Notes: generated from the sequence alone by a model not told the origin. A stretch of DNA of 56,475 bases from a virus (IMGVR_UViG_3300041409_000280:1-56475); one strand, 5' to 3'; shown: positions 1-56,475, numbered from the stretch's first letter. Numbers and translations are program-made.

Positions 1-70
1 CTTCCTTAATTATAGCTTTACGTGTGTATTTGCTATCACTGTAGTACGTCGCAAAGAATTCATAGGAGGC
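1..70. repeat. terminal direct repeat (circular overlap), left copy
   Basis: These 70 bases are identical to 56406-56475. A single gene reads without interruption across the joined ends, so this is either assembly overlap of a circular or circularly permuted genome or a very short terminal redundancy. The former is more likely because the repeat lies inside a coding sequence. Confidence 0.97.
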
Positions 71-235
71 TATTTCGTTTTCCAAAATAATTATTTGGAA
101 TTTGATGTTTGCGATTATTATTTCTTTTTCTGTTATATGTTTTTCTTCCTCGCTATCGTTACCAAACATAAGGGGGACAAGTATTCCTGCTTGGATACCT
201 ACTATCATTATAAGTATAGATATAAATATTTCCAT
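1..235 (-). CDS. small membrane-anchored protein, N-terminal 78 codons (gene crosses the contig ends)
   Basis: ATG at 233-235 opens a frame that runs off the left end and continues at 56405-56362, giving a 92-aa protein. Residues 1-24 form one hydrophobic helix (starts MEIFISILIMIVG). The rest is charged and probably helical (HITEKEIIIANIKF...), consistent with an inner-membrane anchored protein with a cytoplasmic tail. The stop overlaps the next start as ATGA at 56362-56365. The function is unknown. Being broken at the ends is an artefact of linearising a circular sequence. Confidence 0.85.
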   Translation of the reverse strand, partial: MEIFISILIMIVGIQAGILVPLMFGNDSEEEKHITEKEIIIANIKFQIIILENEIASYEFFATYYSDSKYTRKAIIKE

Positions 236-244
236 AATTCCTTG

Positions 245-667
245 TTATAAGTTCTTAGTTATTTTATAAAATCCTTTTTCAAAAATTATATTCCTAGGTA
301 TCCTACTACATTTAAACATAGTTGCCATTTCAGTAAGGCTATACCCATTCAATAAAATACTATCCGCTGAATATGCAATAAGGAACTCCTTATCTTTATT
401 TCTTTTTGCATAATCATATAGCATTTTTATTTGGGCTTCAATTACTGTTGTTAAAATTGAGGGATGTCTAGACTCTGTTAAGTCCTTAGTTATTATCGCA
501 TAACTTTGTCCCTGTATCCCCTGGCTTTGTCCGTATATTGCGCCAAAGTATTTGAAGGCTACTTTAGCACTCCCCGCACCATGTCTTCCCTCAGTATTAC
601 TACCGAAAACAAAAATTTGATTAGGTGCTAAAGTTTTTAATCTACCGATGTATGTTTTACGATTCAT
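245..667 (-). CDS. A1S_2505-like phage non-structural protein
   Basis: This 140-aa protein carries the conserved signature of the A1S_2505 phage family. It has VFGSNTEGRHGAGSAK near residue 20, where family members typically read VFGSN.aGrHGaGaA, followed by GIQGQSYAI and a TKDL motif. The family is widespread in phages and plasmids and is sometimes compared with macro-like folds, but no activity is established that I can state. It sits at the end of the minus-strand early genes, just upstream of the junction gene. Length matches the family. Confidence 0.75.
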   Translation of the reverse strand: MNRKTYIGRLKTLAPNQIFVFGSNTEGRHGAGSAKVAFKYFGAIYGQSQGIQGQSYAIITKDLTESRHPSILTTVIEAQIKMLYDYAKRNKDKEFLIAYSADSILLNGYSLTEMATMFKCSRIPRNIIFEKGFYKITKNL

Positions 668-672
668 AGCTG

Positions 673-870
673 CTATTTTATTTTTAGCCTCTCATCCCTT
701 ATCTCAATAAGCTCATATAGTCCCTCATCAGGAAGCAACTGTTTAAGGCAGTTAAGACATGTAACTAAACGGGCATCAAAGTATGTCGCGTACATATCGT
801 TTTTAAAAATGGATCGGCTGCATAACGTTTGTTCAGCGTTTTCCTTTATATAGTGTATTGGTTTTGCCAT
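673..870 (-). CDS. small putative zinc-binding phage protein
   Basis: A 65-aa protein with the arrangement IHY...TLC near the start and VTCLNC around residues 36-41. This resembles tiny phage proteins with an H/C-x-C...CxxC zinc site (typical pattern TLCG...VTCxxC). It is separated by 5 bp from the next gene, so probably co-transcribed. The zinc role is inferred from the cysteine pattern only. Confidence 0.6.
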   Translation of the reverse strand: MAKPIHYIKENAEQTLCSRSIFKNDMYATYFDARLVTCLNCLKQLLPDEGLYELIEIRDERLKIK

Positions 871-874
871 AAGT

Positions 875-1096
875 TTATTTTTTCTTAGCCTTTAGTTCAT
901 CAAAATAAATATCCAACAAATACATTAAGTGTTCACCATTGTCCCCGTCTCCTCCAGATTTGAAACAGAAAAAATCGTTACCTTGCTCATAGTCTAGCTC
1001 CGCTATTCTTTTATAGAGGCTAACAGATTTAGGATTATGATCTACTCCTTTTTGCCAACGATCTTCAATACTATAATTAACTTTTTTAATTTTCAT
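875..1096 (-). CDS. conserved phage hypothetical protein (FCFKSGGDGDNGE motif)
   Basis: A 73-aa acidic protein. Its RWQKG..HNPKSVSLYKRI and FCFKSGGDGDNGEHLMY blocks are recognisable in small uncharacterised proteins of many unrelated phages. No catalytic function is known to me. It lies just downstream of the tRNA-like RNA in transcription direction. Confidence 0.65.
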   Translation of the reverse strand: MKIKKVNYSIEDRWQKGVDHNPKSVSLYKRIAELDYEQGNDFFCFKSGGDGDNGEHLMYLLDIYFDELKAKKK

Positions 1097-1116
1097 AAAT
1101 TTACGTTTAGTTTTTG

Positions 1117-1223
1117 TTGTAGTAGCCGGATTCGAACCGGCATAAGGTATATGCAGTGATATGGTTTCCTTAACTATACAGCTTATACGCCCGTATATGC
1201 TTTACCAATTCAGCCATACTACA
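1117..1223 (-). tRNA. tRNA-like RNA without a normal anticodon loop (copy 1)
   Basis: Minus-strand reading gives a 7-bp acceptor stem (TGTAGTA/TACTACA) and a D-arm with a GG-containing loop (GCT...AATTGGTA...AGC). The T-arm is canonical (GCCGG-TTCGAAT-CCGGC), with discriminator A and no encoded CCA. Where the anticodon arm should be there is a 5-bp hairpin with a four-base loop (TATAC-GGGC-GTATA). A further GTATA...TATAC hairpin of about 35 nt follows. Length is 107 nt. I cannot assign an anticodon: it is either a highly diverged class II tRNA or a non-decoding tRNA mimic. Confidence 0.6.
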
Positions 1224-1234
1224 AACATTTTTAT

Positions 1235-1453
1235 TTAGTTACAACTATATGGATTCGCACCTGATTGATATAAGGAGCAGCGTCCAGTTTTTTCTAACCA
1301 AAAAGATGGCCCGGAAAAAATAAGCTGATACTCCGCATAGCCGCTGCCATAGGCCAACCAAACTACTGGATTTTTAGGATTAGTCTTTGGTGCTTGTTTC
1401 TCACTAAGAATTCCTAGAGAAGTTAGTAAGATAATGGTGATTAACATTTTCAT
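1235..1453 (-). CDS. small exported protein of unknown function
   Basis: A 72-aa protein with an N-terminal hydrophobic signal-like segment (MLITIILLTSLGIL). A short aromatic and glycine-rich mature part with two cysteines follows (GRCSLYQ...YSCN), possibly a disulfide pair after export. It lies 4 bp downstream of thyX. I do not recognise a family. Confidence 0.6.
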   Translation of the reverse strand: MKMLITIILLTSLGILSEKQAPKTNPKNPVVWLAYGSGYAEYQLIFSGPSFWLEKTGRCSLYQSGANPYSCN

Positions 1454-1457
1454 AAAA

Positions 1458-2153
1458 TTATTCAGCTATTATTGCCTTATGTATATTTGGAAAACAATTG
1501 GAGAACAAATCATAGGCTTTTTCTGCTACCTGCCTATGCTCCAATTGTGTGTGTTGATCGCAGCGTACTTGAAAATAGTGGATCCAACTGCGGACGCTGC
1601 CTTTCATATAAATTGTTGTTTGAGTTGTTAATGGTAATACCATTCTCGCGCATTCTTTAGCTGTACCAGCAGCTAACAACGCTTTATAAAGGTTTTTCCC
1701 ATACGATATATAGTTATCTATACACTCCTGGGCTCCACCACTAATTTGTATCTCATTGCCGGATTCAGTTGAAAACATGCCTGTTCCACATTCTATGAAT
1801 GGATTGTGGGCATCCTCACTACTTTGTCTATTCGTAGCTGCTTGTTTACGTAACTGAATATCTTCCATTTCATTTACTTCCGCATAACGTTGGGAAAACT
1901 CTTGAAATGAAAAAGATCGGTGCCTTAAAATTTGTGCTGCAATTGCCCTACTAGTTTTTATTTCGATTGTCATATCGACCATTTCAAATGGACTCCAATG
2001 TTTATTCTTAATAAGATACCGGATGAGTTTATCACTTGTTTCCGTATTCATCTGGTTACTAGGATTACTAACTCTGGCAATGTACACTATTAACTCCTCT
2101 GGAGTCATAAAGTTTTTTACTAGAGACTGTGTTACTGAAATTAATTTAACGTC
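1458..2153 (-). CDS. thyX: flavin-dependent thymidylate synthase ThyX
   Basis: Makes dTMP from dUMP with FAD, NADPH and methylene-tetrahydrofolate. The diagnostic ThyX motif RHRxxSxxxxSxR is present as RHRSFSFQEFSQR at about residues 76-88, and the C-terminal part keeps the substrate-binding SxRSWxHYFQxRC block. I place the start at the ATG at 2153 (MDVKLISVTQ), giving 231 aa. The open frame continues to 2270, but that stretch lies in the end of the upstream primase gene and has no ThyX similarity. ThyX fits a phage that keeps thymidine supply high, which could matter if thymine is the base modified by the 49-50 kb system. Confidence 0.93.
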   Translation of the reverse strand, partial: DVKLISVTQSLVKNFMTPEELIVYIARVSNPSNQMNTETSDKLIRYLIKNKHWSPFEMVDMTIEIKTSRAIAAQILRHRSFSFQEFSQRYAEVNEMEDIQLRKQAATNRQSSEDAHNPFIECGTGMFSTESGNEIQISGGAQECIDNYISYGKNLYKALLAAGTAKECARMVLPLTTQTTIYMKGSVRSWIHYFQVRCDQHTQLEHRQVAEKAYDLFSNCFPNIHKAIIAE

Positions 2154-2229
2154 CATAAAAATTTTGTTGAGTAAGTTATTATAATGGAAAATATTATTAC
2201 GATAATACAATATATGAGTGTGCTCCTTT

Positions 2230-4752
2230 TCATAAATTCGGTTTAGGTAATCGTTTTTCATACTCCCCAAAAGTTAATTCCGGATACTCGTTTGCTATTT
2301 TATAAGCCATTCTATTCATGTTCCCAACAACTATAGAAGTAATTTCAACATTAGTAGCTCCTATACAGTTTAAAAACTCCCTGGCTAATTTTCCCGCTCT
2401 AACAGGTGTAGACTTTCCGTCGTGTTCTTTAACTATAGAAGTTAGTAGTTGCTGAGGTACAAGCAGCCCGCCATCCTTACCACGTTTAACATTGCTGATA
2501 AAGGTATTTGCTAACTCGTAAAATAACTCACTTTCATTAGTCTGAATAAATCTAACCATTAATGCGTTACCTATAATTGTATTTTCCGGTGCTTTAGCTG
2601 ATAAATGATATTGAAGTGCTCGCATACTAAAGCTATCAAAAGTATTCCAGTCGTTTTCGTCCCAATCGGTAAAGAACTCCTTACCGTGAAAGTCCACAAT
2701 AGGTTTAATAGTATTACCATGCTCCTTCCCCCAACGAACATAGAAGTCATCGACTTGCGTAACAAATTGTCGACCAGCTTCACTGTTACCCTCTGCTTCT
2801 AATACCCAATTACTCGCTATCATAAACTTAACAGGTTTAACAATAGGAGCAACCCCCTTACCTTCTGCACTCATGTCTCCCGTTATCATATTAAACATTG
2901 GTTGTAAACTCATATATTTACTTGGATCGTCAATAAATACGACATCAGTCCAGGGCTGTACAGTTTGAAAGGCGAAGCGATTTTTAAAATCGATAGACTT
3001 TCCATCAATGATAACCATACTTCTAATTTTTCCAACTGCCTGGCCGATAATAGTTTTACCGGTACGTCCATTATTTCCAGGACGCGTATCATATAGCAGC
3101 CAGGCACGCGCTGTCGATTGCCGTTTACTGCCTTGTAGCATATATCCATAGTACCATAAAGCCCGCGAATAATTTTTACTGCTTCGTTTCTCTTTAGTAT
3201 TTTTTCCTCGTCCACAAACATTTTCAAAAAACTCTTCATACATACCTTTCTTAGTAGTGTACTTGAATTCTCGTGGCAATATTCGCTCCTTCCAGATCTG
3301 CATTCCGACTTGTTCATAGGGTATTAACTTTATGTTTTTATTAGTAACTTTTGCTACTCCGTTTTGAAACGGTATATAACTTTCTGTGTTTGTGTCCTTC
3401 AATAAATTAGGTGTCCAGTGTGTTAAACTAGCTGCTATCTGATTATATGTCGTACTCTGCCCTCGGATTGTTCTCCATAGGTGTGCTAACTCTTCCCAAC
3501 TGAAATGGAACTTAAGTTCTTTATAGCTAAAATCATAGTCCCCATCCCCTTCAATATGAGTAGTTACTATACGCATAATATCCCCGCTATCTACTACCTC
3601 TACTATATTACCGATAATTTGTACATACAGTTTACCGAACCTATAAAACCCTTTTTCCTTCAATAGTTTTTCGAATTCATTGAGGTTAATATTATAGGGG
3701 AGTAGGTCGATTAGTACATTTGTTTCCTTATCGAATATCTTTTTAAATAGAAATAGTTTAAACCTTACTAACCCTATTAAATCTCCCTGTTGGTTTTCTT
3801 CATCGGCATCCTCACCTGCACCAACAGCGTGTCCTTTGTTAAACTTTTTAGTTAAGTGTTTAATAGTAGCTTTAGGTAGAGCATCATTAATTATCTGAAA
3901 AACACTTGCTATCGTAACGGGTTTATCTACAATGTTAGTGTATTTACGTTCCATACAGGCATCGTACATGTCATCACAGACGTCCTTATTATAGTCGTGG
4001 TAATTTTTACTGATGCGATGGAATGCTTCCCTGCCGTGTTCATCTAAACTGTAGGTTAACCCGAATGCTATATTTAACCAATTTTCGTAAGACTCGGTAA
4101 CGTCCTTATCCCCTAAACTATCGATATAGCTATTAAGCTCTGCTAAATCTTTAGCAACATTTTCACTAGGCTTTTTAACCTTAATCTTTTTTACGGGTAA
4201 AGGCTTAATAACTAATTTACTTTTTGGAAAATAAAACGCTTCAGAGTCATAGCTAACATATTGAAGGGATGCAATTGATTTAACTATAGGATCAACGTTA
4301 ATCTTAATACCCTTTTTTTGCAATCGTTCTACTGCCGCGTCGTATATACGTCTATGTTCAGCAGCGTCTTTTGTAGGAGAGCATCTGTATATTATTTTTA
4401 TGCCCTCACCTCCACATGAAATGAACTGTGCTATACACTCCCGATCTACTAGATCCTGAACTCTTATTTTAGGGTTATCTTTTTTGTCTACGTCTAATGC
4501 TATATAACCGCTATGACTTAGCAGTCTTTGACCTACAGGTATATGCTTTGTTCTGGAACTAAAATCCCCTGATATAGTAATAGCTGGTAACTGACTTTTT
4601 ATTTTTTTATAATCCTTACTATCTTTCTTTTCTCGTAAGCTTAGTACCAGCTTACTCCAAAAACCGTTTTTTATCCTTTCGATAAATTCACCCAATGTTG
4701 TTACTTCCATTGGTGTATCGGAAAAGGAATTTTTAAATATCGTTAACTTCAT
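2230..4752 (-). CDS. VirE-N / PriCT-like primase and SF3/D5-type helicase fusion
   Basis: An 840-aa replication protein. Residues 1-190 resemble the VirE N-terminal (BT4734-type) domain typical of Bacteroidetes mobile elements (LLSHSGYIALDVDKKDN...SCGGEGIKIIY). A helical primase-C-terminal-like region follows (ENWLNIAFGL...RKY). The C-terminal half is a helicase ATPase with Walker A GNNGRTGKT near residue 557 and Walker B VVFIDD near 604. It probably primes and unwinds at the phage origin together with the polymerase encoded upstream at 5967-7835. Length and order match phage primase-helicases of this host group. Confidence 0.85.
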   Translation of the reverse strand: MKLTIFKNSFSDTPMEVTTLGEFIERIKNGFWSKLVLSLREKKDSKDYKKIKSQLPAITISGDFSSRTKHIPVGQRLLSHSGYIALDVDKKDNPKIRVQDLVDRECIAQFISCGGEGIKIIYRCSPTKDAAEHRRIYDAAVERLQKKGIKINVDPIVKSIASLQYVSYDSEAFYFPKSKLVIKPLPVKKIKVKKPSENVAKDLAELNSYIDSLGDKDVTESYENWLNIAFGLTYSLDEHGREAFHRISKNYHDYNKDVCDDMYDACMERKYTNIVDKPVTIASVFQIINDALPKATIKHLTKKFNKGHAVGAGEDADEENQQGDLIGLVRFKLFLFKKIFDKETNVLIDLLPYNINLNEFEKLLKEKGFYRFGKLYVQIIGNIVEVVDSGDIMRIVTTHIEGDGDYDFSYKELKFHFSWEELAHLWRTIRGQSTTYNQIAASLTHWTPNLLKDTNTESYIPFQNGVAKVTNKNIKLIPYEQVGMQIWKERILPREFKYTTKKGMYEEFFENVCGRGKNTKEKRSSKNYSRALWYYGYMLQGSKRQSTARAWLLYDTRPGNNGRTGKTIIGQAVGKIRSMVIIDGKSIDFKNRFAFQTVQPWTDVVFIDDPSKYMSLQPMFNMITGDMSAEGKGVAPIVKPVKFMIASNWVLEAEGNSEAGRQFVTQVDDFYVRWGKEHGNTIKPIVDFHGKEFFTDWDENDWNTFDSFSMRALQYHLSAKAPENTIIGNALMVRFIQTNESELFYELANTFISNVKRGKDGGLLVPQQLLTSIVKEHDGKSTPVRAGKLAREFLNCIGATNVEITSIVVGNMNRMAYKIANEYPELTFGEYEKRLPKPNL

Positions 4753-4772
4753 TTAGTGGGGATTAAATTTGG

Positions 4773-4985
4773 TTACATTAGATCGCTACAAAACTTTTCC
4801 ATCTTAATCCATGCGGATAAAATATCGTATTTTATTACGGTGAAAGTTCGTTCCTCGTTTTTATATTTTGCAGTGCATATGAATGATGTTATTTTATTGT
4901 TTACTTCAGTTGTTATTATTTTTATTTTTTCATCTTCAAAAAAAGGTTTAACCTTTCTGTTGATCTTAGCTTCCCCTAACTTCAT
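4773..4985 (-). CDS. small hypothetical protein
   Basis: A 70-aa lysine-rich protein (MKLGEAKINRKV) in the replication operon, overlapping the upstream gene end by 20 bp. It looks like a compact alpha/beta protein with no recognised motif. An opposite-strand frame here was discounted because the neighbouring genes overlap tightly in the minus direction. Confidence 0.55.
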   Translation of the reverse strand: MKLGEAKINRKVKPFFEDEKIKIITTEVNNKITSFICTAKYKNEERTFTVIKYDILSAWIKMEKFCSDLM

Positions 4986-5232
4986 AGCTGATTAGTTTAT
5001 CATACTCTTCCTTACTACACTCTACTAACTCCCTGCCGTTTAAATAATTTAATATACCTGGCATTCCACAAGATATTAGCTTGCCCTTTCTATACTCAGC
5101 ATTTACTCCCCATTCAGAAGAACTATAGTAGTTTTTAACCGGCCCTCTAATTAATGGCACTATCGGACTCTTATTATTCTTTCTAGGCATCATGAGAACG
5201 TATAACGGAAATTGATTTATTTTATTGACCAT
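4966..5232 (-). CDS. small hypothetical protein
   Basis: An 88-aa basic protein. Its ATG overlaps the stop of the upstream DUF3310 gene by 11 bp, suggesting translational coupling. An internal start at the MMPRKNNK methionines is possible. The C-terminal portion (RKGKLISCGMPG...VECSKEEYDKL) appears folded. No family recognised. Confidence 0.55.
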   Translation of the reverse strand: MVNKINQFPLYVLMMPRKNNKSPIVPLIRGPVKNYYSSSEWGVNAEYRKGKLISCGMPGILNYLNGRELVECSKEEYDKLISYEVRGS

Positions 5233-5956
5233 TGGTTAAATTTTTAATTTCCCTTTCCAAATACCATTTAGCTTTTTTCAAATCTTCAATGTGTTTAGTC
5301 GGATCTTTTTTACCCGCACGACTAATGTATTTAACACAGTTCCCCAAACAGAATCCTAGTTTTTTATCTGTTATGAAGTCTATTACTTCTATTTTTCCGT
5401 CCGTGTAATGACTTGGAGAATTAACAGGGTCATTTTTCTTTACAGGTGTCTCTTCTGCTGTATGGTTTTCGTGCCAATACTTTAATGCCTCTAATAATCT
5501 TACTTTGTATTCCTCCTTTACACCATTCAAGTTATACGGAGGGGGAGGTAGATCGTTCTTAGAACTTTTTAATCTATCTATAGCATTAGTAAGAGCCATT
5601 TCCGGGTTCCTTGCGCTGTAAATAAAATCCAAATCTCCTATAATGATAGTAGCTTTATATGGATTTATGATAATTTTAGGATAGTGCTTTTCGTGTACTT
5701 GGATTTCTATACTTCTATTCATCTCAATAGTGGTTATTATGCCTATCCTTTCGCGACCCTCAACATCTCTTATTAAATATGTTCCAGGTTCAGGGAAAGG
5801 AAACTTACTGTTTTTTATGTCCTCAAGTAGATTATTAAAAGCTATATAGTAATTTTTATCAACGCCTTGAAAAACTTTTTGTTCCGCGCTATCAATTGTT
5901 AAGTTTATGTTCCAAACACTATCTAATCTATATTTCGTTACTCTAATATGTACCAT
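5222..5956 (-). CDS. DUF3310-domain protein with N-terminal extension
   Basis: A 244-aa protein. The C-terminal 75 residues match the phage DUF3310 family: SPSHYT near 177, an EVIDFI block, then LGNCVKYISRAGKKD and HIEDLKKAKWYL. Such proteins occur in nucleotide-metabolism and replication clusters and are sometimes loosely called nucleotide kinase, without good evidence. The N-terminal 165 residues are not recognised and look beta-rich. It sits 11 bp from the DNA polymerase gene, supporting a replication-associated role. Confidence 0.75.
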   Translation of the reverse strand: MVHIRVTKYRLDSVWNINLTIDSAEQKVFQGVDKNYYIAFNNLLEDIKNSKFPFPEPGTYLIRDVEGRERIGIITTIEMNRSIEIQVHEKHYPKIIINPYKATIIIGDLDFIYSARNPEMALTNAIDRLKSSKNDLPPPPYNLNGVKEEYKVRLLEALKYWHENHTAEETPVKKNDPVNSPSHYTDGKIEVIDFITDKKLGFCLGNCVKYISRAGKKDPTKHIEDLKKAKWYLEREIKNLTNGQ

Positions 5957-5966
5957 ACTTTAATTT

Positions 5967-7835
5967 TTAAATTTCTAAACAATATTTTCCAGTTGTAATA
6001 TCTCCTATAGCCTTAGTTGTTGGTATATCTTTCATAATATTTGTCTGAAGTTTAGGAGAAACGCGAATCAGTCCTTTAATACCTGTAATATAATCTGCAC
6101 TCTTTTCCATAATAACCTTAAGTGCTTTAGCAGCCTTAATCGCTTTGTCCTTCTTAACTTCTAAAATTATTTCATCATGAATAACCAACACTATAGGAAA
6201 CTCATCCGGAGTACTAGCCATAGCAAGCTTTAGCATATTAGCACCCGCCGATTGAATAGGCGTGTTCATGCCCTGGTTTCGTACCTGCCAGGCTTCTTCC
6301 CCATGTAACACACGTCTACGTTTATAAGGATCTGCACTATACGCTACACCTGTATCCATAGCTGTTTTACCGCAATCATTGAGGTACTTAGTTAGATTAG
6401 GTATAACCCGTTTATGTGCTCCTACGTACATACGTGCTACTTCTACAGACATGCCTGTATTTTCTGCTAACTTCATTGGACCTCCCCCATAAGCTAACAT
6501 AAAATTATTAATCTTAGCCGGATTACGAAGTTCAACATGTCCAGGGCATTTACACTTCTTAGGGAAGGTACAACCTTTAACAGCGGACGCGTTCCATTCT
6601 GAAGGGTTAATAAGCGATGCCGTAAGGGAATGAATGTCTTCCCCTCTTAACATAGCATCAATCCAAAGTTTTTCATTAGACGCCGCTGCCATAATACCAA
6701 TTTCCTGTCCGCTAAAATCACAGATAACAAATACATTACCTTTAGCTGGTACAAACGCCTCTCTATGTCTCGGAGCAGCAGCACGTTTATCAGACTTTGT
6801 AATCAATTGAAGAACACGAAGATATTTTGGATCGTTATTACCAGCACCTGGCAACTGTTGTAAGTTAGGATTACTCATAGACATACGACCGGTATTAATA
6901 GTTTGTGTTACATCACAACGAATGCGAGAATCGCCATCAATAAATCCTTCTTCAAACCAATTAAGCCCGTAACTTGTTACCGACTTATGTAGCTCACGAG
7001 CATAAATAAAATCTCCCAAAACTTTATTCCTAGTAGCCAAATATACATCATAAATTTCATCATAGCTTCTTAATAAGATACCCTTGTTAAAAAAATATTC
7101 TTTCACTTGTGCCGGACTATTCCAATTACTTACTTCTTTAGGAAGCTTTTTCATTCTGGTATTAAACTCCGCAGTATTTTGTTCCGCTATACTTCTCCAG
7201 ATGTTATTGTCAAAGCCGATCCCCTTTACCTTCATTGCAGTTAATTTTTCCGCAACTTTATTTTCCAGTAATGCAACTTCTAGTAGATCATCCCTCTTAA
7301 GTAAAAACTCTTGTGCCTTTTGAATGGCTAATAAATCCTTAGTATCATCCTCCGCGTATTTAAGTTCTGCCTTAGAAAAACTTTTACCTTTTGATCGATC
7401 AATAAAACTATTCCTTATTGATTTATCAGGTTCCTTAAAGCCGTATCTAGGTAAAACATATTGTAAGGATGCACTATGATCTTTCATCAATTGATACTCT
7501 GCCGTATCTACTTCTATATTTTTCTTTTTACTTGTTACCCTCCTCCCTTGAATTACTACTTCCAAGTTAAGGGTGTCCCAGACGTTACGGATTTTACAGC
7601 CTAGTACTAATTCAATGTATGCAGGGTCATACCCACAATTGTGAATAATTTTACAAATACTTTCGTCCTCTAATTCTTTCTTTATGTCTGGTCTGATTCT
7701 AGTTACTCCATAGCAATCGTGTATAACTTCTGTTTTAATTCTGGTACAAATTATTCTACTAATGGATATTATCCATATAGTTCCACCGTAAGGCTTCAGC
7801 CCTATGGCTTCAATGTCTAGTGCTATATATTTCAT
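5967..7835 (-). CDS. polA: family A DNA polymerase with 3'-5' exonuclease domain
   Basis: A 622-aa replicative polymerase. The N-terminal DEDD proofreading domain starts with DIEAIG (D7, E9). Palm motif A is CDFSGQEIG near residue 371, a variant of DYSxxE. Motif B/O-helix is KINNFMLAYGGG near 445, and motif C is VIHDEIILEV near 550. It lacks a 5'-3' exonuclease domain, as usual for phage Pol A. Genes just downstream encode DUF3310 and primase-helicase proteins, forming the replisome operon. It is expected to accept the phage's own nucleotide pool, since base modification here is probably post-replicative. Confidence 0.95.
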   Translation of the reverse strand: MKYIALDIEAIGLKPYGGTIWIISISRIICTRIKTEVIHDCYGVTRIRPDIKKELEDESICKIIHNCGYDPAYIELVLGCKIRNVWDTLNLEVVIQGRRVTSKKKNIEVDTAEYQLMKDHSASLQYVLPRYGFKEPDKSIRNSFIDRSKGKSFSKAELKYAEDDTKDLLAIQKAQEFLLKRDDLLEVALLENKVAEKLTAMKVKGIGFDNNIWRSIAEQNTAEFNTRMKKLPKEVSNWNSPAQVKEYFFNKGILLRSYDEIYDVYLATRNKVLGDFIYARELHKSVTSYGLNWFEEGFIDGDSRIRCDVTQTINTGRMSMSNPNLQQLPGAGNNDPKYLRVLQLITKSDKRAAAPRHREAFVPAKGNVFVICDFSGQEIGIMAAASNEKLWIDAMLRGEDIHSLTASLINPSEWNASAVKGCTFPKKCKCPGHVELRNPAKINNFMLAYGGGPMKLAENTGMSVEVARMYVGAHKRVIPNLTKYLNDCGKTAMDTGVAYSADPYKRRRVLHGEEAWQVRNQGMNTPIQSAGANMLKLAMASTPDEFPIVLVIHDEIILEVKKDKAIKAAKALKVIMEKSADYITGIKGLIRVSPKLQTNIMKDIPTTKAIGDITTGKYCLEI

Positions 7836-8092
7836 ATGTAGTAGATAGTCTTTTTCTCATCCTTTACTTTTTGAATCCCTTCAGTTTCCATCCAAGTTAT
7901 AAACTGCATGTCTGTAGTTGCCGATTCTTTACCTGCTACGTATGCCTCCTCTAACTTTCGTTCCAACAGTCTGGACATATACTTTAGCACTTCTTTGGTA
8001 TCGTATTTTCCATCCGACCATTCATCGTTTGGATTTGGAATCCCGCGTTTTAAAATTTGAGTTATTTGCTCTTTTATTGGTAGCTTTTTCAT
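7832..8092 (-). CDS. small hypothetical helical protein
   Basis: An 86-aa charged protein whose stop overlaps the polymerase start (ATGA type), indicating translational coupling to it. It contains a helical stretch KEVLKYMSRLLERKLEEAY. No recognised domain. A small replisome accessory protein is only a guess from position. Confidence 0.6.
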   Translation of the reverse strand: MKKLPIKEQITQILKRGIPNPNDEWSDGKYDTKEVLKYMSRLLERKLEEAYVAGKESATTDMQFITWMETEGIQKVKDEKKTIYYI

Positions 8093-8097
8093 ATGTT

Positions 8098-8274
8098 TTA
8101 ATGCGAAGTAAACAATAAAATTGTTAAAAACAGTAGTAAAGAAGTACTTACCACTAAATGGCGAAAGGGATAAATATTTAACAAGCTTATAGGTTTATAG
8201 TAGTCGTATTGAATGTACGTTAATGCTATTATCATAACAGTATATACCCCTAGTATCAATAGTAAAACTATCAT
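8098..8274 (-). CDS. two-TM small membrane protein
   Basis: A 58-aa ORF starting ATG at 8274 with hydrophobic segments at about residues 2-20 and 41-57, so probably a hairpin in the inner membrane. The start overlaps the stop of the upstream 52-aa gene by one base. Function unknown. Confidence 0.6.
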   Translation of the reverse strand: MIVLLLILGVYTVMIIALTYIQYDYYKPISLLNIYPFRHLVVSTSLLLFLTILLFTSH

Positions 8275-8432
8275 TACATCAGCCCTTTAGTCTTTGCCCA
8301 ATTTATTATTTCAATCCTTCTATTTTTCCATAGCGTTGGAAAATCGGCCTTTGCCTCTTCAACTGATTCCGAACTTGTAAAATACCTGCATAGGCATATA
8401 ATGTCTATTATTTTATCTGTTAATTTTTCCAT
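8274..8432 (-). CDS. small hypothetical protein
   Basis: A 52-aa ORF (MEKLTDKIIDIICLC) with charged helices and a C-terminal NRRIEIINWAKTKG. It fills the gap between 8274 and 8444 and shares a stop/start base with the next ORF, which argues that it is real. No family recognised. Confidence 0.55.
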   Translation of the reverse strand: MEKLTDKIIDIICLCRYFTSSESVEEAKADFPTLWKNRRIEIINWAKTKGLM

Positions 8433-8443
8433 AAATTATTTAT

Positions 8444-8632
8444 TTAGTAAGGTAAAATTTCATTGTACACAATAGCACTAGGCATCCTTAAATTATTCCG
8501 TCGTTTAGTATGCACAAGTATCACATCTAATGTTGTGGCTCTTTTAATGGTGCTCCACGCATCAGATTCAGTACATGCCTCAATAGCTGCAAACTTTTTA
8601 TCTGTCTTATGCTTAAACGTGTAGATGTTCAT
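8444..8632 (-). CDS. small hypothetical protein
   Basis: A 62-aa protein starting at MNIYTFKHKTDKK. I prefer this ATG at 8632 over the longer frame to 8686 because the upstream gene ends at 8638. It is basic (HTKRRNNLRM) and could bind nucleic acid, but no motif is recognised. Confidence 0.55.
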   Translation of the reverse strand: MNIYTFKHKTDKKFAAIEACTESDAWSTIKRATTLDVILVHTKRRNNLRMPSAIVYNEILPY

Positions 8633-8637
8633 AGCTA

Positions 8638-8823
8638 CTATTTTTTGGAGTACTTCAGCACGCCCTCCCCTCCTTCTGCTACCCATTGACGGATAAGTGC
8701 ACGTACTAGTTGTTTATACTTAATATCCTTTTCAATAAGCAGGTTTATTAACCTTTCGTCCTCTTCAGGCTTTAAATTTAATCCGGAAAATGAACTTTTC
8801 TTTTTGTTGTTATTCTTTGTCAT
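8638..8823 (-). CDS. small protein, possible ribbon-helix-helix-like
   Basis: A 61-aa protein with a basic disordered start (NNNKKKSSF). It is followed by a beta-helix-helix-like pattern (LNLKPEEDERLINLL...YKQLVRALIRQWV) reminiscent of small Arc/MetJ regulators. It follows a terminator, so it opens a separate transcription unit or receives read-through. The DNA-binding role is an inference. Confidence 0.5.
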   Translation of the reverse strand: MTKNNNKKKSSFSGLNLKPEEDERLINLLIEKDIKYKQLVRALIRQWVAEGGEGVLKYSKK

Positions 8824-8840
8824 ATAGTTTTTTAAATGTT

Positions 8841-8878
8841 AAAAAACCAATAGCAGTATTAGCTACTATTGGTTTTTA
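8841..8878. terminator. bidirectional intrinsic terminator
   Basis: A stem AAAAACCAATAG...CTATTGGTTTTT with U-tracts on both strands. It lies between the exonuclease gene (stop at 8901) and the 61-aa gene (start at 8823), both on the minus strand, so it separates two transcription units. Confidence 0.8.
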
Positions 8879-8900
8879 TTTTATAAGTTTTTTACATACC

Positions 8901-9434
8901 TCAAATCCTCTTATTAATAACTTTTAAAATAGCACAAAGCTTTTTAATTTGGTAATAGCAATCTTCTAGTGGATGATGTGCATTTTCTGGTTTTGGTATA
9001 TCCGCTACCATATCTCTAAAACTACCTACAATAGTTCTATAGCATCGCTCATTAGAAAAACTCCATGGACGCATTAAGCCATTAGCATCAAACGCGTTGC
9101 CAACCATACCCAAATCAAAAGAAGCACTATTTCCCCACGGATAAACAATATCGTTATCTTTGAAAAATGCATATAGTGCATACATGACGTTTTGAATGCT
9201 ATCAGTATCCTTAAACATTTCCTGCAATAATTCAGGTTTCTGTTCCAGCCACCATTTTAAAGTTCTGCTGTTTATTTTCCTGCCTTGTTTTTGTGCTGAG
9301 TCCAAAGTAATTTTCTTATAGAACTCTTTTCCTAAAGTACCAGTGTTTATATCAAACTGAACTACTGCAATTGATAAAAATACACTATCGAAAGATACGC
9401 CTAGCGTCTCTATATCCACCATAGCATTCTGCAT
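8901..9434 (-). CDS. DEDDh 3'-5' exonuclease (Rv2179c / exonuclease VIII-like)
   Basis: A 177-aa nuclease. MVDIETLG near residue 5 gives the D-x-E pair, SASFDLGMV near 104 gives the second D, and HHPLEDC near 152 supplies the H and last D. The overall order and length fit the Rv2179c-like exoribonuclease/ExoVIII group. It degrades single strands or RNA 3'-5' using two metal ions. It is the last gene of a unit that also encodes a Pif1-like helicase. A second DEDDh enzyme is encoded at 41333-41896. Confidence 0.85.
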   Translation of the reverse strand: MQNAMVDIETLGVSFDSVFLSIAVVQFDINTGTLGKEFYKKITLDSAQKQGRKINSRTLKWWLEQKPELLQEMFKDTDSIQNVMYALYAFFKDNDIVYPWGNSASFDLGMVGNAFDANGLMRPWSFSNERCYRTIVGSFRDMVADIPKPENAHHPLEDCYYQIKKLCAILKVINKRI

Positions 9435-9437
9435 AGC

Positions 9438-9686
9438 TTAATTGTTGTTTAGGGATTTTGGAATAGCTGAATTATTTGGATTGATACACTGAGGTCTCCC
9501 TGTATGTGTAGAAAGTTGTATATCATTTATTAAATCCGGCGGGTTATTTTTTAGCATTAGTTGCTCGCTCATATTTATGGAATAGAACTTACCGTCCGGT
9601 AAATCGATTATCCACATATCGGGATGATACCGACTTTTAGAAATGCGTTTTCCTTTAGATGTGTACCTTGTTATATTATGCTTCAT
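9438..9686 (-). CDS. small hypothetical protein
   Basis: An 82-aa protein, basic at the start (TSKGKRISKSRYHP) with a polar Asn/Pro-rich tail ending SLNNN. It is 3 bp from the exonuclease gene, so it belongs to the same operon. No family recognised. Confidence 0.5.
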   Translation of the reverse strand: MKHNITRYTSKGKRISKSRYHPDMWIIDLPDGKFYSINMSEQLMLKNNPPDLINDIQLSTHTGRPQCINPNNSAIPKSLNNN

Positions 9687-9736
9687 TATTTTGTGGGTTT
9701 AAAAGGTTAAAAATTATATCAACGCGCGTTATTTTT

Positions 9737-9961
9737 TCATGCTCTTATTAAGTTTATTTCCTCCATCAGATCTTCAATGATTTTATCCGGCAATATATCG
9801 GTAAATTCAGTATGCAAATACACATTTCCAGGGTACCCCTCTAGAATATAGTACATACACTCATAAAAAAGAGTTGTTCCGGTGATTACTACGATTTCGT
9901 TAAATTTTGGCCCTACTGCAGTAGGAGTCCATTTTTCTTTATTAATACAAACTTTTTTCAT
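9737..9961 (-). CDS. small hypothetical protein
   Basis: A 74-aa alpha/beta-like protein (EIVVITGTTLFYECMYYILEGYPG) with an acidic C-terminal helix. A perfect 10-bp palindrome AACGCGCGTT lies at 9720-9729 just downstream. Function unknown. Confidence 0.55.
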   Translation of the reverse strand: MKKVCINKEKWTPTAVGPKFNEIVVITGTTLFYECMYYILEGYPGNVYLHTEFTDILPDKIIEDLMEEINLIRA

Positions 9962-9967
9962 AATGAT

Positions 9968-10213
9968 TTATGGTTCAAAGCCAGGTTGTAGCATATAAGG
10001 ATTATCATAGGAATGTTCTACTACTTTGTAGTATCTGGAGCATTCGGAACCTTCGTTTTTATCTTTGTTAATTATGTTCGCTATACTGTTAGCGGCTTGC
10101 TCACTTAAATCCTTAATGATAAAGGTTTCATCCGGGTAGTCGCTACTGAAATTATCAGTTTCTACAATTGCAAAAACCTTACGTTGTAGTGCTTGTTTAT
10201 ATTTAGTTTTCAT
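9968..10213 (-). CDS. small hypothetical protein
   Basis: An 81-aa protein whose start overlaps the helicase stop by 4 bp (ATGA), implying coupled translation. It contains DETFIIKDLSEQAANSIA..., typical of small phage proteins that edit or annotate signals, but no family can be named. Confidence 0.55.
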   Translation of the reverse strand: MKTKYKQALQRKVFAIVETDNFSSDYPDETFIIKDLSEQAANSIANIINKDKNEGSECSRYYKVVEHSYDNPYMLQPGFEP

Positions 10214-11565
10214 GCTGCTTCCTCAATTAATTCATTAAATCTTAATACTCTCATGTCCGCCCAAAATTTATCCGCGTCTATTTTTCGTTCCAGAGTTATA
10301 CCTGACATAGTTCGACAACGTGAAAGGGCGACGTATAGCTGTCCAGCTGCAAAAATCTTATTGCTGTCTATATGGACTTTATCAAACGTTTGACCTTGTG
10401 ACTTGTGAATAGATATTGCCCATGCAAGGGCTACTGGAACCTGTTGGTACCCTGCTACCACTAGTTCTTCCCATTCATCACCGCGTTTAACTTTTACTTT
10501 TCGTTCCCAGCTAGTCCAATAAATATTATGTACAGTACCTTTATCGGTTTCAATAACTACATACCTTTCGGCCTTAATAGGTATTGCTTCTCCGTCCTCG
10601 TCTATTCTAACTCCAGACGGATTATTAATTATTGCGGTTATTTTGCCTAATGTTCCATTAACTATGTCACTATCCCATCCACCTTTATAATCTGGAGGTC
10701 TATCAGCGCCGTTCTTTTTTACCATGACTTGTGCACCTACACGTAAGTGTAGTTCCTTCTCAGCAGGGTACGCAGGCCATTCGCCGAACTCAGTAGATTG
10801 AAATATAATTGATGGCCCTTCAAGTGCTTCTAACGCTTTGCGGTTAATAATTTCCGCCTCCTTGTTAGTTGCGCAAAGTTTTATTCGTATGTCTTCAGGT
10901 ACTGCTACTTGCCTATTTATAGCAGCTAAATACTTTTTAGCAACTTCTCCGTTCCTTGCACCATGAAGTAGCTTAATAAAATTAGGATCTCCTTTCTGAC
11001 GTAGTACCTCATCCAATGTTAATACTTTAAACGACTCCTGAAAAACTTTACTACTAAAGGTAAATGGAGTATCATAGCCGGCTAATCTCAATGCCTTTAT
11101 ATCTTCAGGCTTTGCAACAGGAGGTAGCTGGAAAAAGTCCCCGACTAAAATAATTTGGACGCCTCCAAAAGGTAAATCTTTATTTTTTACATACCTCAAA
11201 AACCTATCAACATAGTCGAATATATCCACTCTTACCATAGACATCTCATCTACTATTAAATGCTGAAGGTTATACTTAATGTTATTAATAGTAGATGTAT
11301 TAGCCGTAAAGTTATTGTAGTCAGGGTGTATTATACCTTCGGATGCAGGTACTTTAAATAAGGAGTGAATAGTCCTGCCTCCTATATTCAATGCCGCTAA
11401 ACCTGTAGGCGCAGAAAGTATAAACTTTTTTATGTTTCTTTCGATCAGCGCCCGTATCAATACGGACTTACCAACGCCTGGTTTACCATGTAGTAAATAA
11501 TTGTCGTTAGTACTTTCAATTATGTCTACCTTTAGTTGTTGATCTTTAGTTAGTGGGAATTCCAT
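10210..11565 (-). CDS. Pif1/RecD-like SF1B DNA helicase
   Basis: A 451-aa 5'-3' helicase. Motif I is GKPGVGKS (about 27-34), followed by SAPTGLAALNIGGRTIHSLF (Ia). Motif II is VDEMSM, motif III is LVGDFFQLPP, and the C-terminal motifs AISIHKSQGQTF and YVALSRCR are also present. These define the Pif1/RecD2/Dda-like group. Dda-like helicases act at phage origins and clear bound proteins from DNA. It has the usual length and sits in the replication region with a co-transcribed exonuclease. Confidence 0.92.
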   Translation of the reverse strand: MEFPLTKDQQLKVDIIESTNDNYLLHGKPGVGKSVLIRALIERNIKKFILSAPTGLAALNIGGRTIHSLFKVPASEGIIHPDYNNFTANTSTINNIKYNLQHLIVDEMSMVRVDIFDYVDRFLRYVKNKDLPFGGVQIILVGDFFQLPPVAKPEDIKALRLAGYDTPFTFSSKVFQESFKVLTLDEVLRQKGDPNFIKLLHGARNGEVAKKYLAAINRQVAVPEDIRIKLCATNKEAEIINRKALEALEGPSIIFQSTEFGEWPAYPAEKELHLRVGAQVMVKKNGADRPPDYKGGWDSDIVNGTLGKITAIINNPSGVRIDEDGEAIPIKAERYVVIETDKGTVHNIYWTSWERKVKVKRGDEWEELVVAGYQQVPVALAWAISIHKSQGQTFDKVHIDSNKIFAAGQLYVALSRCRTMSGITLERKIDADKFWADMRVLRFNELIEEAA

Positions 11566-11573
11566 AGCCTATT

Positions 11574-11687
11574 TTAAAGTTTATATTTATTAAAAACCGA
11601 TAGCTCCACTGTACCGATGACTCCATTACTGGGCATTTCGTCTTTAGCTTCAACACTATCGGTTATAAAGTGTAGTGAGTTAGTCAT
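11574..11687 (-). CDS. tiny hypothetical protein
   Basis: A 37-aa ORF (MTNSLHFITDSVEAK) whose ATG overlaps the stop of the upstream gene by 4 bp. It fills the otherwise empty gap before the helicase. Coding status rests on tight packing only. Confidence 0.4.
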   Translation of the reverse strand: MTNSLHFITDSVEAKDEMPSNGVIGTVELSVFNKYKL

Positions 11688-11905
11688 TGTAGCATATACA
11701 TTAAATTAGCCCTCATGTACTCATCCACCCTTACTACTGCCTCTACCATTGGGATTTCTAAAATGTGTTCCCCTGGTAGCATACTTCTACCAACCATTAT
11801 AACAATAACATTTTCGTCAATTTCTTTATCGTTTAGTTTTTGATTATACTTTAAATGAGATTTTATAAGACTTACTTTATTTGTAAACGTAGTGATAGCT
11901 CCCAT
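11684..11905 (-). CDS. small hypothetical protein
   Basis: A 73-aa protein with VIVIMVGRSMLPGEHIL and an amphipathic C-terminal helix. No recognised family. It probably belongs to the helicase operon. Confidence 0.5.
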   Translation of the reverse strand: MGAITTFTNKVSLIKSHLKYNQKLNDKEIDENVIVIMVGRSMLPGEHILEIPMVEAVVRVDEYMRANLMYMLQ

Positions 11906-11916
11906 AGTAGTAGTGT

Positions 11917-12093
11917 TTAGGATCCAAAAGTTTCAATGATTTTCAATAGTTGCTCATACTCCTTAATAGGAAGTTCCGACAGTTTAATGTTTACTACTTT
12001 ACTAGTTACTCGACGTTTAAAGATAATACTCCTATATGATATAGTCGCGTGAAACCTAGCTGAATCTTTTTCTGATTTTGTAAAGCATTTCAT
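11917..12093 (-). CDS. small basic hypothetical protein
   Basis: A 58-aa ORF from the ATG at 12093. The basic N-terminal half (SIIFKRRVTSK) is followed by a leucine-rich helix (LSELPIKEYEQLLKII). It lies directly downstream of the terminator at 12120-12165, so it would start a new transcript or depend on read-through. Confidence 0.5.
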   Translation of the reverse strand: MKCFTKSEKDSARFHATISYRSIIFKRRVTSKVVNIKLSELPIKEYEQLLKIIETFGS

Positions 12094-12119
12094 AGCATTG
12101 TTTATTTAAATTTTATAAA

Positions 12120-12165
12120 ACAAAAATAGCAGGCTAGATCCCCTTCCCAGAAAATCTGCCTGCTA
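12120..12165 (-). terminator. strong intrinsic terminator
   Basis: Minus-strand stem TAGCAGGC-AGAT / ATCT-A-GCCTGCTA (12 bp with one bulge), followed directly by TTTTTGTTTT. It closes the transcript that contains the non-coding region 12170-12533. Confidence 0.85.
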
Positions 12166-12169
12166 CCTA

Positions 12170-12533
12170 AAGCACCAACAAAGAAACTATTTCATAACTT
12201 TAGATTTTAACCTCTACTACCTTCTACATTTAATACCTTTCACGTTCTCTTATCAGTACATCAAAGCTGTACAACTTGTTTGGAGGCTTAATCAAATCTC
12301 AGTAGTAGAATTCCTATACCTCTATTACTTTCTCAATCAGTTTTTACAGTTGGTAATCCTGTAACTTTAGCCTAGCTGCCTGTTAATTCAAGCCAGTTAC
12401 CAACTGTTCTCAAAATCCAATCGCCCGGTACTTGTTCATTCAAGATTCTTATACTCTAACAGGTGTATATAATTCATCTATGGTATAACCTGGGCATATT
12501 GTTGCTGCTTTGAAACAGCGATTAAGATAGTTT
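12170..12533 (-). ncRNA. candidate structured non-coding RNA
   Basis: About 365 nt with no good ORF between a coding stop (12534) and a strong terminator. Pairable arms, positions on the plus strand: 12346-12356 with 12397-12407 (11 bp, perfect); 12423-12429 with 12488-12495 (7 bp, one bulge), enclosing 12450-12454 with 12465-12469; and 12213-12220 with 12302-12309 (8 bp), enclosing 12256-12260 with 12268-12272. There is also a GCTG/CAGC hairpin near 12505-12520. The nested, multi-domain layout looks like a large ornate phage RNA, but I recognise no known class (GOLLD and ROOL were considered by context only). Confidence 0.5.
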
Positions 12534-12857
12534 TTAAAAATTATTATATCCTTCTATAAATTCCCGCCTGAATATTTTAATGCTAGAGTACATTGCTATA
12601 TCTTCTTCCTCGCATTTTAGCAGTAGTGCATAGTTAAGATAGTCATCAGCAGATCCAGTTTCCACAGGGTTAGTTTCTTTAACAACTAATGGAAAATCTT
12701 CCGATACAATAGGGCTTTTTATTTTCTCGTGTTTCGCAATTGATAGCGCTACTATGTTCCTTAAGTGCTCTATAGTCAGTGCTGTTCCGTATGGATGCCT
12801 GGTTGTTGAGATATTAAGGATACTTAATAGGGTATTATGAAATTTAGTTTTATTCAT
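12534..12857 (-). CDS. hypothetical protein
   Basis: A 107-aa protein with a helical N-terminal half (MNKTKFHNTLLSILNIS...HLRNIVALSIAKHEKI) and an acidic middle. It lies between the second tRNA-like RNA and the candidate structured RNA, all in the same direction. No family recognised. Confidence 0.55.
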   Translation of the reverse strand: MNKTKFHNTLLSILNISTTRHPYGTALTIEHLRNIVALSIAKHEKIKSPIVSEDFPLVVKETNPVETGSADDYLNYALLLKCEEEDIAMYSSIKIFRREFIEGYNNF

Positions 12858-12882
12858 ATTGAAGGTTATTTTATTTATAAGG

Positions 12883-13016
12883 TGTCGGGTGCAGGACTCG
12901 AACCTGCATGACCGGGTATCTTTTAACGAGGTTACTGCTTCTCAGCGTGTGGTAGTCCCCCTGAAGAGTCCGCCGTGCGGAGCGCTCCGCTGTGTTTGCC
13001 TTTTCACCAACCCGAC
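12883..13016 (-). tRNA. tRNA-like RNA without a normal anticodon loop (copy 2)
   Basis: On the minus strand: acceptor stem GTCGGGT/ACCCGAC, D-arm GTG...AAAAGGCAAA...CAC and T-arm GCAGG-TTCGAGT-CCTGC, with discriminator A. The anticodon position is a 5-bp stem with a four-base loop (GCGGA-GCGC-TCCGC). A long imperfect hairpin follows (ACT-CTTC-AG pairing with CT-GAAG-AGT), then a 25-nt linker. Total length is 134 nt. This is the same layout as 1117-1223 but with different stem sequences, so the shape rather than the sequence appears conserved. No anticodon can be assigned. Confidence 0.6.
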
Positions 13017-13059
13017 AAATTAAAGTAGAGTAACGATTTGTTACCCTACTATATTACTT

Positions 13060-13800
13060 TTATTCTTTAACCAGCGACGCAACAATTGCGCGCTCCTGAT
13101 CTGCCATTTTATCAATATACTTAGGAGTAAACCTGACCCCTGCATGGTTTACAACCTTAAGTCCTTTTTTAATCGCTGCCTTTATTTCCTTCACTAACAT
13201 TGTTTTTCCGGACGGTGCAGGCTTCAATACTTTTGCTGAAGTAGCTGCTTTAGTTGCTACTTTTTTAACTGCTGTAGTTGCCGCTACTTTTTTAGCTGGA
13301 GCTACTGTTTTCTTAGCTGCTGTTTTAACTGTTGTTGACATAACTTTAGATTTTTTATTTTTGTCGGAAGGTAATTCTTTTACTACTTCGGTACCTTCCT
13401 TTGTACCTTCAGTAGTAGTTACTTTTTTAGAAGTTTTAACTTTTTCTTCTTTAGCTGTAGGTGCCTCATCATCCGTAATGGGATCGAAGTTAATTTCATT
13501 ACCGTTTTTGAAAACTGCCTGTGTAGTACTATTTTGCTTGTCGCTTAAATAGCACTCCGCATCCAGTCTGTCTACGTTAATAAAAACTGTTCTTCTTTCG
13601 TCTTTACTTACTTTTGCTGCATCTACCTTTGCGGAAATAAGATCCATATTTAGTGCAAATTTAGAGTTTACTTTTTTACCGGGGTAACGTGCTAATACTT
13701 TGCTTTTTGCAAGCTTAAAGTTTTTTGCAATTACACGTACTCCTTTTGTTCTTGCCTTCTTATGAAAAGATCGAACTAAAAATAGATAAGGTTTTAACAT
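13060..13800 (-). CDS. histone-H1-like lysine/alanine-rich DNA-binding protein
   Basis: A 246-aa protein. Residues 1-100 are a basic folded domain (KGVRVIAKNFKLAKSK). A threonine/glutamate linker follows. Residues 155-205 are an H1-like tail rich in K, A, T and P (VKTAAKKTVAPAKKVAATT), followed by a short helical domain (MLVKEIKAAIKKGLKVVNHAG). It probably coats or condenses phage DNA or regulates transcription. Bacterial HctA/HctB and phage H1-like proteins have the same tail composition. An internal start at MSTTVKTAAKK would give a free H1-like tail product. Confidence 0.65.
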   Translation of the reverse strand: MLKPYLFLVRSFHKKARTKGVRVIAKNFKLAKSKVLARYPGKKVNSKFALNMDLISAKVDAAKVSKDERRTVFINVDRLDAECYLSDKQNSTTQAVFKNGNEINFDPITDDEAPTAKEEKVKTSKKVTTTEGTKEGTEVVKELPSDKNKKSKVMSTTVKTAAKKTVAPAKKVAATTAVKKVATKAATSAKVLKPAPSGKTMLVKEIKAAIKKGLKVVNHAGVRFTPKYIDKMADQERAIVASLVKE

Positions 13801-13988
13801 AAGCTTATGAACTTATAACGGCCTTTAATTAGTACTACTGCAACATCTTTTATTTCCCCTTTACGGTTATGAACTTTCCAAGTAAGGGGTTCCGTAGACT
13901 CTATTAATGATATAGCAGAACCTATATAAAAATCACATATCAGTTTTATGATGCCCTGCTTTGTTGCAGAATTTGCGATTAGTTTCAT
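13794..13988 (-). CDS. small hypothetical protein
   Basis: A 64-aa protein ending just inside the start of the H1-like gene (7-bp overlap). It has mixed alpha/beta character (EPLTWKVHNRKGEIKDVAVVLI). No family recognised; probably in the same operon. Confidence 0.5.
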   Translation of the reverse strand: MKLIANSATKQGIIKLICDFYIGSAISLIESTEPLTWKVHNRKGEIKDVAVVLIKGRYKFISLC

Positions 13989-14003
13989 AATGTATTTTTT
14001 ATT

Positions 14004-14210
14004 TTAGGAAGGTACTATTTGATACACACTATTTATTCCATCCTGTGTTATTTGGACTTTAACCTTATGCGGTAGCATGCTTTTTAGTTTTTGCCACGTT
14101 AGTTTTTTACCTGTTATTGAGTACACAGTATGTCCGTGGTATGCCCTTGTATAAAGATAGTGATAGTCCGTTATTTTTTCCATGTTTTTAATCTTTTGCT
14201 TCTGTTTCAA
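14004..14210 (-). CDS. small basic hypothetical protein
   Basis: A 68-aa basic protein (MKQKQKIKNMEKITDYHYLY). A start at MEKITDYHYLY is also possible and would give a 60-aa product. No family recognised. Confidence 0.5.
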   Translation of the reverse strand: MKQKQKIKNMEKITDYHYLYTRAYHGHTVYSITGKKLTWQKLKSMLPHKVKVQITQDGINSVYQIVPS

Positions 14211-14465
14211 CTATGGTTTACTTTGAATGTACGTTCCTGACAAGTTGCAAATATACTTAAGGTTTATTTGCATAGGTAGAATGCCTGAAGGTATTTCCAC
14301 CAACCTAACCGTATTACATTCTAATTGTTTAGATATTGCGTAGGCTGCTGCTATTGCTTCAGCACGACAGTTAAATTCATGTAGTACATAAGGAGTCTCA
14401 TCCCATGATTTACCGCAATGGAATTGTATTGAAACTGTTCCTGAAAAATTTATTTCGTTTTTCAT
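14211..14465 (-). CDS. small hypothetical protein
   Basis: An 84-aa protein with a strand-helix-strand look (SGTVSIQFHCGKSW...FNCRAEAIAAAYAIS). It abuts its neighbours with 0-1 bp spacing, so it belongs to the same transcript. Function unknown. Confidence 0.55.
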   Translation of the reverse strand: MKNEINFSGTVSIQFHCGKSWDETPYVLHEFNCRAEAIAAAYAISKQLECNTVRLVEIPSGILPMQINLKYICNLSGTYIQSKP

Positions 14466-14647
14466 TATACTGACTGTTTAATATAGTCCTCAATAAATTT
14501 AATGCGTTTATCATACGATATTATAGCGTAGTTGTAATGCTTATTCATAGCACTCATAACTTCGTGAGCTACTTTCCCGCATATAGTATCGCCTCCTATT
14601 TCCCTAACATGGTAATACCCATCTATAAATCTAATTTCTTTTTCCAT
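14465..14647 (-). CDS. small hypothetical protein
   Basis: A 60-aa protein (MEKEIRFIDGYYHVREIGG) overlapping the next start by one base. No recognised motif. Confidence 0.5.
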   Translation of the reverse strand: MEKEIRFIDGYYHVREIGGDTICGKVAHEVMSAMNKHYNYAIISYDKRIKFIEDYIKQSV

Positions 14648-14650
14648 AAC

Positions 14651-14878
14651 TTACGCGTTTAACATGTACGGTTTATAATCGGGTTCTTCAGCTAACTTTT
14701 TTAGCTCTTCGTCTATCTCTTCAATAACTTTCCTAGCAGCGGTTACTGTTAATCGGTCGCCTAGATGCCAAATTAAATAACTACCTTCAGCATTCGCTAT
14801 TTTAATAGACTCTTCAAAGTGCTGTTTATCAAAAACTAGTCCATTGATGTATTGAGAACGTTTAGTTATTCTTTTCAT
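14651..14878 (-). CDS. small hypothetical protein
   Basis: A 75-aa protein with helices RKVIEEIDEELKKLAEE near the C-terminus. Its ATG overlaps the stop of the upstream single-TM microprotein (ATGA). Function unknown. Confidence 0.5.
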   Translation of the reverse strand: MKRITKRSQYINGLVFDKQHFEESIKIANAEGSYLIWHLGDRLTVTAARKVIEEIDEELKKLAEEPDYKPYMLNA

Positions 14879-15009
14879 ATCAACACTATTATTATTCCTA
14901 AAGTTAGTACTGCAATGATTAGTCCAGTGAGTAGCTGTGTAGCTATTAACGTTTTATTTTCCTCCTTCAATAAGTCGTTAATTTTTTCGTCGTGTGTTTT
15001 GGGCTCCAT
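14875..15009 (-). CDS. single-TM microprotein
   Basis: A 44-aa ORF. It has a charged N-terminus (MEPKTHDEKINDLLKEEN) and one C-terminal membrane helix of about 20 residues (LLTGLIIAVLTLGIIIVLI). The stop overlaps the next start. It could modulate a host membrane process or act with lysis proteins, but there is no direct evidence. Confidence 0.6.
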   Translation of the reverse strand: MEPKTHDEKINDLLKEENKTLIATQLLTGLIIAVLTLGIIIVLI

Positions 15010-15074
15010 TTTATTTTTAATTTAAAGGTTTTCTTTGTATGCTATATTTCATAACTCTGCGAGTTTTATAGTGG

Positions 15075-15200
15075 TTAATTGAACAGGTGAAAAATTGTAC
15101 TATCAGAATAAATAGCTACTAACAATAAATAAGTAGCTATAACTACAACGGCTCCTATCATTAACGTGTCACGTAGATAATTCTTTATTATATTTTTCAT
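15075..15200 (-). CDS. single-TM microprotein
   Basis: A 41-aa ORF with a basic start (MKNIIKNYLRD) followed by one membrane helix (LMIGAVVVIATYLLLVAIY). Of the same type as the neighbouring 44-aa microprotein but not obviously related in sequence. Confidence 0.55.
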   Translation of the reverse strand: MKNIIKNYLRDTLMIGAVVVIATYLLLVAIYSDSTIFHLFN

Positions 15201-15204
15201 ATGT

Positions 15205-15348
15205 TTAAGGCTTTAACATTTTATTAATCAACTTAACTGCTTTACGTTTGTTACTAAGTTTAGTAAGTGCTTGTACTGCTAGTGAGTACCACGGATGAGT
15301 CTCGTCTTCAGCTATTAATTTCCAAGTATTTAATTCAATGCGTGTCAT
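15205..15348 (-). CDS. small hypothetical protein
   Basis: A 47-aa basic helical ORF (MTRIELNTWKLIAEDETH...KLSNKRKAVKLINKML). Its ATG overlaps the stop of the first gene of the operon, which supports it being translated. Confidence 0.5.
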   Translation of the reverse strand: MTRIELNTWKLIAEDETHPWYSLAVQALTKLSNKRKAVKLINKMLKP

Positions 15349-15530
15349 ACTTTTAGTTTATTATGTTGTGCTGTGTAACCTGCGATGTGAATTGAAGCAC
15401 CAAATTTACAGTTAATGAATTGCACTACCGCTAATACGTCGAATAATTTTTCCTTAGCAAAAGTTTTACCTATTTCAAATTTAGTGCCTTTTAAAAATTC
15501 AGCTTCGATTTTTTGTTTTTTAAGTGCCAT
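15345..15530 (-). CDS. small basic protein, first gene of the leftward unit
   Basis: A 61-aa protein (MALKKQKIEAEFLKGTKFEI) with an aromatic/hydrophobic middle (VLAVVQFINCKFGASI). It is promoter-proximal to the divergent control region, so likely one of the earliest expressed genes. No family recognised. Confidence 0.55.
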   Translation of the reverse strand: MALKKQKIEAEFLKGTKFEIGKTFAKEKLFDVLAVVQFINCKFGASIHIAGYTAQHNKLKV

Positions 15531-16170
15531 ATAGTTTCGATTATTTAAATCTCATCAGTAAGGCTTACTGCCTTATACTATTTATTATGCTCCGCTGTCT
15601 TACCTTAGTTAATCCGGAAGTTTTAAACGACTTTCGATAATGGGCTTATATACTTGTTTTGCTAACGTAAGTTTTAAACTGCTTACAATACTATATAGTA
15701 TATACATGTTACATGTAAATTAGCGGCCAGGTAAAATTAACTATTAGCTAGTAGGTTTATTGGTCGGAGCTATCGGCTTTTTGAGTCCCTCAATGTTAAG
15801 CCCTTACACGCGACATGCAGACTTACTTAACATTTTATTACTTGGTGGTTGCCTCCACCTAACGCATTTACTTTTGTATCCTAGTGCGTTTGCCTGATTT
15901 ATTCATTTACAGGGCTATGAAAAACTTTTCTTACTAGTAGGCCGGCTGCCGTTTTCATTAATCGATATGTAAATATACGAATAGTTTTCACTATCGATTC
16001 ATTTCGAGTCGAAAAGTTTCAAAAAAATTCGATGTTTTTTAAAAACCCGTTTTTTAGCCTAATTTAAAGGACGTCCTCCACCGCAATTATTTGCGGGTGT
16101 GTAAGTACTATGTGATATTTGTACCCACAAAGTAAAATTAACAGTAAACAAGTTTAAACAGTAAAAATTT
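15531..16170. promoter_or_regulatory. divergent control region, candidate operators and possible origin
   Basis: 640 bp without a gene, between divergent operons. It holds several palindromes: ACTATATAGT followed by ACATGTTACATGT near 15692-15715; a GGTGG-TTGCCT-CCACC hairpin near 15843; an AACGCA...TGCGTT hairpin near 15860-15890; ATAGT...ACTAT near 15982; and the 13-bp palindrome TTTCGAGTCGAAA at 16002-16014. A CCGCAA-TTAT-TTGCGG hairpin lies near 16081-16096. It probably carries the early promoters and repressor or activator sites, and possibly an origin. Confidence 0.6.
16090..16121 (+). promoter_or_regulatory. Bacteroidetes-type promoter for the recombination operon
   Basis: A TTTG at 16090-16093 and GATATTTG at 16114-16121, 20 bp apart, match the Bacteroidetes primary-sigma consensus TTTG-N19-21-TAnnTTTG with one mismatch. 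It would start transcription about 40 bp before the ATG at 16171. The -33 element overlaps the CCGCAA hairpin, a plausible operator. Confidence 0.5.
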
Positions 16171-16773
16171 ATGGGAAAATTTCCAGACAGGGTACAAACA
16201 GAACGTGAGTTACCTGATGAAGACCAACACAACGGCGTATGTATTGCCTTTACCGATTTAGGTACGCATTCGGTAACGTACGAAGGTAAGACCAAAGAGC
16301 AGCGACAATGCCAACTAACCTTTCAATTAGTTGACCTCGCAACAAGCGAGGGGAAGGCCATGAATGTTTGGCGTACATTCAATTTTACGGATTCTGAAAA
16401 AGGTAATTTTGCAAAGACGTTAAAAGCCTGGTTAGGCATACCGTTTGAAAAGACCGCCGATTTTGATCCTGTAAATTGTTTGGGTAAGCCTGCACTTATT
16501 AATATAGTGCATAATAACGGATACGCAAACATAGACACCATTGGCATGGTGCCAAAAGGTTTTAAGGTTAAGAAACCAACGGAAAAATTAAGAAGTTTGT
16601 TTCTCTACCCTGATCAGTTTGACGTGGAGGTATACAATGCGTTACCTGATTACCTTAAAAACAAGATCGCTACTACAGCAGAGTATGCCGAATGTCAGGC
16701 ACCACGCACTAAAAAAGTTGCTAAGCCAGTTGCAAAACCAATAGCGGCTCCGACTAAAAAGATTAAGAAATAA
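16171..16773 (+). CDS. NGO0469-family phage replication initiation protein
   Basis: A 200-aa protein. Residues 20-140 match the NGO0469-type pattern: GVCIAFTDLGTH, then QCQLTFQLVD, FTDSEKGNFAKTL-KAWLGI, F-DPVNCLGKPALINIVH and MVPKGF. It resembles an OB-fold single-stranded-DNA-handling protein. The last 30 residues are a lysine/proline/alanine tail (KPVAKPIAAPTKKIKK). No Shine-Dalgarno is visible, as is usual for Bacteroidetes. First gene of the only rightward operon, next to a RecE-like nuclease, so it may act in recombination-dependent replication. Confidence 0.7.
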   Translation: MGKFPDRVQTERELPDEDQHNGVCIAFTDLGTHSVTYEGKTKEQRQCQLTFQLVDLATSEGKAMNVWRTFNFTDSEKGNFAKTLKAWLGIPFEKTADFDPVNCLGKPALINIVHNNGYANIDTIGMVPKGFKVKKPTEKLRSLFLYPDQFDVEVYNALPDYLKNKIATTAEYAECQAPRTKKVAKPVAKPIAAPTKKIKK

Positions 16774-16787
16774 CTTTTACACCCCAC

Positions 16788-17678
16788 ATGCTAAATGTTT
16801 ATTTAAAGAGGGTCAGTTTTATTACTGGCCCTCGTCTTAAAAATACTTCCCATTCAGGGTTAGAGGTAATTAAAAAATATTTAACAGGTGCACAGCAATT
16901 CCAAGGAGGGGAGGGGTTTTTATTATTCGGTAACGGAACACACGAGCCCTTTCTTACTGAAGACTACAAAGGCAGCTATGCAAAATTGACAGTCGAGGAA
17001 AAAACACGTGTTAATAAAATGATTACTAAGCTTAATTCCCATCCTGTAGTTAAAATGTTAATGAAGGACAGCGTAAGAGAAGAGAAGTTTATAACGGATA
17101 TTGAAGGAGTTCCTGTAGCTGTTATACTAGACAGTAAACAAATAGAACATAGTAGGGGATTTGATCTTAAGACTACAACAGCTAGAAATCTAGCAGACTT
17201 TATTAAAAAGGCTATTTCGTTCGGCTACATCAGGCAGGGTAAAACTTATAAAATAGCAGCTAAGCTAAAACACTTTTATTTTGTAGGTATACAAAAGGAA
17301 GAGCCCTATAACGTCTATGTGTTAAACATTAGTGATTATAAGGACGAGGAATGGTATGCTTCTGAGGAGTTAAAATTCCTTCTATACTTCTACAAACATT
17401 ATGGTAAAATTGAAGATGGCGAAACTTCCAGCCTTAAAAAGGAAGAAATTAAAAACGTAAAATTAACAACTATGGGAAAGTTATCAGGTAAAGAGGTAAT
17501 GACTTCTATTAAAGAAGCTGTTGCAGAAGCAAAAGCACTAAAAAAAGAATCCGCTAAAGCTGTAACACTTGCTGAAAAAGCAAAGGCAAAGGCTTTGAAA
17601 CTTATTGAAAAGTTTCCGTCAAACGAAAAGGAACTGTATGAGGAAAAGTTAAATTCCTTTACAGCTAGTCTGAACTAG
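16788..17678 (+). CDS. PD-(D/E)XK exonuclease, RecE/DUF3799-like
   Basis: A 296-aa nuclease. Key residues are H52 in GNGTHEPF, D115 in AVILDSK, then D126-x-K128 in GFDLKTT. A downstream KIAAKLKHFYFVGI helix-strand unit completes the RecE-like pattern. It would resect double-stranded DNA ends 5'-3' to make tails for annealing. After residue 240 there is a lysine/alanine-rich helical tail not typical of the family. No separate Beta/RecT annealase is recognised, so the upstream NGO0469 protein or a host factor may take that role. Confidence 0.8.
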   Translation: MLNVYLKRVSFITGPRLKNTSHSGLEVIKKYLTGAQQFQGGEGFLLFGNGTHEPFLTEDYKGSYAKLTVEEKTRVNKMITKLNSHPVVKMLMKDSVREEKFITDIEGVPVAVILDSKQIEHSRGFDLKTTTARNLADFIKKAISFGYIRQGKTYKIAAKLKHFYFVGIQKEEPYNVYVLNISDYKDEEWYASEELKFLLYFYKHYGKIEDGETSSLKKEEIKNVKLTTMGKLSGKEVMTSIKEAVAEAKALKKESAKAVTLAEKAKAKALKLIEKFPSNEKELYEEKLNSFTASLN

Positions 17679-17757
17679 AGATTAAAAATTGGGTAGGTTT
17701 GTATGGGAGCGGGTAACTTCGCTTCCATATTTTTTTGTACTGCTAAAATAAAAATTA

Positions 17758-18356
17758 TGAAAAAAGTAAAATTAGTTAAGCCTCCTATTGATTCATCGGC
17801 AGTTAATAGTCAGGTAGTTTTGGCGAGTCTTGAAAAAGAAGCTGCTCCTATAATTAAAAGGTTATCTGGAGGCATTGTAATAAAGTCTAAATCTGATTTA
17901 GAAAACGCTGCTGTTTTAACAAAGCAGTTAAAGAGTTTAGCTAAAGTAGCTGCTGCTAAAGAGAAAAATCTTACGGGCCCGTTAGAGAAGTTAAAGAAAG
18001 ATATTATAGCGTTATTTAAACCCTTCAAAAATCAAATCCTTAACATTGAAGGAGAAGTTAAAGACGCCATGCTAAGGTACTCTAAAAAGATGGGAGAAAA
18101 ACAATCAAAGTTAGAGGAAGATTTTAATTCTGGCAAAATTAAAAAAATAGATACTTATACTAAGAAGTCTGTTGACCTTCAATTTAGTTCTAGTAGTGCA
18201 CAGGTAAGAAAAGTATGGGAGGCTGAAATTGTAAACGAAAGTAAAATTCCTAGAGAATATCTAGTTCCTGACATGCGCAAAATAGAAGCCGATCTAAAAG
18301 AGGGTAAAAAAATAGCAGGTGTTAACTGGATACAGAAAGAAACAATAGCTATATGA
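17758..18356 (+). CDS. helical phage protein of recombination operon (Gp157/DUF1351-like, possible host-nuclease inhibitor)
   Basis: A 199-aa mostly coiled-coil protein. I choose the ATG at 17758 (MKKVKLVKPP); the frame extends back to 17703 but without family-like sequence. Recognisable blocks are IKSKSDLENAAVL, KNLTGPLEKLKKDI, VRKVWEAEIVNES-KIPREYLVPDM and KKIAGVNW. These recur in phage proteins next to recombinases. It may be an annealase partner or nuclease inhibitor; the family function is not firmly known. Confidence 0.65.
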
Positions 18357-18544
18357 AAAAAGTATGCACTAAATGTGGTAAATCGTATCGTACCTCATAT
18401 CAGGAACCAATATGCCCTCATAGTGATTTAAACAAATCTAAAGAACAGCGAGACGAGGAAACCTACCTCAACAATATACATGCAAATTTGTTCGGAGGAA
18501 TAAATGAACCTATAGATGGACAAGAAGGTCAAAGCGGAAATTAA
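18353..18544 (+). CDS. small zinc-finger protein
   Basis: A 63-aa protein with a clear zinc-ribbon-like knuckle (VCTKCGKSY, then ICPHSD) in the first 25 residues and an acidic tail. It overlaps the upstream stop by 4 bp (ATGA) and its own end overlaps the next gene by 29 bp. Probably a DNA-binding accessory of the recombination operon. Confidence 0.6.
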   Translation: MKKVCTKCGKSYRTSYQEPICPHSDLNKSKEQRDEETYLNNIHANLFGGINEPIDGQEGQSGN

Positions 18545-18749
18545 TAACATAATTAGAAAACATAAATATGTTATGTTTGAGTTTAGGCAGGGTAAGGTTT
18601 ATTGGTTAATGAATCATCATAGACACCTAGATCCTGAATGTGCTCTTAAAGTTTTTATAGGAGTTAGCTGTCCTCCTATAAGCAATGATTTACGGCAGTC
18701 TAACAGAAATGAAAAAGGTAAACTGCTATACACATATAAAGAGCTATAA
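18516..18749 (+). CDS. small hypothetical protein
   Basis: A 77-aa basic protein (MDKKVKAEINNIIRKHKYVMF) starting inside the zinc-finger gene. A weak His/Cys cluster (MNHHRHLDPEC) may bind metal. Function unknown. Confidence 0.5.
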   Translation: MDKKVKAEINNIIRKHKYVMFEFRQGKVYWLMNHHRHLDPECALKVFIGVSCPPISNDLRQSNRNEKGKLLYTYKEL

Positions 18750-18763
18750 ACGTAAAAGTTATT

Positions 18764-19216
18764 ATGGATATCATAGTAGACACCCGAGAACAAAAACCCT
18801 TATGGAAAAAAGGAACCGCTATATTTTTTAAATTGTTAGTCGGGGACTACTCTACAATGCTGCTACGTAATAGATTCTGTATAGAGCGTAAAAGTTTACA
18901 GGATTTATACGGAACTATTACTAGCGGGCATAGACGTTTTCGTAACGAGCTAATTAGAGCGGAAGTAAATGAGATAGCACTATTATTATTTATTGAAGGA
19001 ACTAAGAAAGATTTTTTACTTAAAAAGTTTCCAGGAGGCTCGTTAAGAAAGTTATCCGGTGAAACACTTTGTAAGATTATTGATACCGTGGAAAAAAAGT
19101 ATAAGATAGAGGTCGTGTGGTGCGGTAATAGAACAGCAGCAAAAACAAAAATATTTGAAAGGCTTAAATTAGAAGAAACTAAATATAAAAATTATGGAAG
19201 AAAAATTAAAAAGTAA
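18764..19216 (+). CDS. ERCC4-type structure-specific nuclease
   Basis: A 150-aa nuclease-only ERCC4 domain. It shows IIVDTREQ (D6, R8, E9), LLVGDYS (D28), CIERKS (41-44) with LYGTITSG, and a RFRNEL helix. These match the GDxn-ERKxxxD XPF/Mus81 catalytic core. It probably cuts branched or flap DNA during phage recombination or resolves replication forks. It is compact, with no helix-hairpin-helix tail, as in other phage ERCC4 proteins. Confidence 0.88.
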   Translation: MDIIVDTREQKPLWKKGTAIFFKLLVGDYSTMLLRNRFCIERKSLQDLYGTITSGHRRFRNELIRAEVNEIALLLFIEGTKKDFLLKKFPGGSLRKLSGETLCKIIDTVEKKYKIEVVWCGNRTAAKTKIFERLKLEETKYKNYGRKIKK

Positions 19217-19337
19217 TATGGACTATAACGAGGATGAAGTATCTGAAGGACTTTCCTTGGGAGGTTGCCTCCTACTGACTGTAGTTATGGTAACAGTTAT
19301 GGGATTAGTAGGCACTTTAATACTTCAACACTTATAG
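19194..19337 (+). CDS. single-TM microprotein ending the rightward operon
   Basis: A 47-aa ORF overlapping the ERCC4 gene end by 23 bp. It has an acidic N-terminus (SNMDYNEDEVSEG) and a glycine-rich membrane helix (CLLLTVVMVTVMGLVGTLIL). The TAG stop abuts the terminator stem. Likely membrane-inserted; role unknown. Confidence 0.6.
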   Translation: MEEKLKSNMDYNEDEVSEGLSLGGCLLLTVVMVTVMGLVGTLILQHL

Positions 19338-19361
19338 AAGTAAGGAAAATTCCCTTACTTC
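19337..19361 (+). terminator. intrinsic terminator between convergent units
   Basis: A stem GAAGTAAGG/CCTTACTTC (9 bp) followed on the plus strand by TTTATTACTTTT. It separates the rightward operon from the leftward lysis genes. The last codons of the leftward gene at 19355 lie inside the stem. The minus-strand side lacks a clear U-tract. Confidence 0.8.
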
Positions 19362-19936
19362 TTTATTACTTTTATAGATTCTATACCTGTTATCTTTACG
19401 GCTTTATTTTCGCTAGTGACTTCAACATAATATTTTTTCCTAGCTAAAAACCATTTCCTATCCCAGTAAACTACTATAGATAACGGCATGGTTAAACTAT
19501 CCGACAATGTTATAGTATCTTTAGTTACGAACCCCAAAAAATTACTGTAGTTATCTTGAAAAGAAAATTGTTTAGTTGAATCATTTAGCGGTACTAGCTT
19601 AACTGTATTAACGCTGTGTGATGTAGCGTTAACTTTTATATAGTTTTCTAAGTTTCTATAATTTCTTTTTAATTTATTAAACTCTTCTAAAGATTTTAAA
19701 TTTCCCTCATCGTATAACCTTCTAATATTTTTATTACTAAGTACCAGCACCTCGTTTTTAGCAACTTCTAATCCGGACTTATTTTTATAGTATTGAAGTT
19801 CTTTAATGGTCGATCCTTTAAACTTAGTAAGTTCCTTTACCTGGTCTTTTTCCCTGCTATAATTCTTATACGACCATGCTCCAAATATTCCTAGAAGGAT
19901 ACACAGAACTACTAAAAAAGTTATTATCCTTATCAT
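19355..19936 (-). CDS. membrane-anchored coiled-coil protein, spanin-like candidate (DUF6549-like)
   Basis: A 193-aa protein with an N-terminal membrane helix (IRIITFLVVLCILLGIFGAW) and a long helical, probably periplasmic region with coiled coil (residues 25-100). A beta-rich C-terminal part follows (VNATSHSVNTVKLVPL...). The layout and its place directly after the endolysin gene, overlapping it by 4 bp, fit a spanin-like role in lysis. It also resembles an uncharacterised family common in Bacteroidetes phages. No second, lipoprotein spanin is seen nearby. Confidence 0.55.
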   Translation of the reverse strand: MIRIITFLVVLCILLGIFGAWSYKNYSREKDQVKELTKFKGSTIKELQYYKNKSGLEVAKNEVLVLSNKNIRRLYDEGNLKSLEEFNKLKRNYRNLENYIKVNATSHSVNTVKLVPLNDSTKQFSFQDNYSNFLGFVTKDTITLSDSLTMPLSIVVYWDRKWFLARKKYYVEVTSENKAVKITGIESIKVIKK

Positions 19937-20430
19937 ATCTTTGGAAATTTAATAAATGCTACTGCCCTTAAACCTGTTGATGGGTAAGTTAAAAACTTTT
20001 CTTTTTCTAAAACCATAGTACCTTCACTGGCTCCTGCCTTATTTGTGTTACCGCTTAAATCACTCCAAGCAGTCTTACTTAGTTCCTCAGTAACTACCGA
20101 TATATGCCCTCTATTTTGTATAATACCATTATTGAAGTGCCTGTATATACATAGGTTACCTACTTCAGGCACCATGTTATGCGCATAGCCTGCTTTAATA
20201 AAGTTTTCCTGAGTTATTTTAACTGACCCTGAGAATAGTTTATCTAACTCTTTTTCATACTCTGGATAAGCTTCTTCAAATATCATTTCCATAAAAAAGC
20301 AACACCACGATTGTCCAATTAACCAACCGTCATCCGCTAATTTTTTTTGAAACTCCGCATGTTTAAAACCGGAGTTACCTTTCAATTCCGTCTCGCCTAT
20401 ATAGCTCCGCGCTATGTCTACTATTTTCAT
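19933..20430 (-). CDS. CHAP/NlpC-like endolysin
   Basis: A 165-aa peptidoglycan hydrolase. The cysteine nucleophile is in GQSWCCFF (C43 or C44), histidine is in NRGHISVV (H109), and the polar third residue is in DLSGNT (about N128). The start ETELKGNSGF matches the family's GxxExxGNxGF. There is no signal peptide, so it needs a holin to reach the wall. It lies downstream of two membrane proteins and upstream of the spanin-like gene, a classic lysis cassette. Confidence 0.85.
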   Translation of the reverse strand: MKIVDIARSYIGETELKGNSGFKHAEFQKKLADDGWLIGQSWCCFFMEMIFEEAYPEYEKELDKLFSGSVKITQENFIKAGYAHNMVPEVGNLCIYRHFNNGIIQNRGHISVVTEELSKTAWSDLSGNTNKAGASEGTMVLEKEKFLTYPSTGLRAVAFIKFPKI

Positions 20431-20435
20431 AGATG

Positions 20436-20798
20436 TTATTTAAGTTTTTCTTCCACTTCCTTATTAATTTTATCACTCGCCCTTCCTAAAATTCTAACAA
20501 GCAAATCGTTACTACAATAACCCCAAAGTAAAAATGCAGCCCTTACAAATAAAGTAAGTTCCAGACCTAATATTTTAGGATTAAGATGTAGAAGCTCTGG
20601 CAGTACTACAACCATAGCAACTATAGAAAGTATAGAAATAGCTAAGGAAATTTTTTCATCCTTAAAGTACCCTCCATAATTAAATTCTGATTTACTAGCT
20701 CTTGCTTTTTTATAAAGAGAATTTATCTTTACCAATGTGTGAATTATTAATCCTAACAATGCGCACATACTTATCCAGATGTAGTCTTCTATATTCAT
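20436..20798 (-). CDS. putative holin (three membrane helices)
   Basis: A 120-aa protein with hydrophobic segments at about residues 6-24, 51-69 and 77-97 and a charged C-terminal tail (KINKEVEEKLK). Size and position right before the endolysin gene suggest a holin that makes the lysis pore. Identity by context, not by a sequence family I can name. Confidence 0.6.
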   Translation of the reverse strand: MNIEDYIWISMCALLGLIIHTLVKINSLYKKARASKSEFNYGGYFKDEKISLAISILSIVAMVVVLPELLHLNPKILGLELTLFVRAAFLLWGYCSNDLLVRILGRASDKINKEVEEKLK

Positions 20799-21262
20799 TT
20801 TATTATAAGTTTAATTAATCGTTCAACTAATTCATATCCTCCTTTATACCATGCAACAAACGCGGCTCCTACTATTATTAACAGCCCTGCTATCTTAAAT
20901 ATAAAACTCCAAGATTTTTTACTTGTTATGATGTTAACTAATGTTTTAAACTCGTTAACATCTTTCTTAAATGTTTCTATTCCGACAAATTTACTATCAA
21001 TTTTTTCCGCTAGTTTTTCAAACTTACTATCCATTCTAGCTTCTATATCATCTAGCTGTTTAAAAACAAATTGCTGTGTTGCCTGCAATTCCATAGTGTA
21101 TGTTTTACGGTCACTTTCTAGTAACTCCATACGTTGTGCCATTCCATGATTTCCCATTTCAGGATTACCTTTTATAGCCAGGATTAAATCCATATTAACC
21201 CTGGTGAGCTGCTCCATTTTTTCTTCTAGCTTAATCATTTTCTTTTCGTCTTCTGAGGACAT
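20795..21262 (-). CDS. coiled-coil protein with C-terminal TM, lysis-associated
   Basis: A 155-aa protein, almost all heptad-like helix (KKMIKLEEKMEQLTRVN, FVFKQLDDIEARMDSKFEKL), ending in one membrane helix (FIFKIAGLLIIVGAAFVAW). The shape recalls XhlA-type hemolysin/holin accessory proteins. It overlaps the putative holin gene by 4 bp. It could be a holin partner or antiholin, and the exact role is uncertain. Confidence 0.55.
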   Translation of the reverse strand: MSSEDEKKMIKLEEKMEQLTRVNMDLILAIKGNPEMGNHGMAQRMELLESDRKTYTMELQATQQFVFKQLDDIEARMDSKFEKLAEKIDSKFVGIETFKKDVNEFKTLVNIITSKKSWSFIFKIAGLLIIVGAAFVAWYKGGYELVERLIKLIIK

Positions 21263-21273
21263 TACACAGACAG

Positions 21274-22914
21274 TTAAAGGGTTCCAGAAATATTATATAT
21301 ATACTTAAGATAGTTTATCTTATCAGCTACTTGTTGATCTGTTAAATATCCAACATATTTTTCGTATAGTGCATACATGCCATCCAAATGCCAGTTAGGT
21401 ACGCCATTCGAATATGCAACACCTATATCAGTAACCGTAAAGGATCCAAAGCCTGTAGGCTGTGAGTATTTAATAAGGTCTTGTGACCAGATGTCAATTG
21501 ATGGCCCGACCCTTCTAAACGCTATTATATTATAGCCGTCCGCTCTGCTTATTTTAGCGTTACCACTAACTCCCGTGGAAGAATGCATTACCGTATATGG
21601 TTGTGCAGCGTCTCCTGTTGCGCCTGAGTTACCCGAATATGCAGAGCCTGTAAATGTTATATACTGACCATCCTTCAACATATGCGATCCGAACGTTGGA
21701 TCATCATTTTTACATACTATAAAAGTAGTAGACGTGGCACCTAGTTCAGGATAAGCATTAGTAGAAAATGTTAGTGTTTGGTTTCCTGTTCCGTCGTATT
21801 CTACTACAGACTTACCGTTCTTAACTGCCTGTCGCCACAATGGAGAAGCGGCATCCGCAGAGGATGTCATCCTTCTTACAATAGCTCCAGTACTCGCTCC
21901 AAATGGAACGCTTATTCTATTGTTAACTACCCTTACAAAACCTCCATCGGTAATAGGAGTAGTTCCTCCAGCATCAGAAAAAACCCTGGTTCCATCATTG
22001 AAGTTTATCTCCCATTGTTTTATAGGAGTAAACTGAGCGCTAACAACAGTAGGGTTAAAAGATTGATAGTCTGTTATTTCCTGGTTTGTTAAAACTCTAC
22101 TTCTAATTTCTACACTCCTAGCAATTGAACCTGTAAAAAAATTAGTACCGTCTCCTCCTATAAATAAACTGTTTGTGGCATTACTGCTACTGCCTCCAGT
22201 AACTGTAAATGTTTCGGTAGTAGCTCCTATAGTCACTGAACTAGCGTTACTGCCTCCCGGAGCATTAATATTTATCTGTACAGGAGTCGCTCCCATAGCA
22301 ACAGTTAAAGACGCCGTAGTAGTATAGTCGATCATTGCAGGAGCAACCCCGTCCGCTATATATATCCTAAGTTTATTAGCTGCTGTTAGTTGTAGGTAAA
22401 ATCCATTTTGTGTTGCTGAGAATGTCTGTGTTCCCATAACAGGTTTTGCGGATCCGTCTAATCCTTTCTTAATCCAAAAACGAATAGACCATGTAGCTGT
22501 AGTAGCATGTAAAGGTTTTAAGTAGACGGTTGATAATGGTAAATCTATTCTATCATTTGTTCCATCAAACGTCATTCCATCAGCAGAAAGTAGTGGAATA
22601 GTAGTAGCTCCACTAGCAAACATATACTGTGTAGATAAACTTTGATCTAGTATAGTACCTATAGGATCAGTATTAATTGCTACTGCCGTCAATGGTATAC
22701 CTCCAGGGGACAAAGTTCTTTCTTGAAACATGGAACTTAACTCGTATAAATTAAGTTTTAATGCTAAAGAACTATCCGGCCTTGTGGGCTCTGTAAAAGT
22801 AGGAACTACTACAGAAGCCGTACCTTCCATAAACCAGTCCACTGCTATTCTTTTATTCTGTGCTTTAGAACCAATACAGATAGTTAGGAGTAATAAAATT
22901 ATTTTTAATTTCAT
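21274..22914 (-). CDS. exported LamG/concanavalin-like lectin protein (receptor-binding candidate)
   Basis: A 546-aa protein beginning with a signal peptide (MKLKIILLLLTICIGSKAQ). Residues 113-290 look like a LamG/ConA-type jelly roll (MTFDGTNDRIDLPL, then TWSIRFWIKKG and FFTGSIARSVEIRSR). A second similar half starts near 300 (WEINFNDGTRVFSD). It probably binds host glycans as a tail adhesin. The secretion signal is unusual for a virion protein and is shared by neighbouring genes. Confidence 0.7.
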   Translation of the reverse strand: MKLKIILLLLTICIGSKAQNKRIAVDWFMEGTASVVVPTFTEPTRPDSSLALKLNLYELSSMFQERTLSPGGIPLTAVAINTDPIGTILDQSLSTQYMFASGATTIPLLSADGMTFDGTNDRIDLPLSTVYLKPLHATTATWSIRFWIKKGLDGSAKPVMGTQTFSATQNGFYLQLTAANKLRIYIADGVAPAMIDYTTTASLTVAMGATPVQININAPGGSNASSVTIGATTETFTVTGGSSSNATNSLFIGGDGTNFFTGSIARSVEIRSRVLTNQEITDYQSFNPTVVSAQFTPIKQWEINFNDGTRVFSDAGGTTPITDGGFVRVVNNRISVPFGASTGAIVRRMTSSADAASPLWRQAVKNGKSVVEYDGTGNQTLTFSTNAYPELGATSTTFIVCKNDDPTFGSHMLKDGQYITFTGSAYSGNSGATGDAAQPYTVMHSSTGVSGNAKISRADGYNIIAFRRVGPSIDIWSQDLIKYSQPTGFGSFTVTDIGVAYSNGVPNWHLDGMYALYEKYVGYLTDQQVADKINYLKYIYNISGTL

Positions 22915-22918
22915 ATAA

Positions 22919-23275
22919 TTACTGTGTTACAACAAAACTTTGAGAGGATGCACTAGCCTTATATCTTAAGTTAGCGACTCCATTTTTTATGGTTATAGGA
23001 AATTTACTACTGGCCGGCCAGGCGTAATGTCCTGCTACAATTGCTTCCCCCACGGAAAACTGAATTGTTCCACTATTATTTGGATCCAGCTGTACGTAAA
23101 TTAACTGACTTCCGTTCTGAACATTAGGTCTAACATAATTTAGTTGCACAACAACTTCCGATGTTCCGGCGGACGTTACCTTCTCGCCGATTTTAATAGT
23201 TGTTGGTTGGAATACAGTAAAGGATAAGAGTGCAATAGCTGCTAAAGCACCCAAAGTTAGTTTTAATTTTCGCAT
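22919..23275 (-). CDS. small exported beta-rich protein
   Basis: A 118-aa protein with a signal peptide (LTLGALAAIALLSFTVFQ) followed by a beta-rich domain (GTSEVVVQLNYVRPN, GTIQFSVGEAIVAG). It sits between two tail-fibre-like genes with the same kind of signal. It could be a fibre cap or an exported chaperone; no family recognised. Confidence 0.55.
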   Translation of the reverse strand: MRKLKLTLGALAAIALLSFTVFQPTTIKIGEKVTSAGTSEVVVQLNYVRPNVQNGSQLIYVQLDPNNSGTIQFSVGEAIVAGHYAWPASSKFPITIKNGVANLRYKASASSQSFVVTQ

Positions 23276-23296
23276 AGTATTTTTTATTTTATAGTT

Positions 23297-25663
23297 CTAA
23301 TATTTATCTACCGCTACCCTAAATGTTCCAGAAGCTGGATCCCTTGTTGTCAGTAAATCAATGTTACTAAACCTTACTGTTATAGTATCTGTTGCTGATA
23401 CCCAGGCTGTAAAAGTACTGTTAGCAACAACAGCAGCATTTGCAGAACCTAAGTTAACTATATCTCCTATAGCTGCTCCTGTTAGTGTAATAGTTAAATC
23501 GCTACTTGTTCCAGCGGCAGTACTTGGAAAATCTAAGGACGCGGTAGTAGTTAAAGTTTTAGATAACGTGTATCTTGTTGTAGAACTAGTTGCATAGTAA
23601 TTAGTTCCATCAAATTCCACGGCTCCGGCTTCAGGTGTCGTTAGATTAGTACCTGAAGTTAATTTAAATGGAGCTCTTGTTGTTGTACCTGCTGCAATAT
23701 GTACTGATGCTGTTGGAGTAGATGTTCCAAAACCGTTAAGAGCAGCAGCAGGTTTTATAAGTAATCCATAGTGTGTTAACCCTGTTACGCTGGTAAGCGT
23801 TGGATTATAATCTATGCCTACAAATATGCCGGAATAAGTTGATGTTGTATTTATTGTAGGAATCATTCTAAACGCATTGCCCGACAATACTCCAGAGCTT
23901 TGAGTGAATGATCCGCCTAATGCTACTATATTAGCTAGGGTTGTAGCGCTATTGTTAAAAAATATAGCTCCCTGATTACTGGCCGGAGCCGCTGAAGTAC
24001 TAAACGTAAGACTAGCTCCAGCCTGCGCAATTGTTGCATCCCCGTTTGAAGGAAACATACTAGGTCTAGTTCCAGAGCTCCCGAACCTTATAGCTGAATC
24101 ATCTAACAAATGAAACATATTTCCAGTTGAATTCGCTACTCTTAATGTTTCTGTAGATGATGTTGAACCTGTACCTGTAATGTGTAGTGCAGCCGATGGC
24201 GCTGCATTACCCATGCCAACACGACCACTACGAACTAATAATCCGTAATTTGTTGTTCCTGTAAACCCGCCGTTAGCAAATGTAGGATTTAAATCTAGCC
24301 CTATCATTACCTGGTTATTCGCTCCTGCTGTTATTGCAGGTGTAACTGATTTAAAAATTATATTATCAGCATTACCCGCACGTCCAGTAATAGTAGCAGT
24401 TTCATTAATATGGTATTGATTATTCGCTGTACCTGTCCAAGTGCCTCCATAGTTTAATTGGGAAGCAGTGTTGCTAGTTATTGTTGCAGATCCTGTTAAT
24501 GTTGATGTGCCGGATAATTCCCACCATATTTTAGACGCTGAGTTCGTTCCCCCATTGACAATAGGGAGTATCGAAGAACCCACAGTTCCAGATTTACTAA
24601 TGTCTAAAGAACCGAAACCTAATGTTGTTCCAGCGCTATTTACTCTTAATACCTGATCAGTTGTTCCTGTTATATCAGCCTGAACACCCGCCGAATTAGT
24701 AGAACGTCCTACAACAGATAGCCCTCCACCATTTACAAACCTAGCGTACCCTAATGTACCTGTCCATCCTAGCGTTAATGATGTAGCAGATAATAACGCT
24801 GTTGAAGGAGCTCCCCCTAAAGTTAACGTTACATTAGTATCATCCACTTTAGTAAGCGCTCCAATAGAAGCTATGTCCGAAGCAGGAATAGTCCCGACAG
24901 TTATTGCGGCACCTGAAGACGCTTGTTTAAGATATTGTCCTGTACCTCCTGTAGCAGATAAATCCGCATTAACTCCCCCATTGTTTAGTCTCAACAATGA
25001 AGTCCCTACAGTATTAACACTGGCCAGATTTATTGACCCGAAACCTATTGAGGATCCATTTCGTCTCAGCACTTCAAAATCAAATCCTGCTGTAATTTCC
25101 GCAAAGTTACCGGAGCTATTTGCAGCACGTCCGAGTAAGGACATTCCAGTTCCAGACTGTTGGAACTTTGAGTATGTTACAGCATTAGCTGCTATTGTTG
25201 TTGCAAAGCTTCCTGTTCCTGATCCGGTAACGTCACTTGTCAATGTAATAGTTTGATCCCCTGTATTAGCTCCTGATATACTAGATGTCCCCGTGACTGC
25301 TAATGTTGGGGTGCTACTACCTGATAGAGTTACTCCATTAACAGTTGTTGGAGTAATAGCACCTAACGTTAAAGTTATTGCAGGAGTAGTGGTTGGATTA
25401 GCTACAGAACCACTAATCCCGTTAGCAGTTACTACCGATACACTAGTTACCGAACCTCCTCCGGTTCCTATTTCTATCCAGCTTCCAGCTTGTCGAAATT
25501 TAAATTTATTGTCGCCTAGATCATAATAAATTGTTCCGTTATTAGTTCCAGCAATACCAACTGATCCACTTTTCAGATACAATGCGTATGCTGTAAATGG
25601 AACTTGTGCATAAGACAGAGTAGCTACTACAATGCTTATAATTAAAAGAAATATTTTTTTCAT
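23297..25663 (-). CDS. large exported repetitive tail-fibre protein
   Basis: A 788-aa protein, low complexity in T, S, G, A and N with repeated beta motifs (GSGTGSFATTIAANAVTYSKF, with SGTVGSSILPIVNGG-type repeats). This is typical of fibres and Bacteroidetes surface proteins. I start it at the ATG at 25663 (MKKIFLLIISIVVATLSYAQ), a textbook signal peptide that begins one base after the upstream stop. Repeats ('GxAAPSAALHITGTGST') resemble phage tail-fibre shafts. Probably the main host-range determinant. Confidence 0.7.
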   Translation of the reverse strand: MKKIFLLIISIVVATLSYAQVPFTAYALYLKSGSVGIAGTNNGTIYYDLGDNKFKFRQAGSWIEIGTGGGSVTSVSVVTANGISGSVANPTTTPAITLTLGAITPTTVNGVTLSGSSTPTLAVTGTSSISGANTGDQTITLTSDVTGSGTGSFATTIAANAVTYSKFQQSGTGMSLLGRAANSSGNFAEITAGFDFEVLRRNGSSIGFGSINLASVNTVGTSLLRLNNGGVNADLSATGGTGQYLKQASSGAAITVGTIPASDIASIGALTKVDDTNVTLTLGGAPSTALLSATSLTLGWTGTLGYARFVNGGGLSVVGRSTNSAGVQADITGTTDQVLRVNSAGTTLGFGSLDISKSGTVGSSILPIVNGGTNSASKIWWELSGTSTLTGSATITSNTASQLNYGGTWTGTANNQYHINETATITGRAGNADNIIFKSVTPAITAGANNQVMIGLDLNPTFANGGFTGTTNYGLLVRSGRVGMGNAAPSAALHITGTGSTSSTETLRVANSTGNMFHLLDDSAIRFGSSGTRPSMFPSNGDATIAQAGASLTFSTSAAPASNQGAIFFNNSATTLANIVALGGSFTQSSGVLSGNAFRMIPTINTTSTYSGIFVGIDYNPTLTSVTGLTHYGLLIKPAAALNGFGTSTPTASVHIAAGTTTRAPFKLTSGTNLTTPEAGAVEFDGTNYYATSSTTRYTLSKTLTTTASLDFPSTAAGTSSDLTITLTGAAIGDIVNLGSANAAVVANSTFTAWVSATDTITVRFSNIDLLTTRDPASGTFRVAVDKY

Positions 25664-25664
25664 A

Positions 25665-26456
25665 TTAAAAAGGGCCAAACATTTTTACATACCATTCATC
25701 CGTATCCTTATTATAATCTAATTCAGCCTGATAACGACCGGCAAAAGAGGGCGTCCATATCTTAGTCGCGGGATCCCATTCTGATTTCCATGTTTCCATA
25801 AAAAAGTTAGATGGCATAGTTTGAGCATGTAATCCCGTTACTGAAAATCTAAATATTTCAATCCTCTCTGCGTTATCATCTCCACTAATAGCCCATGTTT
25901 TAGGAGCAGCTATAGGAGCATCTTCTATAAAACGCATTTTAGTAAGTAAAGACATAGGTAGTGTAACCGTGCTTCCGGCAGTAGTTACCTCTATAGCTCT
26001 TACCTCCCCTACCTGTTGCCAGGTACCAGCGGATAACTCAGTAGTAAAGTTACTAGAGTTAAACGGTCTAGGTTCTGAAGGATCTAGCCTAAATAAATAA
26101 GCTACAGAATTTATTTCGTACAGTACAAATGCCTCTGCATCAACATAAATTCCCGCTGCCCAAAATACAAGTCCTGAAGAACTTTTACTAACTTCAATCC
26201 ACCAAGCTATATCCGTACCGGGAGTATGATTTAAGTTAGCATTTTGTTGGGACTCCCAAAACTTACCCCCGTAAGTTCTTACTGCACCTAAAGCATATGT
26301 AACATCTCCGAACCAGCGAAAGTCTTCAGTCGATGGAACAAATAAAGTAGAAAAATCAAATCGCTCCGTAGTTCCTGTGTCCTCATTAAAGAAGCCCATC
26401 CAAGCTACTGAAGGGATAGCAGCATTTAAAGGTAGCTGGTCAAATCTTTTATTCAT
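25665..26456 (-). CDS. tail fibre/adhesin with carbohydrate-binding-like domain
   Basis: A 263-aa protein. Residues 48-90 carry a CBM5/12-like pattern (GDVTYALGAVRTYGGKFWES...TDIAWWIEV) repeated in weaker form afterwards (GIYVDAEAFVLYEINSVAYLF). The C-terminal part is beta-rich (WDPATKIWTPSFAGRYQAEL). It lacks a signal peptide, unlike its neighbours. Likely a sugar-binding fibre component placed next to the tail tip. Confidence 0.65.
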   Translation of the reverse strand: MNKRFDQLPLNAAIPSVAWMGFFNEDTGTTERFDFSTLFVPSTEDFRWFGDVTYALGAVRTYGGKFWESQQNANLNHTPGTDIAWWIEVSKSSSGLVFWAAGIYVDAEAFVLYEINSVAYLFRLDPSEPRPFNSSNFTTELSAGTWQQVGEVRAIEVTTAGSTVTLPMSLLTKMRFIEDAPIAAPKTWAISGDDNAERIEIFRFSVTGLHAQTMPSNFFMETWKSEWDPATKIWTPSFAGRYQAELDYNKDTDEWYVKMFGPF

Positions 26457-26462
26457 GGGAAT

Positions 26463-28409
26463 TTATATTTTTAAATATCCTGTTTCAGTTACTAAGAATC
26501 CTCCTTCAGCGATGGAGCCTATATCATCACTGTTGTAGTTATTAAATAGTTGTTTCTTCTCTAATTTAATAGATGAATTGGCTAACATAAATCTGTCCAA
26601 ATATTGAGGATCAGCGTATGCCTGGTCTGTTTGAAACTCCACTTTATTTATAGAAAAGAAATCCATTTTAAATAACCAACTTAACTTTTCATGTAGATAA
26701 GGAGGTACCATATATACTTCTAACGTTAACATTCTAGTAGCTATTCCCTCCGTTTTAACCATTGAATAATCTGAGTCTCTAGAAATATTTTGCGCTCCTC
26801 CAGGGAAGCGTTTAAAGAAAACAGCAGGGACGCGTAGTTTAATTATGTACCCAGTTGTAAACGTAAGTCCTAAAGCATTATCCACGTTCCTAGCTTCTAC
26901 ATATGTTGTTTCGCTATGATCGACTTGTAAATCTATAGGTTCTGAAACAGCGTACTGAGTACTGCCCGAATCGGACACAGTTATTTTAACATAGTATACT
27001 CCTACGGCTACATCTGAAAAATCGTGCGGACTTTCGTAAACGTTAAAATCTTCACTGTTAGAAGTAAATCTACCTGTAGCGCTGCTGGTTGTTCCTGGCC
27101 CTACATAGTTTTTATTTATAACTAAATATTGGTAGCCGAAAGAAATATCGTTTTGTATATCTACTATAGTATACGTACCATTATACCCATCTACGTTGTT
27201 TAATATCTCAAAGGAATCTCCAACAGATAAAGGAATAGGAGGCGCTCCGACACCGAAATAAACTCTGCTTTGTCCTGGAAAATCTGTATGGTTTTTTAAG
27301 TACACAGAAAAGTCTTCAGTAACTCCTATATTTTGTTCCTTAAGAGAATTAATAAAAGTTTTAATTAGCTCGTCTGTATCATAGTCGTGCAATGTTACTA
27401 CAGGGCTATTAAAGTCCGTATTAAATTGTGTTGTGAGTAAATCACATTTACAAACTTTATTATAGTACTGACCAGCTTCAAAGCCTGGCTGTACCTGATG
27501 ACAAAATAAAACATTGTCCTGTTCCTGAAAAGTAGTACAATTATCAGGCACTATAGGATTAACTACAAATGTTAAACTATTCATTAAAGGAACCTGTAAT
27601 AATGTTCCTAAAACAGTAGGAGTAGGTTCTGGCTCTGTTATGTAAATTGTAAGATCAACAGTTTCCGCAGTTCCTGAATCTGTAACAGTAACAATATATG
27701 TTCCACTAGGTAATCCACTTCTATTTTGTGTTGTAGGCCCATCCCCCCAAACGTATGTATAGGTACCGGAACCTCCAGCGGGAGTAACAACAATAGTTCC
27801 ATCGCTTCCTCCTGATGATGTAACGTCCGTCTTAGTATAGGTAGCGGATAAAGGTACAACATCTAAAAACTCTTCCTCTATTGCTGTTAGTTGATCAAAG
27901 AAAATACTAGAAGCAGTTAAAGGATCCGTGGACGTAGAATTAAATATAGTATATCTAACAGATAAATCTACAGCATTTACGTTAACATCAGAACCTCCTA
28001 CCCAGGATACCTGTGTAGAAAACGACATCCATCCGGCTATGGCATTTCTTATGTCATAGCTAACCTCTCCCATACCTCCGAAAATGCCAAACTTAATAAA
28101 CACTTCATCACTGGAATCCCATACGGATAGATTAGGTACAAATTTTATTTTGCCTGATATAGTATATCTTCTACCGTTTGTTCTTCCTTTACCACAATAT
28201 AGCTGTAGCATACTTAGCTCATCAAAACTATAAAGCTCTCCCGAACCTGTACCCGCATATGCTTCAGCGATACTATGAGTAAAAGCGTCCTGGCATTTAT
28301 ACCTACTAATAATAGTATTTTGTGGGTATGCAGAACTAGGGAAAACGTCTTCAAATGTTCCCTGAGTAAAGCTATCAAAAAAACTAGCGTCTGTTGTTAT
28401 CCAAGGCAT
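26463..28409 (-). CDS. tail protein with SprB-like repeat
   Basis: A 648-aa protein. Residues about 188-262 match a single SprB-type repeat (SSGGSDGTIVVTPAGGSGTY, then WGDGPTTQNRSGLPSGTYIV and TVTDS). SprB repeats are named for the Flavobacterium gliding adhesin SprB. Flanking regions are beta-rich with paired cysteines (CTTFQ...LFCH). It sits between the tail tip and fibre genes, so it is probably a baseplate/tip or adhesin component. The repeat is a strong pointer to a Bacteroidetes host. Confidence 0.7.
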   Translation of the reverse strand: MPWITTDASFFDSFTQGTFEDVFPSSAYPQNTIISRYKCQDAFTHSIAEAYAGTGSGELYSFDELSMLQLYCGKGRTNGRRYTISGKIKFVPNLSVWDSSDEVFIKFGIFGGMGEVSYDIRNAIAGWMSFSTQVSWVGGSDVNVNAVDLSVRYTIFNSTSTDPLTASSIFFDQLTAIEEEFLDVVPLSATYTKTDVTSSGGSDGTIVVTPAGGSGTYTYVWGDGPTTQNRSGLPSGTYIVTVTDSGTAETVDLTIYITEPEPTPTVLGTLLQVPLMNSLTFVVNPIVPDNCTTFQEQDNVLFCHQVQPGFEAGQYYNKVCKCDLLTTQFNTDFNSPVVTLHDYDTDELIKTFINSLKEQNIGVTEDFSVYLKNHTDFPGQSRVYFGVGAPPIPLSVGDSFEILNNVDGYNGTYTIVDIQNDISFGYQYLVINKNYVGPGTTSSATGRFTSNSEDFNVYESPHDFSDVAVGVYYVKITVSDSGSTQYAVSEPIDLQVDHSETTYVEARNVDNALGLTFTTGYIIKLRVPAVFFKRFPGGAQNISRDSDYSMVKTEGIATRMLTLEVYMVPPYLHEKLSWLFKMDFFSINKVEFQTDQAYADPQYLDRFMLANSSIKLEKKQLFNNYNSDDIGSIAEGGFLVTETGYLKI

Positions 28410-28413
28410 ATGC

Positions 28414-30723
28414 TTAAGGTCTAAATACTTTTAATAATTTTATATCAGCTATCTTTTTAACAGCGTCATAGTCTATTCCGGCTCCAGGATTTAAAAACCC
28501 TTCAAATGTTGCGCCTGTTTTATCTTGGAATTCTATAACTCCGTAAGGGTTATTAAGAATAGCAGTAATAACATTAGCAGGCATTGGTACATTATTAAGT
28601 ATATACTCTTCAAGGTCAAATATCGGTTCTATATTTGTTAAATCTTCATCCCCGTTTTCTGCTACGGGTACAGACTCTGTAGTCTTTTGAGTTACCATAG
28701 TGTAGTTAACTTCTCCAGAACTAAACTTACAAACTTTATTAAAGCTTCTAATTAATCCGGAAGATATAAACACTCGCCAATTCATTCTCATTCTAGCTGG
28801 ACTTATATCATAGTTATATCCACTAGGAGAATCGTAGACTCCTGTAATTAAAGAATATCCTTCATCCTTTTTACTTCTAAACCCTAGTCCATCCCTTATA
28901 ACAACAGCGGCGAAATTACTATCATCATACCTGCCATCTTTTGTAGAAGAGTATAACCTTCTTTCATACTCAATAATATATCCGGCTGTTATAGTTTTAG
29001 TACTGACTTTAAGTTGATTAGGAGTATTAACTATTGGTATAGAAGATCGACGTATGGTATTAACTTCATCCACCGCATTGACCTGGTTTATTTCTACCTT
29101 AGTATTATATCCATACTCAATTTGGTTATAGTAACGTTTAGCTATTGCTTTTTTTCTAGGCTTAAATATTTTTCCCAAAGAAGCAACAGTAGTAGTCTTA
29201 TCATAAAAAAATTCTTTCTTCTCTACTACAAAGTACTGCTTGCCATCAATTATTTGGAACCCCCATCCTATACAATAAACTGCATTAACAAACTCTAACA
29301 GGTCTTTTAAACTACTAAATATTTGTTTATCATTTTTTAATCTTAGCCTATGTCCGTTAGGAACTGCAATCAATGCTCCTTCTCCATCCTCACCATACCC
29401 TATATCGGTACGTCCAAGTAAAGTACTCCTAAAACAATCTACCTGATTAGTGTAGTACTGTACGCACCGTTCAATAGCTTCATAAATTAAAGGTGTTGAT
29501 ACAGTAGTTTCAGCAGAAATAGTTTTATTACTCATCTTAAGATAAGTATTATCTAAATCAACTTCCAAGGTATATGTATGGATTACTGACCCACTAGGCC
29601 CGGTAGGTATTTGTCCAGGGCCATCATAAGTTCCATAAATTCTATAAGTTAAATACCAATATACCTTATCCCCTAAAACTGTAGCTATAGTATTTGTATA
29701 GTTCTTAGTTTCAAATACTCCTTCCCTTGTAGTACCTCCGCAGCCTGTTAAATCCCACTGACCTATTTGGTCTATAAAAATTATGTTATCATCCTTATCC
29801 CTTTTCTCGCACCATGCAAAGACTTCTACATTACCTAATATGCCGGAACCACAAATATCCACATCTCCACTTCCTGGCCCACTACTAGGTTGAACAGCCT
29901 CCATCTTATGTTTCATTGCAAGTTGAAGGTCAATTGTTAAAGTTCCTTCATCCACCGCATCATATATAGGGTTCCTAAAAGTTTTTCTAACGCTCTCAGA
30001 TAGGAAGTCGGTATACATAGTAGTATCTCCAGCACCTACCATTTCACTAGTTATATCATCATAAAACACTGAGGAAAAAGGGGTACTAAAATTTTGTTCC
30101 AAGTCCCCTTTAGCTAGTGTACTATTATCAATTTGAACATAGGTTACGGAACTTACATACGTATCAGGCCCTAAAGGCACGTTAGGAAAAGTATATGTAG
30201 TATGTGTATCGTCCTCAAACGTATCCGCGTTTGGTTTAGCTTCGTATAACTTCAATATTGCCTTACTGTGAAAGGGTATATCAAATATTGTTTGCGCGGG
30301 TAAAGCGGAACCATTCTCACTAACTTCTGTTTCTAAATCTACATCTTTTTCCATGAGATTTATAACCCTACGTTCCACTCCTGATTGTTCTATATTAACT
30401 ACTACATCTATTTCCCCTAAATCATAATTAGAGTAGCTTACTTGTCCGGTTCCTCGAAGTATCCATTTTCTATTATTAGGATTTCGCTCGTAAAGATTTG
30501 CAAGTACTATGGCATCTATTCCTCCGGCAGTTTCATAGCATTGTTTAATAAACCTCCTCCCTGCCTTTATAAATTCAAGATCAAAAATTATCTGGTATAC
30601 TACTCCATCGCTATCCTCACTTCTTTTAATAGTTTGAGACAACGCATTAATGTCCATAGGATCATCGTGGCGTATCACTAACGCTCCTACTATATCATTA
30701 ATTAATTGAATCCTTAAAGCCAT
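28414..30723 (-). CDS. tail tip / tail-associated protein
   Basis: A 769-aa protein placed directly after the tape measure gene, the usual location of distal tail or tail-associated lysin/tip genes. It is beta-rich with conserved-looking aromatic motifs (YCIGWGFQIIDGKQYFVVEKKEFFYD). No enzymatic motif is visible. Assigned by position and composition only. Confidence 0.6.
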   Translation of the reverse strand: MALRIQLINDIVGALVIRHDDPMDINALSQTIKRSEDSDGVVYQIIFDLEFIKAGRRFIKQCYETAGGIDAIVLANLYERNPNNRKWILRGTGQVSYSNYDLGEIDVVVNIEQSGVERRVINLMEKDVDLETEVSENGSALPAQTIFDIPFHSKAILKLYEAKPNADTFEDDTHTTYTFPNVPLGPDTYVSSVTYVQIDNSTLAKGDLEQNFSTPFSSVFYDDITSEMVGAGDTTMYTDFLSESVRKTFRNPIYDAVDEGTLTIDLQLAMKHKMEAVQPSSGPGSGDVDICGSGILGNVEVFAWCEKRDKDDNIIFIDQIGQWDLTGCGGTTREGVFETKNYTNTIATVLGDKVYWYLTYRIYGTYDGPGQIPTGPSGSVIHTYTLEVDLDNTYLKMSNKTISAETTVSTPLIYEAIERCVQYYTNQVDCFRSTLLGRTDIGYGEDGEGALIAVPNGHRLRLKNDKQIFSSLKDLLEFVNAVYCIGWGFQIIDGKQYFVVEKKEFFYDKTTTVASLGKIFKPRKKAIAKRYYNQIEYGYNTKVEINQVNAVDEVNTIRRSSIPIVNTPNQLKVSTKTITAGYIIEYERRLYSSTKDGRYDDSNFAAVVIRDGLGFRSKKDEGYSLITGVYDSPSGYNYDISPARMRMNWRVFISSGLIRSFNKVCKFSSGEVNYTMVTQKTTESVPVAENGDEDLTNIEPIFDLEEYILNNVPMPANVITAILNNPYGVIEFQDKTGATFEGFLNPGAGIDYDAVKKIADIKLLKVFRP

Positions 30724-30724
30724 A

Positions 30725-33010
30725 TTATCTATAAAGAGTATTTAATAAGTAAGTTTTAGTATGCGCATTGGATATTAATTTTTCTACTCCCTGCCTGCTT
30801 ATATTAATAGACGCTACAGGTTTTTGTTCTATTGCGTATTTAACATCTGCTAATCCTCTAGCTAATTTACTTAAATCACCTCCGGAACGTCTAGTCCGCA
30901 TAGAGTCATTAGAATTTATAGCAGTCATCGCTAATCCCATAGTATCCTCATAGGAGTCTACTCTAGTTCCTGCTGGTAAGTCTAACAGCGTCGGAACACT
31001 AGGCGAAAGGAACGGTTTTCTACCTGGTATAGATATACGTTCCGGCCCTTTACCGTCTCCAACAACTGCTAAGCCTCCAGGGTGATTGTCGATACCGTCT
31101 TCATATTGAGGTATTTGTTTAGCTAGTATAGCACCTACTTCAATAGCTCCCGCAATACCGGCGGCGATAGCCATTGGAGTAACGACTCCAAGTTTCGTAA
31201 CAGCTAAGGCCGTAGCTATACCCGCCTGTATCGCAGATACAATCTTATCGAATATAGCTGCCCTTCGTTGTGCATCTATTCTTTTTTTCTCAAACTCCTG
31301 TCTCCTTTTTTCTCCTTGCTCCTCTAATTTCTTTTTCTGCTCCTCGTTATCTCCCGCTGCTGCTATCTGCCTAGCTAAAGAATCCTCATATGATTTTTGT
31401 TCCTTATCTATTTGCCCTAACCTGGCATCGGTAAACGAACTTACTACAGTTCCTAAAGCATCAGTAAATGATGAGTATGCAGTCTGTACATTGCCTAAGA
31501 ATTCCTCCGTTTTTTTTAATTCCTGAGCACGCTTATCCTCAACTTGTTTGTAGTACGCATCCTGTAAATCTAGTTTAAGTTTTTGTAGTTCTGTTTCTAC
31601 CTTAACTTGCTCCTCCTTATTCAGTCCTTCAATAGCTAAAACTTTTTGAAGTTTATCTATTTGTATCTGTACATACTCATCAGCTAAGGATTTTTCTAAA
31701 GCAAGAATTTCCTTATCCCCATCCTCTTTAGTTTTCTTACCTTCTACTACTTCCTGTTTTATTAAGTTTACCTTATCATCTAAATTTTGTTTGGCTAGGT
31801 TATACTCCTGTTGATACTTAAGCATTTGCCCATCTATAGCATCCTTAAGTTCCTTTGCTTTACGCTTAGCTTCAGCCGCGGCAACTTCATTCCTTAAAGC
31901 TTCTAACTGTTTTTGAAACTTTAAAGTATTATCATACGCCATCTTCCTAGCGTTAAACAAATTAGCTTCTGCTTCCGCTACGTCATTAAGCGCCTCTTTA
32001 TCATCCCCGTTTGTTTTAACTTTTTCTTTTGCTAAGTCTAAACGTATTTTTGCAAGTCCTACCTCTTTATCAGACAATTTTTGTTCCATTGCAATTGCCT
32101 CTTCCAATGCCTTGCGTTTGGCATCTCCTTCTAATGTCGCTGCTTTTTCCCTAAGCTTTGCAACTTCTAAATTAACCCTGGCACGTTCGACTATTAAAGC
32201 TCTTTCCTTTTTATCTATGCTTGCCTGAAGTGCTGCTAATCTTAAACCCGCCTGATATCCAGCCTCTGTTAAAGCAATAGTAGTTTTTACCATTTCAGCA
32301 AGTTTATCACTAGCGTGCTCTACACCTGTAGTAACTTTAATAACTGCATCAAAAGCAATTTGTCCAGCCTCTCTAAACTGTCCTTTAAACAATAACATAA
32401 TGGACTTACCTAATGCTGGGATTAATTCTAGCAGCCCCATAAAGCGATTAATTAAATTCTGCTTTAGTAAGTTACCAAAATCTATAAGAGCTTGTTTAGG
32501 ATTTGATATGGCATTGAATATAGCCTCCCCAAAGTCTTCCACCACATTCATAAACTGTTCCATTATAGCAGAACCAACGGCCATAATTTTATTAAGTTTA
32601 TTTTGTCCCGCTTCTGAACTTTTAAAATAAGCACTTAAGGCGTACAACGCGGCTCCTAAAGCTGCTACGACAACACCTATGGGTGTAGCAATAAATGCTA
32701 GTGCCGCTTTAGTCATGGACATAAAACCTGATGCTGCACTTGTAAGTCCTGGAGCTAACTGAGATAAGGAATCCTTAGCACTAGCTGCCGATGTAGACAT
32801 TTGTGATTGAACTTTTACTAGTTCTTGTTGTTGTGTAACCAGAAGTCCAGTTTCCTTTTTTAAATTAGTAATAGTATCAACCTTAGCGTAAGTCTGTTGT
32901 AGTTTTTTAGTATTGTCCGTTACCTTATCTACACTATCAGCAAGAACATTGAAGTTCTGTGCCATATCTAATGGAGCTTTTATATCCTTATCGCTGATTA
33001 TCTCGCTCAT
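30725..33010 (-). CDS. tail tape measure protein
   Basis: A 761-aa protein. Residues 1-60 are helical. Hydrophobic transmembrane-like segments near 105-130 (AALAFIATPIGVVVAALGAALYAL) are followed by long coiled-coil stretches (AKLREKAATLEGDAKRKALE, KKKLEEQGEKRRQEFEKKR). A hydrophobic helix near 600-640 and a C-terminal domain (GDGKGPERISIPGRKPFL) complete it. This is the hallmark of tape measures that set tail length and help DNA entry. It is the longest coiled-coil gene and sits between tail chaperone-like and tip genes. Confidence 0.88.
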   Translation of the reverse strand: MSEIISDKDIKAPLDMAQNFNVLADSVDKVTDNTKKLQQTYAKVDTITNLKKETGLLVTQQQELVKVQSQMSTSAASAKDSLSQLAPGLTSAASGFMSMTKAALAFIATPIGVVVAALGAALYALSAYFKSSEAGQNKLNKIMAVGSAIMEQFMNVVEDFGEAIFNAISNPKQALIDFGNLLKQNLINRFMGLLELIPALGKSIMLLFKGQFREAGQIAFDAVIKVTTGVEHASDKLAEMVKTTIALTEAGYQAGLRLAALQASIDKKERALIVERARVNLEVAKLREKAATLEGDAKRKALEEAIAMEQKLSDKEVGLAKIRLDLAKEKVKTNGDDKEALNDVAEAEANLFNARKMAYDNTLKFQKQLEALRNEVAAAEAKRKAKELKDAIDGQMLKYQQEYNLAKQNLDDKVNLIKQEVVEGKKTKEDGDKEILALEKSLADEYVQIQIDKLQKVLAIEGLNKEEQVKVETELQKLKLDLQDAYYKQVEDKRAQELKKTEEFLGNVQTAYSSFTDALGTVVSSFTDARLGQIDKEQKSYEDSLARQIAAAGDNEEQKKKLEEQGEKRRQEFEKKRIDAQRRAAIFDKIVSAIQAGIATALAVTKLGVVTPMAIAAGIAGAIEVGAILAKQIPQYEDGIDNHPGGLAVVGDGKGPERISIPGRKPFLSPSVPTLLDLPAGTRVDSYEDTMGLAMTAINSNDSMRTRRSGGDLSKLARGLADVKYAIEQKPVASINISRQGVEKLISNAHTKTYLLNTLYR

Positions 33011-33530
33011 TCGATTTTTGTTTGCGGCCTACTATTTTTCTATACTCGTTATACCTAGCTAGTGTTACTTCTGTACTTACTTCAAAACCTAACTCAGCAC
33101 TTATCCCTGCTATTAGCTCTTCAAATTCTACAGGTCTTGTATCCCCTTCCTGATTACTAGCTGCTATTTCGTTCTTTTTAGAATTAAGTTTTGTTATTAT
33201 ATTATCCGACCTTCTTAACATCAATTGAAGACTGTCCGCATAAGCTTCATTAGAGGACGTATCTATTTTATAATTTTTACCCTTTAAAAAAGCTACGTCT
33301 TCCTTATTATATTTTAAACACAGTCTTAGTAAGGATCCTTTAACTAAGATAAAATCATATAACAACTTATTATACTGTGCTAAATTATTAAACTTAGTAT
33401 CATACTCAAACGTCCTAGTTGCTTTACAAGTACTTTGAACTATACGCTCCCAAGCTATTAAACAGTCTTCAATATTTGTCTTCCCCTTTTTAATAAGCAG
33501 TGTTAAGTCATTCGTCTTAGCTATGTTCAT
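32988..33530 (-). CDS. putative tail assembly protein upstream of the tape measure
   Basis: A 180-aa helical protein (MNIAKTNDLTLLIKKGKTN) overlapping the tape measure start by 23 bp. I place the start at the ATG at 33530, because the longer frame to 33659 lies inside the preceding gene. Its place right before the tape measure is where tail assembly chaperones lie. No frameshift fusion is evident. Confidence 0.55.
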   Translation of the reverse strand: MNIAKTNDLTLLIKKGKTNIEDCLIAWERIVQSTCKATRTFEYDTKFNNLAQYNKLLYDFILVKGSLLRLCLKYNKEDVAFLKGKNYKIDTSSNEAYADSLQLMLRRSDNIITKLNSKKNEIAASNQEGDTRPVEFEELIAGISAELGFEVSTEVTLARYNEYRKIVGRKQKSNERDNQR

Positions 33531-33552
33531 GTATAGCTTTAACGTTATATCT

Positions 33553-33993
33553 TCATAGCTGTAAAATATTACGGACGTAGTCGATGATTTCTTTTGTAAG
33601 AACTTCATCAGTAAATATTTTACGACTCTCTTCATCCAAACCGAAAATTGATTCCCCATATTTTTCTACTAGGTCATCCCGTTTACTATCTTTAGAATCT
33701 ACTATTATTGGGAAACTATCTGCCTTAACAAAAAAGTTATTGTAGAATTTACCCGTAACTCTTAAATCAACTACCCCCGCCGGATTAAGAAGTATTTTGT
33801 AATTCTCATACCATTCACTGGCATATGGTTGTAACTTTACTCCGTTACTGTCCTTACCTTCAAATAGTAGCTGGTTTTGATTAAGTTCTATTACCCTAGC
33901 TCTATTCCTTTTTATTATTCTAAGTACCTCACTTTTTATCTCCTCTTCGGAGACTGCTCTTAAGCGTTTAGAAAATCTTTCTAGTTTACTCAT
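33553..33993 (-). CDS. putative tail completion/structural protein
   Basis: A 146-aa protein with a basic N-terminus (LERFSKRLRAVSEEEIKSEV) and a recognisable block (NQNQLLFEGKDSNGVKLQPY) found in structural proteins of Bacteroidetes phages. It lies downstream of the terminator that follows the major tail gene. Function assigned by context. Confidence 0.5.
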   Translation of the reverse strand: MSKLERFSKRLRAVSEEEIKSEVLRIIKRNRARVIELNQNQLLFEGKDSNGVKLQPYASEWYENYKILLNPAGVVDLRVTGKFYNNFFVKADSFPIIVDSKDSKRDDLVEKYGESIFGLDEESRKIFTDEVLTKEIIDYVRNILQL

Positions 33994-34000
33994 AGTAAAG

Positions 34001-34027
34001 AAAGGCTGAAGTTACTCAGCCTTTTTT
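34001..34027. terminator. bidirectional terminator after the major tail gene
   Basis: A stem AAAGGCTGA/TCAGCCTTT with loop AGTTAC. On the plus strand it is followed by TTTTTT, on the minus strand by CTTT. It lies between the putative major tail gene (stop 34055) and the next leftward gene (start 33993), so it probably reduces transcription past the abundant tail protein. Confidence 0.75.
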
Positions 34028-34054
34028 CCCTCTCAATATAAAACCTCAAAACTA

Positions 34055-34939
34055 CTATGGTATATTCACTGTTGCTTTACCTGTAGACTCGTAAGCATCT
34101 ACGGTCAATGATGCAGGTACTACTAAATCTACATAACCATCTATAAATGTAGTGGTTGGAGTCACTGTGTAAATACCTTCGGAAGATTCAACTACCGTAC
34201 TCACTGACTGTGTAGCTCCGGCATTATTTGTTACTACAAAATCAGCCTTAACTAATCCACTAACCAATGTTCCATCACAAGTTTGTGATACCTTAACGGC
34301 AAAGCCTGATGCTGCTACAGCACCGGAAATAGTTAAATCCACATCGGCTAATCTTACTACTTCATTAACCACATATGCAATGTCCTTACTAAGGATAGTT
34401 CCATTCTGATCAAACTCCTTGTTGTTTTTAAGAACTAAATATATAGGAGATTTAGAAGTTGCGGATCCGTCGTTAAATACCATTTTCTCAGTATTTAAAA
34501 GGGATATGCTTAACCCCATAAAATTACCGCTAACATCATTCATTCCAATAATCTGATTAGCGCTATCGATGATAAACACTCTACCGGAATTAGACCTATG
34601 ACTAAACATTGCTTTATGCAAGCAGATATTTTCGTTTATGAAAAATCTCCAGGCATATTTTCCATCCCTAACTCGCATAGTAGCAAGGGGAGTATCTTCA
34701 TATACGGCAGCTTCCGAAGCATTTTCCAATCCTTTAAACGGAGGCCATATATAAATACGCGAAGCTTTACCAGTCTCTACTGCTGCCTGAAGTGCTGCTT
34801 TAAATGTTGCTGCATCTACTAAATCAGCAGGAGCGAATTTAAAGTTTATGCCTGTAGTTATAATACTAGCAGGCATTTCTGGCATCTTATTACATAGACT
34901 GATGTATATATTATCTTTATCTATTGTGCAAGTTTCCAT
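34055..34939 (-). CDS. putative major tail protein
   Basis: A 294-aa protein. The first two thirds are a compact alpha/beta structural domain (residues 1-190, with FKAALQAAVETGKASRIYIW). Residues 200-294 form an Ig/BIG-like beta domain (AAASGFAVKVSQTCDGTLV, VDAYESTGKATVNIP). Position in the head-tail order and the following terminator fit an abundant tail tube protein with a surface Ig-like domain. Confidence 0.65.
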   Translation of the reverse strand: METCTIDKDNIYISLCNKMPEMPASIITTGINFKFAPADLVDAATFKAALQAAVETGKASRIYIWPPFKGLENASEAAVYEDTPLATMRVRDGKYAWRFFINENICLHKAMFSHRSNSGRVFIIDSANQIIGMNDVSGNFMGLSISLLNTEKMVFNDGSATSKSPIYLVLKNNKEFDQNGTILSKDIAYVVNEVVRLADVDLTISGAVAASGFAVKVSQTCDGTLVSGLVKADFVVTNNAGATQSVSTVVESSEGIYTVTPTTTFIDGYVDLVVPASLTVDAYESTGKATVNIP

Positions 34940-34944
34940 TTTGT

Positions 34945-35472
34945 TTAACAGTTTTTAATTCTTTGTGTTAGTTTCAAATCCACTATTTCAACAGCATCTA
35001 ACGGGTCGTTAATAAAAAATTTAGTATTGCCTTCTAAAGTACTGCTCCCCCAATATGGCCTATCTATTTTTGTATGACTAGGTTTCTGCAATGCTCCTGG
35101 GCCCATAAAAATCCCAGATTTTCTAAGCCTTACAAAAAATTCCTCATACAGAGGATGGAGTATAGGTTTAAAAACAGTTGCTATGCGTTCCTCAGAGTTC
35201 ATTACTCTGTCGGATAAAGCAAGTATTGCAATATTTAAATTGTAAGTTACTCTGTCCTCCACTACATCTTCAGATATATCCATCCTTAAAGCAAATAGAG
35301 GGTACTTCTGATACTTATGTACTTTATCGTTATCCGCCTCTAGTAACCTATTAGCAATTTCTTTTCTATGGCCAGGCATAAAGTACGGAGCTCCTGCTCC
35401 TTTAGCATCCGGGGCAACAGGTGTTGTCCGCATACTATTAACTATATACTCTATTGCATCTACGATATACAT
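34945..35472 (-). CDS. putative tail terminator/completion protein
   Basis: A 175-aa protein located between the connector and major tail genes, the usual place for tail terminators. Residues include YPLFALRMDISEDVVEDRVTY and ALSDRVMNSEERIATVFKPI, a mixed alpha/beta pattern. No clear family by eye. Confidence 0.5.
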   Translation of the reverse strand: MYIVDAIEYIVNSMRTTPVAPDAKGAGAPYFMPGHRKEIANRLLEADNDKVHKYQKYPLFALRMDISEDVVEDRVTYNLNIAILALSDRVMNSEERIATVFKPILHPLYEEFFVRLRKSGIFMGPGALQKPSHTKIDRPYWGSSTLEGNTKFFINDPLDAVEIVDLKLTQRIKNC

Positions 35473-35474
35473 AA

Positions 35475-36038
35475 CTATATGCTAAACGTATTCATTTTAC
35501 CAGGCCGTTTAAAATTTAATCTGAGGTAGGTTAACATAGAAGTATAATCATCCCCTAAATCAGAAAGGTAAGTAGCTTCAGAATTTAACAAGTAGCCGTA
35601 TAGAGTATCTTTAACTTTACAATGCTCTCCAACTAAGCTACTATATGTATTATATCCTTTAACTATTTTTATAGCTGGCCCTACAGACTTACCATTTTCT
35701 ACAGTAGCTTCCACTACTGCCACATCTGTTGGAAATTGCGTCGTGTCCTTCAACCATTTAGAAAATATAAAAGGAACAAGCGCCTTCTTCATGCCGTACC
35801 AACGATAAGTTTTTCCAAGATATTGGTAAGTTTTTCCAGCCTTTAAATCCACCCATTTTTGCGCCGGAGTAACTATTGCAAGTCCTGCCTTAAAAGCTTC
35901 AAATAAGTTACTGCCTAGAATTCTACGCAATTCCAATTCCTCCTGTTCCACTATGTAGTCCTCAAAAGAACTAGCAGTAGTTACGGAACTAGAAAGATTA
36001 AAAGGAATAGCGTCGAAGTCATCAACAGTAACTATCAT
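35475..36038 (-). CDS. head-tail connector-like protein (DUF6712-like)
   Basis: A 187-aa protein. It has an acidic helical N-terminus (EDYIVEQEELELRRILGSNL) and aromatic blocks (YLGKTYRWYGMKKALVPFIF) as in Bacteroidetes phage connector proteins. It lies 2 bp from the next gene. It probably forms the head-completion ring joining the portal to the tail. Confidence 0.6.
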   Translation of the reverse strand: MIVTVDDFDAIPFNLSSSVTTASSFEDYIVEQEELELRRILGSNLFEAFKAGLAIVTPAQKWVDLKAGKTYQYLGKTYRWYGMKKALVPFIFSKWLKDTTQFPTDVAVVEATVENGKSVGPAIKIVKGYNTYSSLVGEHCKVKDTLYGYLLNSEATYLSDLGDDYTSMLTYLRLNFKRPGKMNTFSI

Positions 36039-36063
36039 AACAAAATCCGTTAGTGCTTTTTTA

Positions 36064-36498
36064 TTAGTGGGCGAACGTAATTAATTTAGCCGCGACTGTA
36101 GCGGACATTGTGCCTGTTCCTACCCAATTAACTCTGTAATAGAGAAACGGGTTATCCTTCAGCCTCCAATGGTATACGTTACTTGCATCCGTAGCGGTAA
36201 TAGTAGCAAGTGCAGTTTGTGTTTCTTCAGTATTAAGAGCTTTATAACTAGTACCGTCTACACTGCCTTGCAATGATATTGTTCCTCCTACTGTTCCACT
36301 TATTTTTGTTACCACTACTTGAATAGTAGTAGGCCCGTTACCCGTATTAACCGGACTGGTAAGGTACTCGGTAGCTGTATTAACTACCGTATCAGTTGCT
36401 AAGTTGCTAGTACTTTTAAATACTTTAATAGCGGACTGTGCATTTACTTGCAAGGATGCAAGGGTTATAAATGCTATTAGGTATAATATATTTTTCAT
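36064..36498 (-). CDS. exported beta-rich protein within the head module
   Basis: A 144-aa protein with a strong signal peptide (MKNILYLIAFITLASLQVNAQ) and a beta-sandwich-like mature part (TIQVVVTKISGTVGGTISLQ, LQGSVDGTSYKALNTEE). It lies between capsid and connector genes, where decoration proteins are expected. The signal would send it out of the cytoplasm, which is hard to reconcile with capsid assembly unless the signal is not cleaved. Confidence 0.6.
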   Translation of the reverse strand: MKNILYLIAFITLASLQVNAQSAIKVFKSTSNLATDTVVNTATEYLTSPVNTGNGPTTIQVVVTKISGTVGGTISLQGSVDGTSYKALNTEETQTALATITATDASNVYHWRLKDNPFLYYRVNWVGTGTMSATVAAKLITFAH

Positions 36499-36504
36499 TT
36501 TAGT

Positions 36505-36723
36505 TTACTTCTTTTTTATTTTTGGTTTTTTAACTTCCGTTTCTTCTTCCGTAGTATCATTGTTAGCATACTCTAAAGTAATTTCCTCCAAAGGCTCATC
36601 ATTAGAAGGTAGAAGCGTTTCCGCTTCCCCATCTATATGGTGCTTTACAGAAATATTAAATCCTTTAGATAATTTCAAAAAGGATTTAATTCTGTTAGGA
36701 TCCCCCGATAATTCTATTATCAT
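36505..36723 (-). CDS. small acidic protein following the capsid gene
   Basis: A 72-aa protein with a short folded start (MIIELSGDPNRIKSFLKLSK), an acidic middle (NDEPLEEITLEYANNDTTEE) and a lysine tail. The start overlaps the capsid stop by one base. Possibly a small capsid accessory protein. Confidence 0.5.
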   Translation of the reverse strand: MIIELSGDPNRIKSFLKLSKGFNISVKHHIDGEAETLLPSNDEPLEEITLEYANNDTTEEETEVKKPKIKKK

Positions 36724-38258
36724 TATCCTACTTTAGTTAACGTGTTGGCAGCGGTAGCGATATCGGAAACATAAATAACGCCGGCTTTATCCCTAACACC
36801 GAACGCTACACGGGTTTTGATAACAACAGTTTTCTGACCTTCAGTAAGATCGGTTCCATTGTACCCAATTTCCATAGTCATGTCTTTCCGTTTACCGATC
36901 CATGGTTGTGCAATATCAATAACGATACAAGTATTAGTTGTAATAGCAGTACTGATAATAACACGAAGTCCGCAAACTGCTACAGGATTACCGATGGCAT
37001 CGTATACAACACGTTTATCCGTTTTGGAATCCTCGAAAGTATTTTTCTTAGCTGCTAAGGACGCAACATCAGTAGGATTAAGATAAACAACATTAGGACG
37101 GTACTTATTAGTCTCACATTGCAGTTTAGCGTCTGCTATAACATCTACAATGTAAGCGGCGTCGATTGTACCTGCTCCGAATTGGGTAGCGTACGCTGTA
37201 TTTTTGTTAGCTGTTAATATACCTGCAATTGCTGTTGCATCATCTCCGGCAGAACCTAAAATATAGGTATCAATTTTATCTAGTATTTTACTAGGAGCTA
37301 CAATTGAAATTTCGTCCAGTACTTCATCCAGGTCGTCCAATGTTTCATCAGACAGGGTAAAGTAAGTAGCAATGTAAAAAGCTGCAAAGCTTACGGTCTT
37401 CAATAAGAAAGAAGATTTAGAAGATGCTGCTCCTTCTGTTTTAGTTGCTGCTCCGTCTTCGTAACTATATACTACTAGCAAAGCCATATTAGGACGTGAG
37501 ATAGTTTTACTATTAAACACACTCATAACGTGCGGATAGATAGTCAAAGGAATACTAACCCGTTGTGCATCTAGCTCCGTTAATCTTATCGTAGCTACGT
37601 TATTTTGAACGATGCTAGATTCCAGCATATCCACAGCAACTTTAATAGTAAATTGAGGAGTTTGTTTATTTCCGTCTTCAACAAAATAATCCTTCATTGA
37701 AAAACGTTTCCCATACTCATCATTACGTTCCTTAAGTACTTTATCTTTCTTATCCATAATAGCATCCTTCAATGCCTGACGGAACGTTACTCTTTTTTCT
37801 TCTGAAGTTTGCTCACCTGATTCCTTAAGTTTTTTAAGTTCTATACCTTGTGCTCTTAACGCTTCCTCAGCTTCTTTAAGTTGCTTAACTAATGCTTCAC
37901 CATTAATAGTCATTTCGTCAACGCGTTTCTTAATTTCCGCAATAGCTTCATTAGAAAGGGCTGCTATTTCTTTGTTAATTTTAGTAAGCGCTTTGTTTAA
38001 TTGATCTTCATCAATCTTGCCTTCTAAAGATGCTTTTACAGCCTTAGCAATTTTAGACTCGATCTTGTCCAGCAATTCTTTTTCTTTGGCCTCAGGGTCG
38101 CCTCCACCTGTTGCAAGAATTCCCATATTAATATTAAAGGCGGGGAACAGTAAGCACAAGGCTGCTCCTATAAAGTTTCCCCCTACCAAAAGAAGAGAAG
38201 CTAGTAACAGCTTTACTCCTGAATGGATTTGATACGGTTTTAAAAATTTAATTTTCAT
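36723..38258 (-). CDS. HK97-fold major capsid protein with N-terminal hydrophobic segment
   Basis: A 511-aa protein. Residues 55-170 are a charged coiled-coil delta/scaffold-like domain (KLLDKIESKIAKAV-type). The capsid core starts near 185 and shows HK97-like blocks: AAFYIATYFTLSDETLDD, YVDLNPTDVASLAAKK-like (YLNPTDVASLAAKKNTF) and a C-terminal FGVRDKAGVIYVSDI. Unusually, residues 14-45 are strongly hydrophobic (SGVKLLLASLLLVGGNFIGA), like a membrane helix. The protease encoded next door probably removes the first 170 residues or so. Confidence 0.85.
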   Translation of the reverse strand: MKIKFLKPYQIHSGVKLLLASLLLVGGNFIGAALCLLFPAFNINMGILATGGGDPEAKEKELLDKIESKIAKAVKASLEGKIDEDQLNKALTKINKEIAALSNEAIAEIKKRVDEMTINGEALVKQLKEAEEALRAQGIELKKLKESGEQTSEEKRVTFRQALKDAIMDKKDKVLKERNDEYGKRFSMKDYFVEDGNKQTPQFTIKVAVDMLESSIVQNNVATIRLTELDAQRVSIPLTIYPHVMSVFNSKTISRPNMALLVVYSYEDGAATKTEGAASSKSSFLLKTVSFAAFYIATYFTLSDETLDDLDEVLDEISIVAPSKILDKIDTYILGSAGDDATAIAGILTANKNTAYATQFGAGTIDAAYIVDVIADAKLQCETNKYRPNVVYLNPTDVASLAAKKNTFEDSKTDKRVVYDAIGNPVAVCGLRVIISTAITTNTCIVIDIAQPWIGKRKDMTMEIGYNGTDLTEGQKTVVIKTRVAFGVRDKAGVIYVSDIATAANTLTKVG

Positions 38259-38282
38259 TTTTGTTTTTTAGTTTTTGATTTA

Positions 38283-39101
38283 TTAAATATTCTCCAATAG
38301 ATAATCATAATTTAATCCCGTGGTAACTTCCGGCGGGTTTTTCTCGTGGGATAGTCCCGGCGAGCTCTTCATGTTATTATCCAACGTTGGAGTTGCGTAA
38401 TTACTACCTAGCGGAACAGCACTACCTTCTATAACTTTGCCTTCCTTAACTGCCCAAAAATACCCTACACTTTCGGCCACATCAGCATTTACAATCATAG
38501 GAAAATATTTTTCCCAGGCTTCAAACTCCGCACCATAAGCAGGGTCACTTATACACATAACATATTGAACATACTGCATACCTACGCTATGGTTATCCAC
38601 ATATCCTTTAGCATATTGCTCAAACATAAAAGCATTACGGCTCTTTTTTATAGAGGATTCAAATATTAACGCTTCTGTATCCCCTTTAAATTTAAATCCT
38701 AATTCTTTCCAAGTAAGTTTTTCAGTATATACGCTAAGGTCTTGTTTATCCGCTATTATTTTATCAAACTTCATTTCATGCTCCTGAAGATGTTTGATAT
38801 TTTTATTTTCAGATAATGATTTTTTCCACAGCCCGTCAATATGCACATCTAAATGACTATCCAATATCTTAGTAGTGTTTATAGCTAACTTTACTTTCAA
38901 TTCATCCTTGCTACCTACGTCTACAGGCATGTTAGCCTTATAGCTAGATGATTTAGTATCGTAGAAAGTATTTATAAAAGGTATTCCATCCCCGTACTTA
39001 GGAAAATATTTCTTTTCCGCAATAAGTAATTCCTTATGCTCTATAAGAAAGTCAAATAATTCCTTCCTCTCTTTGAAATATGGAATAGCTGTCTTTTTCA
39101 T
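38283..39101 (-). CDS. HK97-type prohead protease
   Basis: A 272-aa protein. It has the prohead-protease landmarks ILDSHLDVHIDGLWKKSL near 75-92, a histidine in KHLQEHEMKF and the serine region YVDNHSVGMQYVQYV near 170. It also has EGSAVPLGSNYATPT near 225, matching the family's VxLGSN/Sxxp block. It should cleave the capsid N-terminal scaffold during maturation. Flanked by portal and capsid genes in the standard order. Confidence 0.75.
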   Translation of the reverse strand: MKKTAIPYFKERKELFDFLIEHKELLIAEKKYFPKYGDGIPFINTFYDTKSSSYKANMPVDVGSKDELKVKLAINTTKILDSHLDVHIDGLWKKSLSENKNIKHLQEHEMKFDKIIADKQDLSVYTEKLTWKELGFKFKGDTEALIFESSIKKSRNAFMFEQYAKGYVDNHSVGMQYVQYVMCISDPAYGAEFEAWEKYFPMIVNADVAESVGYFWAVKEGKVIEGSAVPLGSNYATPTLDNNMKSSPGLSHEKNPPEVTTGLNYDYLLENI

Positions 39102-39103
39102 TT

Positions 39104-39208
39104 TTATTTCCTAACTATTTTATTACCCTGCAATTGTTTTTCTTTTCTTACCTTAGCCAATTCTATTTCCTTTTTAGATGGCTTATTGGTTTGCTGCTGT
39201 TGGTTCAT
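39104..39208 (-). CDS. tiny charged protein between portal and protease
   Basis: A 34-aa ORF starting inside the portal gene (MNQQQQTNKPSKKEIELAK) and ending 2 bp before the protease ATG. It is polar and highly basic. Its translation may couple portal and protease expression. Coding status is only moderately supported. Confidence 0.4.
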   Translation of the reverse strand: MNQQQQTNKPSKKEIELAKVRKEKQLQGNKIVRK

Positions 39209-40526
39209 CAGTTGTTTGTTTTAGTAGTTCGTCAGGAGCTGTTCCGTATCCCATACGGTCTCGATATTCCTGCAATGTGATAAGTCCTTTACTAAACTCA
39301 TTCATAGCCATAGTACCTTCTATATTTTTAGCTTCAGCTTTAGTTTTTTCACTTTCCTGGAGCGCTGGTACATGATCGAAGGAAGGAACGATCATCCAGT
39401 CAGTATCTGATAAGCCTAGAAAAGTATTGAAGGCTATCATGTCATCTAACGCCTCTGGGATTAAAGTACCCTGGTAAAGTCTTCTAACACTTGCCTCCTG
39501 ATTTTCAAAAGTAGCTCCTGCTAAATATAACTTCAATAATATCTCAGGCACCCCATAAGCATTTGCTACAATCATAGCGTCTGTTGCTATTTCTTCGAAC
39601 AGTCCTAGCTTACGAACGTCCTGGTCTATGACAGTTGCAGATAAAGGAAGGTGCGTAAAGAAAAATTGTTTTTGATTCTCCAGCATTCCGTACTCTTTAG
39701 CGGAATTATTTAAATCCGTTTTCTCATCATCATTTAATGGGATCCTTCCACTATCATCTCCTTTATCCGATGTAAAAATTACCCTCATCCCTCTATTTTT
39801 CATCATAACATTACGACTTTCATAAGCCATAGCAATATTTGATAGAGGGCGAGAAAGGCTACAAGCAGTTGACCTACCGAAAATTAATCCATTGGATATA
39901 TCCGTATTCGGTTTATTCTTATGTAGTATCTCATGTGGTTCCCAGGTTTTTTTATACACTCCGAATTCAAATTTCCACTGTTCTATAATTTCGGATATGT
40001 CAGTAGCTTCAAAGTAGTTTCCACGCAATTTAAATTTCATGTGTTCCGGCCATACATTCCATAACGCTACAGTATTTTGGATTGTATGTTTCATACCTAA
40101 AGAAAAATTCCCGTACGTAAAAGAGTTACCTGCTACCTCTTCAAATATTTTACGCTGCAATAAAAATTCCCAAGTACTTTGCAGTACATTAGGTCTTGCA
40201 AATAAATCATAAATAGCTTTAGGTATATCCTTCCTCGTGTTACAAGGTTCCTCTACTCCCGTGTTTCTGTTTACTACTTTGATCTGCATGTTAGAGTATT
40301 CTCTAGCCTTAATCATTATAGTAGAAAATAATACTGGGTTAGTATGGAAGCATTCGAACAATGCATGAAATCCCTGAAGCCCTTGCCAGTATGGAGTATT
40401 ACTAAAGAACATGTAATTAACAAAAGGAGTCCTCCCCTTTAGGGAACCGAGTAGTTCCTGATTAGCATCTGGCCAAAGGTCAGTGCCATCCATAGATTTG
40501 CGGACGAATGGGTTTAAAAGACTCAC
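39183..40526 (-). CDS. HK97-family portal protein
   Basis: A 447-aa portal that forms the dodecameric DNA gate. Recognisable features are NYMFFSNTPYWQGLQ near 37-52, FATIMIKAREYSN-like clip entry (TIMIKAREYSNMQIK), EVAGNSFTYGNF near 129, IFGRSTACSLSRPL, and a wing block (LFEEIATDAMIVANAYGVPEI). A polar C-terminus follows. Order portal-protease-capsid is canonical. Confidence 0.88.
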   Translation of the reverse strand: MSLLNPFVRKSMDGTDLWPDANQELLGSLKGRTPFVNYMFFSNTPYWQGLQGFHALFECFHTNPVLFSTIMIKAREYSNMQIKVVNRNTGVEEPCNTRKDIPKAIYDLFARPNVLQSTWEFLLQRKIFEEVAGNSFTYGNFSLGMKHTIQNTVALWNVWPEHMKFKLRGNYFEATDISEIIEQWKFEFGVYKKTWEPHEILHKNKPNTDISNGLIFGRSTACSLSRPLSNIAMAYESRNVMMKNRGMRVIFTSDKGDDSGRIPLNDDEKTDLNNSAKEYGMLENQKQFFFTHLPLSATVIDQDVRKLGLFEEIATDAMIVANAYGVPEILLKLYLAGATFENQEASVRRLYQGTLIPEALDDMIAFNTFLGLSDTDWMIVPSFDHVPALQESEKTKAEAKNIEGTMAMNEFSKGLITLQEYRDRMGYGTAPDELLKQTTDEPTAANQ

Positions 40527-40604
40527 AGTTTGTGGATTAAGGGCAATACTATAGCAAAATAACTGGAATATAAAATGTCGATAATCACTGTATTTTAAGG
40601 GTTT

Positions 40605-41030
40605 TTAGGCTGCAAATAGCCTGGTTATAGCCAATATTGCACCAAGACACACGATTACATGGGCAAAATAGAAGAACTTGTATAAACCGATATGTCCTCT
40701 AAAGTGTTTTATGGACGATCCGTCCTCTATTAGCCAGTAATTCCATGATCTATCTACGATATTATACAGACTTCTAACCTTGCTGAGTAACGGACTAAAT
40801 ATAATAACATAGGTGGACACGTGGAATAATAGTAACAGCAGATACTCCAACCAATTACTTACGTTAAATACTACTCCTGTAATTATGGAAAACATTACTC
40901 GAAGTATGAAAAATATTATATGAATTGGCTTACCTCCTTGTCCATATCGAATAAGCGCTTGGATAAAAACTTCTAATACTATGTACATTATCCAAGTTAA
41001 TAGTAGATAAATAATTAATTCAATACTCAT
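40605..41030 (-). CDS. polytopic small membrane protein
   Basis: A 141-aa protein with four hydrophobic segments (about residues 3-25, 36-56, 63-82 and 118-138). It overlaps the next membrane protein by 4 bp (ATGA). It lies between terminase-side and portal genes; could be a superinfection-exclusion or envelope-modifying protein, but no motif shows this. Confidence 0.55.
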   Translation of the reverse strand: MSIELIIYLLLTWIMYIVLEVFIQALIRYGQGGKPIHIIFFILRVMFSIITGVVFNVSNWLEYLLLLLFHVSTYVIIFSPLLSKVRSLYNIVDRSWNYWLIEDGSSIKHFRGHIGLYKFFYFAHVIVCLGAILAITRLFAA

Positions 41031-41233
41031 AATGAATCTTTAATTGTTTGTTTAATAGAAAAATAAAATGCTTTGATAAACTCTACAACGCCGGCAAGTG
41101 TTGCGTAAAGGATTAGTATTACCCATCCAAAAGGATTATATAAATTAAATTTATGGAGCGGTTCCCCTTTAGTTCCTACATACTCAATGATAACATGAGT
41201 GCGCTTTAAAAACTTATGTATTAATTTTTTCAT
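41027..41233 (-). CDS. single-TM small membrane protein
   Basis: A 68-aa protein with a basic start (MKKLIHKFLKRTHVIIEYVG) and one long membrane helix (FGWVILILYATLAGVVEFI). Adjacent to two further membrane microproteins, forming a membrane-gene cluster. Confidence 0.55.
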   Translation of the reverse strand: MKKLIHKFLKRTHVIIEYVGTKGEPLHKFNLYNPFGWVILILYATLAGVVEFIKAFYFSIKQTIKDSL

Positions 41234-41237
41234 AGTC

Positions 41238-41336
41238 TTACTTTTTAAATTGTTTAGATGTTGTTAACAATGCCAGGGCTCCTAATAGTATAACTAAGAT
41301 TAGACAAGTATAAATAACTATATAAGTTGTTATCAT
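41238..41336 (-). CDS. single-TM microprotein
   Basis: A 32-aa ORF (MITTYIVIYTCLILVILLGA), almost entirely one membrane helix plus a short lysine tail. It overlaps the upstream stop as ATGA and lies 4 bp before the next start, which supports translation. Confidence 0.55.
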   Translation of the reverse strand: MITTYIVIYTCLILVILLGALALLTTSKQFKK

Positions 41337-41896
41337 AATATTTTTCTTTTTCTCATTTCATAAAAACATCTTTCTGTCGCCAATACATCTTCCGCAGCGT
41401 TATGTGCGGGGAATGGTTTATTAAATAGCCGTTCGTGTAACTCCGTAAGCTTCGGCCATTTACCTCCCATAAATTTCTGGGCGCTACGCATAGTATCCAT
41501 ACGTTTATCTTTATCTAATAGAGCGTCTATTAATTTAGCTTCTTTAGATTTAGCGCCAAATTTTCTTAAGATTCCTGCTTTAACTATCGATGTGTCAAAA
41601 TAAATATTATGTCCTATAACATTAGTTGATAACACAGCGTCCTTAACAAAAAGTTTATAGACATCTTCTAAAGTTGTTGTCTTACTTTTATCATTCCCCA
41701 TCTTAGTGGTTATGCCGTGAATCTTAGTTGCTTCTATTGGTATGACACGTCCTTCCTGATAAATTATATGATAGTTCATTTTATCTTTAAACTTCCATGC
41801 GATTGATACTATATACGGATAATCCATATAGTTAGTATCCCAGTTATGCCCTTTCGTTGGCAGCCCTGTTGTTTCTATGTCCATAAATAAATTCAT
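41333..41896 (-). CDS. DnaQ-like DEDDh 3'-5' exonuclease
   Basis: A 187-aa nuclease. LFMDIETTGLP gives D6 and E8. VIGHNIYFDTSIV near 93-105 gives the second D. HNAAEDVLATERC near 164-175 gives H and the last D. This is the DnaQ epsilon-type exonuclease family. It could proofread, degrade RNA or salvage nucleotides. It is unusual in lying within the packaging module rather than with the polymerase. Confidence 0.85.
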   Translation of the reverse strand: MNLFMDIETTGLPTKGHNWDTNYMDYPYIVSIAWKFKDKMNYHIIYQEGRVIPIEATKIHGITTKMGNDKSKTTTLEDVYKLFVKDAVLSTNVIGHNIYFDTSIVKAGILRKFGAKSKEAKLIDALLDKDKRMDTMRSAQKFMGGKWPKLTELHERLFNKPFPAHNAAEDVLATERCFYEMRKRKIL

Positions 41897-41903
41897 AATA
41901 TAG

Positions 41904-41990
41904 TTAGTAGTTAAGTGTTACAATCCAACGGGATAGCAGTATAAGGAATAACATTAGTAGAAATATTAAAAAAGTTATTGTCTTCCTCAT
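41904..41990 (-). CDS. single-TM microprotein with strong ribosome binding site
   Basis: A 28-aa ORF (MRKTITFLIFLLMLFLILLS) that is almost wholly one membrane helix. Just upstream is AGGAGGGC, one of the few good Shine-Dalgarno sites in this genome, 8-9 bases before this ATG. An alternative ATG 7 bases earlier would give an unrelated non-membrane frame. Confidence 0.5.
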   Translation of the reverse strand: MRKTITFLIFLLMLFLILLSRWIVTLNY

Positions 41991-42012
41991 AACCCATGCC
42001 CTCCTATAGTTT

Positions 42013-43329
42013 TTATTTTTTAATACTCCATCTAGTGTTCCGGCTCATTAGTACATATCTTATAGAATCAATGGAGTGGTCGCTTTGCCCATCTGCTGGT
42101 ATGGGTAATATAACTCCCTTACGATTCCTCTTAAATTTATAACTGTTTAATTCCTTATAAGTATTTAGAGAGTTATCCAGCACGTGAATATTATAGTCGT
42201 GGAATACTCTTATACTAGTTTCTACACTAGTTTTTCTAACTGCCTCTACATTGTATTTTGCTCCCCTCATTTCTTCTATTGCTTTTGGATCGGCAGATTC
42301 AGCAATAGTTAAATGACTACTATTTACTCCTTTTGTTTTAAGCCTGTCTAGTAAGTTACTAGCTCCATCCGATTTACTATTGATAGACAAACGATAATCG
42401 TACACTACTTCTTCAATATATAAATCATCCTTTAGCAAACCAGGCTTTACCCACAATCTTATAAACGCTGTAGGGTCAGGAAAGAATCCAAAATCTAAAC
42501 CGTTAGGTATTTGAATAGCGTCTTTGGGTATTGAAGAACATAATTTAATAAAGGGCATTATACGTTCCTCTAATAATACTGCATCCTTTCCTAAACCATA
42601 TACTTCCCACCAATATCTCCAATAGTCTGAGGACTTACTTTTCTTTTTAGCATTAAGAAAGTATTGTATTTGAGACTCGGTAAGATTATCTAAATTATCT
42701 AACCAAGTAGAATTAAGTATAATAGTTTTAGGATCATCTAGTATGCCAGAATTAGGGTCGCTTAAAAACCATTCCGCACTAGGGTTATAGTCGAACACAA
42801 ATAACTCCTTAGTTCTTACCTTAAGATTTGTATAAGTATCAAACGTTATACCGTTATTCATTTCATTAGCATAACAGATATCCCTATCCGGGCCTACTGC
42901 TTTAGTAGGATCGTCAACGCTAAAATAATTTATTATGGAATTTCTAACACTGAATTCGTGTCTGGAAGATTGATGCTTTACGACTATGTTTTCCCTCGCT
43001 TGGAATTTTTCATACTCGTATATAGCTCCGTCCCTTAGATGGGGGAATGATTGAGAAACTATAGAAGCCTTTCTATGTTTCGATGAACTAGTTAATATAA
43101 AATGTAGGAACTGTACTATGGACACAGTCTTACTGGAACGAGCGGAACCTTTGAGTCCTATCGTCCAAAAGCCGTCCTTATAGGCTTTAGCAACATCGAT
43201 AAATACTTTTGTTGGTTTAATAACTTTACTTTGGTTAGTAAATAATTTTAATATCTCACTATCATATAACAAAACTCCTCTAAATATTTTTGTTCGGAAT
43301 TCGACCAAACAAAATACCTTGCTCCCCAA
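42013..43329 (-). CDS. terL: terminase large subunit (PBSX-like)
   Basis: The ATP-driven packaging motor. Walker A is GSARSSKT at 61-68. The Walker B/coupling region is DICYANEMN near 150-160. The nuclease acidic residues lie in GLDFGFFPDP, TIAESADPK and DGQSDHSIDSIRY near the C-terminus. No ATG is available at the 5' end. The frame opens at a TTG at 43329, but a later TTG near 43272, preceded by AGAGGAG, is equally plausible and would remove the long overlap with the upstream gene. The small subunit is encoded 4.5 kb away. Confidence 0.9.
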   Translation of the reverse strand: MGSKVFCLVEFRTKIFRGVLLYDSEILKLFTNQSKVIKPTKVFIDVAKAYKDGFWTIGLKGSARSSKTVSIVQFLHFILTSSSKHRKASIVSQSFPHLRDGAIYEYEKFQARENIVVKHQSSRHEFSVRNSIINYFSVDDPTKAVGPDRDICYANEMNNGITFDTYTNLKVRTKELFVFDYNPSAEWFLSDPNSGILDDPKTIILNSTWLDNLDNLTESQIQYFLNAKKKSKSSDYWRYWWEVYGLGKDAVLLEERIMPFIKLCSSIPKDAIQIPNGLDFGFFPDPTAFIRLWVKPGLLKDDLYIEEVVYDYRLSINSKSDGASNLLDRLKTKGVNSSHLTIAESADPKAIEEMRGAKYNVEAVRKTSVETSIRVFHDYNIHVLDNSLNTYKELNSYKFKRNRKGVILPIPADGQSDHSIDSIRYVLMSRNTRWSIKK

Positions 43330-43418
43330 TTCAGTACTATAGGAGCGCTAACAAAATCAGGAATTACTACCTCTGATACAAACTTTCCATCCTTAGTGTA
43401 TAATTTTATATTTTTCAT
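43248..43418 (-). CDS. small paralogous protein A ('DGK..IP..GxR' type)
   Basis: A 56-aa protein starting at the ATG at 43418 (MKNIKLYTKDGKF). It shares a pattern with the 76-aa protein at 45505-45735: LxxxDGKxxxxxxIP, then GxRYF/GxRAY and YLxxxxY. The two flank the beta-helix and lipoprotein genes, suggesting duplication. Function unknown. It runs 25 or more bp into the terminase frame. Confidence 0.55.
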   Translation of the reverse strand: MKNIKLYTKDGKFVSEVVIPDFVSAPIVLNWGARYFVWSNSEQKYLEEFCYMIVRY

Positions 43419-43422
43419 AACG

Positions 43423-44925
43423 TTATTCAAATTCCTTTACTACTATTCTCTTATTGCCTTTATAATACTCTCGAATAATTTTATTCTCATACGGTATACC
43501 ATTCCCAAAATAATTTATCAGTCTTAAGTCATCAGGAGGAAAATCATTTCCATCCCATTGAAGTTTGGCAAACTTAGCACTATATCTGGGACTAACCGTT
43601 TCACTATCATGGGTAACTAAACATCTATAGAAGTTATATCCGTTATTAGTATCTATAACGATCTGCCCTTCTTTGTAATTCACCCTTACTGTTTTAATTC
43701 CCGATTGCAGCCATCCCGCATAAAACTCTTTCCACTGAACTATATCAGAATTTACAAATCCACTATTAACGTATCTAGGCTTATCCAAATTAATAACCAT
43801 TATATTTCCAGTCATTTTATCCCCGGTTAATTGAGATATGATAAAGGGCTTAGTAGTTATTTTACTATTAGTATAGTAGGATAAATCAGATACGTCCGCC
43901 GCTACATTAGTAGTCCACGTGGCGCCTGTATTGCAGGAATTATGTATATTGATATGTGACCCATGTCCACCAAACATTAAAGTATTACTAATAACATTTA
44001 CTGCTCCTGTTCCATCTCCTCCAAATAAATTTATTCCAACGCTACGATAGCCATCCACTACAATATTGTCTATTAAGTTACTGCCCTCCGCACATACCCA
44101 TTGAATTCCCGTGTCCTGATATTGTTGGAATGGATTAAGGTATGCTGTTGCTGTAGCAAATATAGTTACGTCCTTTACTATAAATCCCGCAACATGCTGT
44201 AGTTGTAAACCCTCACAGGCAGTTCTTGCTATAACACCGTTTTGTATACACCCTCTAATTTTTGATACGGGGTTAGCCTGGGTGGATCCCATGTATATGC
44301 CCTCTCCATCAACGGAATCGTGTAGGTAGAAGTTACTTAGGTAAAAGTTTATATATGTATCTACATATCCATTTACTTTTATTATACAAAATCCATGCTT
44401 ACCCTCTATGGACTGCATATCAATTGTTCCACCTGGCAGTACGGATAAAGAATATACCTGTCCTCTTGCTTTAAGGTTAGTTACGTTAAATCCAAACTTA
44501 ATATCGTGTGCTGAGTAAGTACCTGTAGTATACCCACTACCTGCCTTACTTCCGTCTATAATTAAATTCTTAAGTCCATGGACACAGAATCCATAATCCC
44601 CATTAGCAATAATTTTTACAGGAGTACTATTAGCCGGCTTAAATTTAGCAGTTGTTATATTCCATGGATAATAATTATCTCCGCTCCCACCGTTACACAT
44701 CTTAAAGGATTGAAGATCGTATAGTATATTTCCATCAATCAATATAGTAGCGGAATCCTTAAGCCCTGGAAAAGTAGAAGACATAAAATAATACAACACT
44801 TCTTTCTTATCCGCATTAGTATAAGAATCTATAAGTAGTGTACTATCATTCAGTAATCTATTATCCCCGTAAGATGATAGGGAGATAATTCCCCCTATCA
44901 GTAATAAAATTAATTTTCTAAACAT
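43423..44925 (-). CDS. exported right-handed beta-helix protein (adhesin or depolymerase-like)
   Basis: A 500-aa protein with a signal peptide (FRKLILLLIGGIISLSSYG). Repeated short strand-turn units are typical of pectate-lyase-like parallel beta-helices (LKNLIIDGSKAGSGYTTG, CEGLQLQHVAGFIVKDVTIF, NLIDNIVVDGYRSVGINLFG). The C-terminal 100 residues are different. Such folds bind or cut polysaccharide. No catalytic triad can be assigned by eye. It is outside the tail module, within the terminase genes. Confidence 0.65.
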   Translation of the reverse strand: MFRKLILLLIGGIISLSSYGDNRLLNDSTLLIDSYTNADKKEVLYYFMSSTFPGLKDSATILIDGNILYDLQSFKMCNGGSGDNYYPWNITTAKFKPANSTPVKIIANGDYGFCVHGLKNLIIDGSKAGSGYTTGTYSAHDIKFGFNVTNLKARGQVYSLSVLPGGTIDMQSIEGKHGFCIIKVNGYVDTYINFYLSNFYLHDSVDGEGIYMGSTQANPVSKIRGCIQNGVIARTACEGLQLQHVAGFIVKDVTIFATATAYLNPFQQYQDTGIQWVCAEGSNLIDNIVVDGYRSVGINLFGGDGTGAVNVISNTLMFGGHGSHINIHNSCNTGATWTTNVAADVSDLSYYTNSKITTKPFIISQLTGDKMTGNIMVINLDKPRYVNSGFVNSDIVQWKEFYAGWLQSGIKTVRVNYKEGQIVIDTNNGYNFYRCLVTHDSETVSPRYSAKFAKLQWDGNDFPPDDLRLINYFGNGIPYENKIIREYYKGNKRIVVKEFE

Positions 44926-44927
44926 GC

Positions 44928-45503
44928 TTAAGGTGTTTCATATATGTATATGTACATCGTATTTGGTGCTGCTAGATTTCCACCGAACCACGGGAACGAT
45001 CTATAATTAGAACTGCTACAACTTAAAGACTTAGGAACAGTTAAGTGAGTATCGTTAAAGTAATATTCATACGAGGTACTTAGTATACCTAGTTGATAAC
45101 TATCTACAATACCAGGTAGGGTTTCTCCGATCTTGTAATAATCAAAATGGCCATTAATATGCCAAAACGCAAAGACTTCTATTGCTCCATTGCCGTTATG
45201 CCTCCATCCGAATCGGGTGCTGTTCTGTGTTGGATCCGAACCGCAGATAGATAAACCATAAAGTTTATTTATATCTAACGCATCTTCCCCCATTCCTTCT
45301 AATGAATAAAGACACGTAGCATCGAAGTTAGCTGTAAAGTTTATCCAGCGCTTCCCGGTTTTTGTAGGCAGGTATATCGGTTCCGACTTATGGGCACCTT
45401 GCTTAATGGTATATGTTTTATCTTTTTCAAATTGCCCATCGTTACTACAGGCAGTGAGCAGTAGGCATAGGGTTGTTAATACGGTATAATAATAGTTCTT
45501 CAT
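44928..45503 (-). CDS. lipoprotein of unknown function, moron candidate
   Basis: A 191-aa lipoprotein. The lipobox is LLLTACS, with C19 as the lipid site. The mature part has conserved-looking blocks: HINGHFDYYKIGE, RFGWRHNGNGAIEVFAFWH and PWFGGNLAAPNTMYIYI. It resembles small beta-sandwich exported proteins of Bacteroidetes and their phages. A surface lipoprotein expressed during infection could block superinfection, but this is inference. Confidence 0.65.
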   Translation of the reverse strand: MKNYYYTVLTTLCLLLTACSNDGQFEKDKTYTIKQGAHKSEPIYLPTKTGKRWINFTANFDATCLYSLEGMGEDALDINKLYGLSICGSDPTQNSTRFGWRHNGNGAIEVFAFWHINGHFDYYKIGETLPGIVDSYQLGILSTSYEYYFNDTHLTVPKSLSCSSSNYRSFPWFGGNLAAPNTMYIYIYETP

Positions 45504-45504
45504 A

Positions 45505-45735
45505 CTAAGGAATTAAAATTACATTGTTGTTTAATACTACGCTACCCACATTATATATTGGCTGGCCATTCTCATAATTCATACTCGATAGATATCCTCC
45601 TCCATGATCTTCTCTGTACTCATACGCGCGTGTTCCGAATTGAACGAATCCGTAATAATCCTTAGGAATATAAATTGTTCCTATTACTTTTCCATCATTG
45701 TTAAGTAGGTGTGTGGTTCTCATTACTGTTTCCAT
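45505..45735 (-). CDS. small paralogous protein B ('DGK..IP..GxR' type)
   Basis: A 76-aa protein (METVMRTTHLLNNDGKVIG) related to the product of 43248-43418 but with a longer tail (NENGQPIYNVGS-like end). It is separated from the lipoprotein gene by 1 bp, so co-expressed. Function unknown. Confidence 0.55.
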   Translation of the reverse strand: METVMRTTHLLNNDGKVIGTIYIPKDYYGFVQFGTRAYEYREDHGGGYLSSMNYENGQPIYNVGSVVLNNNVILIP

Positions 45736-45781
45736 AATATAAATTAAATTTGTTTAAGTTATAGGTTGATTTTTTATTTAG

Positions 45782-46198
45782 TTAATACAATTCATGTGTT
45801 ATATGTTGAATATACCTGGACTTAGCTAATTCCGGACGCCAATGAAGACTATCCGCTAACATACTTCTATATACTTTATCAAACGCTGTAAAATCCTTTG
45901 CTTCCCTTTCACTATTATACCTCTGCCCTCTTACTGCTGTAGTAGCTACACACTCTATTATAACATCAGGTATAAATAAGTTATAGTCCCTCAATAGTTC
46001 GTATACTATCATACCCTCCACAATAACATTGCTACTATACTTTGCTATTTTATTATGGAGGCATAGCATCGGCATAGTAGAGGATAAACAACTATCGGTG
46101 GATATTAACGGGTAGTTATAACGCTCTGCTAATTGCTTGCCAGTTGTACTTTTACCACAAGCGGAAAGGCCAATGACTGCAATAATTTTTTCACTCAT
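45782..46198 (-). CDS. P-loop kinase (adenylate/AAA-type, nucleotide or 5-hmU kinase candidate)
   Basis: A 138-aa kinase-like protein. The P-loop is GLSACGKST near residue 8, then STDSCLSST and the Walker-B-like IVEGMIVYELL. The start is the ATG at 46198 (MSEKIIAVIG); the frame runs upstream but overlaps the preceding gene. Likely substrates are nucleotides or nucleic-acid ends. Because the genome also has TET/JBP and a glycosyltransferase, a DNA 5-hydroxymethyluracil kinase is conceivable, but only weakly supported. Confidence 0.6.
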   Translation of the reverse strand: MSEKIIAVIGLSACGKSTTGKQLAERYNYPLISTDSCLSSTMPMLCLHNKIAKYSSNVIVEGMIVYELLRDYNLFIPDVIIECVATTAVRGQRYNSEREAKDFTAFDKVYRSMLADSLHWRPELAKSRYIQHITHELY

Positions 46199-46221
46199 TA
46201 GCAATTGAGGAGCCGTAATAA

Positions 46222-46395
46222 TTATTTCTTTACCTTCCATGGAGTAGTAATTATTTTACGATCTATATTACTTATGATAATTGGCCGATTAAAAAATAAC
46301 TTTCGGATAACTTCCTGATGTGCTTCAGGTTTACCATTAAACCATTTAGCATATGTTTTAAAAAAGAATTCCGAATTACTATATGTTGTTGTCAT
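46222..46395 (-). CDS. small hypothetical protein
   Basis: A 57-aa ORF (MTTTYSNSEFFFKTYAKWF, later NRPIIISNIDRK) overlapping the upstream gene by 4 bp (ATGA) and ending 23 bp before the kinase start. Its presence argues for the shorter kinase start. No family recognised. Confidence 0.5.
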   Translation of the reverse strand: MTTTYSNSEFFFKTYAKWFNGKPEAHQEVIRKLFFNRPIIISNIDRKIITTPWKVKK

Positions 46396-46667
46396 AAAGT
46401 TAGTTTTAATTTCCAGGTATATGTATCGAATACAACATCCGTTCCCATTTGCCCGACTATAAAATCCGATACTTTAAATTTAAGCCTATAGTATCTAGTT
46501 GCATCCACAGCGCACTTATTCATACGTTCCTTAAAATCTTTTTTGGGCATTGTAAATAGTTGAGAAGATACTTTTCCTGTATGGAATGCATAACCGACCT
46601 TACGAATTTTATTTTTAGTTCGGATATATTCTAGCTTACGTTTTTTATTGTTTATCCTTCTTAACAT
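46392..46667 (-). CDS. basic hypothetical protein
   Basis: A 91-aa lysine/arginine-rich protein (LRRINNKKRKLEYIRTKNK, MPKKDFKERMNK). The basic N-terminus suggests nucleic-acid contact. No recognised domain. Confidence 0.5.
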   Translation of the reverse strand: MLRRINNKKRKLEYIRTKNKIRKVGYAFHTGKVSSQLFTMPKKDFKERMNKCAVDATRYYRLKFKVSDFIVGQMGTDVVFDTYTWKLKLTL

Positions 46668-46789
46668 GGGGATCCCTTAAATGTTCGTAATCTCACTGCT
46701 CCAATAATTATACCTAACTCATCTTTAATGTACGCAACTGCATGTTGATTAACTGCTGTTGGCGTATAGCACCATTTTATTTTTTCCAT
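46661..46789 (-). CDS. tiny hypothetical protein
   Basis: A 42-aa ORF (MEKIKWCYTPTAVNQHAVA) filling the gap between two genes and overlapping both neighbours. Supported only by tight packing. Confidence 0.45.
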   Translation of the reverse strand: MEKIKWCYTPTAVNQHAVAYIKDELGIIIGAVRLRTFKGSPC

Positions 46790-47037
46790 AAATCATTTAT
46801 ATTTACCGCTGCATCTGCAACATCTGATAACTCTTCAAACTCTAGTGCCTTAATAGTAGTACACCCATTACTTACATTTGTAGAAACTAGTATATACATA
46901 CCTTCTACTAGATAGAAATGAGAATTAAATGTTTTTGTTTTAGGTAGTGGACAAACATAGCTACTGTTTCTCATTACCTTAAGTACTTTACCCTGGGTAC
47001 TTAACTTATTAAAGTTAGCAATTCTAGTTACTTCCAT
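46777..47037 (-). CDS. small hypothetical protein
   Basis: An 86-aa beta-rich protein (LSTQGKVLKVMRNSSYVCPL, YILVSTNVSNG) overlapping its upstream neighbour by 10 bp. Its fold looks SH3- or OB-like but no family can be named. Confidence 0.5.
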   Translation of the reverse strand: MEVTRIANFNKLSTQGKVLKVMRNSSYVCPLPKTKTFNSHFYLVEGMYILVSTNVSNGCTTIKALEFEELSDVADAAVNINDLWKK

Positions 47038-47291
47038 AAATCCCCTATACTTATAAATTCACAGTTAGTATCTAAATCTCTATAAGTTAACATAAGTATA
47101 TAATCCACTTTGTCCTTATACCTACTGTACGCTACTTCAACATATTCCATTCCCAATAAATAGATATCTAACCTATGTTCATCAGTATATTGACTGGCTA
47201 CATACTCTCCACACGTTAACAGTAAATCCGTTTTATCCTCATCCGACAATCTGTTAAACTTCTGATAATGGTTTATAACTTTTTCATCCAT
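47028..47291 (-). CDS. small acidic hypothetical protein
   Basis: An 87-aa acidic protein (MDEKVINHYQKFNRLSDEDK, then CGEYVASQYTDEH). Preceded by an inverted-repeat leader at 47321-47422. No recognised motif. Confidence 0.5.
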   Translation of the reverse strand: MDEKVINHYQKFNRLSDEDKTDLLLTCGEYVASQYTDEHRLDIYLLGMEYVEVAYSRYKDKVDYILMLTYRDLDTNCEFISIGDLWK

Positions 47292-47320
47292 AAAAATATA
47301 TTTAAGATTTATAAAGTTAA

Positions 47321-47422
47321 GTTACTACTACCTAAAGTAACTTTGTTTACCTGAGTCCCGTCCTGTGTATAGACATGTGTTGACTTCGCTCGTAAAACAA
47401 AAAACTTTAAGGTAGTAATAAC
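47321..47422 (-). promoter_or_regulatory. inverted-repeat leader, possible attenuator
   Basis: Arms 47321-47338 and 47404-47422 match at 17 of 18 positions (GTTACTACTACC-TAAAGT). A second, mutually exclusive pairing is possible between 47331-47340 and 47419-47428 (9 of 10). The region lies in the 5' leader of the 47291 gene on the minus strand. Such overlapping pairings can act as transcript switches. Confidence 0.45.
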
Positions 47423-47436
47423 TTTAGGATATTTTT

Positions 47437-47598
47437 TTATTCCGCTCTGTAACTAAGCCGTATTCCAGCTTTTACTTTTGCATTCCTTATAGCGACTAAC
47501 TTATTATATCTGTGGATTGGCCCATGAAGTATTGGACATAGCGGTGCATCTGATGTTGAAGTACCTATAGTTACTCTTTTATCTGTTTCACTTTTCAT
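47437..47598 (-). CDS. small hypothetical protein
   Basis: A 53-aa basic ORF (MKSETDKRVTIGTSTSDAP, later KLVAIRNAKVKAGIRL). It ends 15 bp before the inverted-repeat leader. No recognised family. Confidence 0.45.
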   Translation of the reverse strand: MKSETDKRVTIGTSTSDAPLCPILHGPIHRYNKLVAIRNAKVKAGIRLSYRAE

Positions 47599-47604
47599 AA
47601 AAAT

Positions 47605-47880
47605 TTATTTACTGTGTAATATTTTTCTTAACTGCATAGAGTCCTCCGCAAAAGTATCCTTGCCGTGCATTCCGGCCATTGCTCCATGTACCCATCCGTT
47701 AGTAAAAACTTCTATAATGAATTTATCCCTTCGTAAGCTATCGGCTATTTTATCTTGCGCTTCCAAAATTTTATTAATCCTCTCATTCCTTTTATGCTTT
47801 TTGTACTCAGTAAGGACTATAGTAAATCCCACTATAACAAAGCATAAAAACATTAACCCTAGTAAGTTATTTTTCTTCAT
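47605..47880 (-). CDS. membrane-anchored small protein
   Basis: A 91-aa protein with one N-terminal membrane helix (LLGLMFLCFVIVGFTIVL) followed by a charged helix and a small domain (FTNGWVHGAMAGMHGKDTF). It overlaps the terminase small subunit gene by 14 bp. Function unknown. Confidence 0.55.
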   Translation of the reverse strand: MKKNNLLGLMFLCFVIVGFTIVLTEYKKHKRNERINKILEAQDKIADSLRRDKFIIEVFTNGWVHGAMAGMHGKDTFAEDSMQLRKILHSK

Positions 47881-48478
47881 CTAGTTTTTCCAGTTTAGTT
47901 TTTATGTCCTCTAATAATTTAGATGTGCCAGTATCCTGCACGTTGATTGTTACTCCTGTAGATGCATTGTCTTGTACATCTTTCCGTACTCCTAGATCGT
48001 AGGAAATAAGATTGGCGTTGAAATGGCCGGACGCTGCTCCTTCATATTTTTGATTATATATAGTAGCTTCAATTAGCGCTATGACTGTCGAGAATCCGGT
48101 ATAATTAGGATCTGTCTTCTTAAGATTATATTTAAAGCTTCTAAAATAATTAGGAGCTACTCCCATGTACAGGCATAAAGCTTCTATAGTGTAGGGAGTC
48201 TTAAGGGGTATTTTTTGAAGTGCTTTGTCTCTCCACTCTGATCGGTAGTTATCCCGCTCATCTGTATTAATAAAGTACTCTCTCGCTGCTTCCCACATGA
48301 GTTGAGGATCTGCAAATAATTTTTCTCTTCCGTGTTTAGATCTTTGATCCCACCATTGGTTTCCTGGCTTAAATTGGGAAACTGCTAATGCTTGAAGAGG
48401 CCATCCACTTCCAGCAGCTCTGCCTCTAGGTTTTGGCTTTTTCTTTAACGTCTTCTTAGCGACTTTTTTCTTTGGCAT
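47867..48478 (-). CDS. terS: terminase small subunit / DNA packaging protein
   Basis: A 203-aa protein. After a basic arm (PKKKVAKKTLKKKPKPRGRA) it follows the gp3-like packaging pattern: GNQWWDQRSKHGREKLFADP, LMWEAAREYFINTDERDN, PYTIEALCLYMGV, AAS-GHFNANLISYDLGVR. It binds phage DNA to start packaging. I choose the ATG at 48478; upstream codons run through an 8-C tract and are not conserved-looking. The large subunit lies downstream at 42.0-43.3 kb. Confidence 0.8.
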   Translation of the reverse strand: MPKKKVAKKTLKKKPKPRGRAAGSGWPLQALAVSQFKPGNQWWDQRSKHGREKLFADPQLMWEAAREYFINTDERDNYRSEWRDKALQKIPLKTPYTIEALCLYMGVAPNYFRSFKYNLKKTDPNYTGFSTVIALIEATIYNQKYEGAASGHFNANLISYDLGVRKDVQDNASTGVTINVQDTGTSKLLEDIKTKLEKLDEEK

Positions 48479-48534
48479 AGTGGGGGGGGGTACTGAATGA
48501 TTAAAGTACAAATATATAGCAAAATACCTGTAAT

Positions 48535-48933
48535 TTAAAAAATGTCATCAGGCATGCGGGGGACGCTTGTTTTTGACCAGTTTTTGCGGGTTTTACGCTC
48601 TTTATTGGCCTTAGTAGTGTTATCAGCCAGGGTGAGTACTTGAATGTTTGTAGCGGTATAGCCTATATCCGACTTGATCCTATCAATAGAGTAACTATCC
48701 GGAGTTAGTCCTTTAAATTCCAGATAGTTATTCTCTATACAAAAGGATTCGAAGTCCTTCAATGATAGCTCCCAGGAAATTCCCCTCCTAGTTGCATTTG
48801 CTTTATTAATATGGTAGGTAGCTACTAATTTATGTTTAGCTCTATACAGCCTAGACCTACATTTATTACACCTCTTCCTTCCTTTAGCTGCATAATTAAG
48901 ACAGTAAGTTATATCACAGTAGCGGTGTTCCAT
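48535..48933 (-). CDS. HNH-like homing endonuclease
   Basis: A 132-aa protein with an N-terminal zinc site (YCDITYC...KRCNKC) and a C-terminal HNH-variant block (SIDRIKSDIGYTATNIQVLT, then ADNTTKANKE). This type is frequent in phages near terminase genes, either as a mobile nuclease or a packaging-associated nicking enzyme. Its place between terS and the base-modification operon suggests insertion. Confidence 0.7.
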   Translation of the reverse strand: MEHRYCDITYCLNYAAKGRKRCNKCRSRLYRAKHKLVATYHINKANATRRGISWELSLKDFESFCIENNYLEFKGLTPDSYSIDRIKSDIGYTATNIQVLTLADNTTKANKERKTRKNWSKTSVPRMPDDIF

Positions 48934-48947
48934 ATAAAATAAGTTAA

Positions 48948-49739
48948 TTAACGTATCATAACATGACTTCCTTTAGGCCATCCAGCCTTGTCAGCTATTT
49001 TTATATATTTAGGGTAAGCCTTAACAAGATAGTTGCACTCTTTTATTTTTTGTTCCATCCTATTCTCCTTTGAACCGAACGATCCTGCAGTATATCTTTT
49101 ACAATCAGGCAACACCCAGTTATTTACAACGACTCCACCAAAGTATTTTAAATTAAGTGCTGTAAAACAAGTATCATCTATTAATTGAACGTTCGTATCA
49201 AAACGTAACTCTGTCTTCTTCACAATCCAACAACGGCCATCGGCTAAGCCTCTATAGCTGTATTTATTTCGTCTAAACATAGGATTGTTTGTTAGACTAA
49301 AGCCTACTAAACAATATCCTTTACTTTCTGCATGTCTAACCGACTCCTCAGCAATTTTATAAAATGTTTTAGTACCGCAAGGAGTTTTAAATAACTTACG
49401 AGCTTCATTTTGATTCTCTTTACAGATATTAAGTTTACTTCCTGAGTACCCTGGGTAATTTCCGTACCTCGTAACTGCTATAAGGTCATCTACCCAAAAC
49501 GCTGCCCACTCCCCTGGCTTCATTAAACTTAGTGCATAGTTACGATTGTTACTTAGTCCTTTAGGTTCCAATGTTTCAATTATACGTCCATGAATCTTAC
49601 CAGCATCAGTAAACTTTTTTCTTTGTTCAGCAGTATGACAAAGTACAGTATGGTTAATATCCTTAAGATATTCGCTAGTTGTAATATCTGCATACCTATC
49701 GTAAGTAAAGACAAAAGTATTTTTTATTAAATTACCCAT
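48948..49739 (-). CDS. GREB1/TAGT-like GT-A glycosyltransferase (TET-associated)
   Basis: A 263-aa protein. Blocks TVLCHTAEQRKKF near 31, GLSNNRNYAL near 61-70 and FWVDDLIAV (D84, D85 as the DxD-like metal site) match the TET-associated glycosyltransferase group related to the GREB1 C-terminal domain. It overlaps the upstream TET/JBP gene by 8 bp, so the pair is co-translated. Predicted to transfer a sugar to the hydroxymethylated base in phage DNA. Sugar and donor are unknown; no sugar-nucleotide genes are present. Confidence 0.72.
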   Translation of the reverse strand: MGNLIKNTFVFTYDRYADITTSEYLKDINHTVLCHTAEQRKKFTDAGKIHGRIIETLEPKGLSNNRNYALSLMKPGEWAAFWVDDLIAVTRYGNYPGYSGSKLNICKENQNEARKLFKTPCGTKTFYKIAEESVRHAESKGYCLVGFSLTNNPMFRRNKYSYRGLADGRCWIVKKTELRFDTNVQLIDDTCFTALNLKYFGGVVVNNWVLPDCKRYTAGSFGSKENRMEQKIKECNYLVKAYPKYIKIADKAGWPKGSHVMIR

Positions 49740-50622
49740 TTAAACTTTCTCCTTTCTTTCTATTTTGCACTCGCTTAAGCTCCTCAGCCATTGTCCCACA
49801 ATTAATCATATTTTCACGGTAGTACATAACTAACGATAATCTTATTGCATTTTTATCGTCCTTAACAATTGGTGTATTACCATGCCATTGGTGTACGTCA
49901 ACCATTAATAAATCCCCGTTACGTAAATCAAAACCTACTCCCCAACGAACGACAACAAAATAGCCTCCGGTAAATGTGCCTTTACGTAAAGCTACTAAAT
50001 TACCGAATCCTTCTTTAAAGTCCCCACTATCTTTATGCACGGCAGTTTGCCAATTCTGGTTAACTGTTACCGTTGTAAATGATGTATCAGGTATAACAAA
50101 ATCTTTAGATGTCTTATCAGCCTGTTTCCTTTGCCTGCTATATTGTTCAGGCATAAGAGACTTATACATATTATCGACTAACTTTATTATCGGATATGCT
50201 TTTTTAAACTTATCAAAATGATGTTTATTAAAAGCAGTTAGTCTACAATTTGGGAACCTCGGAGTACGATCAAAAAAGCCCGCAATGCCGGTAAGCACTT
50301 CACCTTTAAACCTTACCCTACTAGTTTTTGACGCTTTACCCTTCTTTGTAATTTCTGCCTCCTGCGAGGTTGCTGAAGTAACAGCCCTGTTACTGTTATC
50401 TCCTACTACTTTCTTAAGAGAAGTAAAGGCAGCCAGTTGAATATCAGCAGGTATAACATTCTTTCGATACTTAGCAATACATTGCTTTGTCTGTTTACAG
50501 TAAACATCAACGCTGTCTTTAAACATTATTTTTACATCTGAAAAAGATAACATTTTCCCTTCAAACAAATCACTTTGTTCCACGGACATTAAAGGTTCCA
50601 AATATACTTTCTTTACTTTCAT
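49732..50622 (-). CDS. TET/JBP-family 2-oxoglutarate/Fe(II) dioxygenase
   Basis: A 296-aa protein with the TET/JBP core in residues 180-270: FTTVTVNQNW, then HKD (H196, D198 as iron ligands), GGYFVVVRWGVGFDLRNGD, WHGNTPI (H247 as the distal iron ligand) and RLSLVMYY (R261 for 2-oxoglutarate). Expected to oxidise the methyl group of thymine or 5-methylcytosine in DNA. Residues 1-110 are an unfamiliar basic extension. No C5-cytosine methyltransferase was recognised in this genome, favouring thymine (JBP-like) or host-made 5mC as substrate. Confidence 0.85.
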   Translation of the reverse strand: MKVKKVYLEPLMSVEQSDLFEGKMLSFSDVKIMFKDSVDVYCKQTKQCIAKYRKNVIPADIQLAAFTSLKKVVGDNSNRAVTSATSQEAEITKKGKASKTSRVRFKGEVLTGIAGFFDRTPRFPNCRLTAFNKHHFDKFKKAYPIIKLVDNMYKSLMPEQYSRQRKQADKTSKDFVIPDTSFTTVTVNQNWQTAVHKDSGDFKEGFGNLVALRKGTFTGGYFVVVRWGVGFDLRNGDLLMVDVHQWHGNTPIVKDDKNAIRLSLVMYYRENMINCGTMAEELKRVQNRKKGESLNG

Positions 50623-50804
50623 ACCTTTTTTACTTTTTTATGTTTTGGCTGATTACATATGGCTTCTGGATTTTTACCTACACCTTTATTAGCTAGTAGG
50701 TACCTACACTCATCACAATTTATAGTTGTGTAGTAACCACAATCGGATTCCCCCCAATAATCAAAGTAGCCTTTACACTTCGCATGCCTTTTCTGCGTAC
50801 TCAT
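50619..50804 (-). CDS. small zinc-ribbon protein of the base-modification operon
   Basis: A 61-aa basic protein with cysteines at about positions 10, 22, 30, 33 and 50 (KCKGYF...DCGYYTTINCDECRY). It overlaps both flanking genes by 4 bp, so it is part of the same coupled operon. It may guide the enzymes to DNA; role inferred from context. Confidence 0.6.
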   Translation of the reverse strand: MSTQKRHAKCKGYFDYWGESDCGYYTTINCDECRYLLANKGVGKNPEAICNQPKHKKVKKV

Positions 50805-51478
50805 ACCTTCAATACTTTAATAGCCTTAAGCACTATATTAGTAGTACCTTCTACTTTATATTTCTTACCAAACTTCTCTTCCCATTTACGAAACTCCTCC
50901 TCCTGCTTCTCGCTAAAGAAAAGTTGTACCATTTTAATATCCGTTACCTCTTGTTGTCCTGCAATTGTTTTACCTTTCTTTTCACCAGGGTACTCTAGAT
51001 TTTGGCCCACTACTGCATTTTTGGACGCTTTACCCATACCGCTAAGTAACTCCATTGGTACTTCCCATCCCCAGGCTTTATAGAAATCGGCAGTAGTGCC
51101 CAGATCCTTTTTAATTCGTTCGGTGTCTACATCACCTGCAACTGCAAAATCAAACATTGCGGACATCTCCGTAAACTGTTTATCCGTCAATGGTACGTTA
51201 GGTATAGATACCCAAATTTCCTTCGTGCCTTTTTCTTTAGCGTCTTCTACTCTGCTATTACCATCAATTAATACATACTTACCCGTATGTTTACCATTTT
51301 TCATTTTCGGGTTTACTACTGCGTTACCAGCCAGGCCAAATTTCTTTAATGATAGTTGAAACCGCTGTTTACCTAAATCAGTTTTAATCTTATAGTTGTT
51401 AGGTGTAGGCTCTATATCAACTACCTTTACTTTTTTGGACGCCCATTCAATAGGTGCAATACTTTTTATTTTAGCCAT
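50801..51478 (-). CDS. ParB-like nuclease-fold protein of the base-modification operon
   Basis: A 225-aa protein. Residues 15-95 form a ParB/sulfiredoxin-like domain: KVVDIEPTPNNYK, QLSLKKFG, then YVLIDGNSRVEDAKEKG in place of the GERRxxAA box. The C-terminal region is helical and basic with KKYKVEGTTNIVLKAI. ParB-fold proteins are known in predicted TET/JBP base-modification cassettes, where they may bind NTP or DNA or process the modified base. It is the first gene of the coupled operon. Confidence 0.75.
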   Translation of the reverse strand: MAKIKSIAPIEWASKKVKVVDIEPTPNNYKIKTDLGKQRFQLSLKKFGLAGNAVVNPKMKNGKHTGKYVLIDGNSRVEDAKEKGTKEIWVSIPNVPLTDKQFTEMSAMFDFAVAGDVDTERIKKDLGTTADFYKAWGWEVPMELLSGMGKASKNAVVGQNLEYPGEKKGKTIAGQQEVTDIKMVQLFFSEKQEEEFRKWEEKFGKKYKVEGTTNIVLKAIKVLKV

Positions 51479-51535
51479 AGTTTTAATTTAATTTCAAAGG
51501 TATGGAAATTTTAATTACTTAACAAATTTATTTTA

Positions 51536-51736
51536 CTACTGCATAACATGGTACATAATATAATTGGATGCATCCAGGGGAGTTAGTCCATCTTTATAAA
51601 GTCTAAGATACTCATCCTGTTCTAAAGGGATTTCAATATGTTTAGGTATTGTTTTTCTAATTACTCTACCTAACTCACAACGCCATTGCCAGTACCTATG
51701 TCGGTCTCGCTGATTATCAAATTTTAGTTTTTTCAT
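51536..51736 (-). CDS. small basic hypothetical protein
   Basis: A 66-aa basic protein (FDNQRDRHRYWQWRCELGRV) that starts next to the palindrome at 51766-51899. It might bind that palindrome or regulate the modification operon, but no motif is recognised. Confidence 0.5.
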   Translation of the reverse strand: MKKLKFDNQRDRHRYWQWRCELGRVIRKTIPKHIEIPLEQDEYLRLYKDGLTPLDASNYIMYHVMQ

Positions 51737-51765
51737 GGAATTATAAAAAATTGGTCAAAATAGCT

Positions 51766-51899
51766 ACATTGTACATTGCCTTTTAGACATAATACCGGCG
51801 GCTATGTAAAAAATAATTTTTTATTTTACACAGCCTTAATTTTTTAAAAATATTTTTTACATAGAATCGCTATTATGTTTGAACCCCAATGTGCAATGT
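51766..51899. repeat. large imperfect palindrome, candidate origin or control element
   Basis: Arms 51766-51815 and 51851-51899 are complementary along about 50 bases: a perfect 14-bp core (CTATGTAAAAAATA with its complement), ACATAATA beside it, and an outer ACATTG(T/C)ACATTG pair with one mismatch. A 35-base AT-rich loop separates them. The region is non-coding and precedes the 51536-51736 gene. Confidence 0.7.
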
Positions 51900-52206
51900 T
51901 ACACAATCTAGTGGTAAAAGTCCTTTTGCAGCCTGTTTGGGCACTTTTCCATTTTTGTTTGAAGGGTAAAAACTCACAACGTATGGCATAAGCGTAAATG
52001 AACTTCGGAAGGACTTATCCCTATAGCTTTAGTAGGGTTTAAGATTTTCACAAAAAAAGAAATAAAAACAGGCAGTTGGGTCGGTTGAAAACATCGTTTC
52101 GAATAGTATCGTTTCGAATCATTATGTTTTGTATAACTCATATATGCAAACTGTTTTTAGGTACCTTATAATTGATCCTTTTAGTATGTGGGCTACACGC
52201 AGATAG
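51900..52206. promoter_or_regulatory. non-coding region with direct repeats, possible origin or promoter
   Basis: About 300 bp without a gene. Contains an exact 12-bp direct repeat ATCGTTTCGAAT at 52093-52104 and 52108-52119 (start-to-start 15 bp, each with TTCGAA), which resembles an operator or iteron pair. It also has an AAGTCCTT/AAGGACTT inverted pair (51918-51925 and 52009-52016) that could frame a small RNA. TTTCGAGTCGAAA in the 16-kb control region is similar. Confidence 0.5.
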
Positions 52207-52482
52207 CTACTCGCTTTTATTTTTAACGATATGTATAACCCCGTTACGCTGATATACTACTATGTTTGTAGCGTCGTGTATAACTACCGGTATCGATGTA
52301 CTGCCTAGTATAATACTATTACTGCCCATACTGATGGAGCCGCTAACTTTAATAGGTGGCCTGTTGCTCACTTCTACTGCATGTGCCTTTTTAGACGCTT
52401 TATTATTCCAGTGAATAGACTCTAGTACCGGTATTAACAATACTAACCCTATAAACGTAAGTACTTTGTAATTTTTATTCAT
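52207..52482 (-). CDS. membrane-anchored beta-rich small protein
   Basis: A 91-aa protein started at the ATG at 52482 (MNKNYKVLTFIGLVLLIPVL), whose stop-proximal overlap with the upstream gene supports this start. One N-terminal membrane helix is followed by a beta-rich periplasmic domain (PPIKVSGSISMGSNSII). Function unknown. Confidence 0.55.
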   Translation of the reverse strand: MNKNYKVLTFIGLVLLIPVLESIHWNNKASKKAHAVEVSNRPPIKVSGSISMGSNSIILGSTSIPVVIHDATNIVVYQRNGVIHIVKNKSE

Positions 52483-52699
52483 ATTGTTTTTTCCTTCTAT
52501 GTTTTTTAAATCTTTCATGTGATCTTTTTTCTCTGTAAGCTGTATTCTTTATAGAGTCCACAACTGCTGTGTCCCCTTGTATTAACCAATAACGAGGCGT
52601 GTAGTTATCGTGGCACCGTTTAGCGCGTTCTTTGTTATTAAAGGACACGGTAAGCGATACAACGATAACTATCTTTAGTACTTCAGTTATTAAGTTCAT
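52475..52699 (-). CDS. membrane-anchored basic small protein
   Basis: A 74-aa protein with an N-terminal membrane helix (LITEVLKIVIVVSLTV) and a basic tail (REKRSHERFKKHRRKKQYE). Its start overlaps the stop of the 25-aa microprotein (ATGA). Function unknown. Confidence 0.5.
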   Translation of the reverse strand: MNLITEVLKIVIVVSLTVSFNNKERAKRCHDNYTPRYWLIQGDTAVVDSIKNTAYREKRSHERFKKHRRKKQYE

Positions 52700-52773
52700 A
52701 CGCTGGCCAGGATTAAAACAATTGCAGCTATGAGAACTCCCAGGATCAGGGATAATTTTTGATTACTTGTCAT
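52696..52773 (-). CDS. single-TM microprotein
   Basis: A 25-aa ORF (MTSNQKLSLILGVLIAAIVL), essentially one membrane helix. It overlaps the next gene start as ATGA and lies 20 bp from the vWA gene. One of several such microproteins in this genome. Confidence 0.5.
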   Translation of the reverse strand: MTSNQKLSLILGVLIAAIVLILASV

Positions 52774-52793
52774 ACTAGTGGGGATTAAGTTTA

Positions 52794-53390
52794 CTACATA
52801 CAGATATCTAACTTTTTTAACTCTTTTGTTAAGTTCCTATAGTCAGTGGATACATAGCAGCCAGGGGACGCTATTTGCTTCATAAAGTTTTCGTCTACTT
52901 CGTCCGAGTCCACCATGATAGTAAATATTTTAATGTTCATTACCTTTAACAGATGTGTTGTCATAATAGTTGCCTCATCATTATCCGGCAATCCATCGGA
53001 TATTAGTATAACTATTCTACTATACCCTTCTCGTCCGTTATTTTCCAACTCTTCAAATGCAAACGAAAATCCTTCAGACATGTTAGTGGAGCCGTCCGGA
53101 TATGGAATATTATTTATCCTCTCACTTATATAGTTGTTATCTGCCGTTAAACTACATCTATTAGATGCGAAAGAAGAAAATGTAATTAGGCCAATCTTTA
53201 CGCCATCTTCGGATAGTTTAAAAGCACTGATGTATGATAGTAGTGCTTGTTTTATAAATATATGTTCTCTACCCACACTTTCGGATAAGTCCGCTAATAG
53301 TACTATATCCAACTTCAAACACCCATCATCCTTTTGCTTCCCGCTAGTTAATAGCAGAATTAGCATTGTTCCTATTAGTATACCTTTCAT
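52794..53390 (-). CDS. secreted von Willebrand factor A-domain protein
   Basis: A 198-aa protein with an N-terminal hydrophobic signal (KGILIGTMLILLLTSG) and a complete vWA domain. Metal-site (MIDAS) residues are DLSES (D34, S36, S38), T103 in DGSTNM and D133 in LISDGLPD. vWA proteins bind partners through a metal ion. As an exported phage product it may bind a host surface protein. Its role in infection is unknown. Confidence 0.75.
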   Translation of the reverse strand: MKGILIGTMLILLLTSGKQKDDGCLKLDIVLLADLSESVGREHIFIKQALLSYISAFKLSEDGVKIGLITFSSFASNRCSLTADNNYISERINNIPYPDGSTNMSEGFSFAFEELENNGREGYSRIVILISDGLPDNDEATIMTTHLLKVMNIKIFTIMVDSDEVDENFMKQIASPGCYVSTDYRNLTKELKKLDICM

Positions 53391-53413
53391 AGTAGTTTTT
53401 TAACGTTAGTAAG

Positions 53414-53707
53414 TTATCTTATTTTACTTTTTAACTTAATTAGGCCATCCATTATAGCGACATGTTGTTCAACAAGTTCTTTAAATGATATCCTTAGTTC
53501 TCTGTTTTCTCTATCGCTAATATCCCGTTCCTTTTTTGCAAGATCCATTTGATATTCATAGGTGCTTAATTGTATTTTCAGTATGTTATTTTCTTCCTGG
53601 GTATTTTTAGCATGCTCCTCCATACATTGTAAAATACTTTCCTCGTCCTCAGGTGAAAAGGAGTTAGGTAGAAACTTATCGTTAAATATTTGTTCTTTTG
53701 TAATCAT
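53414..53707 (-). CDS. coiled-coil small protein
   Basis: A 97-aa helical protein with a long heptad stretch (EEHAKNTQEENNILKIQLST, then KKERDISDRENRELRISFKE). Presumably a dimeric structural or regulatory protein. No family recognised. Confidence 0.5.
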   Translation of the reverse strand: MITKEQIFNDKFLPNSFSPEDEESILQCMEEHAKNTQEENNILKIQLSTYEYQMDLAKKERDISDRENRELRISFKELVEQHVAIMDGLIKLKSKIR

Positions 53708-53716
53708 ATAGTATTT

Positions 53717-53944
53717 TTATATTCCTGCTGCTTCTGTATATCCCATTGCTCCGGTATCTTTGGGCTTACTCTCAGCCTCTTTTGTATCTTTGAACTGAGA
53801 AGCGTAAAGCTCTGCTGCCTCATTAAGAAATTTCCAAAAGTCAGTAATGATGTGTTTGGTTAATTCATAGGAAGCAAAGGCTTCCCAGTTAAAGTAGCCA
53901 TATTTTTTAGCGACCTCATCATTACATTCCTGCAGTGTCTTCAT
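53717..53944 (-). CDS. small hypothetical protein
   Basis: A 75-aa protein with a compact helical start (QECNDEVAKKYGYFNWEAFAS) and a polar, lysine-rich tail. The start overlaps the upstream stop by 4 bp. Function unknown. Confidence 0.5.
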   Translation of the reverse strand: MKTLQECNDEVAKKYGYFNWEAFASYELTKHIITDFWKFLNEAAELYASQFKDTKEAESKPKDTGAMGYTEAAGI

Positions 53945-54129
53945 TTACTTTGCTGGTTATACTTATTACACCATTCGTCAAATGTTTCTTTCGACTGGGG
54001 ATTTTTCAAGTACCAAATCCTATTTTCAAGTCGTATGATCTCTTCGTTTAAGCAGTCCCTTTCTATGATCTTATCAGCCAGTTGAAGTTCAAAATACGTT
54101 ATCTTCTTATTATCTGTTTTCTCTTTCAT
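53941..54129 (-). CDS. small helical protein
   Basis: A 62-aa protein rich in charged helix (ELQLADKIIERDCLNEEIIR). It sits between genes with 4-bp overlaps, consistent with coupled translation. No recognised motif. Confidence 0.5.
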   Translation of the reverse strand: MKEKTDNKKITYFELQLADKIIERDCLNEEIIRLENRIWYLKNPQSKETFDEWCNKYNQQSK

Positions 54130-54132
54130 AGT

Positions 54133-54528
54133 CTAAAATGGTGTAACTGAAATATCAATGTAGTACTCTGGATCAGGTGTAAAGTGCAACGGTTCAGCAA
54201 TTTCCCCGTTTTCGTCATGCTTATAGCCACCACGATTTAAATCAATAATGTAGTTTAACCTACCGGCTTGTAGCGTTGATACATATGGGTTTTTCTGCCC
54301 TTCAATATTTTTTAGCATAACTTCCCCACCTAAATGTTCAGCTAATGATATTACCATTTCCAATTCAGGCTTTGGATCATCAACCCACGGAATAGCAATT
54401 AAATCTAAATCCCTGTTCATACTACCATGAAGCACAAGATTGTAACCGTATTCCAAAGCTATTTCTTTTAGCTGGATGAAGTAGTAAGCGTATAAGCTTG
54501 GTTTTGCGTGAATAGGTTTCTTTTTCAT
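54133..54528 (-). CDS. nucleotidyltransferase-like protein
   Basis: A 131-aa protein with the NTase-fold signature LVLHGSMNRDLDLIAIPW near residues 32-50 (HGS followed by the D-x-D metal pair). It resembles a known phage family of small minimal nucleotidyltransferases. Substrate unknown; it could modify a nucleotide, protein or RNA. Confidence 0.7.
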   Translation of the reverse strand: MKKKPIHAKPSLYAYYFIQLKEIALEYGYNLVLHGSMNRDLDLIAIPWVDDPKPELEMVISLAEHLGGEVMLKNIEGQKNPYVSTLQAGRLNYIIDLNRGGYKHDENGEIAEPLHFTPDPEYYIDISVTPF

Positions 54529-54538
54529 AGTTTATAGA

Positions 54539-54913
54539 TTAGAGTGTTTTATTTAAAGCTTCTTTACAAATTTCGTAAAAGTATTTGTCCCTAGCATTCA
54601 TTTGTGCTTTGCCCTCATATCCGTTAACAACTTTCTTCAAAGCCTCTACAGTTCTTTGATAATGGAACCTCTGTAATGAATGGATTCCCGCAATAACTGA
54701 CTCTGAATTATTGAAGCACTGTACTCCGCGTTCAAGTTCTGCTATACGTTTATCCTTCTCTTTATTTGATGCGCGGAGGGATTCAAGTTCTTTCAAAGCT
54801 TTTTGATATTCTACAAGAAAGTAAGCAACATTGCCAAGTATTGGCTTATTCCCGATGTAACCTACTTTCTCAGGCTCTTTCTCCTCCTGTTTAGGTTCTG
54901 AATTTGATTCCAT
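54539..54913 (-). CDS. helical hypothetical protein
   Basis: A 124-aa protein with an acidic disordered start (SNSEPKQEEKEPEKVGYIGN). A long helix follows (VEYQKALKELESLRASNKEK, KDKRIAELERG), then a folded tail. Function unknown. Confidence 0.5.
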   Translation of the reverse strand: MESNSEPKQEEKEPEKVGYIGNKPILGNVAYFLVEYQKALKELESLRASNKEKDKRIAELERGVQCFNNSESVIAGIHSLQRFHYQRTVEALKKVVNGYEGKAQMNARDKYFYEICKEALNKTL

Positions 54914-54921
54914 GATACTTT

Positions 54922-55704
54922 TTATTTACGTGTTATATTGAAATTTTTTAATAGCTCCTCAGCAGCGTTTTGCATGTTCATGGTCTGTGAATTTTCAACA
55001 TTACTTAAAAGTATAGAAAGAACGTCCAAAAATGTTGCCGACTCAGCATTTGATCCTCTTTTCAATATTTTATTATAGTATTGCGAGTTTATTTTATCTG
55101 TGAGGCTTATAATCTGTGTATCATTAGGTTCTGAACTACTCGAATTATTAGATACGTTCGCGGGAGGTTCTACGAGAATGGCGAATTTTTCAACAAAACA
55201 AACTGTATTGAATGACTGATTTGGTTTTTCTTGAAAATAAACACGAGAGCTAGATTGACCTACATCAACTTTTTCTACTGTATACAATCCACCTACTGTT
55301 AAATAATTTTTAATATGGTCTTTATCAGACCCATAACCATTCCTATCCGTAGCGTACACTTTAGTACCTTTCTTAGAATAGATATCCATTACCACATCAA
55401 CGATCTCTACCTCTCCATCGTATGGGTAGATGCCGGGAATTAATCTATACCCTATGCCCTCAAATAATTCTACAACATCTGCTGGAACTCCGGTTATTCT
55501 TCTTATCTCCTCTTCGGTGTTCTTTACAGGATAGCGTATAGCGGTTTTTAAGGCTTCAGTGTACTCAAACTTCATTTTATTTGAATCCCTTTCATACCAA
55601 ATATCGTAAGCTTGTTTAGCTTCATCAATTACTGGCTCTTTCGGTCTATCCGGCCAGTAAAATATTCCGTCCGTTGTTACTTCGATTGCTTGGAATGTTT
55701 TCAT
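54922..55704 (-). CDS. hypothetical protein, two-domain
   Basis: A 260-aa protein. Residues 1-105 are alpha/beta (IFYWPDRPKEPVIDEAKQAY), residues 105-175 beta-rich (KGTKVYATDRNGYGSDKDHI), and the C-terminus is serine/asparagine-rich then helical. No family recognised. It overlaps the next upstream gene by 4 bp. Confidence 0.5.
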   Translation of the reverse strand: MKTFQAIEVTTDGIFYWPDRPKEPVIDEAKQAYDIWYERDSNKMKFEYTEALKTAIRYPVKNTEEEIRRITGVPADVVELFEGIGYRLIPGIYPYDGEVEIVDVVMDIYSKKGTKVYATDRNGYGSDKDHIKNYLTVGGLYTVEKVDVGQSSSRVYFQEKPNQSFNTVCFVEKFAILVEPPANVSNNSSSSEPNDTQIISLTDKINSQYYNKILKRGSNAESATFLDVLSILLSNVENSQTMNMQNAAEELLKNFNITRK

Positions 55705-55919
55705 AGATTTAGTAGCTCTTTAATTTTGTTTTCCACATACTCAAGATGGGATTTATGCGCATTGGAATAACCGTTTCGCAAAGCATCTTGTGCTAGATCT
55801 TGTCGATACTGCACCAATGCTATTAAGTCAGCACATGTACCTAATGATAAGCGATACCCTGCTGCTACTTTTCTTAAATTCTCATATATGGGATCCACCG
55901 AACTTTTAGTATTTTCCAT
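55701..55919 (-). CDS. small helical protein
   Basis: A 72-aa protein, mostly helical (VDPIYENLRKVAAGYRLSLG, then LVQYRQDLAQDALRNGY). No recognised family. Coupled to the next gene by a 4-bp overlap. Confidence 0.5.
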   Translation of the reverse strand: MENTKSSVDPIYENLRKVAAGYRLSLGTCADLIALVQYRQDLAQDALRNGYSNAHKSHLEYVENKIKELLNL

Positions 55920-55921
55920 AA

Positions 55922-56104
55922 CTATATTATTTTAATTATATCTTTAGGATCTATTTGAAACACATTGCCTTTCTCGTCCTCTACTAAATAGTAGTCTGAT
56001 GCTACGCCATTGGTATGGTCATGTGATCTTATCTTATCCCATATATGTATTTTTATTTGAGATTTTCCATCAGAGCTTTTTATAATAACTTTTTTATCTT
56101 TCAT
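55922..56104 (-). CDS. small basic beta-rich protein
   Basis: A 60-aa protein (MKDKKVIIKSSDGKSQIKIH) with alternating strands and charged residues. Starts 4 bp after the corrected stop of the frameshifted gene at 56109. Function unknown. Confidence 0.5.
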   Translation of the reverse strand: MKDKKVIIKSSDGKSQIKIHIWDKIRSHDHTNGVASDYYLVEDEKGNVFQIDPKDIIKII

Positions 56105-56108
56105 ATAG

Positions 56109-56365
56109 TTAATACTTTTCTAGTACAACAATAGCTTTAGCTGTATTTTCGTCCTCTGATATTGCAACAGTCTTAACAATATACCCTTGAGATGTAATAC
56201 GTCAATCTTACTTTTAATTTCATTCTCTATTCCCATCATTGAGCGGAGGGCTAGTGTTACTGTTTTCTTTGGTGTAGCAGGTACTACATTACTTTGTTGA
56301 GGGCTTGTAGCTGCAATGACTATGCAACATAGTAGTATAGGAATTAGTATTAAGTTATTTTTCAT
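56109..56365 (-). pseudogene. small exported protein with an apparent frameshift
   Basis: The ATG at 56365 opens a secreted protein (MKNNLILIPILLCCIVIAAT). In that frame the C-terminus becomes atypical after KSKI and ends at 56120. A different frame from about 56189 onward reads RITSQGYIVKTVAISEDENT and ends at 56109, only 4 bp before the next start. A one-base shift near 56188-56195 would restore an 85-aa protein with a natural end. Either a sequencing error or a true mutation. Confidence 0.6.
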
Positions 56366-56475
56366 ACTAGTTCTTTTATTTTTGTCTGTAAATTGTTTTT
56401 CATTGCTTCCTTAATTATAGCTTTACGTGTGTATTTGCTATCACTGTAGTACGTCGCAAAGAATTCATAGGAGGC
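56362..56475 (-). CDS. C-terminal part of the end-crossing membrane protein
   Basis: Continues the gene that begins at 235 and leaves the window at position 1. Its final 14 residues (AMKNNLQTKIKELV) lie at 56405-56362, ending in a TGA that overlaps the next ATG. Bases 56406-56475 repeat 1-70. Not a separate gene. Confidence 0.8.
   Translation of the reverse strand, partial: ASYEFFATYYSDSKYTRKAIIKEAMKNNLQTKIKELV
56406..56475. repeat. terminal direct repeat (circular overlap), right copy
   Basis: Exact copy of 1-70. Removing one copy yields a circular map of about 56,405 bp with an uninterrupted gene across the join. Confidence 0.97.

What the first reader, a model, noticed from the sequence alone, without database searches (positions are those of the whole stretch)
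48948..51478. Compact TET/JBP - TAGT glycosyltransferase - zinc-ribbon - ParB operon: predicted DNA base oxidation and glycosylation, without a visible methyltransferase
Seen: four genes with 4-8 bp overlaps. The dioxygenase has an H196-x-D198 pair, a distal H247 and R261. The glycosyltransferase has an RN...VDDL region, and the ParB-fold protein has an IDGNSR box. Known: TET/JBP enzymes oxidise 5mC or thymine, and phage cassettes pairing TET/JBP with GREB1-like TAGT glycosyltransferases and ParB-fold proteins have been predicted. Phage TETs shown to act on cytosine work with a C5-methyltransferase. Inference: no C5-MTase was recognised in this closed genome, so the substrate may be thymine (a base-J-like product in a bacteriophage) or 5mC made by the host. 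The ThyX gene fits a high thymidine demand.
Basis: partly seen in the sequence, partly recalled or inferred. Interest (0 to 1): 0.85.

Follow-up and report, generated by a model that had tools for sequence, protein, structure and literature searches.

The report
Phage thymine oxidation and glycosylation operon
A virus of bacteria carries a small set of genes that probably turns thymine in its own DNA into a sugar-coated base, much like 'base J' of trypanosomes, most likely as camouflage against bacterial defences; the kind of gene set is known, but that product has, as far as I could find, not been reported from a phage.

Summary
The operon is real: ParB-fold, a 61-aa Cys-rich protein, a TET/JBP dioxygenase and a glycosyltransferase, overlapping by 4, 4 and 8 bp. 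The dioxygenase matches Pfam Tet_JBP (5e-25) and folds like NgTET1/TET2; the glycosyltransferase folds like phage TET-associated glycosyltransferases. Substrate is the open question, and comparison favours thymine. Records of this TET clade almost never hold a C5-methyltransferase (2/44), whereas a control TET lineage has one in 42/42. The window TET sits in a fully supported clade of eight in which six relatives are followed by ADDT, an enzyme of the 5-hydroxymethyluracil hypermodification pathway, instead of a glycosyltransferase; active-site positions are shared. No C5-, D12 or N6/N4-methyltransferase family and no thymidylate-synthase-type hydroxymethylase is found in the genome. A close homologue of this glycosyltransferase (48-53%) also follows ParB and a very different, ADDT-associated TET lineage. 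Best reading: thymine -> 5hmU -> glycosyl-5hmU in phage DNA, a base-J-like product. This is inference: no residue proves thymine over 5mC, no product was measured. The 'zinc ribbon' is an unproven orphan. ParB-TET cassettes are already annotated as thymidine hypermodification, so this is a new member of a known kind, directly testable in cultured Nonlabens phage P12024L.

The parts
50801..51478 (-). ParB-fold protein, 225 aa, Box II-like IDGNSR (71-76); first gene of the operon
   Evidence: profile match to Spo0J/ParB 8e-8; phrog ParB-like 2e-4; ParB precedes TET in many relatives
51495..51526 (-). candidate Bacteroidota-type promoter TTTG-N20-TACCTTTG, ending about 17 bp upstream of the ParB start
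   Evidence: pattern search, 4 in the window against 2.3 expected by chance; consensus from general knowledge; weak
50619..50804 (-). 61-aa Cys-rich orphan ORF (C10, C22, C30, C33, C50); zinc ribbon not demonstrated
   Evidence: no Pfam/PHROG hit, no relative in IMG/VR or in the fetched loci
49732..50622 (-). TET/JBP Fe(II)/2-oxoglutarate dioxygenase, 296 aa; H196/D198/H247 metal triad, R261 2OG arginine; predicted thymine 5-methyl hydroxylase acting on DNA
   Evidence: Pfam Tet_JBP 5.3e-25; AlphaFold model pLDDT 81, Foldseek NgTET1 6e-12 and TET2 1e-11; invariant residues
48948..49739 (-). GT-A glycosyltransferase of the TAGT type, 263 aa, DD motif at 84-85; predicted to glycosylate the 5-hydroxymethyl group
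   Evidence: model pLDDT 90; Foldseek to phage TAGT proteins 3e-15 and GT-A enzymes 5e-5; phrog_842
48535..48933 (-). HNH / endonuclease VII-like protein directly downstream; probably part of the packaging region, not of the modification pathway
   Evidence: phrog_3322 6e-9; homologues of GT, HNH and TerS also together in L060
47867..48511 (-). terminase small subunit (boundary of the cassette)
   Evidence: PF16677 1e-16, phrog_606 3e-28
1458..2270 (-). ThyX thymidylate synthase (context only)
   Evidence: PF02511 3e-50

Best explanation
A phage-encoded, post-replicative thymine hypermodification operon. The TET/JBP enzyme hydroxylates the 5-methyl group of thymine in phage DNA (giving 5-hydroxymethyluracil), and the TAGT-type GT-A enzyme puts a sugar from a host nucleotide-sugar on that hydroxyl, giving a base-J-like 5-(glycosyloxymethyl)uracil. 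The ParB-fold protein probably binds DNA (possibly as a nucleotide-switched clamp) and brings the oxidase to it. The most likely benefit is protection of the genome from host nucleases. Shown here: gene order, families, folds, catalytic residues, absence of the common DNA methyltransferase families and of thymidylate-synthase-type hydroxymethylases, and exchange of ADDT and GT behind the same TET clade. Inferred: thymine as substrate, 5hmU as acceptor, the sugar, the role of ParB, protection.
For: TET family and fold; GT fold. C5-MTase in 2/44 records of the window-type search against 42/42 of Melnitz-type TETs, where it is mostly directly adjacent. ADDT (PF18724) in 13 of 42 records searched, within about 1.3 kb of TET in nearly all of them, including every one of the nine 53-56% identical TET records searched. 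Tree: window TET in a 100/99 clade of eight, six ADDT-linked; ADDT and TAGT labels interleave with at least 7 changes, the C5-MTase group is separate. TAGT- and ADDT-linked members share nearly all of the sampled active-site positions. No thymidylate-synthase family in the window, in the partial close ADDT-linked relatives or in complete phages CaiB, Prince and MO526 that carry kinase/ADDT-type genes, so TET is the only visible 5hmU source. Close GT homologues (48-53%) follow ParB and a 24%-identical, ADDT-associated TET lineage. Published thymidine hypermodification runs through 5hmdU and a 5hmdU DNA kinase (PMC6449724).
Against: No base-reading residue proves thymine. D201 aligns with NgTet1 Asp234, which contacts N4 of 5mC, and R269 aligns with CcTet Arg393, which contacts O2 of 5mC (PMC11040006). 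The C5-MTase-linked TETs share the aspartate. ADDT specificity for 5hmU is known from other phages, not from these; one ADDT-linked phage, Cr30, does have a thymidylate-synthase family gene. Most relatives are contig fragments, so absences there are weak. Window GT has no Pfam hit. Host-made 5mC cannot be excluded.
Confidence: 0.68

Rival explanations
1. The oxidase acts on 5-methylcytosine made by a host methyltransferase (or one not recognised here), and the GT glycosylates 5-hydroxymethylcytosine, as in the TET + C5-MTase + glycosyltransferase phage clusters.
For: Base-contact residues D201 and R269 both occur at equivalent positions in enzymes that act on 5mC; the nearest solved structures are 5mC enzymes; PHROG and Pfam relatives of the GT include a T-even glucosyl-HMC glucosyltransferase.
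Against: No C5-MTase in this genome and in only 2/44 clade records, against 42/42 for the C5-MTase-linked lineage; host 5mC would give only sparse sites; the clade exchanges GT with ADDT.
Confidence: 0.17
2. Same chemistry on thymine, but at few ParB-selected sites, as a mark for packaging, replication or late transcription (as base J is a mark in trypanosomes) rather than genome-wide armour.
For: ParB-fold gene is the first gene of the operon and recurs before two very different TETs; in the related phage L226 the same ParB is followed by a D12 adenine methyltransferase instead; the cassette lies next to terminase.
Against: ParB-fold proteins accompany many phage DNA-modifying enzymes with no known regulatory role (PMC12704722, PMC12783734); exchange with other hypermodification enzymes looks like an arms race.
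Confidence: 0.2
3. The TET and GT are independent: the GT glycosylates a non-DNA target or a hydroxymethyl base from another source, and its position behind TET is accidental.
For: The GT falls below the Pfam TAGT cut-off and has no hit in cultured phages.
Against: GT follows TET in most of the relatives in which it was found, usually within 700 bp, and close homologues follow two deeply different TETs; no other 5-hydroxymethyl source found in the genome.
Confidence: 0.06

Closest known systems
ParB - TET ('thymidine hydroxylase') - ADDT/aGPT-PPlase2 - 5hmU kinase operons of actinophages (Mycobacterium phage Prince, Gordonia phage CaiB, Rhodococcus phage Tonitrus)
   Same: ParB-fold gene directly before a TET/JBP gene, in the two genomes searched (CaiB, Prince) no thymidylate-synthase-type hydroxymethylase and in CaiB no C5-MTase; already annotated as thymidine hypermodification (PMC11955845)
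   Different: Here the downstream enzyme is a glycosyltransferase instead of kinase and ADDT; TET about 25% identical; low-GC phage, probably of Bacteroidota
Kinetoplastid base J pathway (JBP1/2 + JGT)
   Same: TET/JBP oxidation of thymine followed by glycosylation of 5hmU (knowledge; PMC6449724)
   Different: Virus of bacteria; GT is TAGT-type GT-A; JBP itself was not compared here; purpose probably anti-restriction
Phage TET + C5-methyltransferase (+ glycosyltransferase) clusters, such as Methylophilales phage Melnitz and those of Burke et al. 2021
   Same: TET/JBP fold and predicted oxidation followed by decoration
   Different: Melnitz-type records have a C5-MTase (42/42); their R+8 active-site residue is mostly Asp instead of Arg
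T2/T6 beta-glucosyl-HMC-alpha-glucosyltransferase (TAGT, PF20691)
   Same: same GT-A fold group and weak sequence kinship
   Different: acts on already glucosylated 5hmC; window GT is below the Pfam cut-off

Membership tests
TET/JBP dioxygenases | Pfam Tet_JBP domain above curated cut-off | tested here: met
   88 bits against 34.9
TET/JBP dioxygenases | HxD...H metal triad and 2OG-binding Arg | tested here: met
   H196, D198, H247, R261 invariant in 23 sequences
TET/JBP dioxygenases | double-stranded beta-helix fold like TET | tested here: met
   model pLDDT 81; NgTET1 6e-12, TET2 1e-11
TET/JBP dioxygenases | oxidation of the 5-methyl of a pyrimidine in DNA | not testable with these tools
   needs an enzyme assay
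JBP-like thymine hydroxylase (as opposed to 5mC TET) | no co-encoded C5-methyltransferase | tested here: met
   0 in window; 2/44 in clade records, control 42/42
JBP-like thymine hydroxylase (as opposed to 5mC TET) | context of 5hmU-using enzymes in the same oxidase clade | tested here: met
   ADDT in the closest relatives; interleaved tree; the window itself has no ADDT
JBP-like thymine hydroxylase (as opposed to 5mC TET) | active-site residues selective for thymine | tested here: inconclusive
   D201 and R269 both match residues of 5mC enzymes; no discriminating residue known to me
TAGT (TET-associated glycosyltransferase, PF20691) | Pfam TAGT above cut-off | tested here: not met
   no hit for window GT at E up to 1; homologue L040 15.3 bits against 27.5
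TAGT (TET-associated glycosyltransferase, PF20691) | GT-A fold matching phage TAGT proteins, DxD-like metal site | tested here: met
   BFVD TAGT hits 3e-15, 6e-12; D84-D85 invariant
TAGT (TET-associated glycosyltransferase, PF20691) | gene next to TET | tested here: met
   8-bp overlap; GT near TET in about 30 relatives
ParB-CTPase fold | N-terminal ParB domain with Box II arginine | tested here: met
   Spo0J/ParB profile match 8e-8; GNSR with invariant R76
ParB-CTPase fold | nucleotide binding | not testable with these tools
   needs a binding assay
zinc ribbon | paired CxxC knuckles or a family match | tested here: inconclusive
   one CxxC (30-33) plus single Cys; no family, no relatives

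The most novel reading that the evidence does not exclude
Bacteriophages of this clade make a true base-J-type nucleotide, 5-(glycosyloxymethyl)uracil, by in-situ oxidation of thymine and glycosylation, and do so through a modification locus with interchangeable finishing enzymes (sugar, amino acid via ADDT, or, in L226, adenine methylation) behind a ParB-fold partner.
Probability: 0.6. Interest if true: 0.72.

Novelty: new member of a known kind. Interest (0 to 1): 0.52.

Why it matters
[quoted passage not shown] If the reading is right, the JBP-then-glycosyltransferase route is used by phages too. The work here turns an open choice (T or 5mC) into a clear prediction, gives a contrast set (C5-MTase-linked against ADDT/GT-linked TETs), and names cultured phages in which one nucleoside analysis would decide.

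Tried and rejected
Single-sequence searches for GT and ParB in cultured phages found nothing. A search for the TET clade in 84,980 bacterial and archaeal genomes found none, so no host could be read from prophages. A residue signature to separate T from 5mC enzymes was sought: the position eight after the 2OG Arg is Arg in the window clade, Leu or Ile in the actinophage type and mostly Asp in the C5-MTase-linked type, but CcTet, a 5mC enzyme, also has Arg there, so it marks clades, not substrate. ThyX as evidence for thymine modification: rejected as unspecific. Zinc ribbon as a working part: rejected for lack of any relative. A promoter-motif enrichment for the host was not significant genome-wide. 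Key papers could not be read: Iyer 2013, Burke 2021 and Lee 2022 were looked up and are not held, Lee 2018 was not looked up; they are cited from knowledge only.

Full report
Observation. The four reported ORFs exist on the minus strand with the stated compact layout: ParB-fold 50801-51478, 61-aa ORF 50619-50804, TET/JBP 49732-50622, GT 48948-49739, overlapping by 4, 4 and 8 bp. The record carries a 70-bp direct terminal repeat, so it is probably a complete genome.

What the proteins are. The dioxygenase matches Pfam Tet_JBP at 5.3e-25. In an alignment of 23 relatives H196, D198, H247 and R261 are invariant, and its AlphaFold model (pLDDT 81) finds NgTET1, human TET2, CcTet and CMD1 first. The GT gives only a weak PHROG hit (phrog_842, a T-even glucosyl-HMC glucosyltransferase family, 2.7e-3; its homologue in L040 gives 1e-8) and no Pfam hit, but its model (pLDDT 90) matches predicted phage proteins named TET-associated glycosyltransferase at 3e-15 and 6e-12 and solved GT-A enzymes at 5e-5. 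The first gene is a ParB-fold protein by profile (Spo0J/ParB 8e-8). The 61-aa ORF has five cysteines but no family and no relative anywhere searched; I do not count it as a proven part.

What else the genome has. No C5-MTase (PF00145), no N6/N4 or D12 methyltransferase, no thymidylate-synthase family enzyme that could make hydroxymethyl-dUMP or -dCMP; it has ThyX. A BT4734-like primase domain and a terminase whose best matches are largely Flavobacterium phages suggest a Bacteroidota host; a TTTG-N20-TACCTTTG motif stands just upstream of ParB, though such motifs are not enriched in the window as a whole.

Relatives and context. Fifty-four IMG/VR loci and several cultured phages encode relatives of the TET. 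In these the gene after TET, or one or two further on, is mostly either a TAGT-type GT (about 30 loci) or an ADDT-type enzyme, often with a P-loop kinase, amidotransferase-, acetyltransferase-, FAD- or PLP-type protein. ADDT (amino acid:DNA transferase) and the 5hmdU DNA kinase belong to the known thymidine hypermodification pathway that starts from 5hmdU (established knowledge, Lee et al.; also PMC6449724). ADDT was found in 13 of 42 records searched, among them all nine searched records with the closest TETs (53-56% identity). In the maximum-likelihood tree the window TET lies in a 100/99-supported clade of eight with six ADDT-linked members; the ADDT and TAGT labels change at least seven times over the tree. 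So the same oxidase clade feeds either finishing enzyme.

Control for the substrate question. A different TET lineage, found from Methylophilales phage Melnitz, carries a C5-MTase in 42 of 42 records, mostly directly adjacent to TET; the same Pfam search finds one in 2 of 44 window-type records, 0 of 5 other cultured phages and 5 of 49 actinophage-type records, of which 22 of 49 have ADDT. For 2/44 against 42/42 Fisher's exact p is 1.5e-22; the records are related, so the p value overstates the number of independent events. In the complete actinophage genomes CaiB, Prince and MO526, kinase/ADDT-type genes occur with TET but without a thymidylate-synthase-type enzyme, which leaves TET as the only visible source of 5hmU. 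Phage Prince's TET is in fact deposited as 'thymidine hydroxylase', and Rhodococcus phage Tonitrus is described as ParB, tet-like J-binding protein, aGPT-Pplase2, 5-hmU kinase (PMC11955845).

The GT points the same way. Its close homologues (57-69%) lie in L060, L061 and L040, the latter two with TETs only 36-39% identical; further ones (48-53%) lie directly after ParB and TET in L135, L128 and L088, whose TETs are of the actinophage type and only 24% identical. Thus one GT subfamily is paired with two deeply separate oxidase lineages, both associated elsewhere with ADDT and rarely with a C5-MTase.

Limits. The active site does not settle it. D201 aligns with Asn1387/Asp234 of TET2/NgTet1, which contact N4 of 5mC, and R269 with CcTet Arg393, which contacts O2 of 5mC (PMC11040006; alignments). 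Both are compatible with 5mC. One ADDT-linked phage, Cr30, does have a thymidylate-synthase family gene. Many relatives are fragments. No product is measured. The sugar is unknown, and no sugar-nucleotide genes were recognised in the genes examined.

Mechanism proposed. ParB binds phage DNA and helps load TET; TET hydroxylates thymine; GT transfers a hexose from a host nucleotide-sugar; the decorated base blocks host nucleases. In the related phage L226 (polymerase 56%, primase 48%, ParB 47% identical) the same ParB is followed by a D12 adenine methyltransferase in place of 61-aa ORF-TET-GT, which supports ParB as a general partner of DNA-modifying enzymes and the locus as an exchangeable modification slot.

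Novelty. ParB-TET and TET-TAGT phage cassettes have been predicted for years (Iyer et al. 2013, from knowledge; not readable here) and ParB-TET-ADDT operons are annotated as thymidine hypermodification. This is a new member of that kind. What is added is a strong contextual case for thymine, a glycosyltransferase subfamily below the Pfam TAGT cut-off, and a testable prediction of base-J-like DNA in phages, which had not been reported as of 2019 (PMC6449724).

Noticed in passing
L226:6010-7349: In a related phage the orthologous ParB is followed by a D12-class adenine methyltransferase instead of the TET/GT genes, in the same slot between primase and terminase.
   Followed up: yes
L056:8497-9195 and L152:6033-6734: In Pelagibacter phage HTVC112P and Prochlorococcus phage MED4-184 an FkbM-like methyltransferase sits next to TET near a ParB-fold gene, which suggests methylation of the hydroxymethyl group or of a sugar as another finishing step.
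   Followed up: no
L153:4010-6194 and L155-L225: A large marine TET lineage paired with an HhaI-like C5-methyltransferase (42/42 records searched), with mostly Asp at the position eight after the 2OG arginine.
   Followed up: yes
cultured phage records: Many TET/JBP genes are misnamed in GenBank as 'SNF2 DNA repair protein' or 'queuine tRNA-ribosyltransferase'; MED4-184's ParB-fold gene is named 'DNA methylase'; Prince's ADDT-position gene is named 'DNA glycosylase'.
   Followed up: partly
L039:10910-14739: TET followed by a PLP-dependent-enzyme-like protein, an ADDT-type protein and a P-loop kinase: an unusual combination of thymidine-hypermodification genes.
   Followed up: no
L005 from 6823 on, and similar loci among L002-L011: TET followed by a glutamine-amidotransferase-like protein, an acetyltransferase-like protein and ADDT, a possible further hypermodification pathway.
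   Followed up: no
L066:6660-7990: Arthrobacter phage Prairie has an annotated glycosyltransferase plus an annotated glucosaminyl deacetylase behind TET, hinting at an amino-sugar on the base.
   Followed up: no
window 48535-48933: HNH/endonuclease VII-like gene between GT and terminase small subunit; homologues of all three also occur together in L060.
   Followed up: partly
window 52794-53390: Protein with a von Willebrand factor A domain (PF00092 7e-22) near the cassette; role unknown.
   Followed up: no
L002 and L008 records (L063, L062): The only two C5-MTase matches in the window-type TET records; both lie a few kb from TET and not directly beside it.
   Followed up: partly
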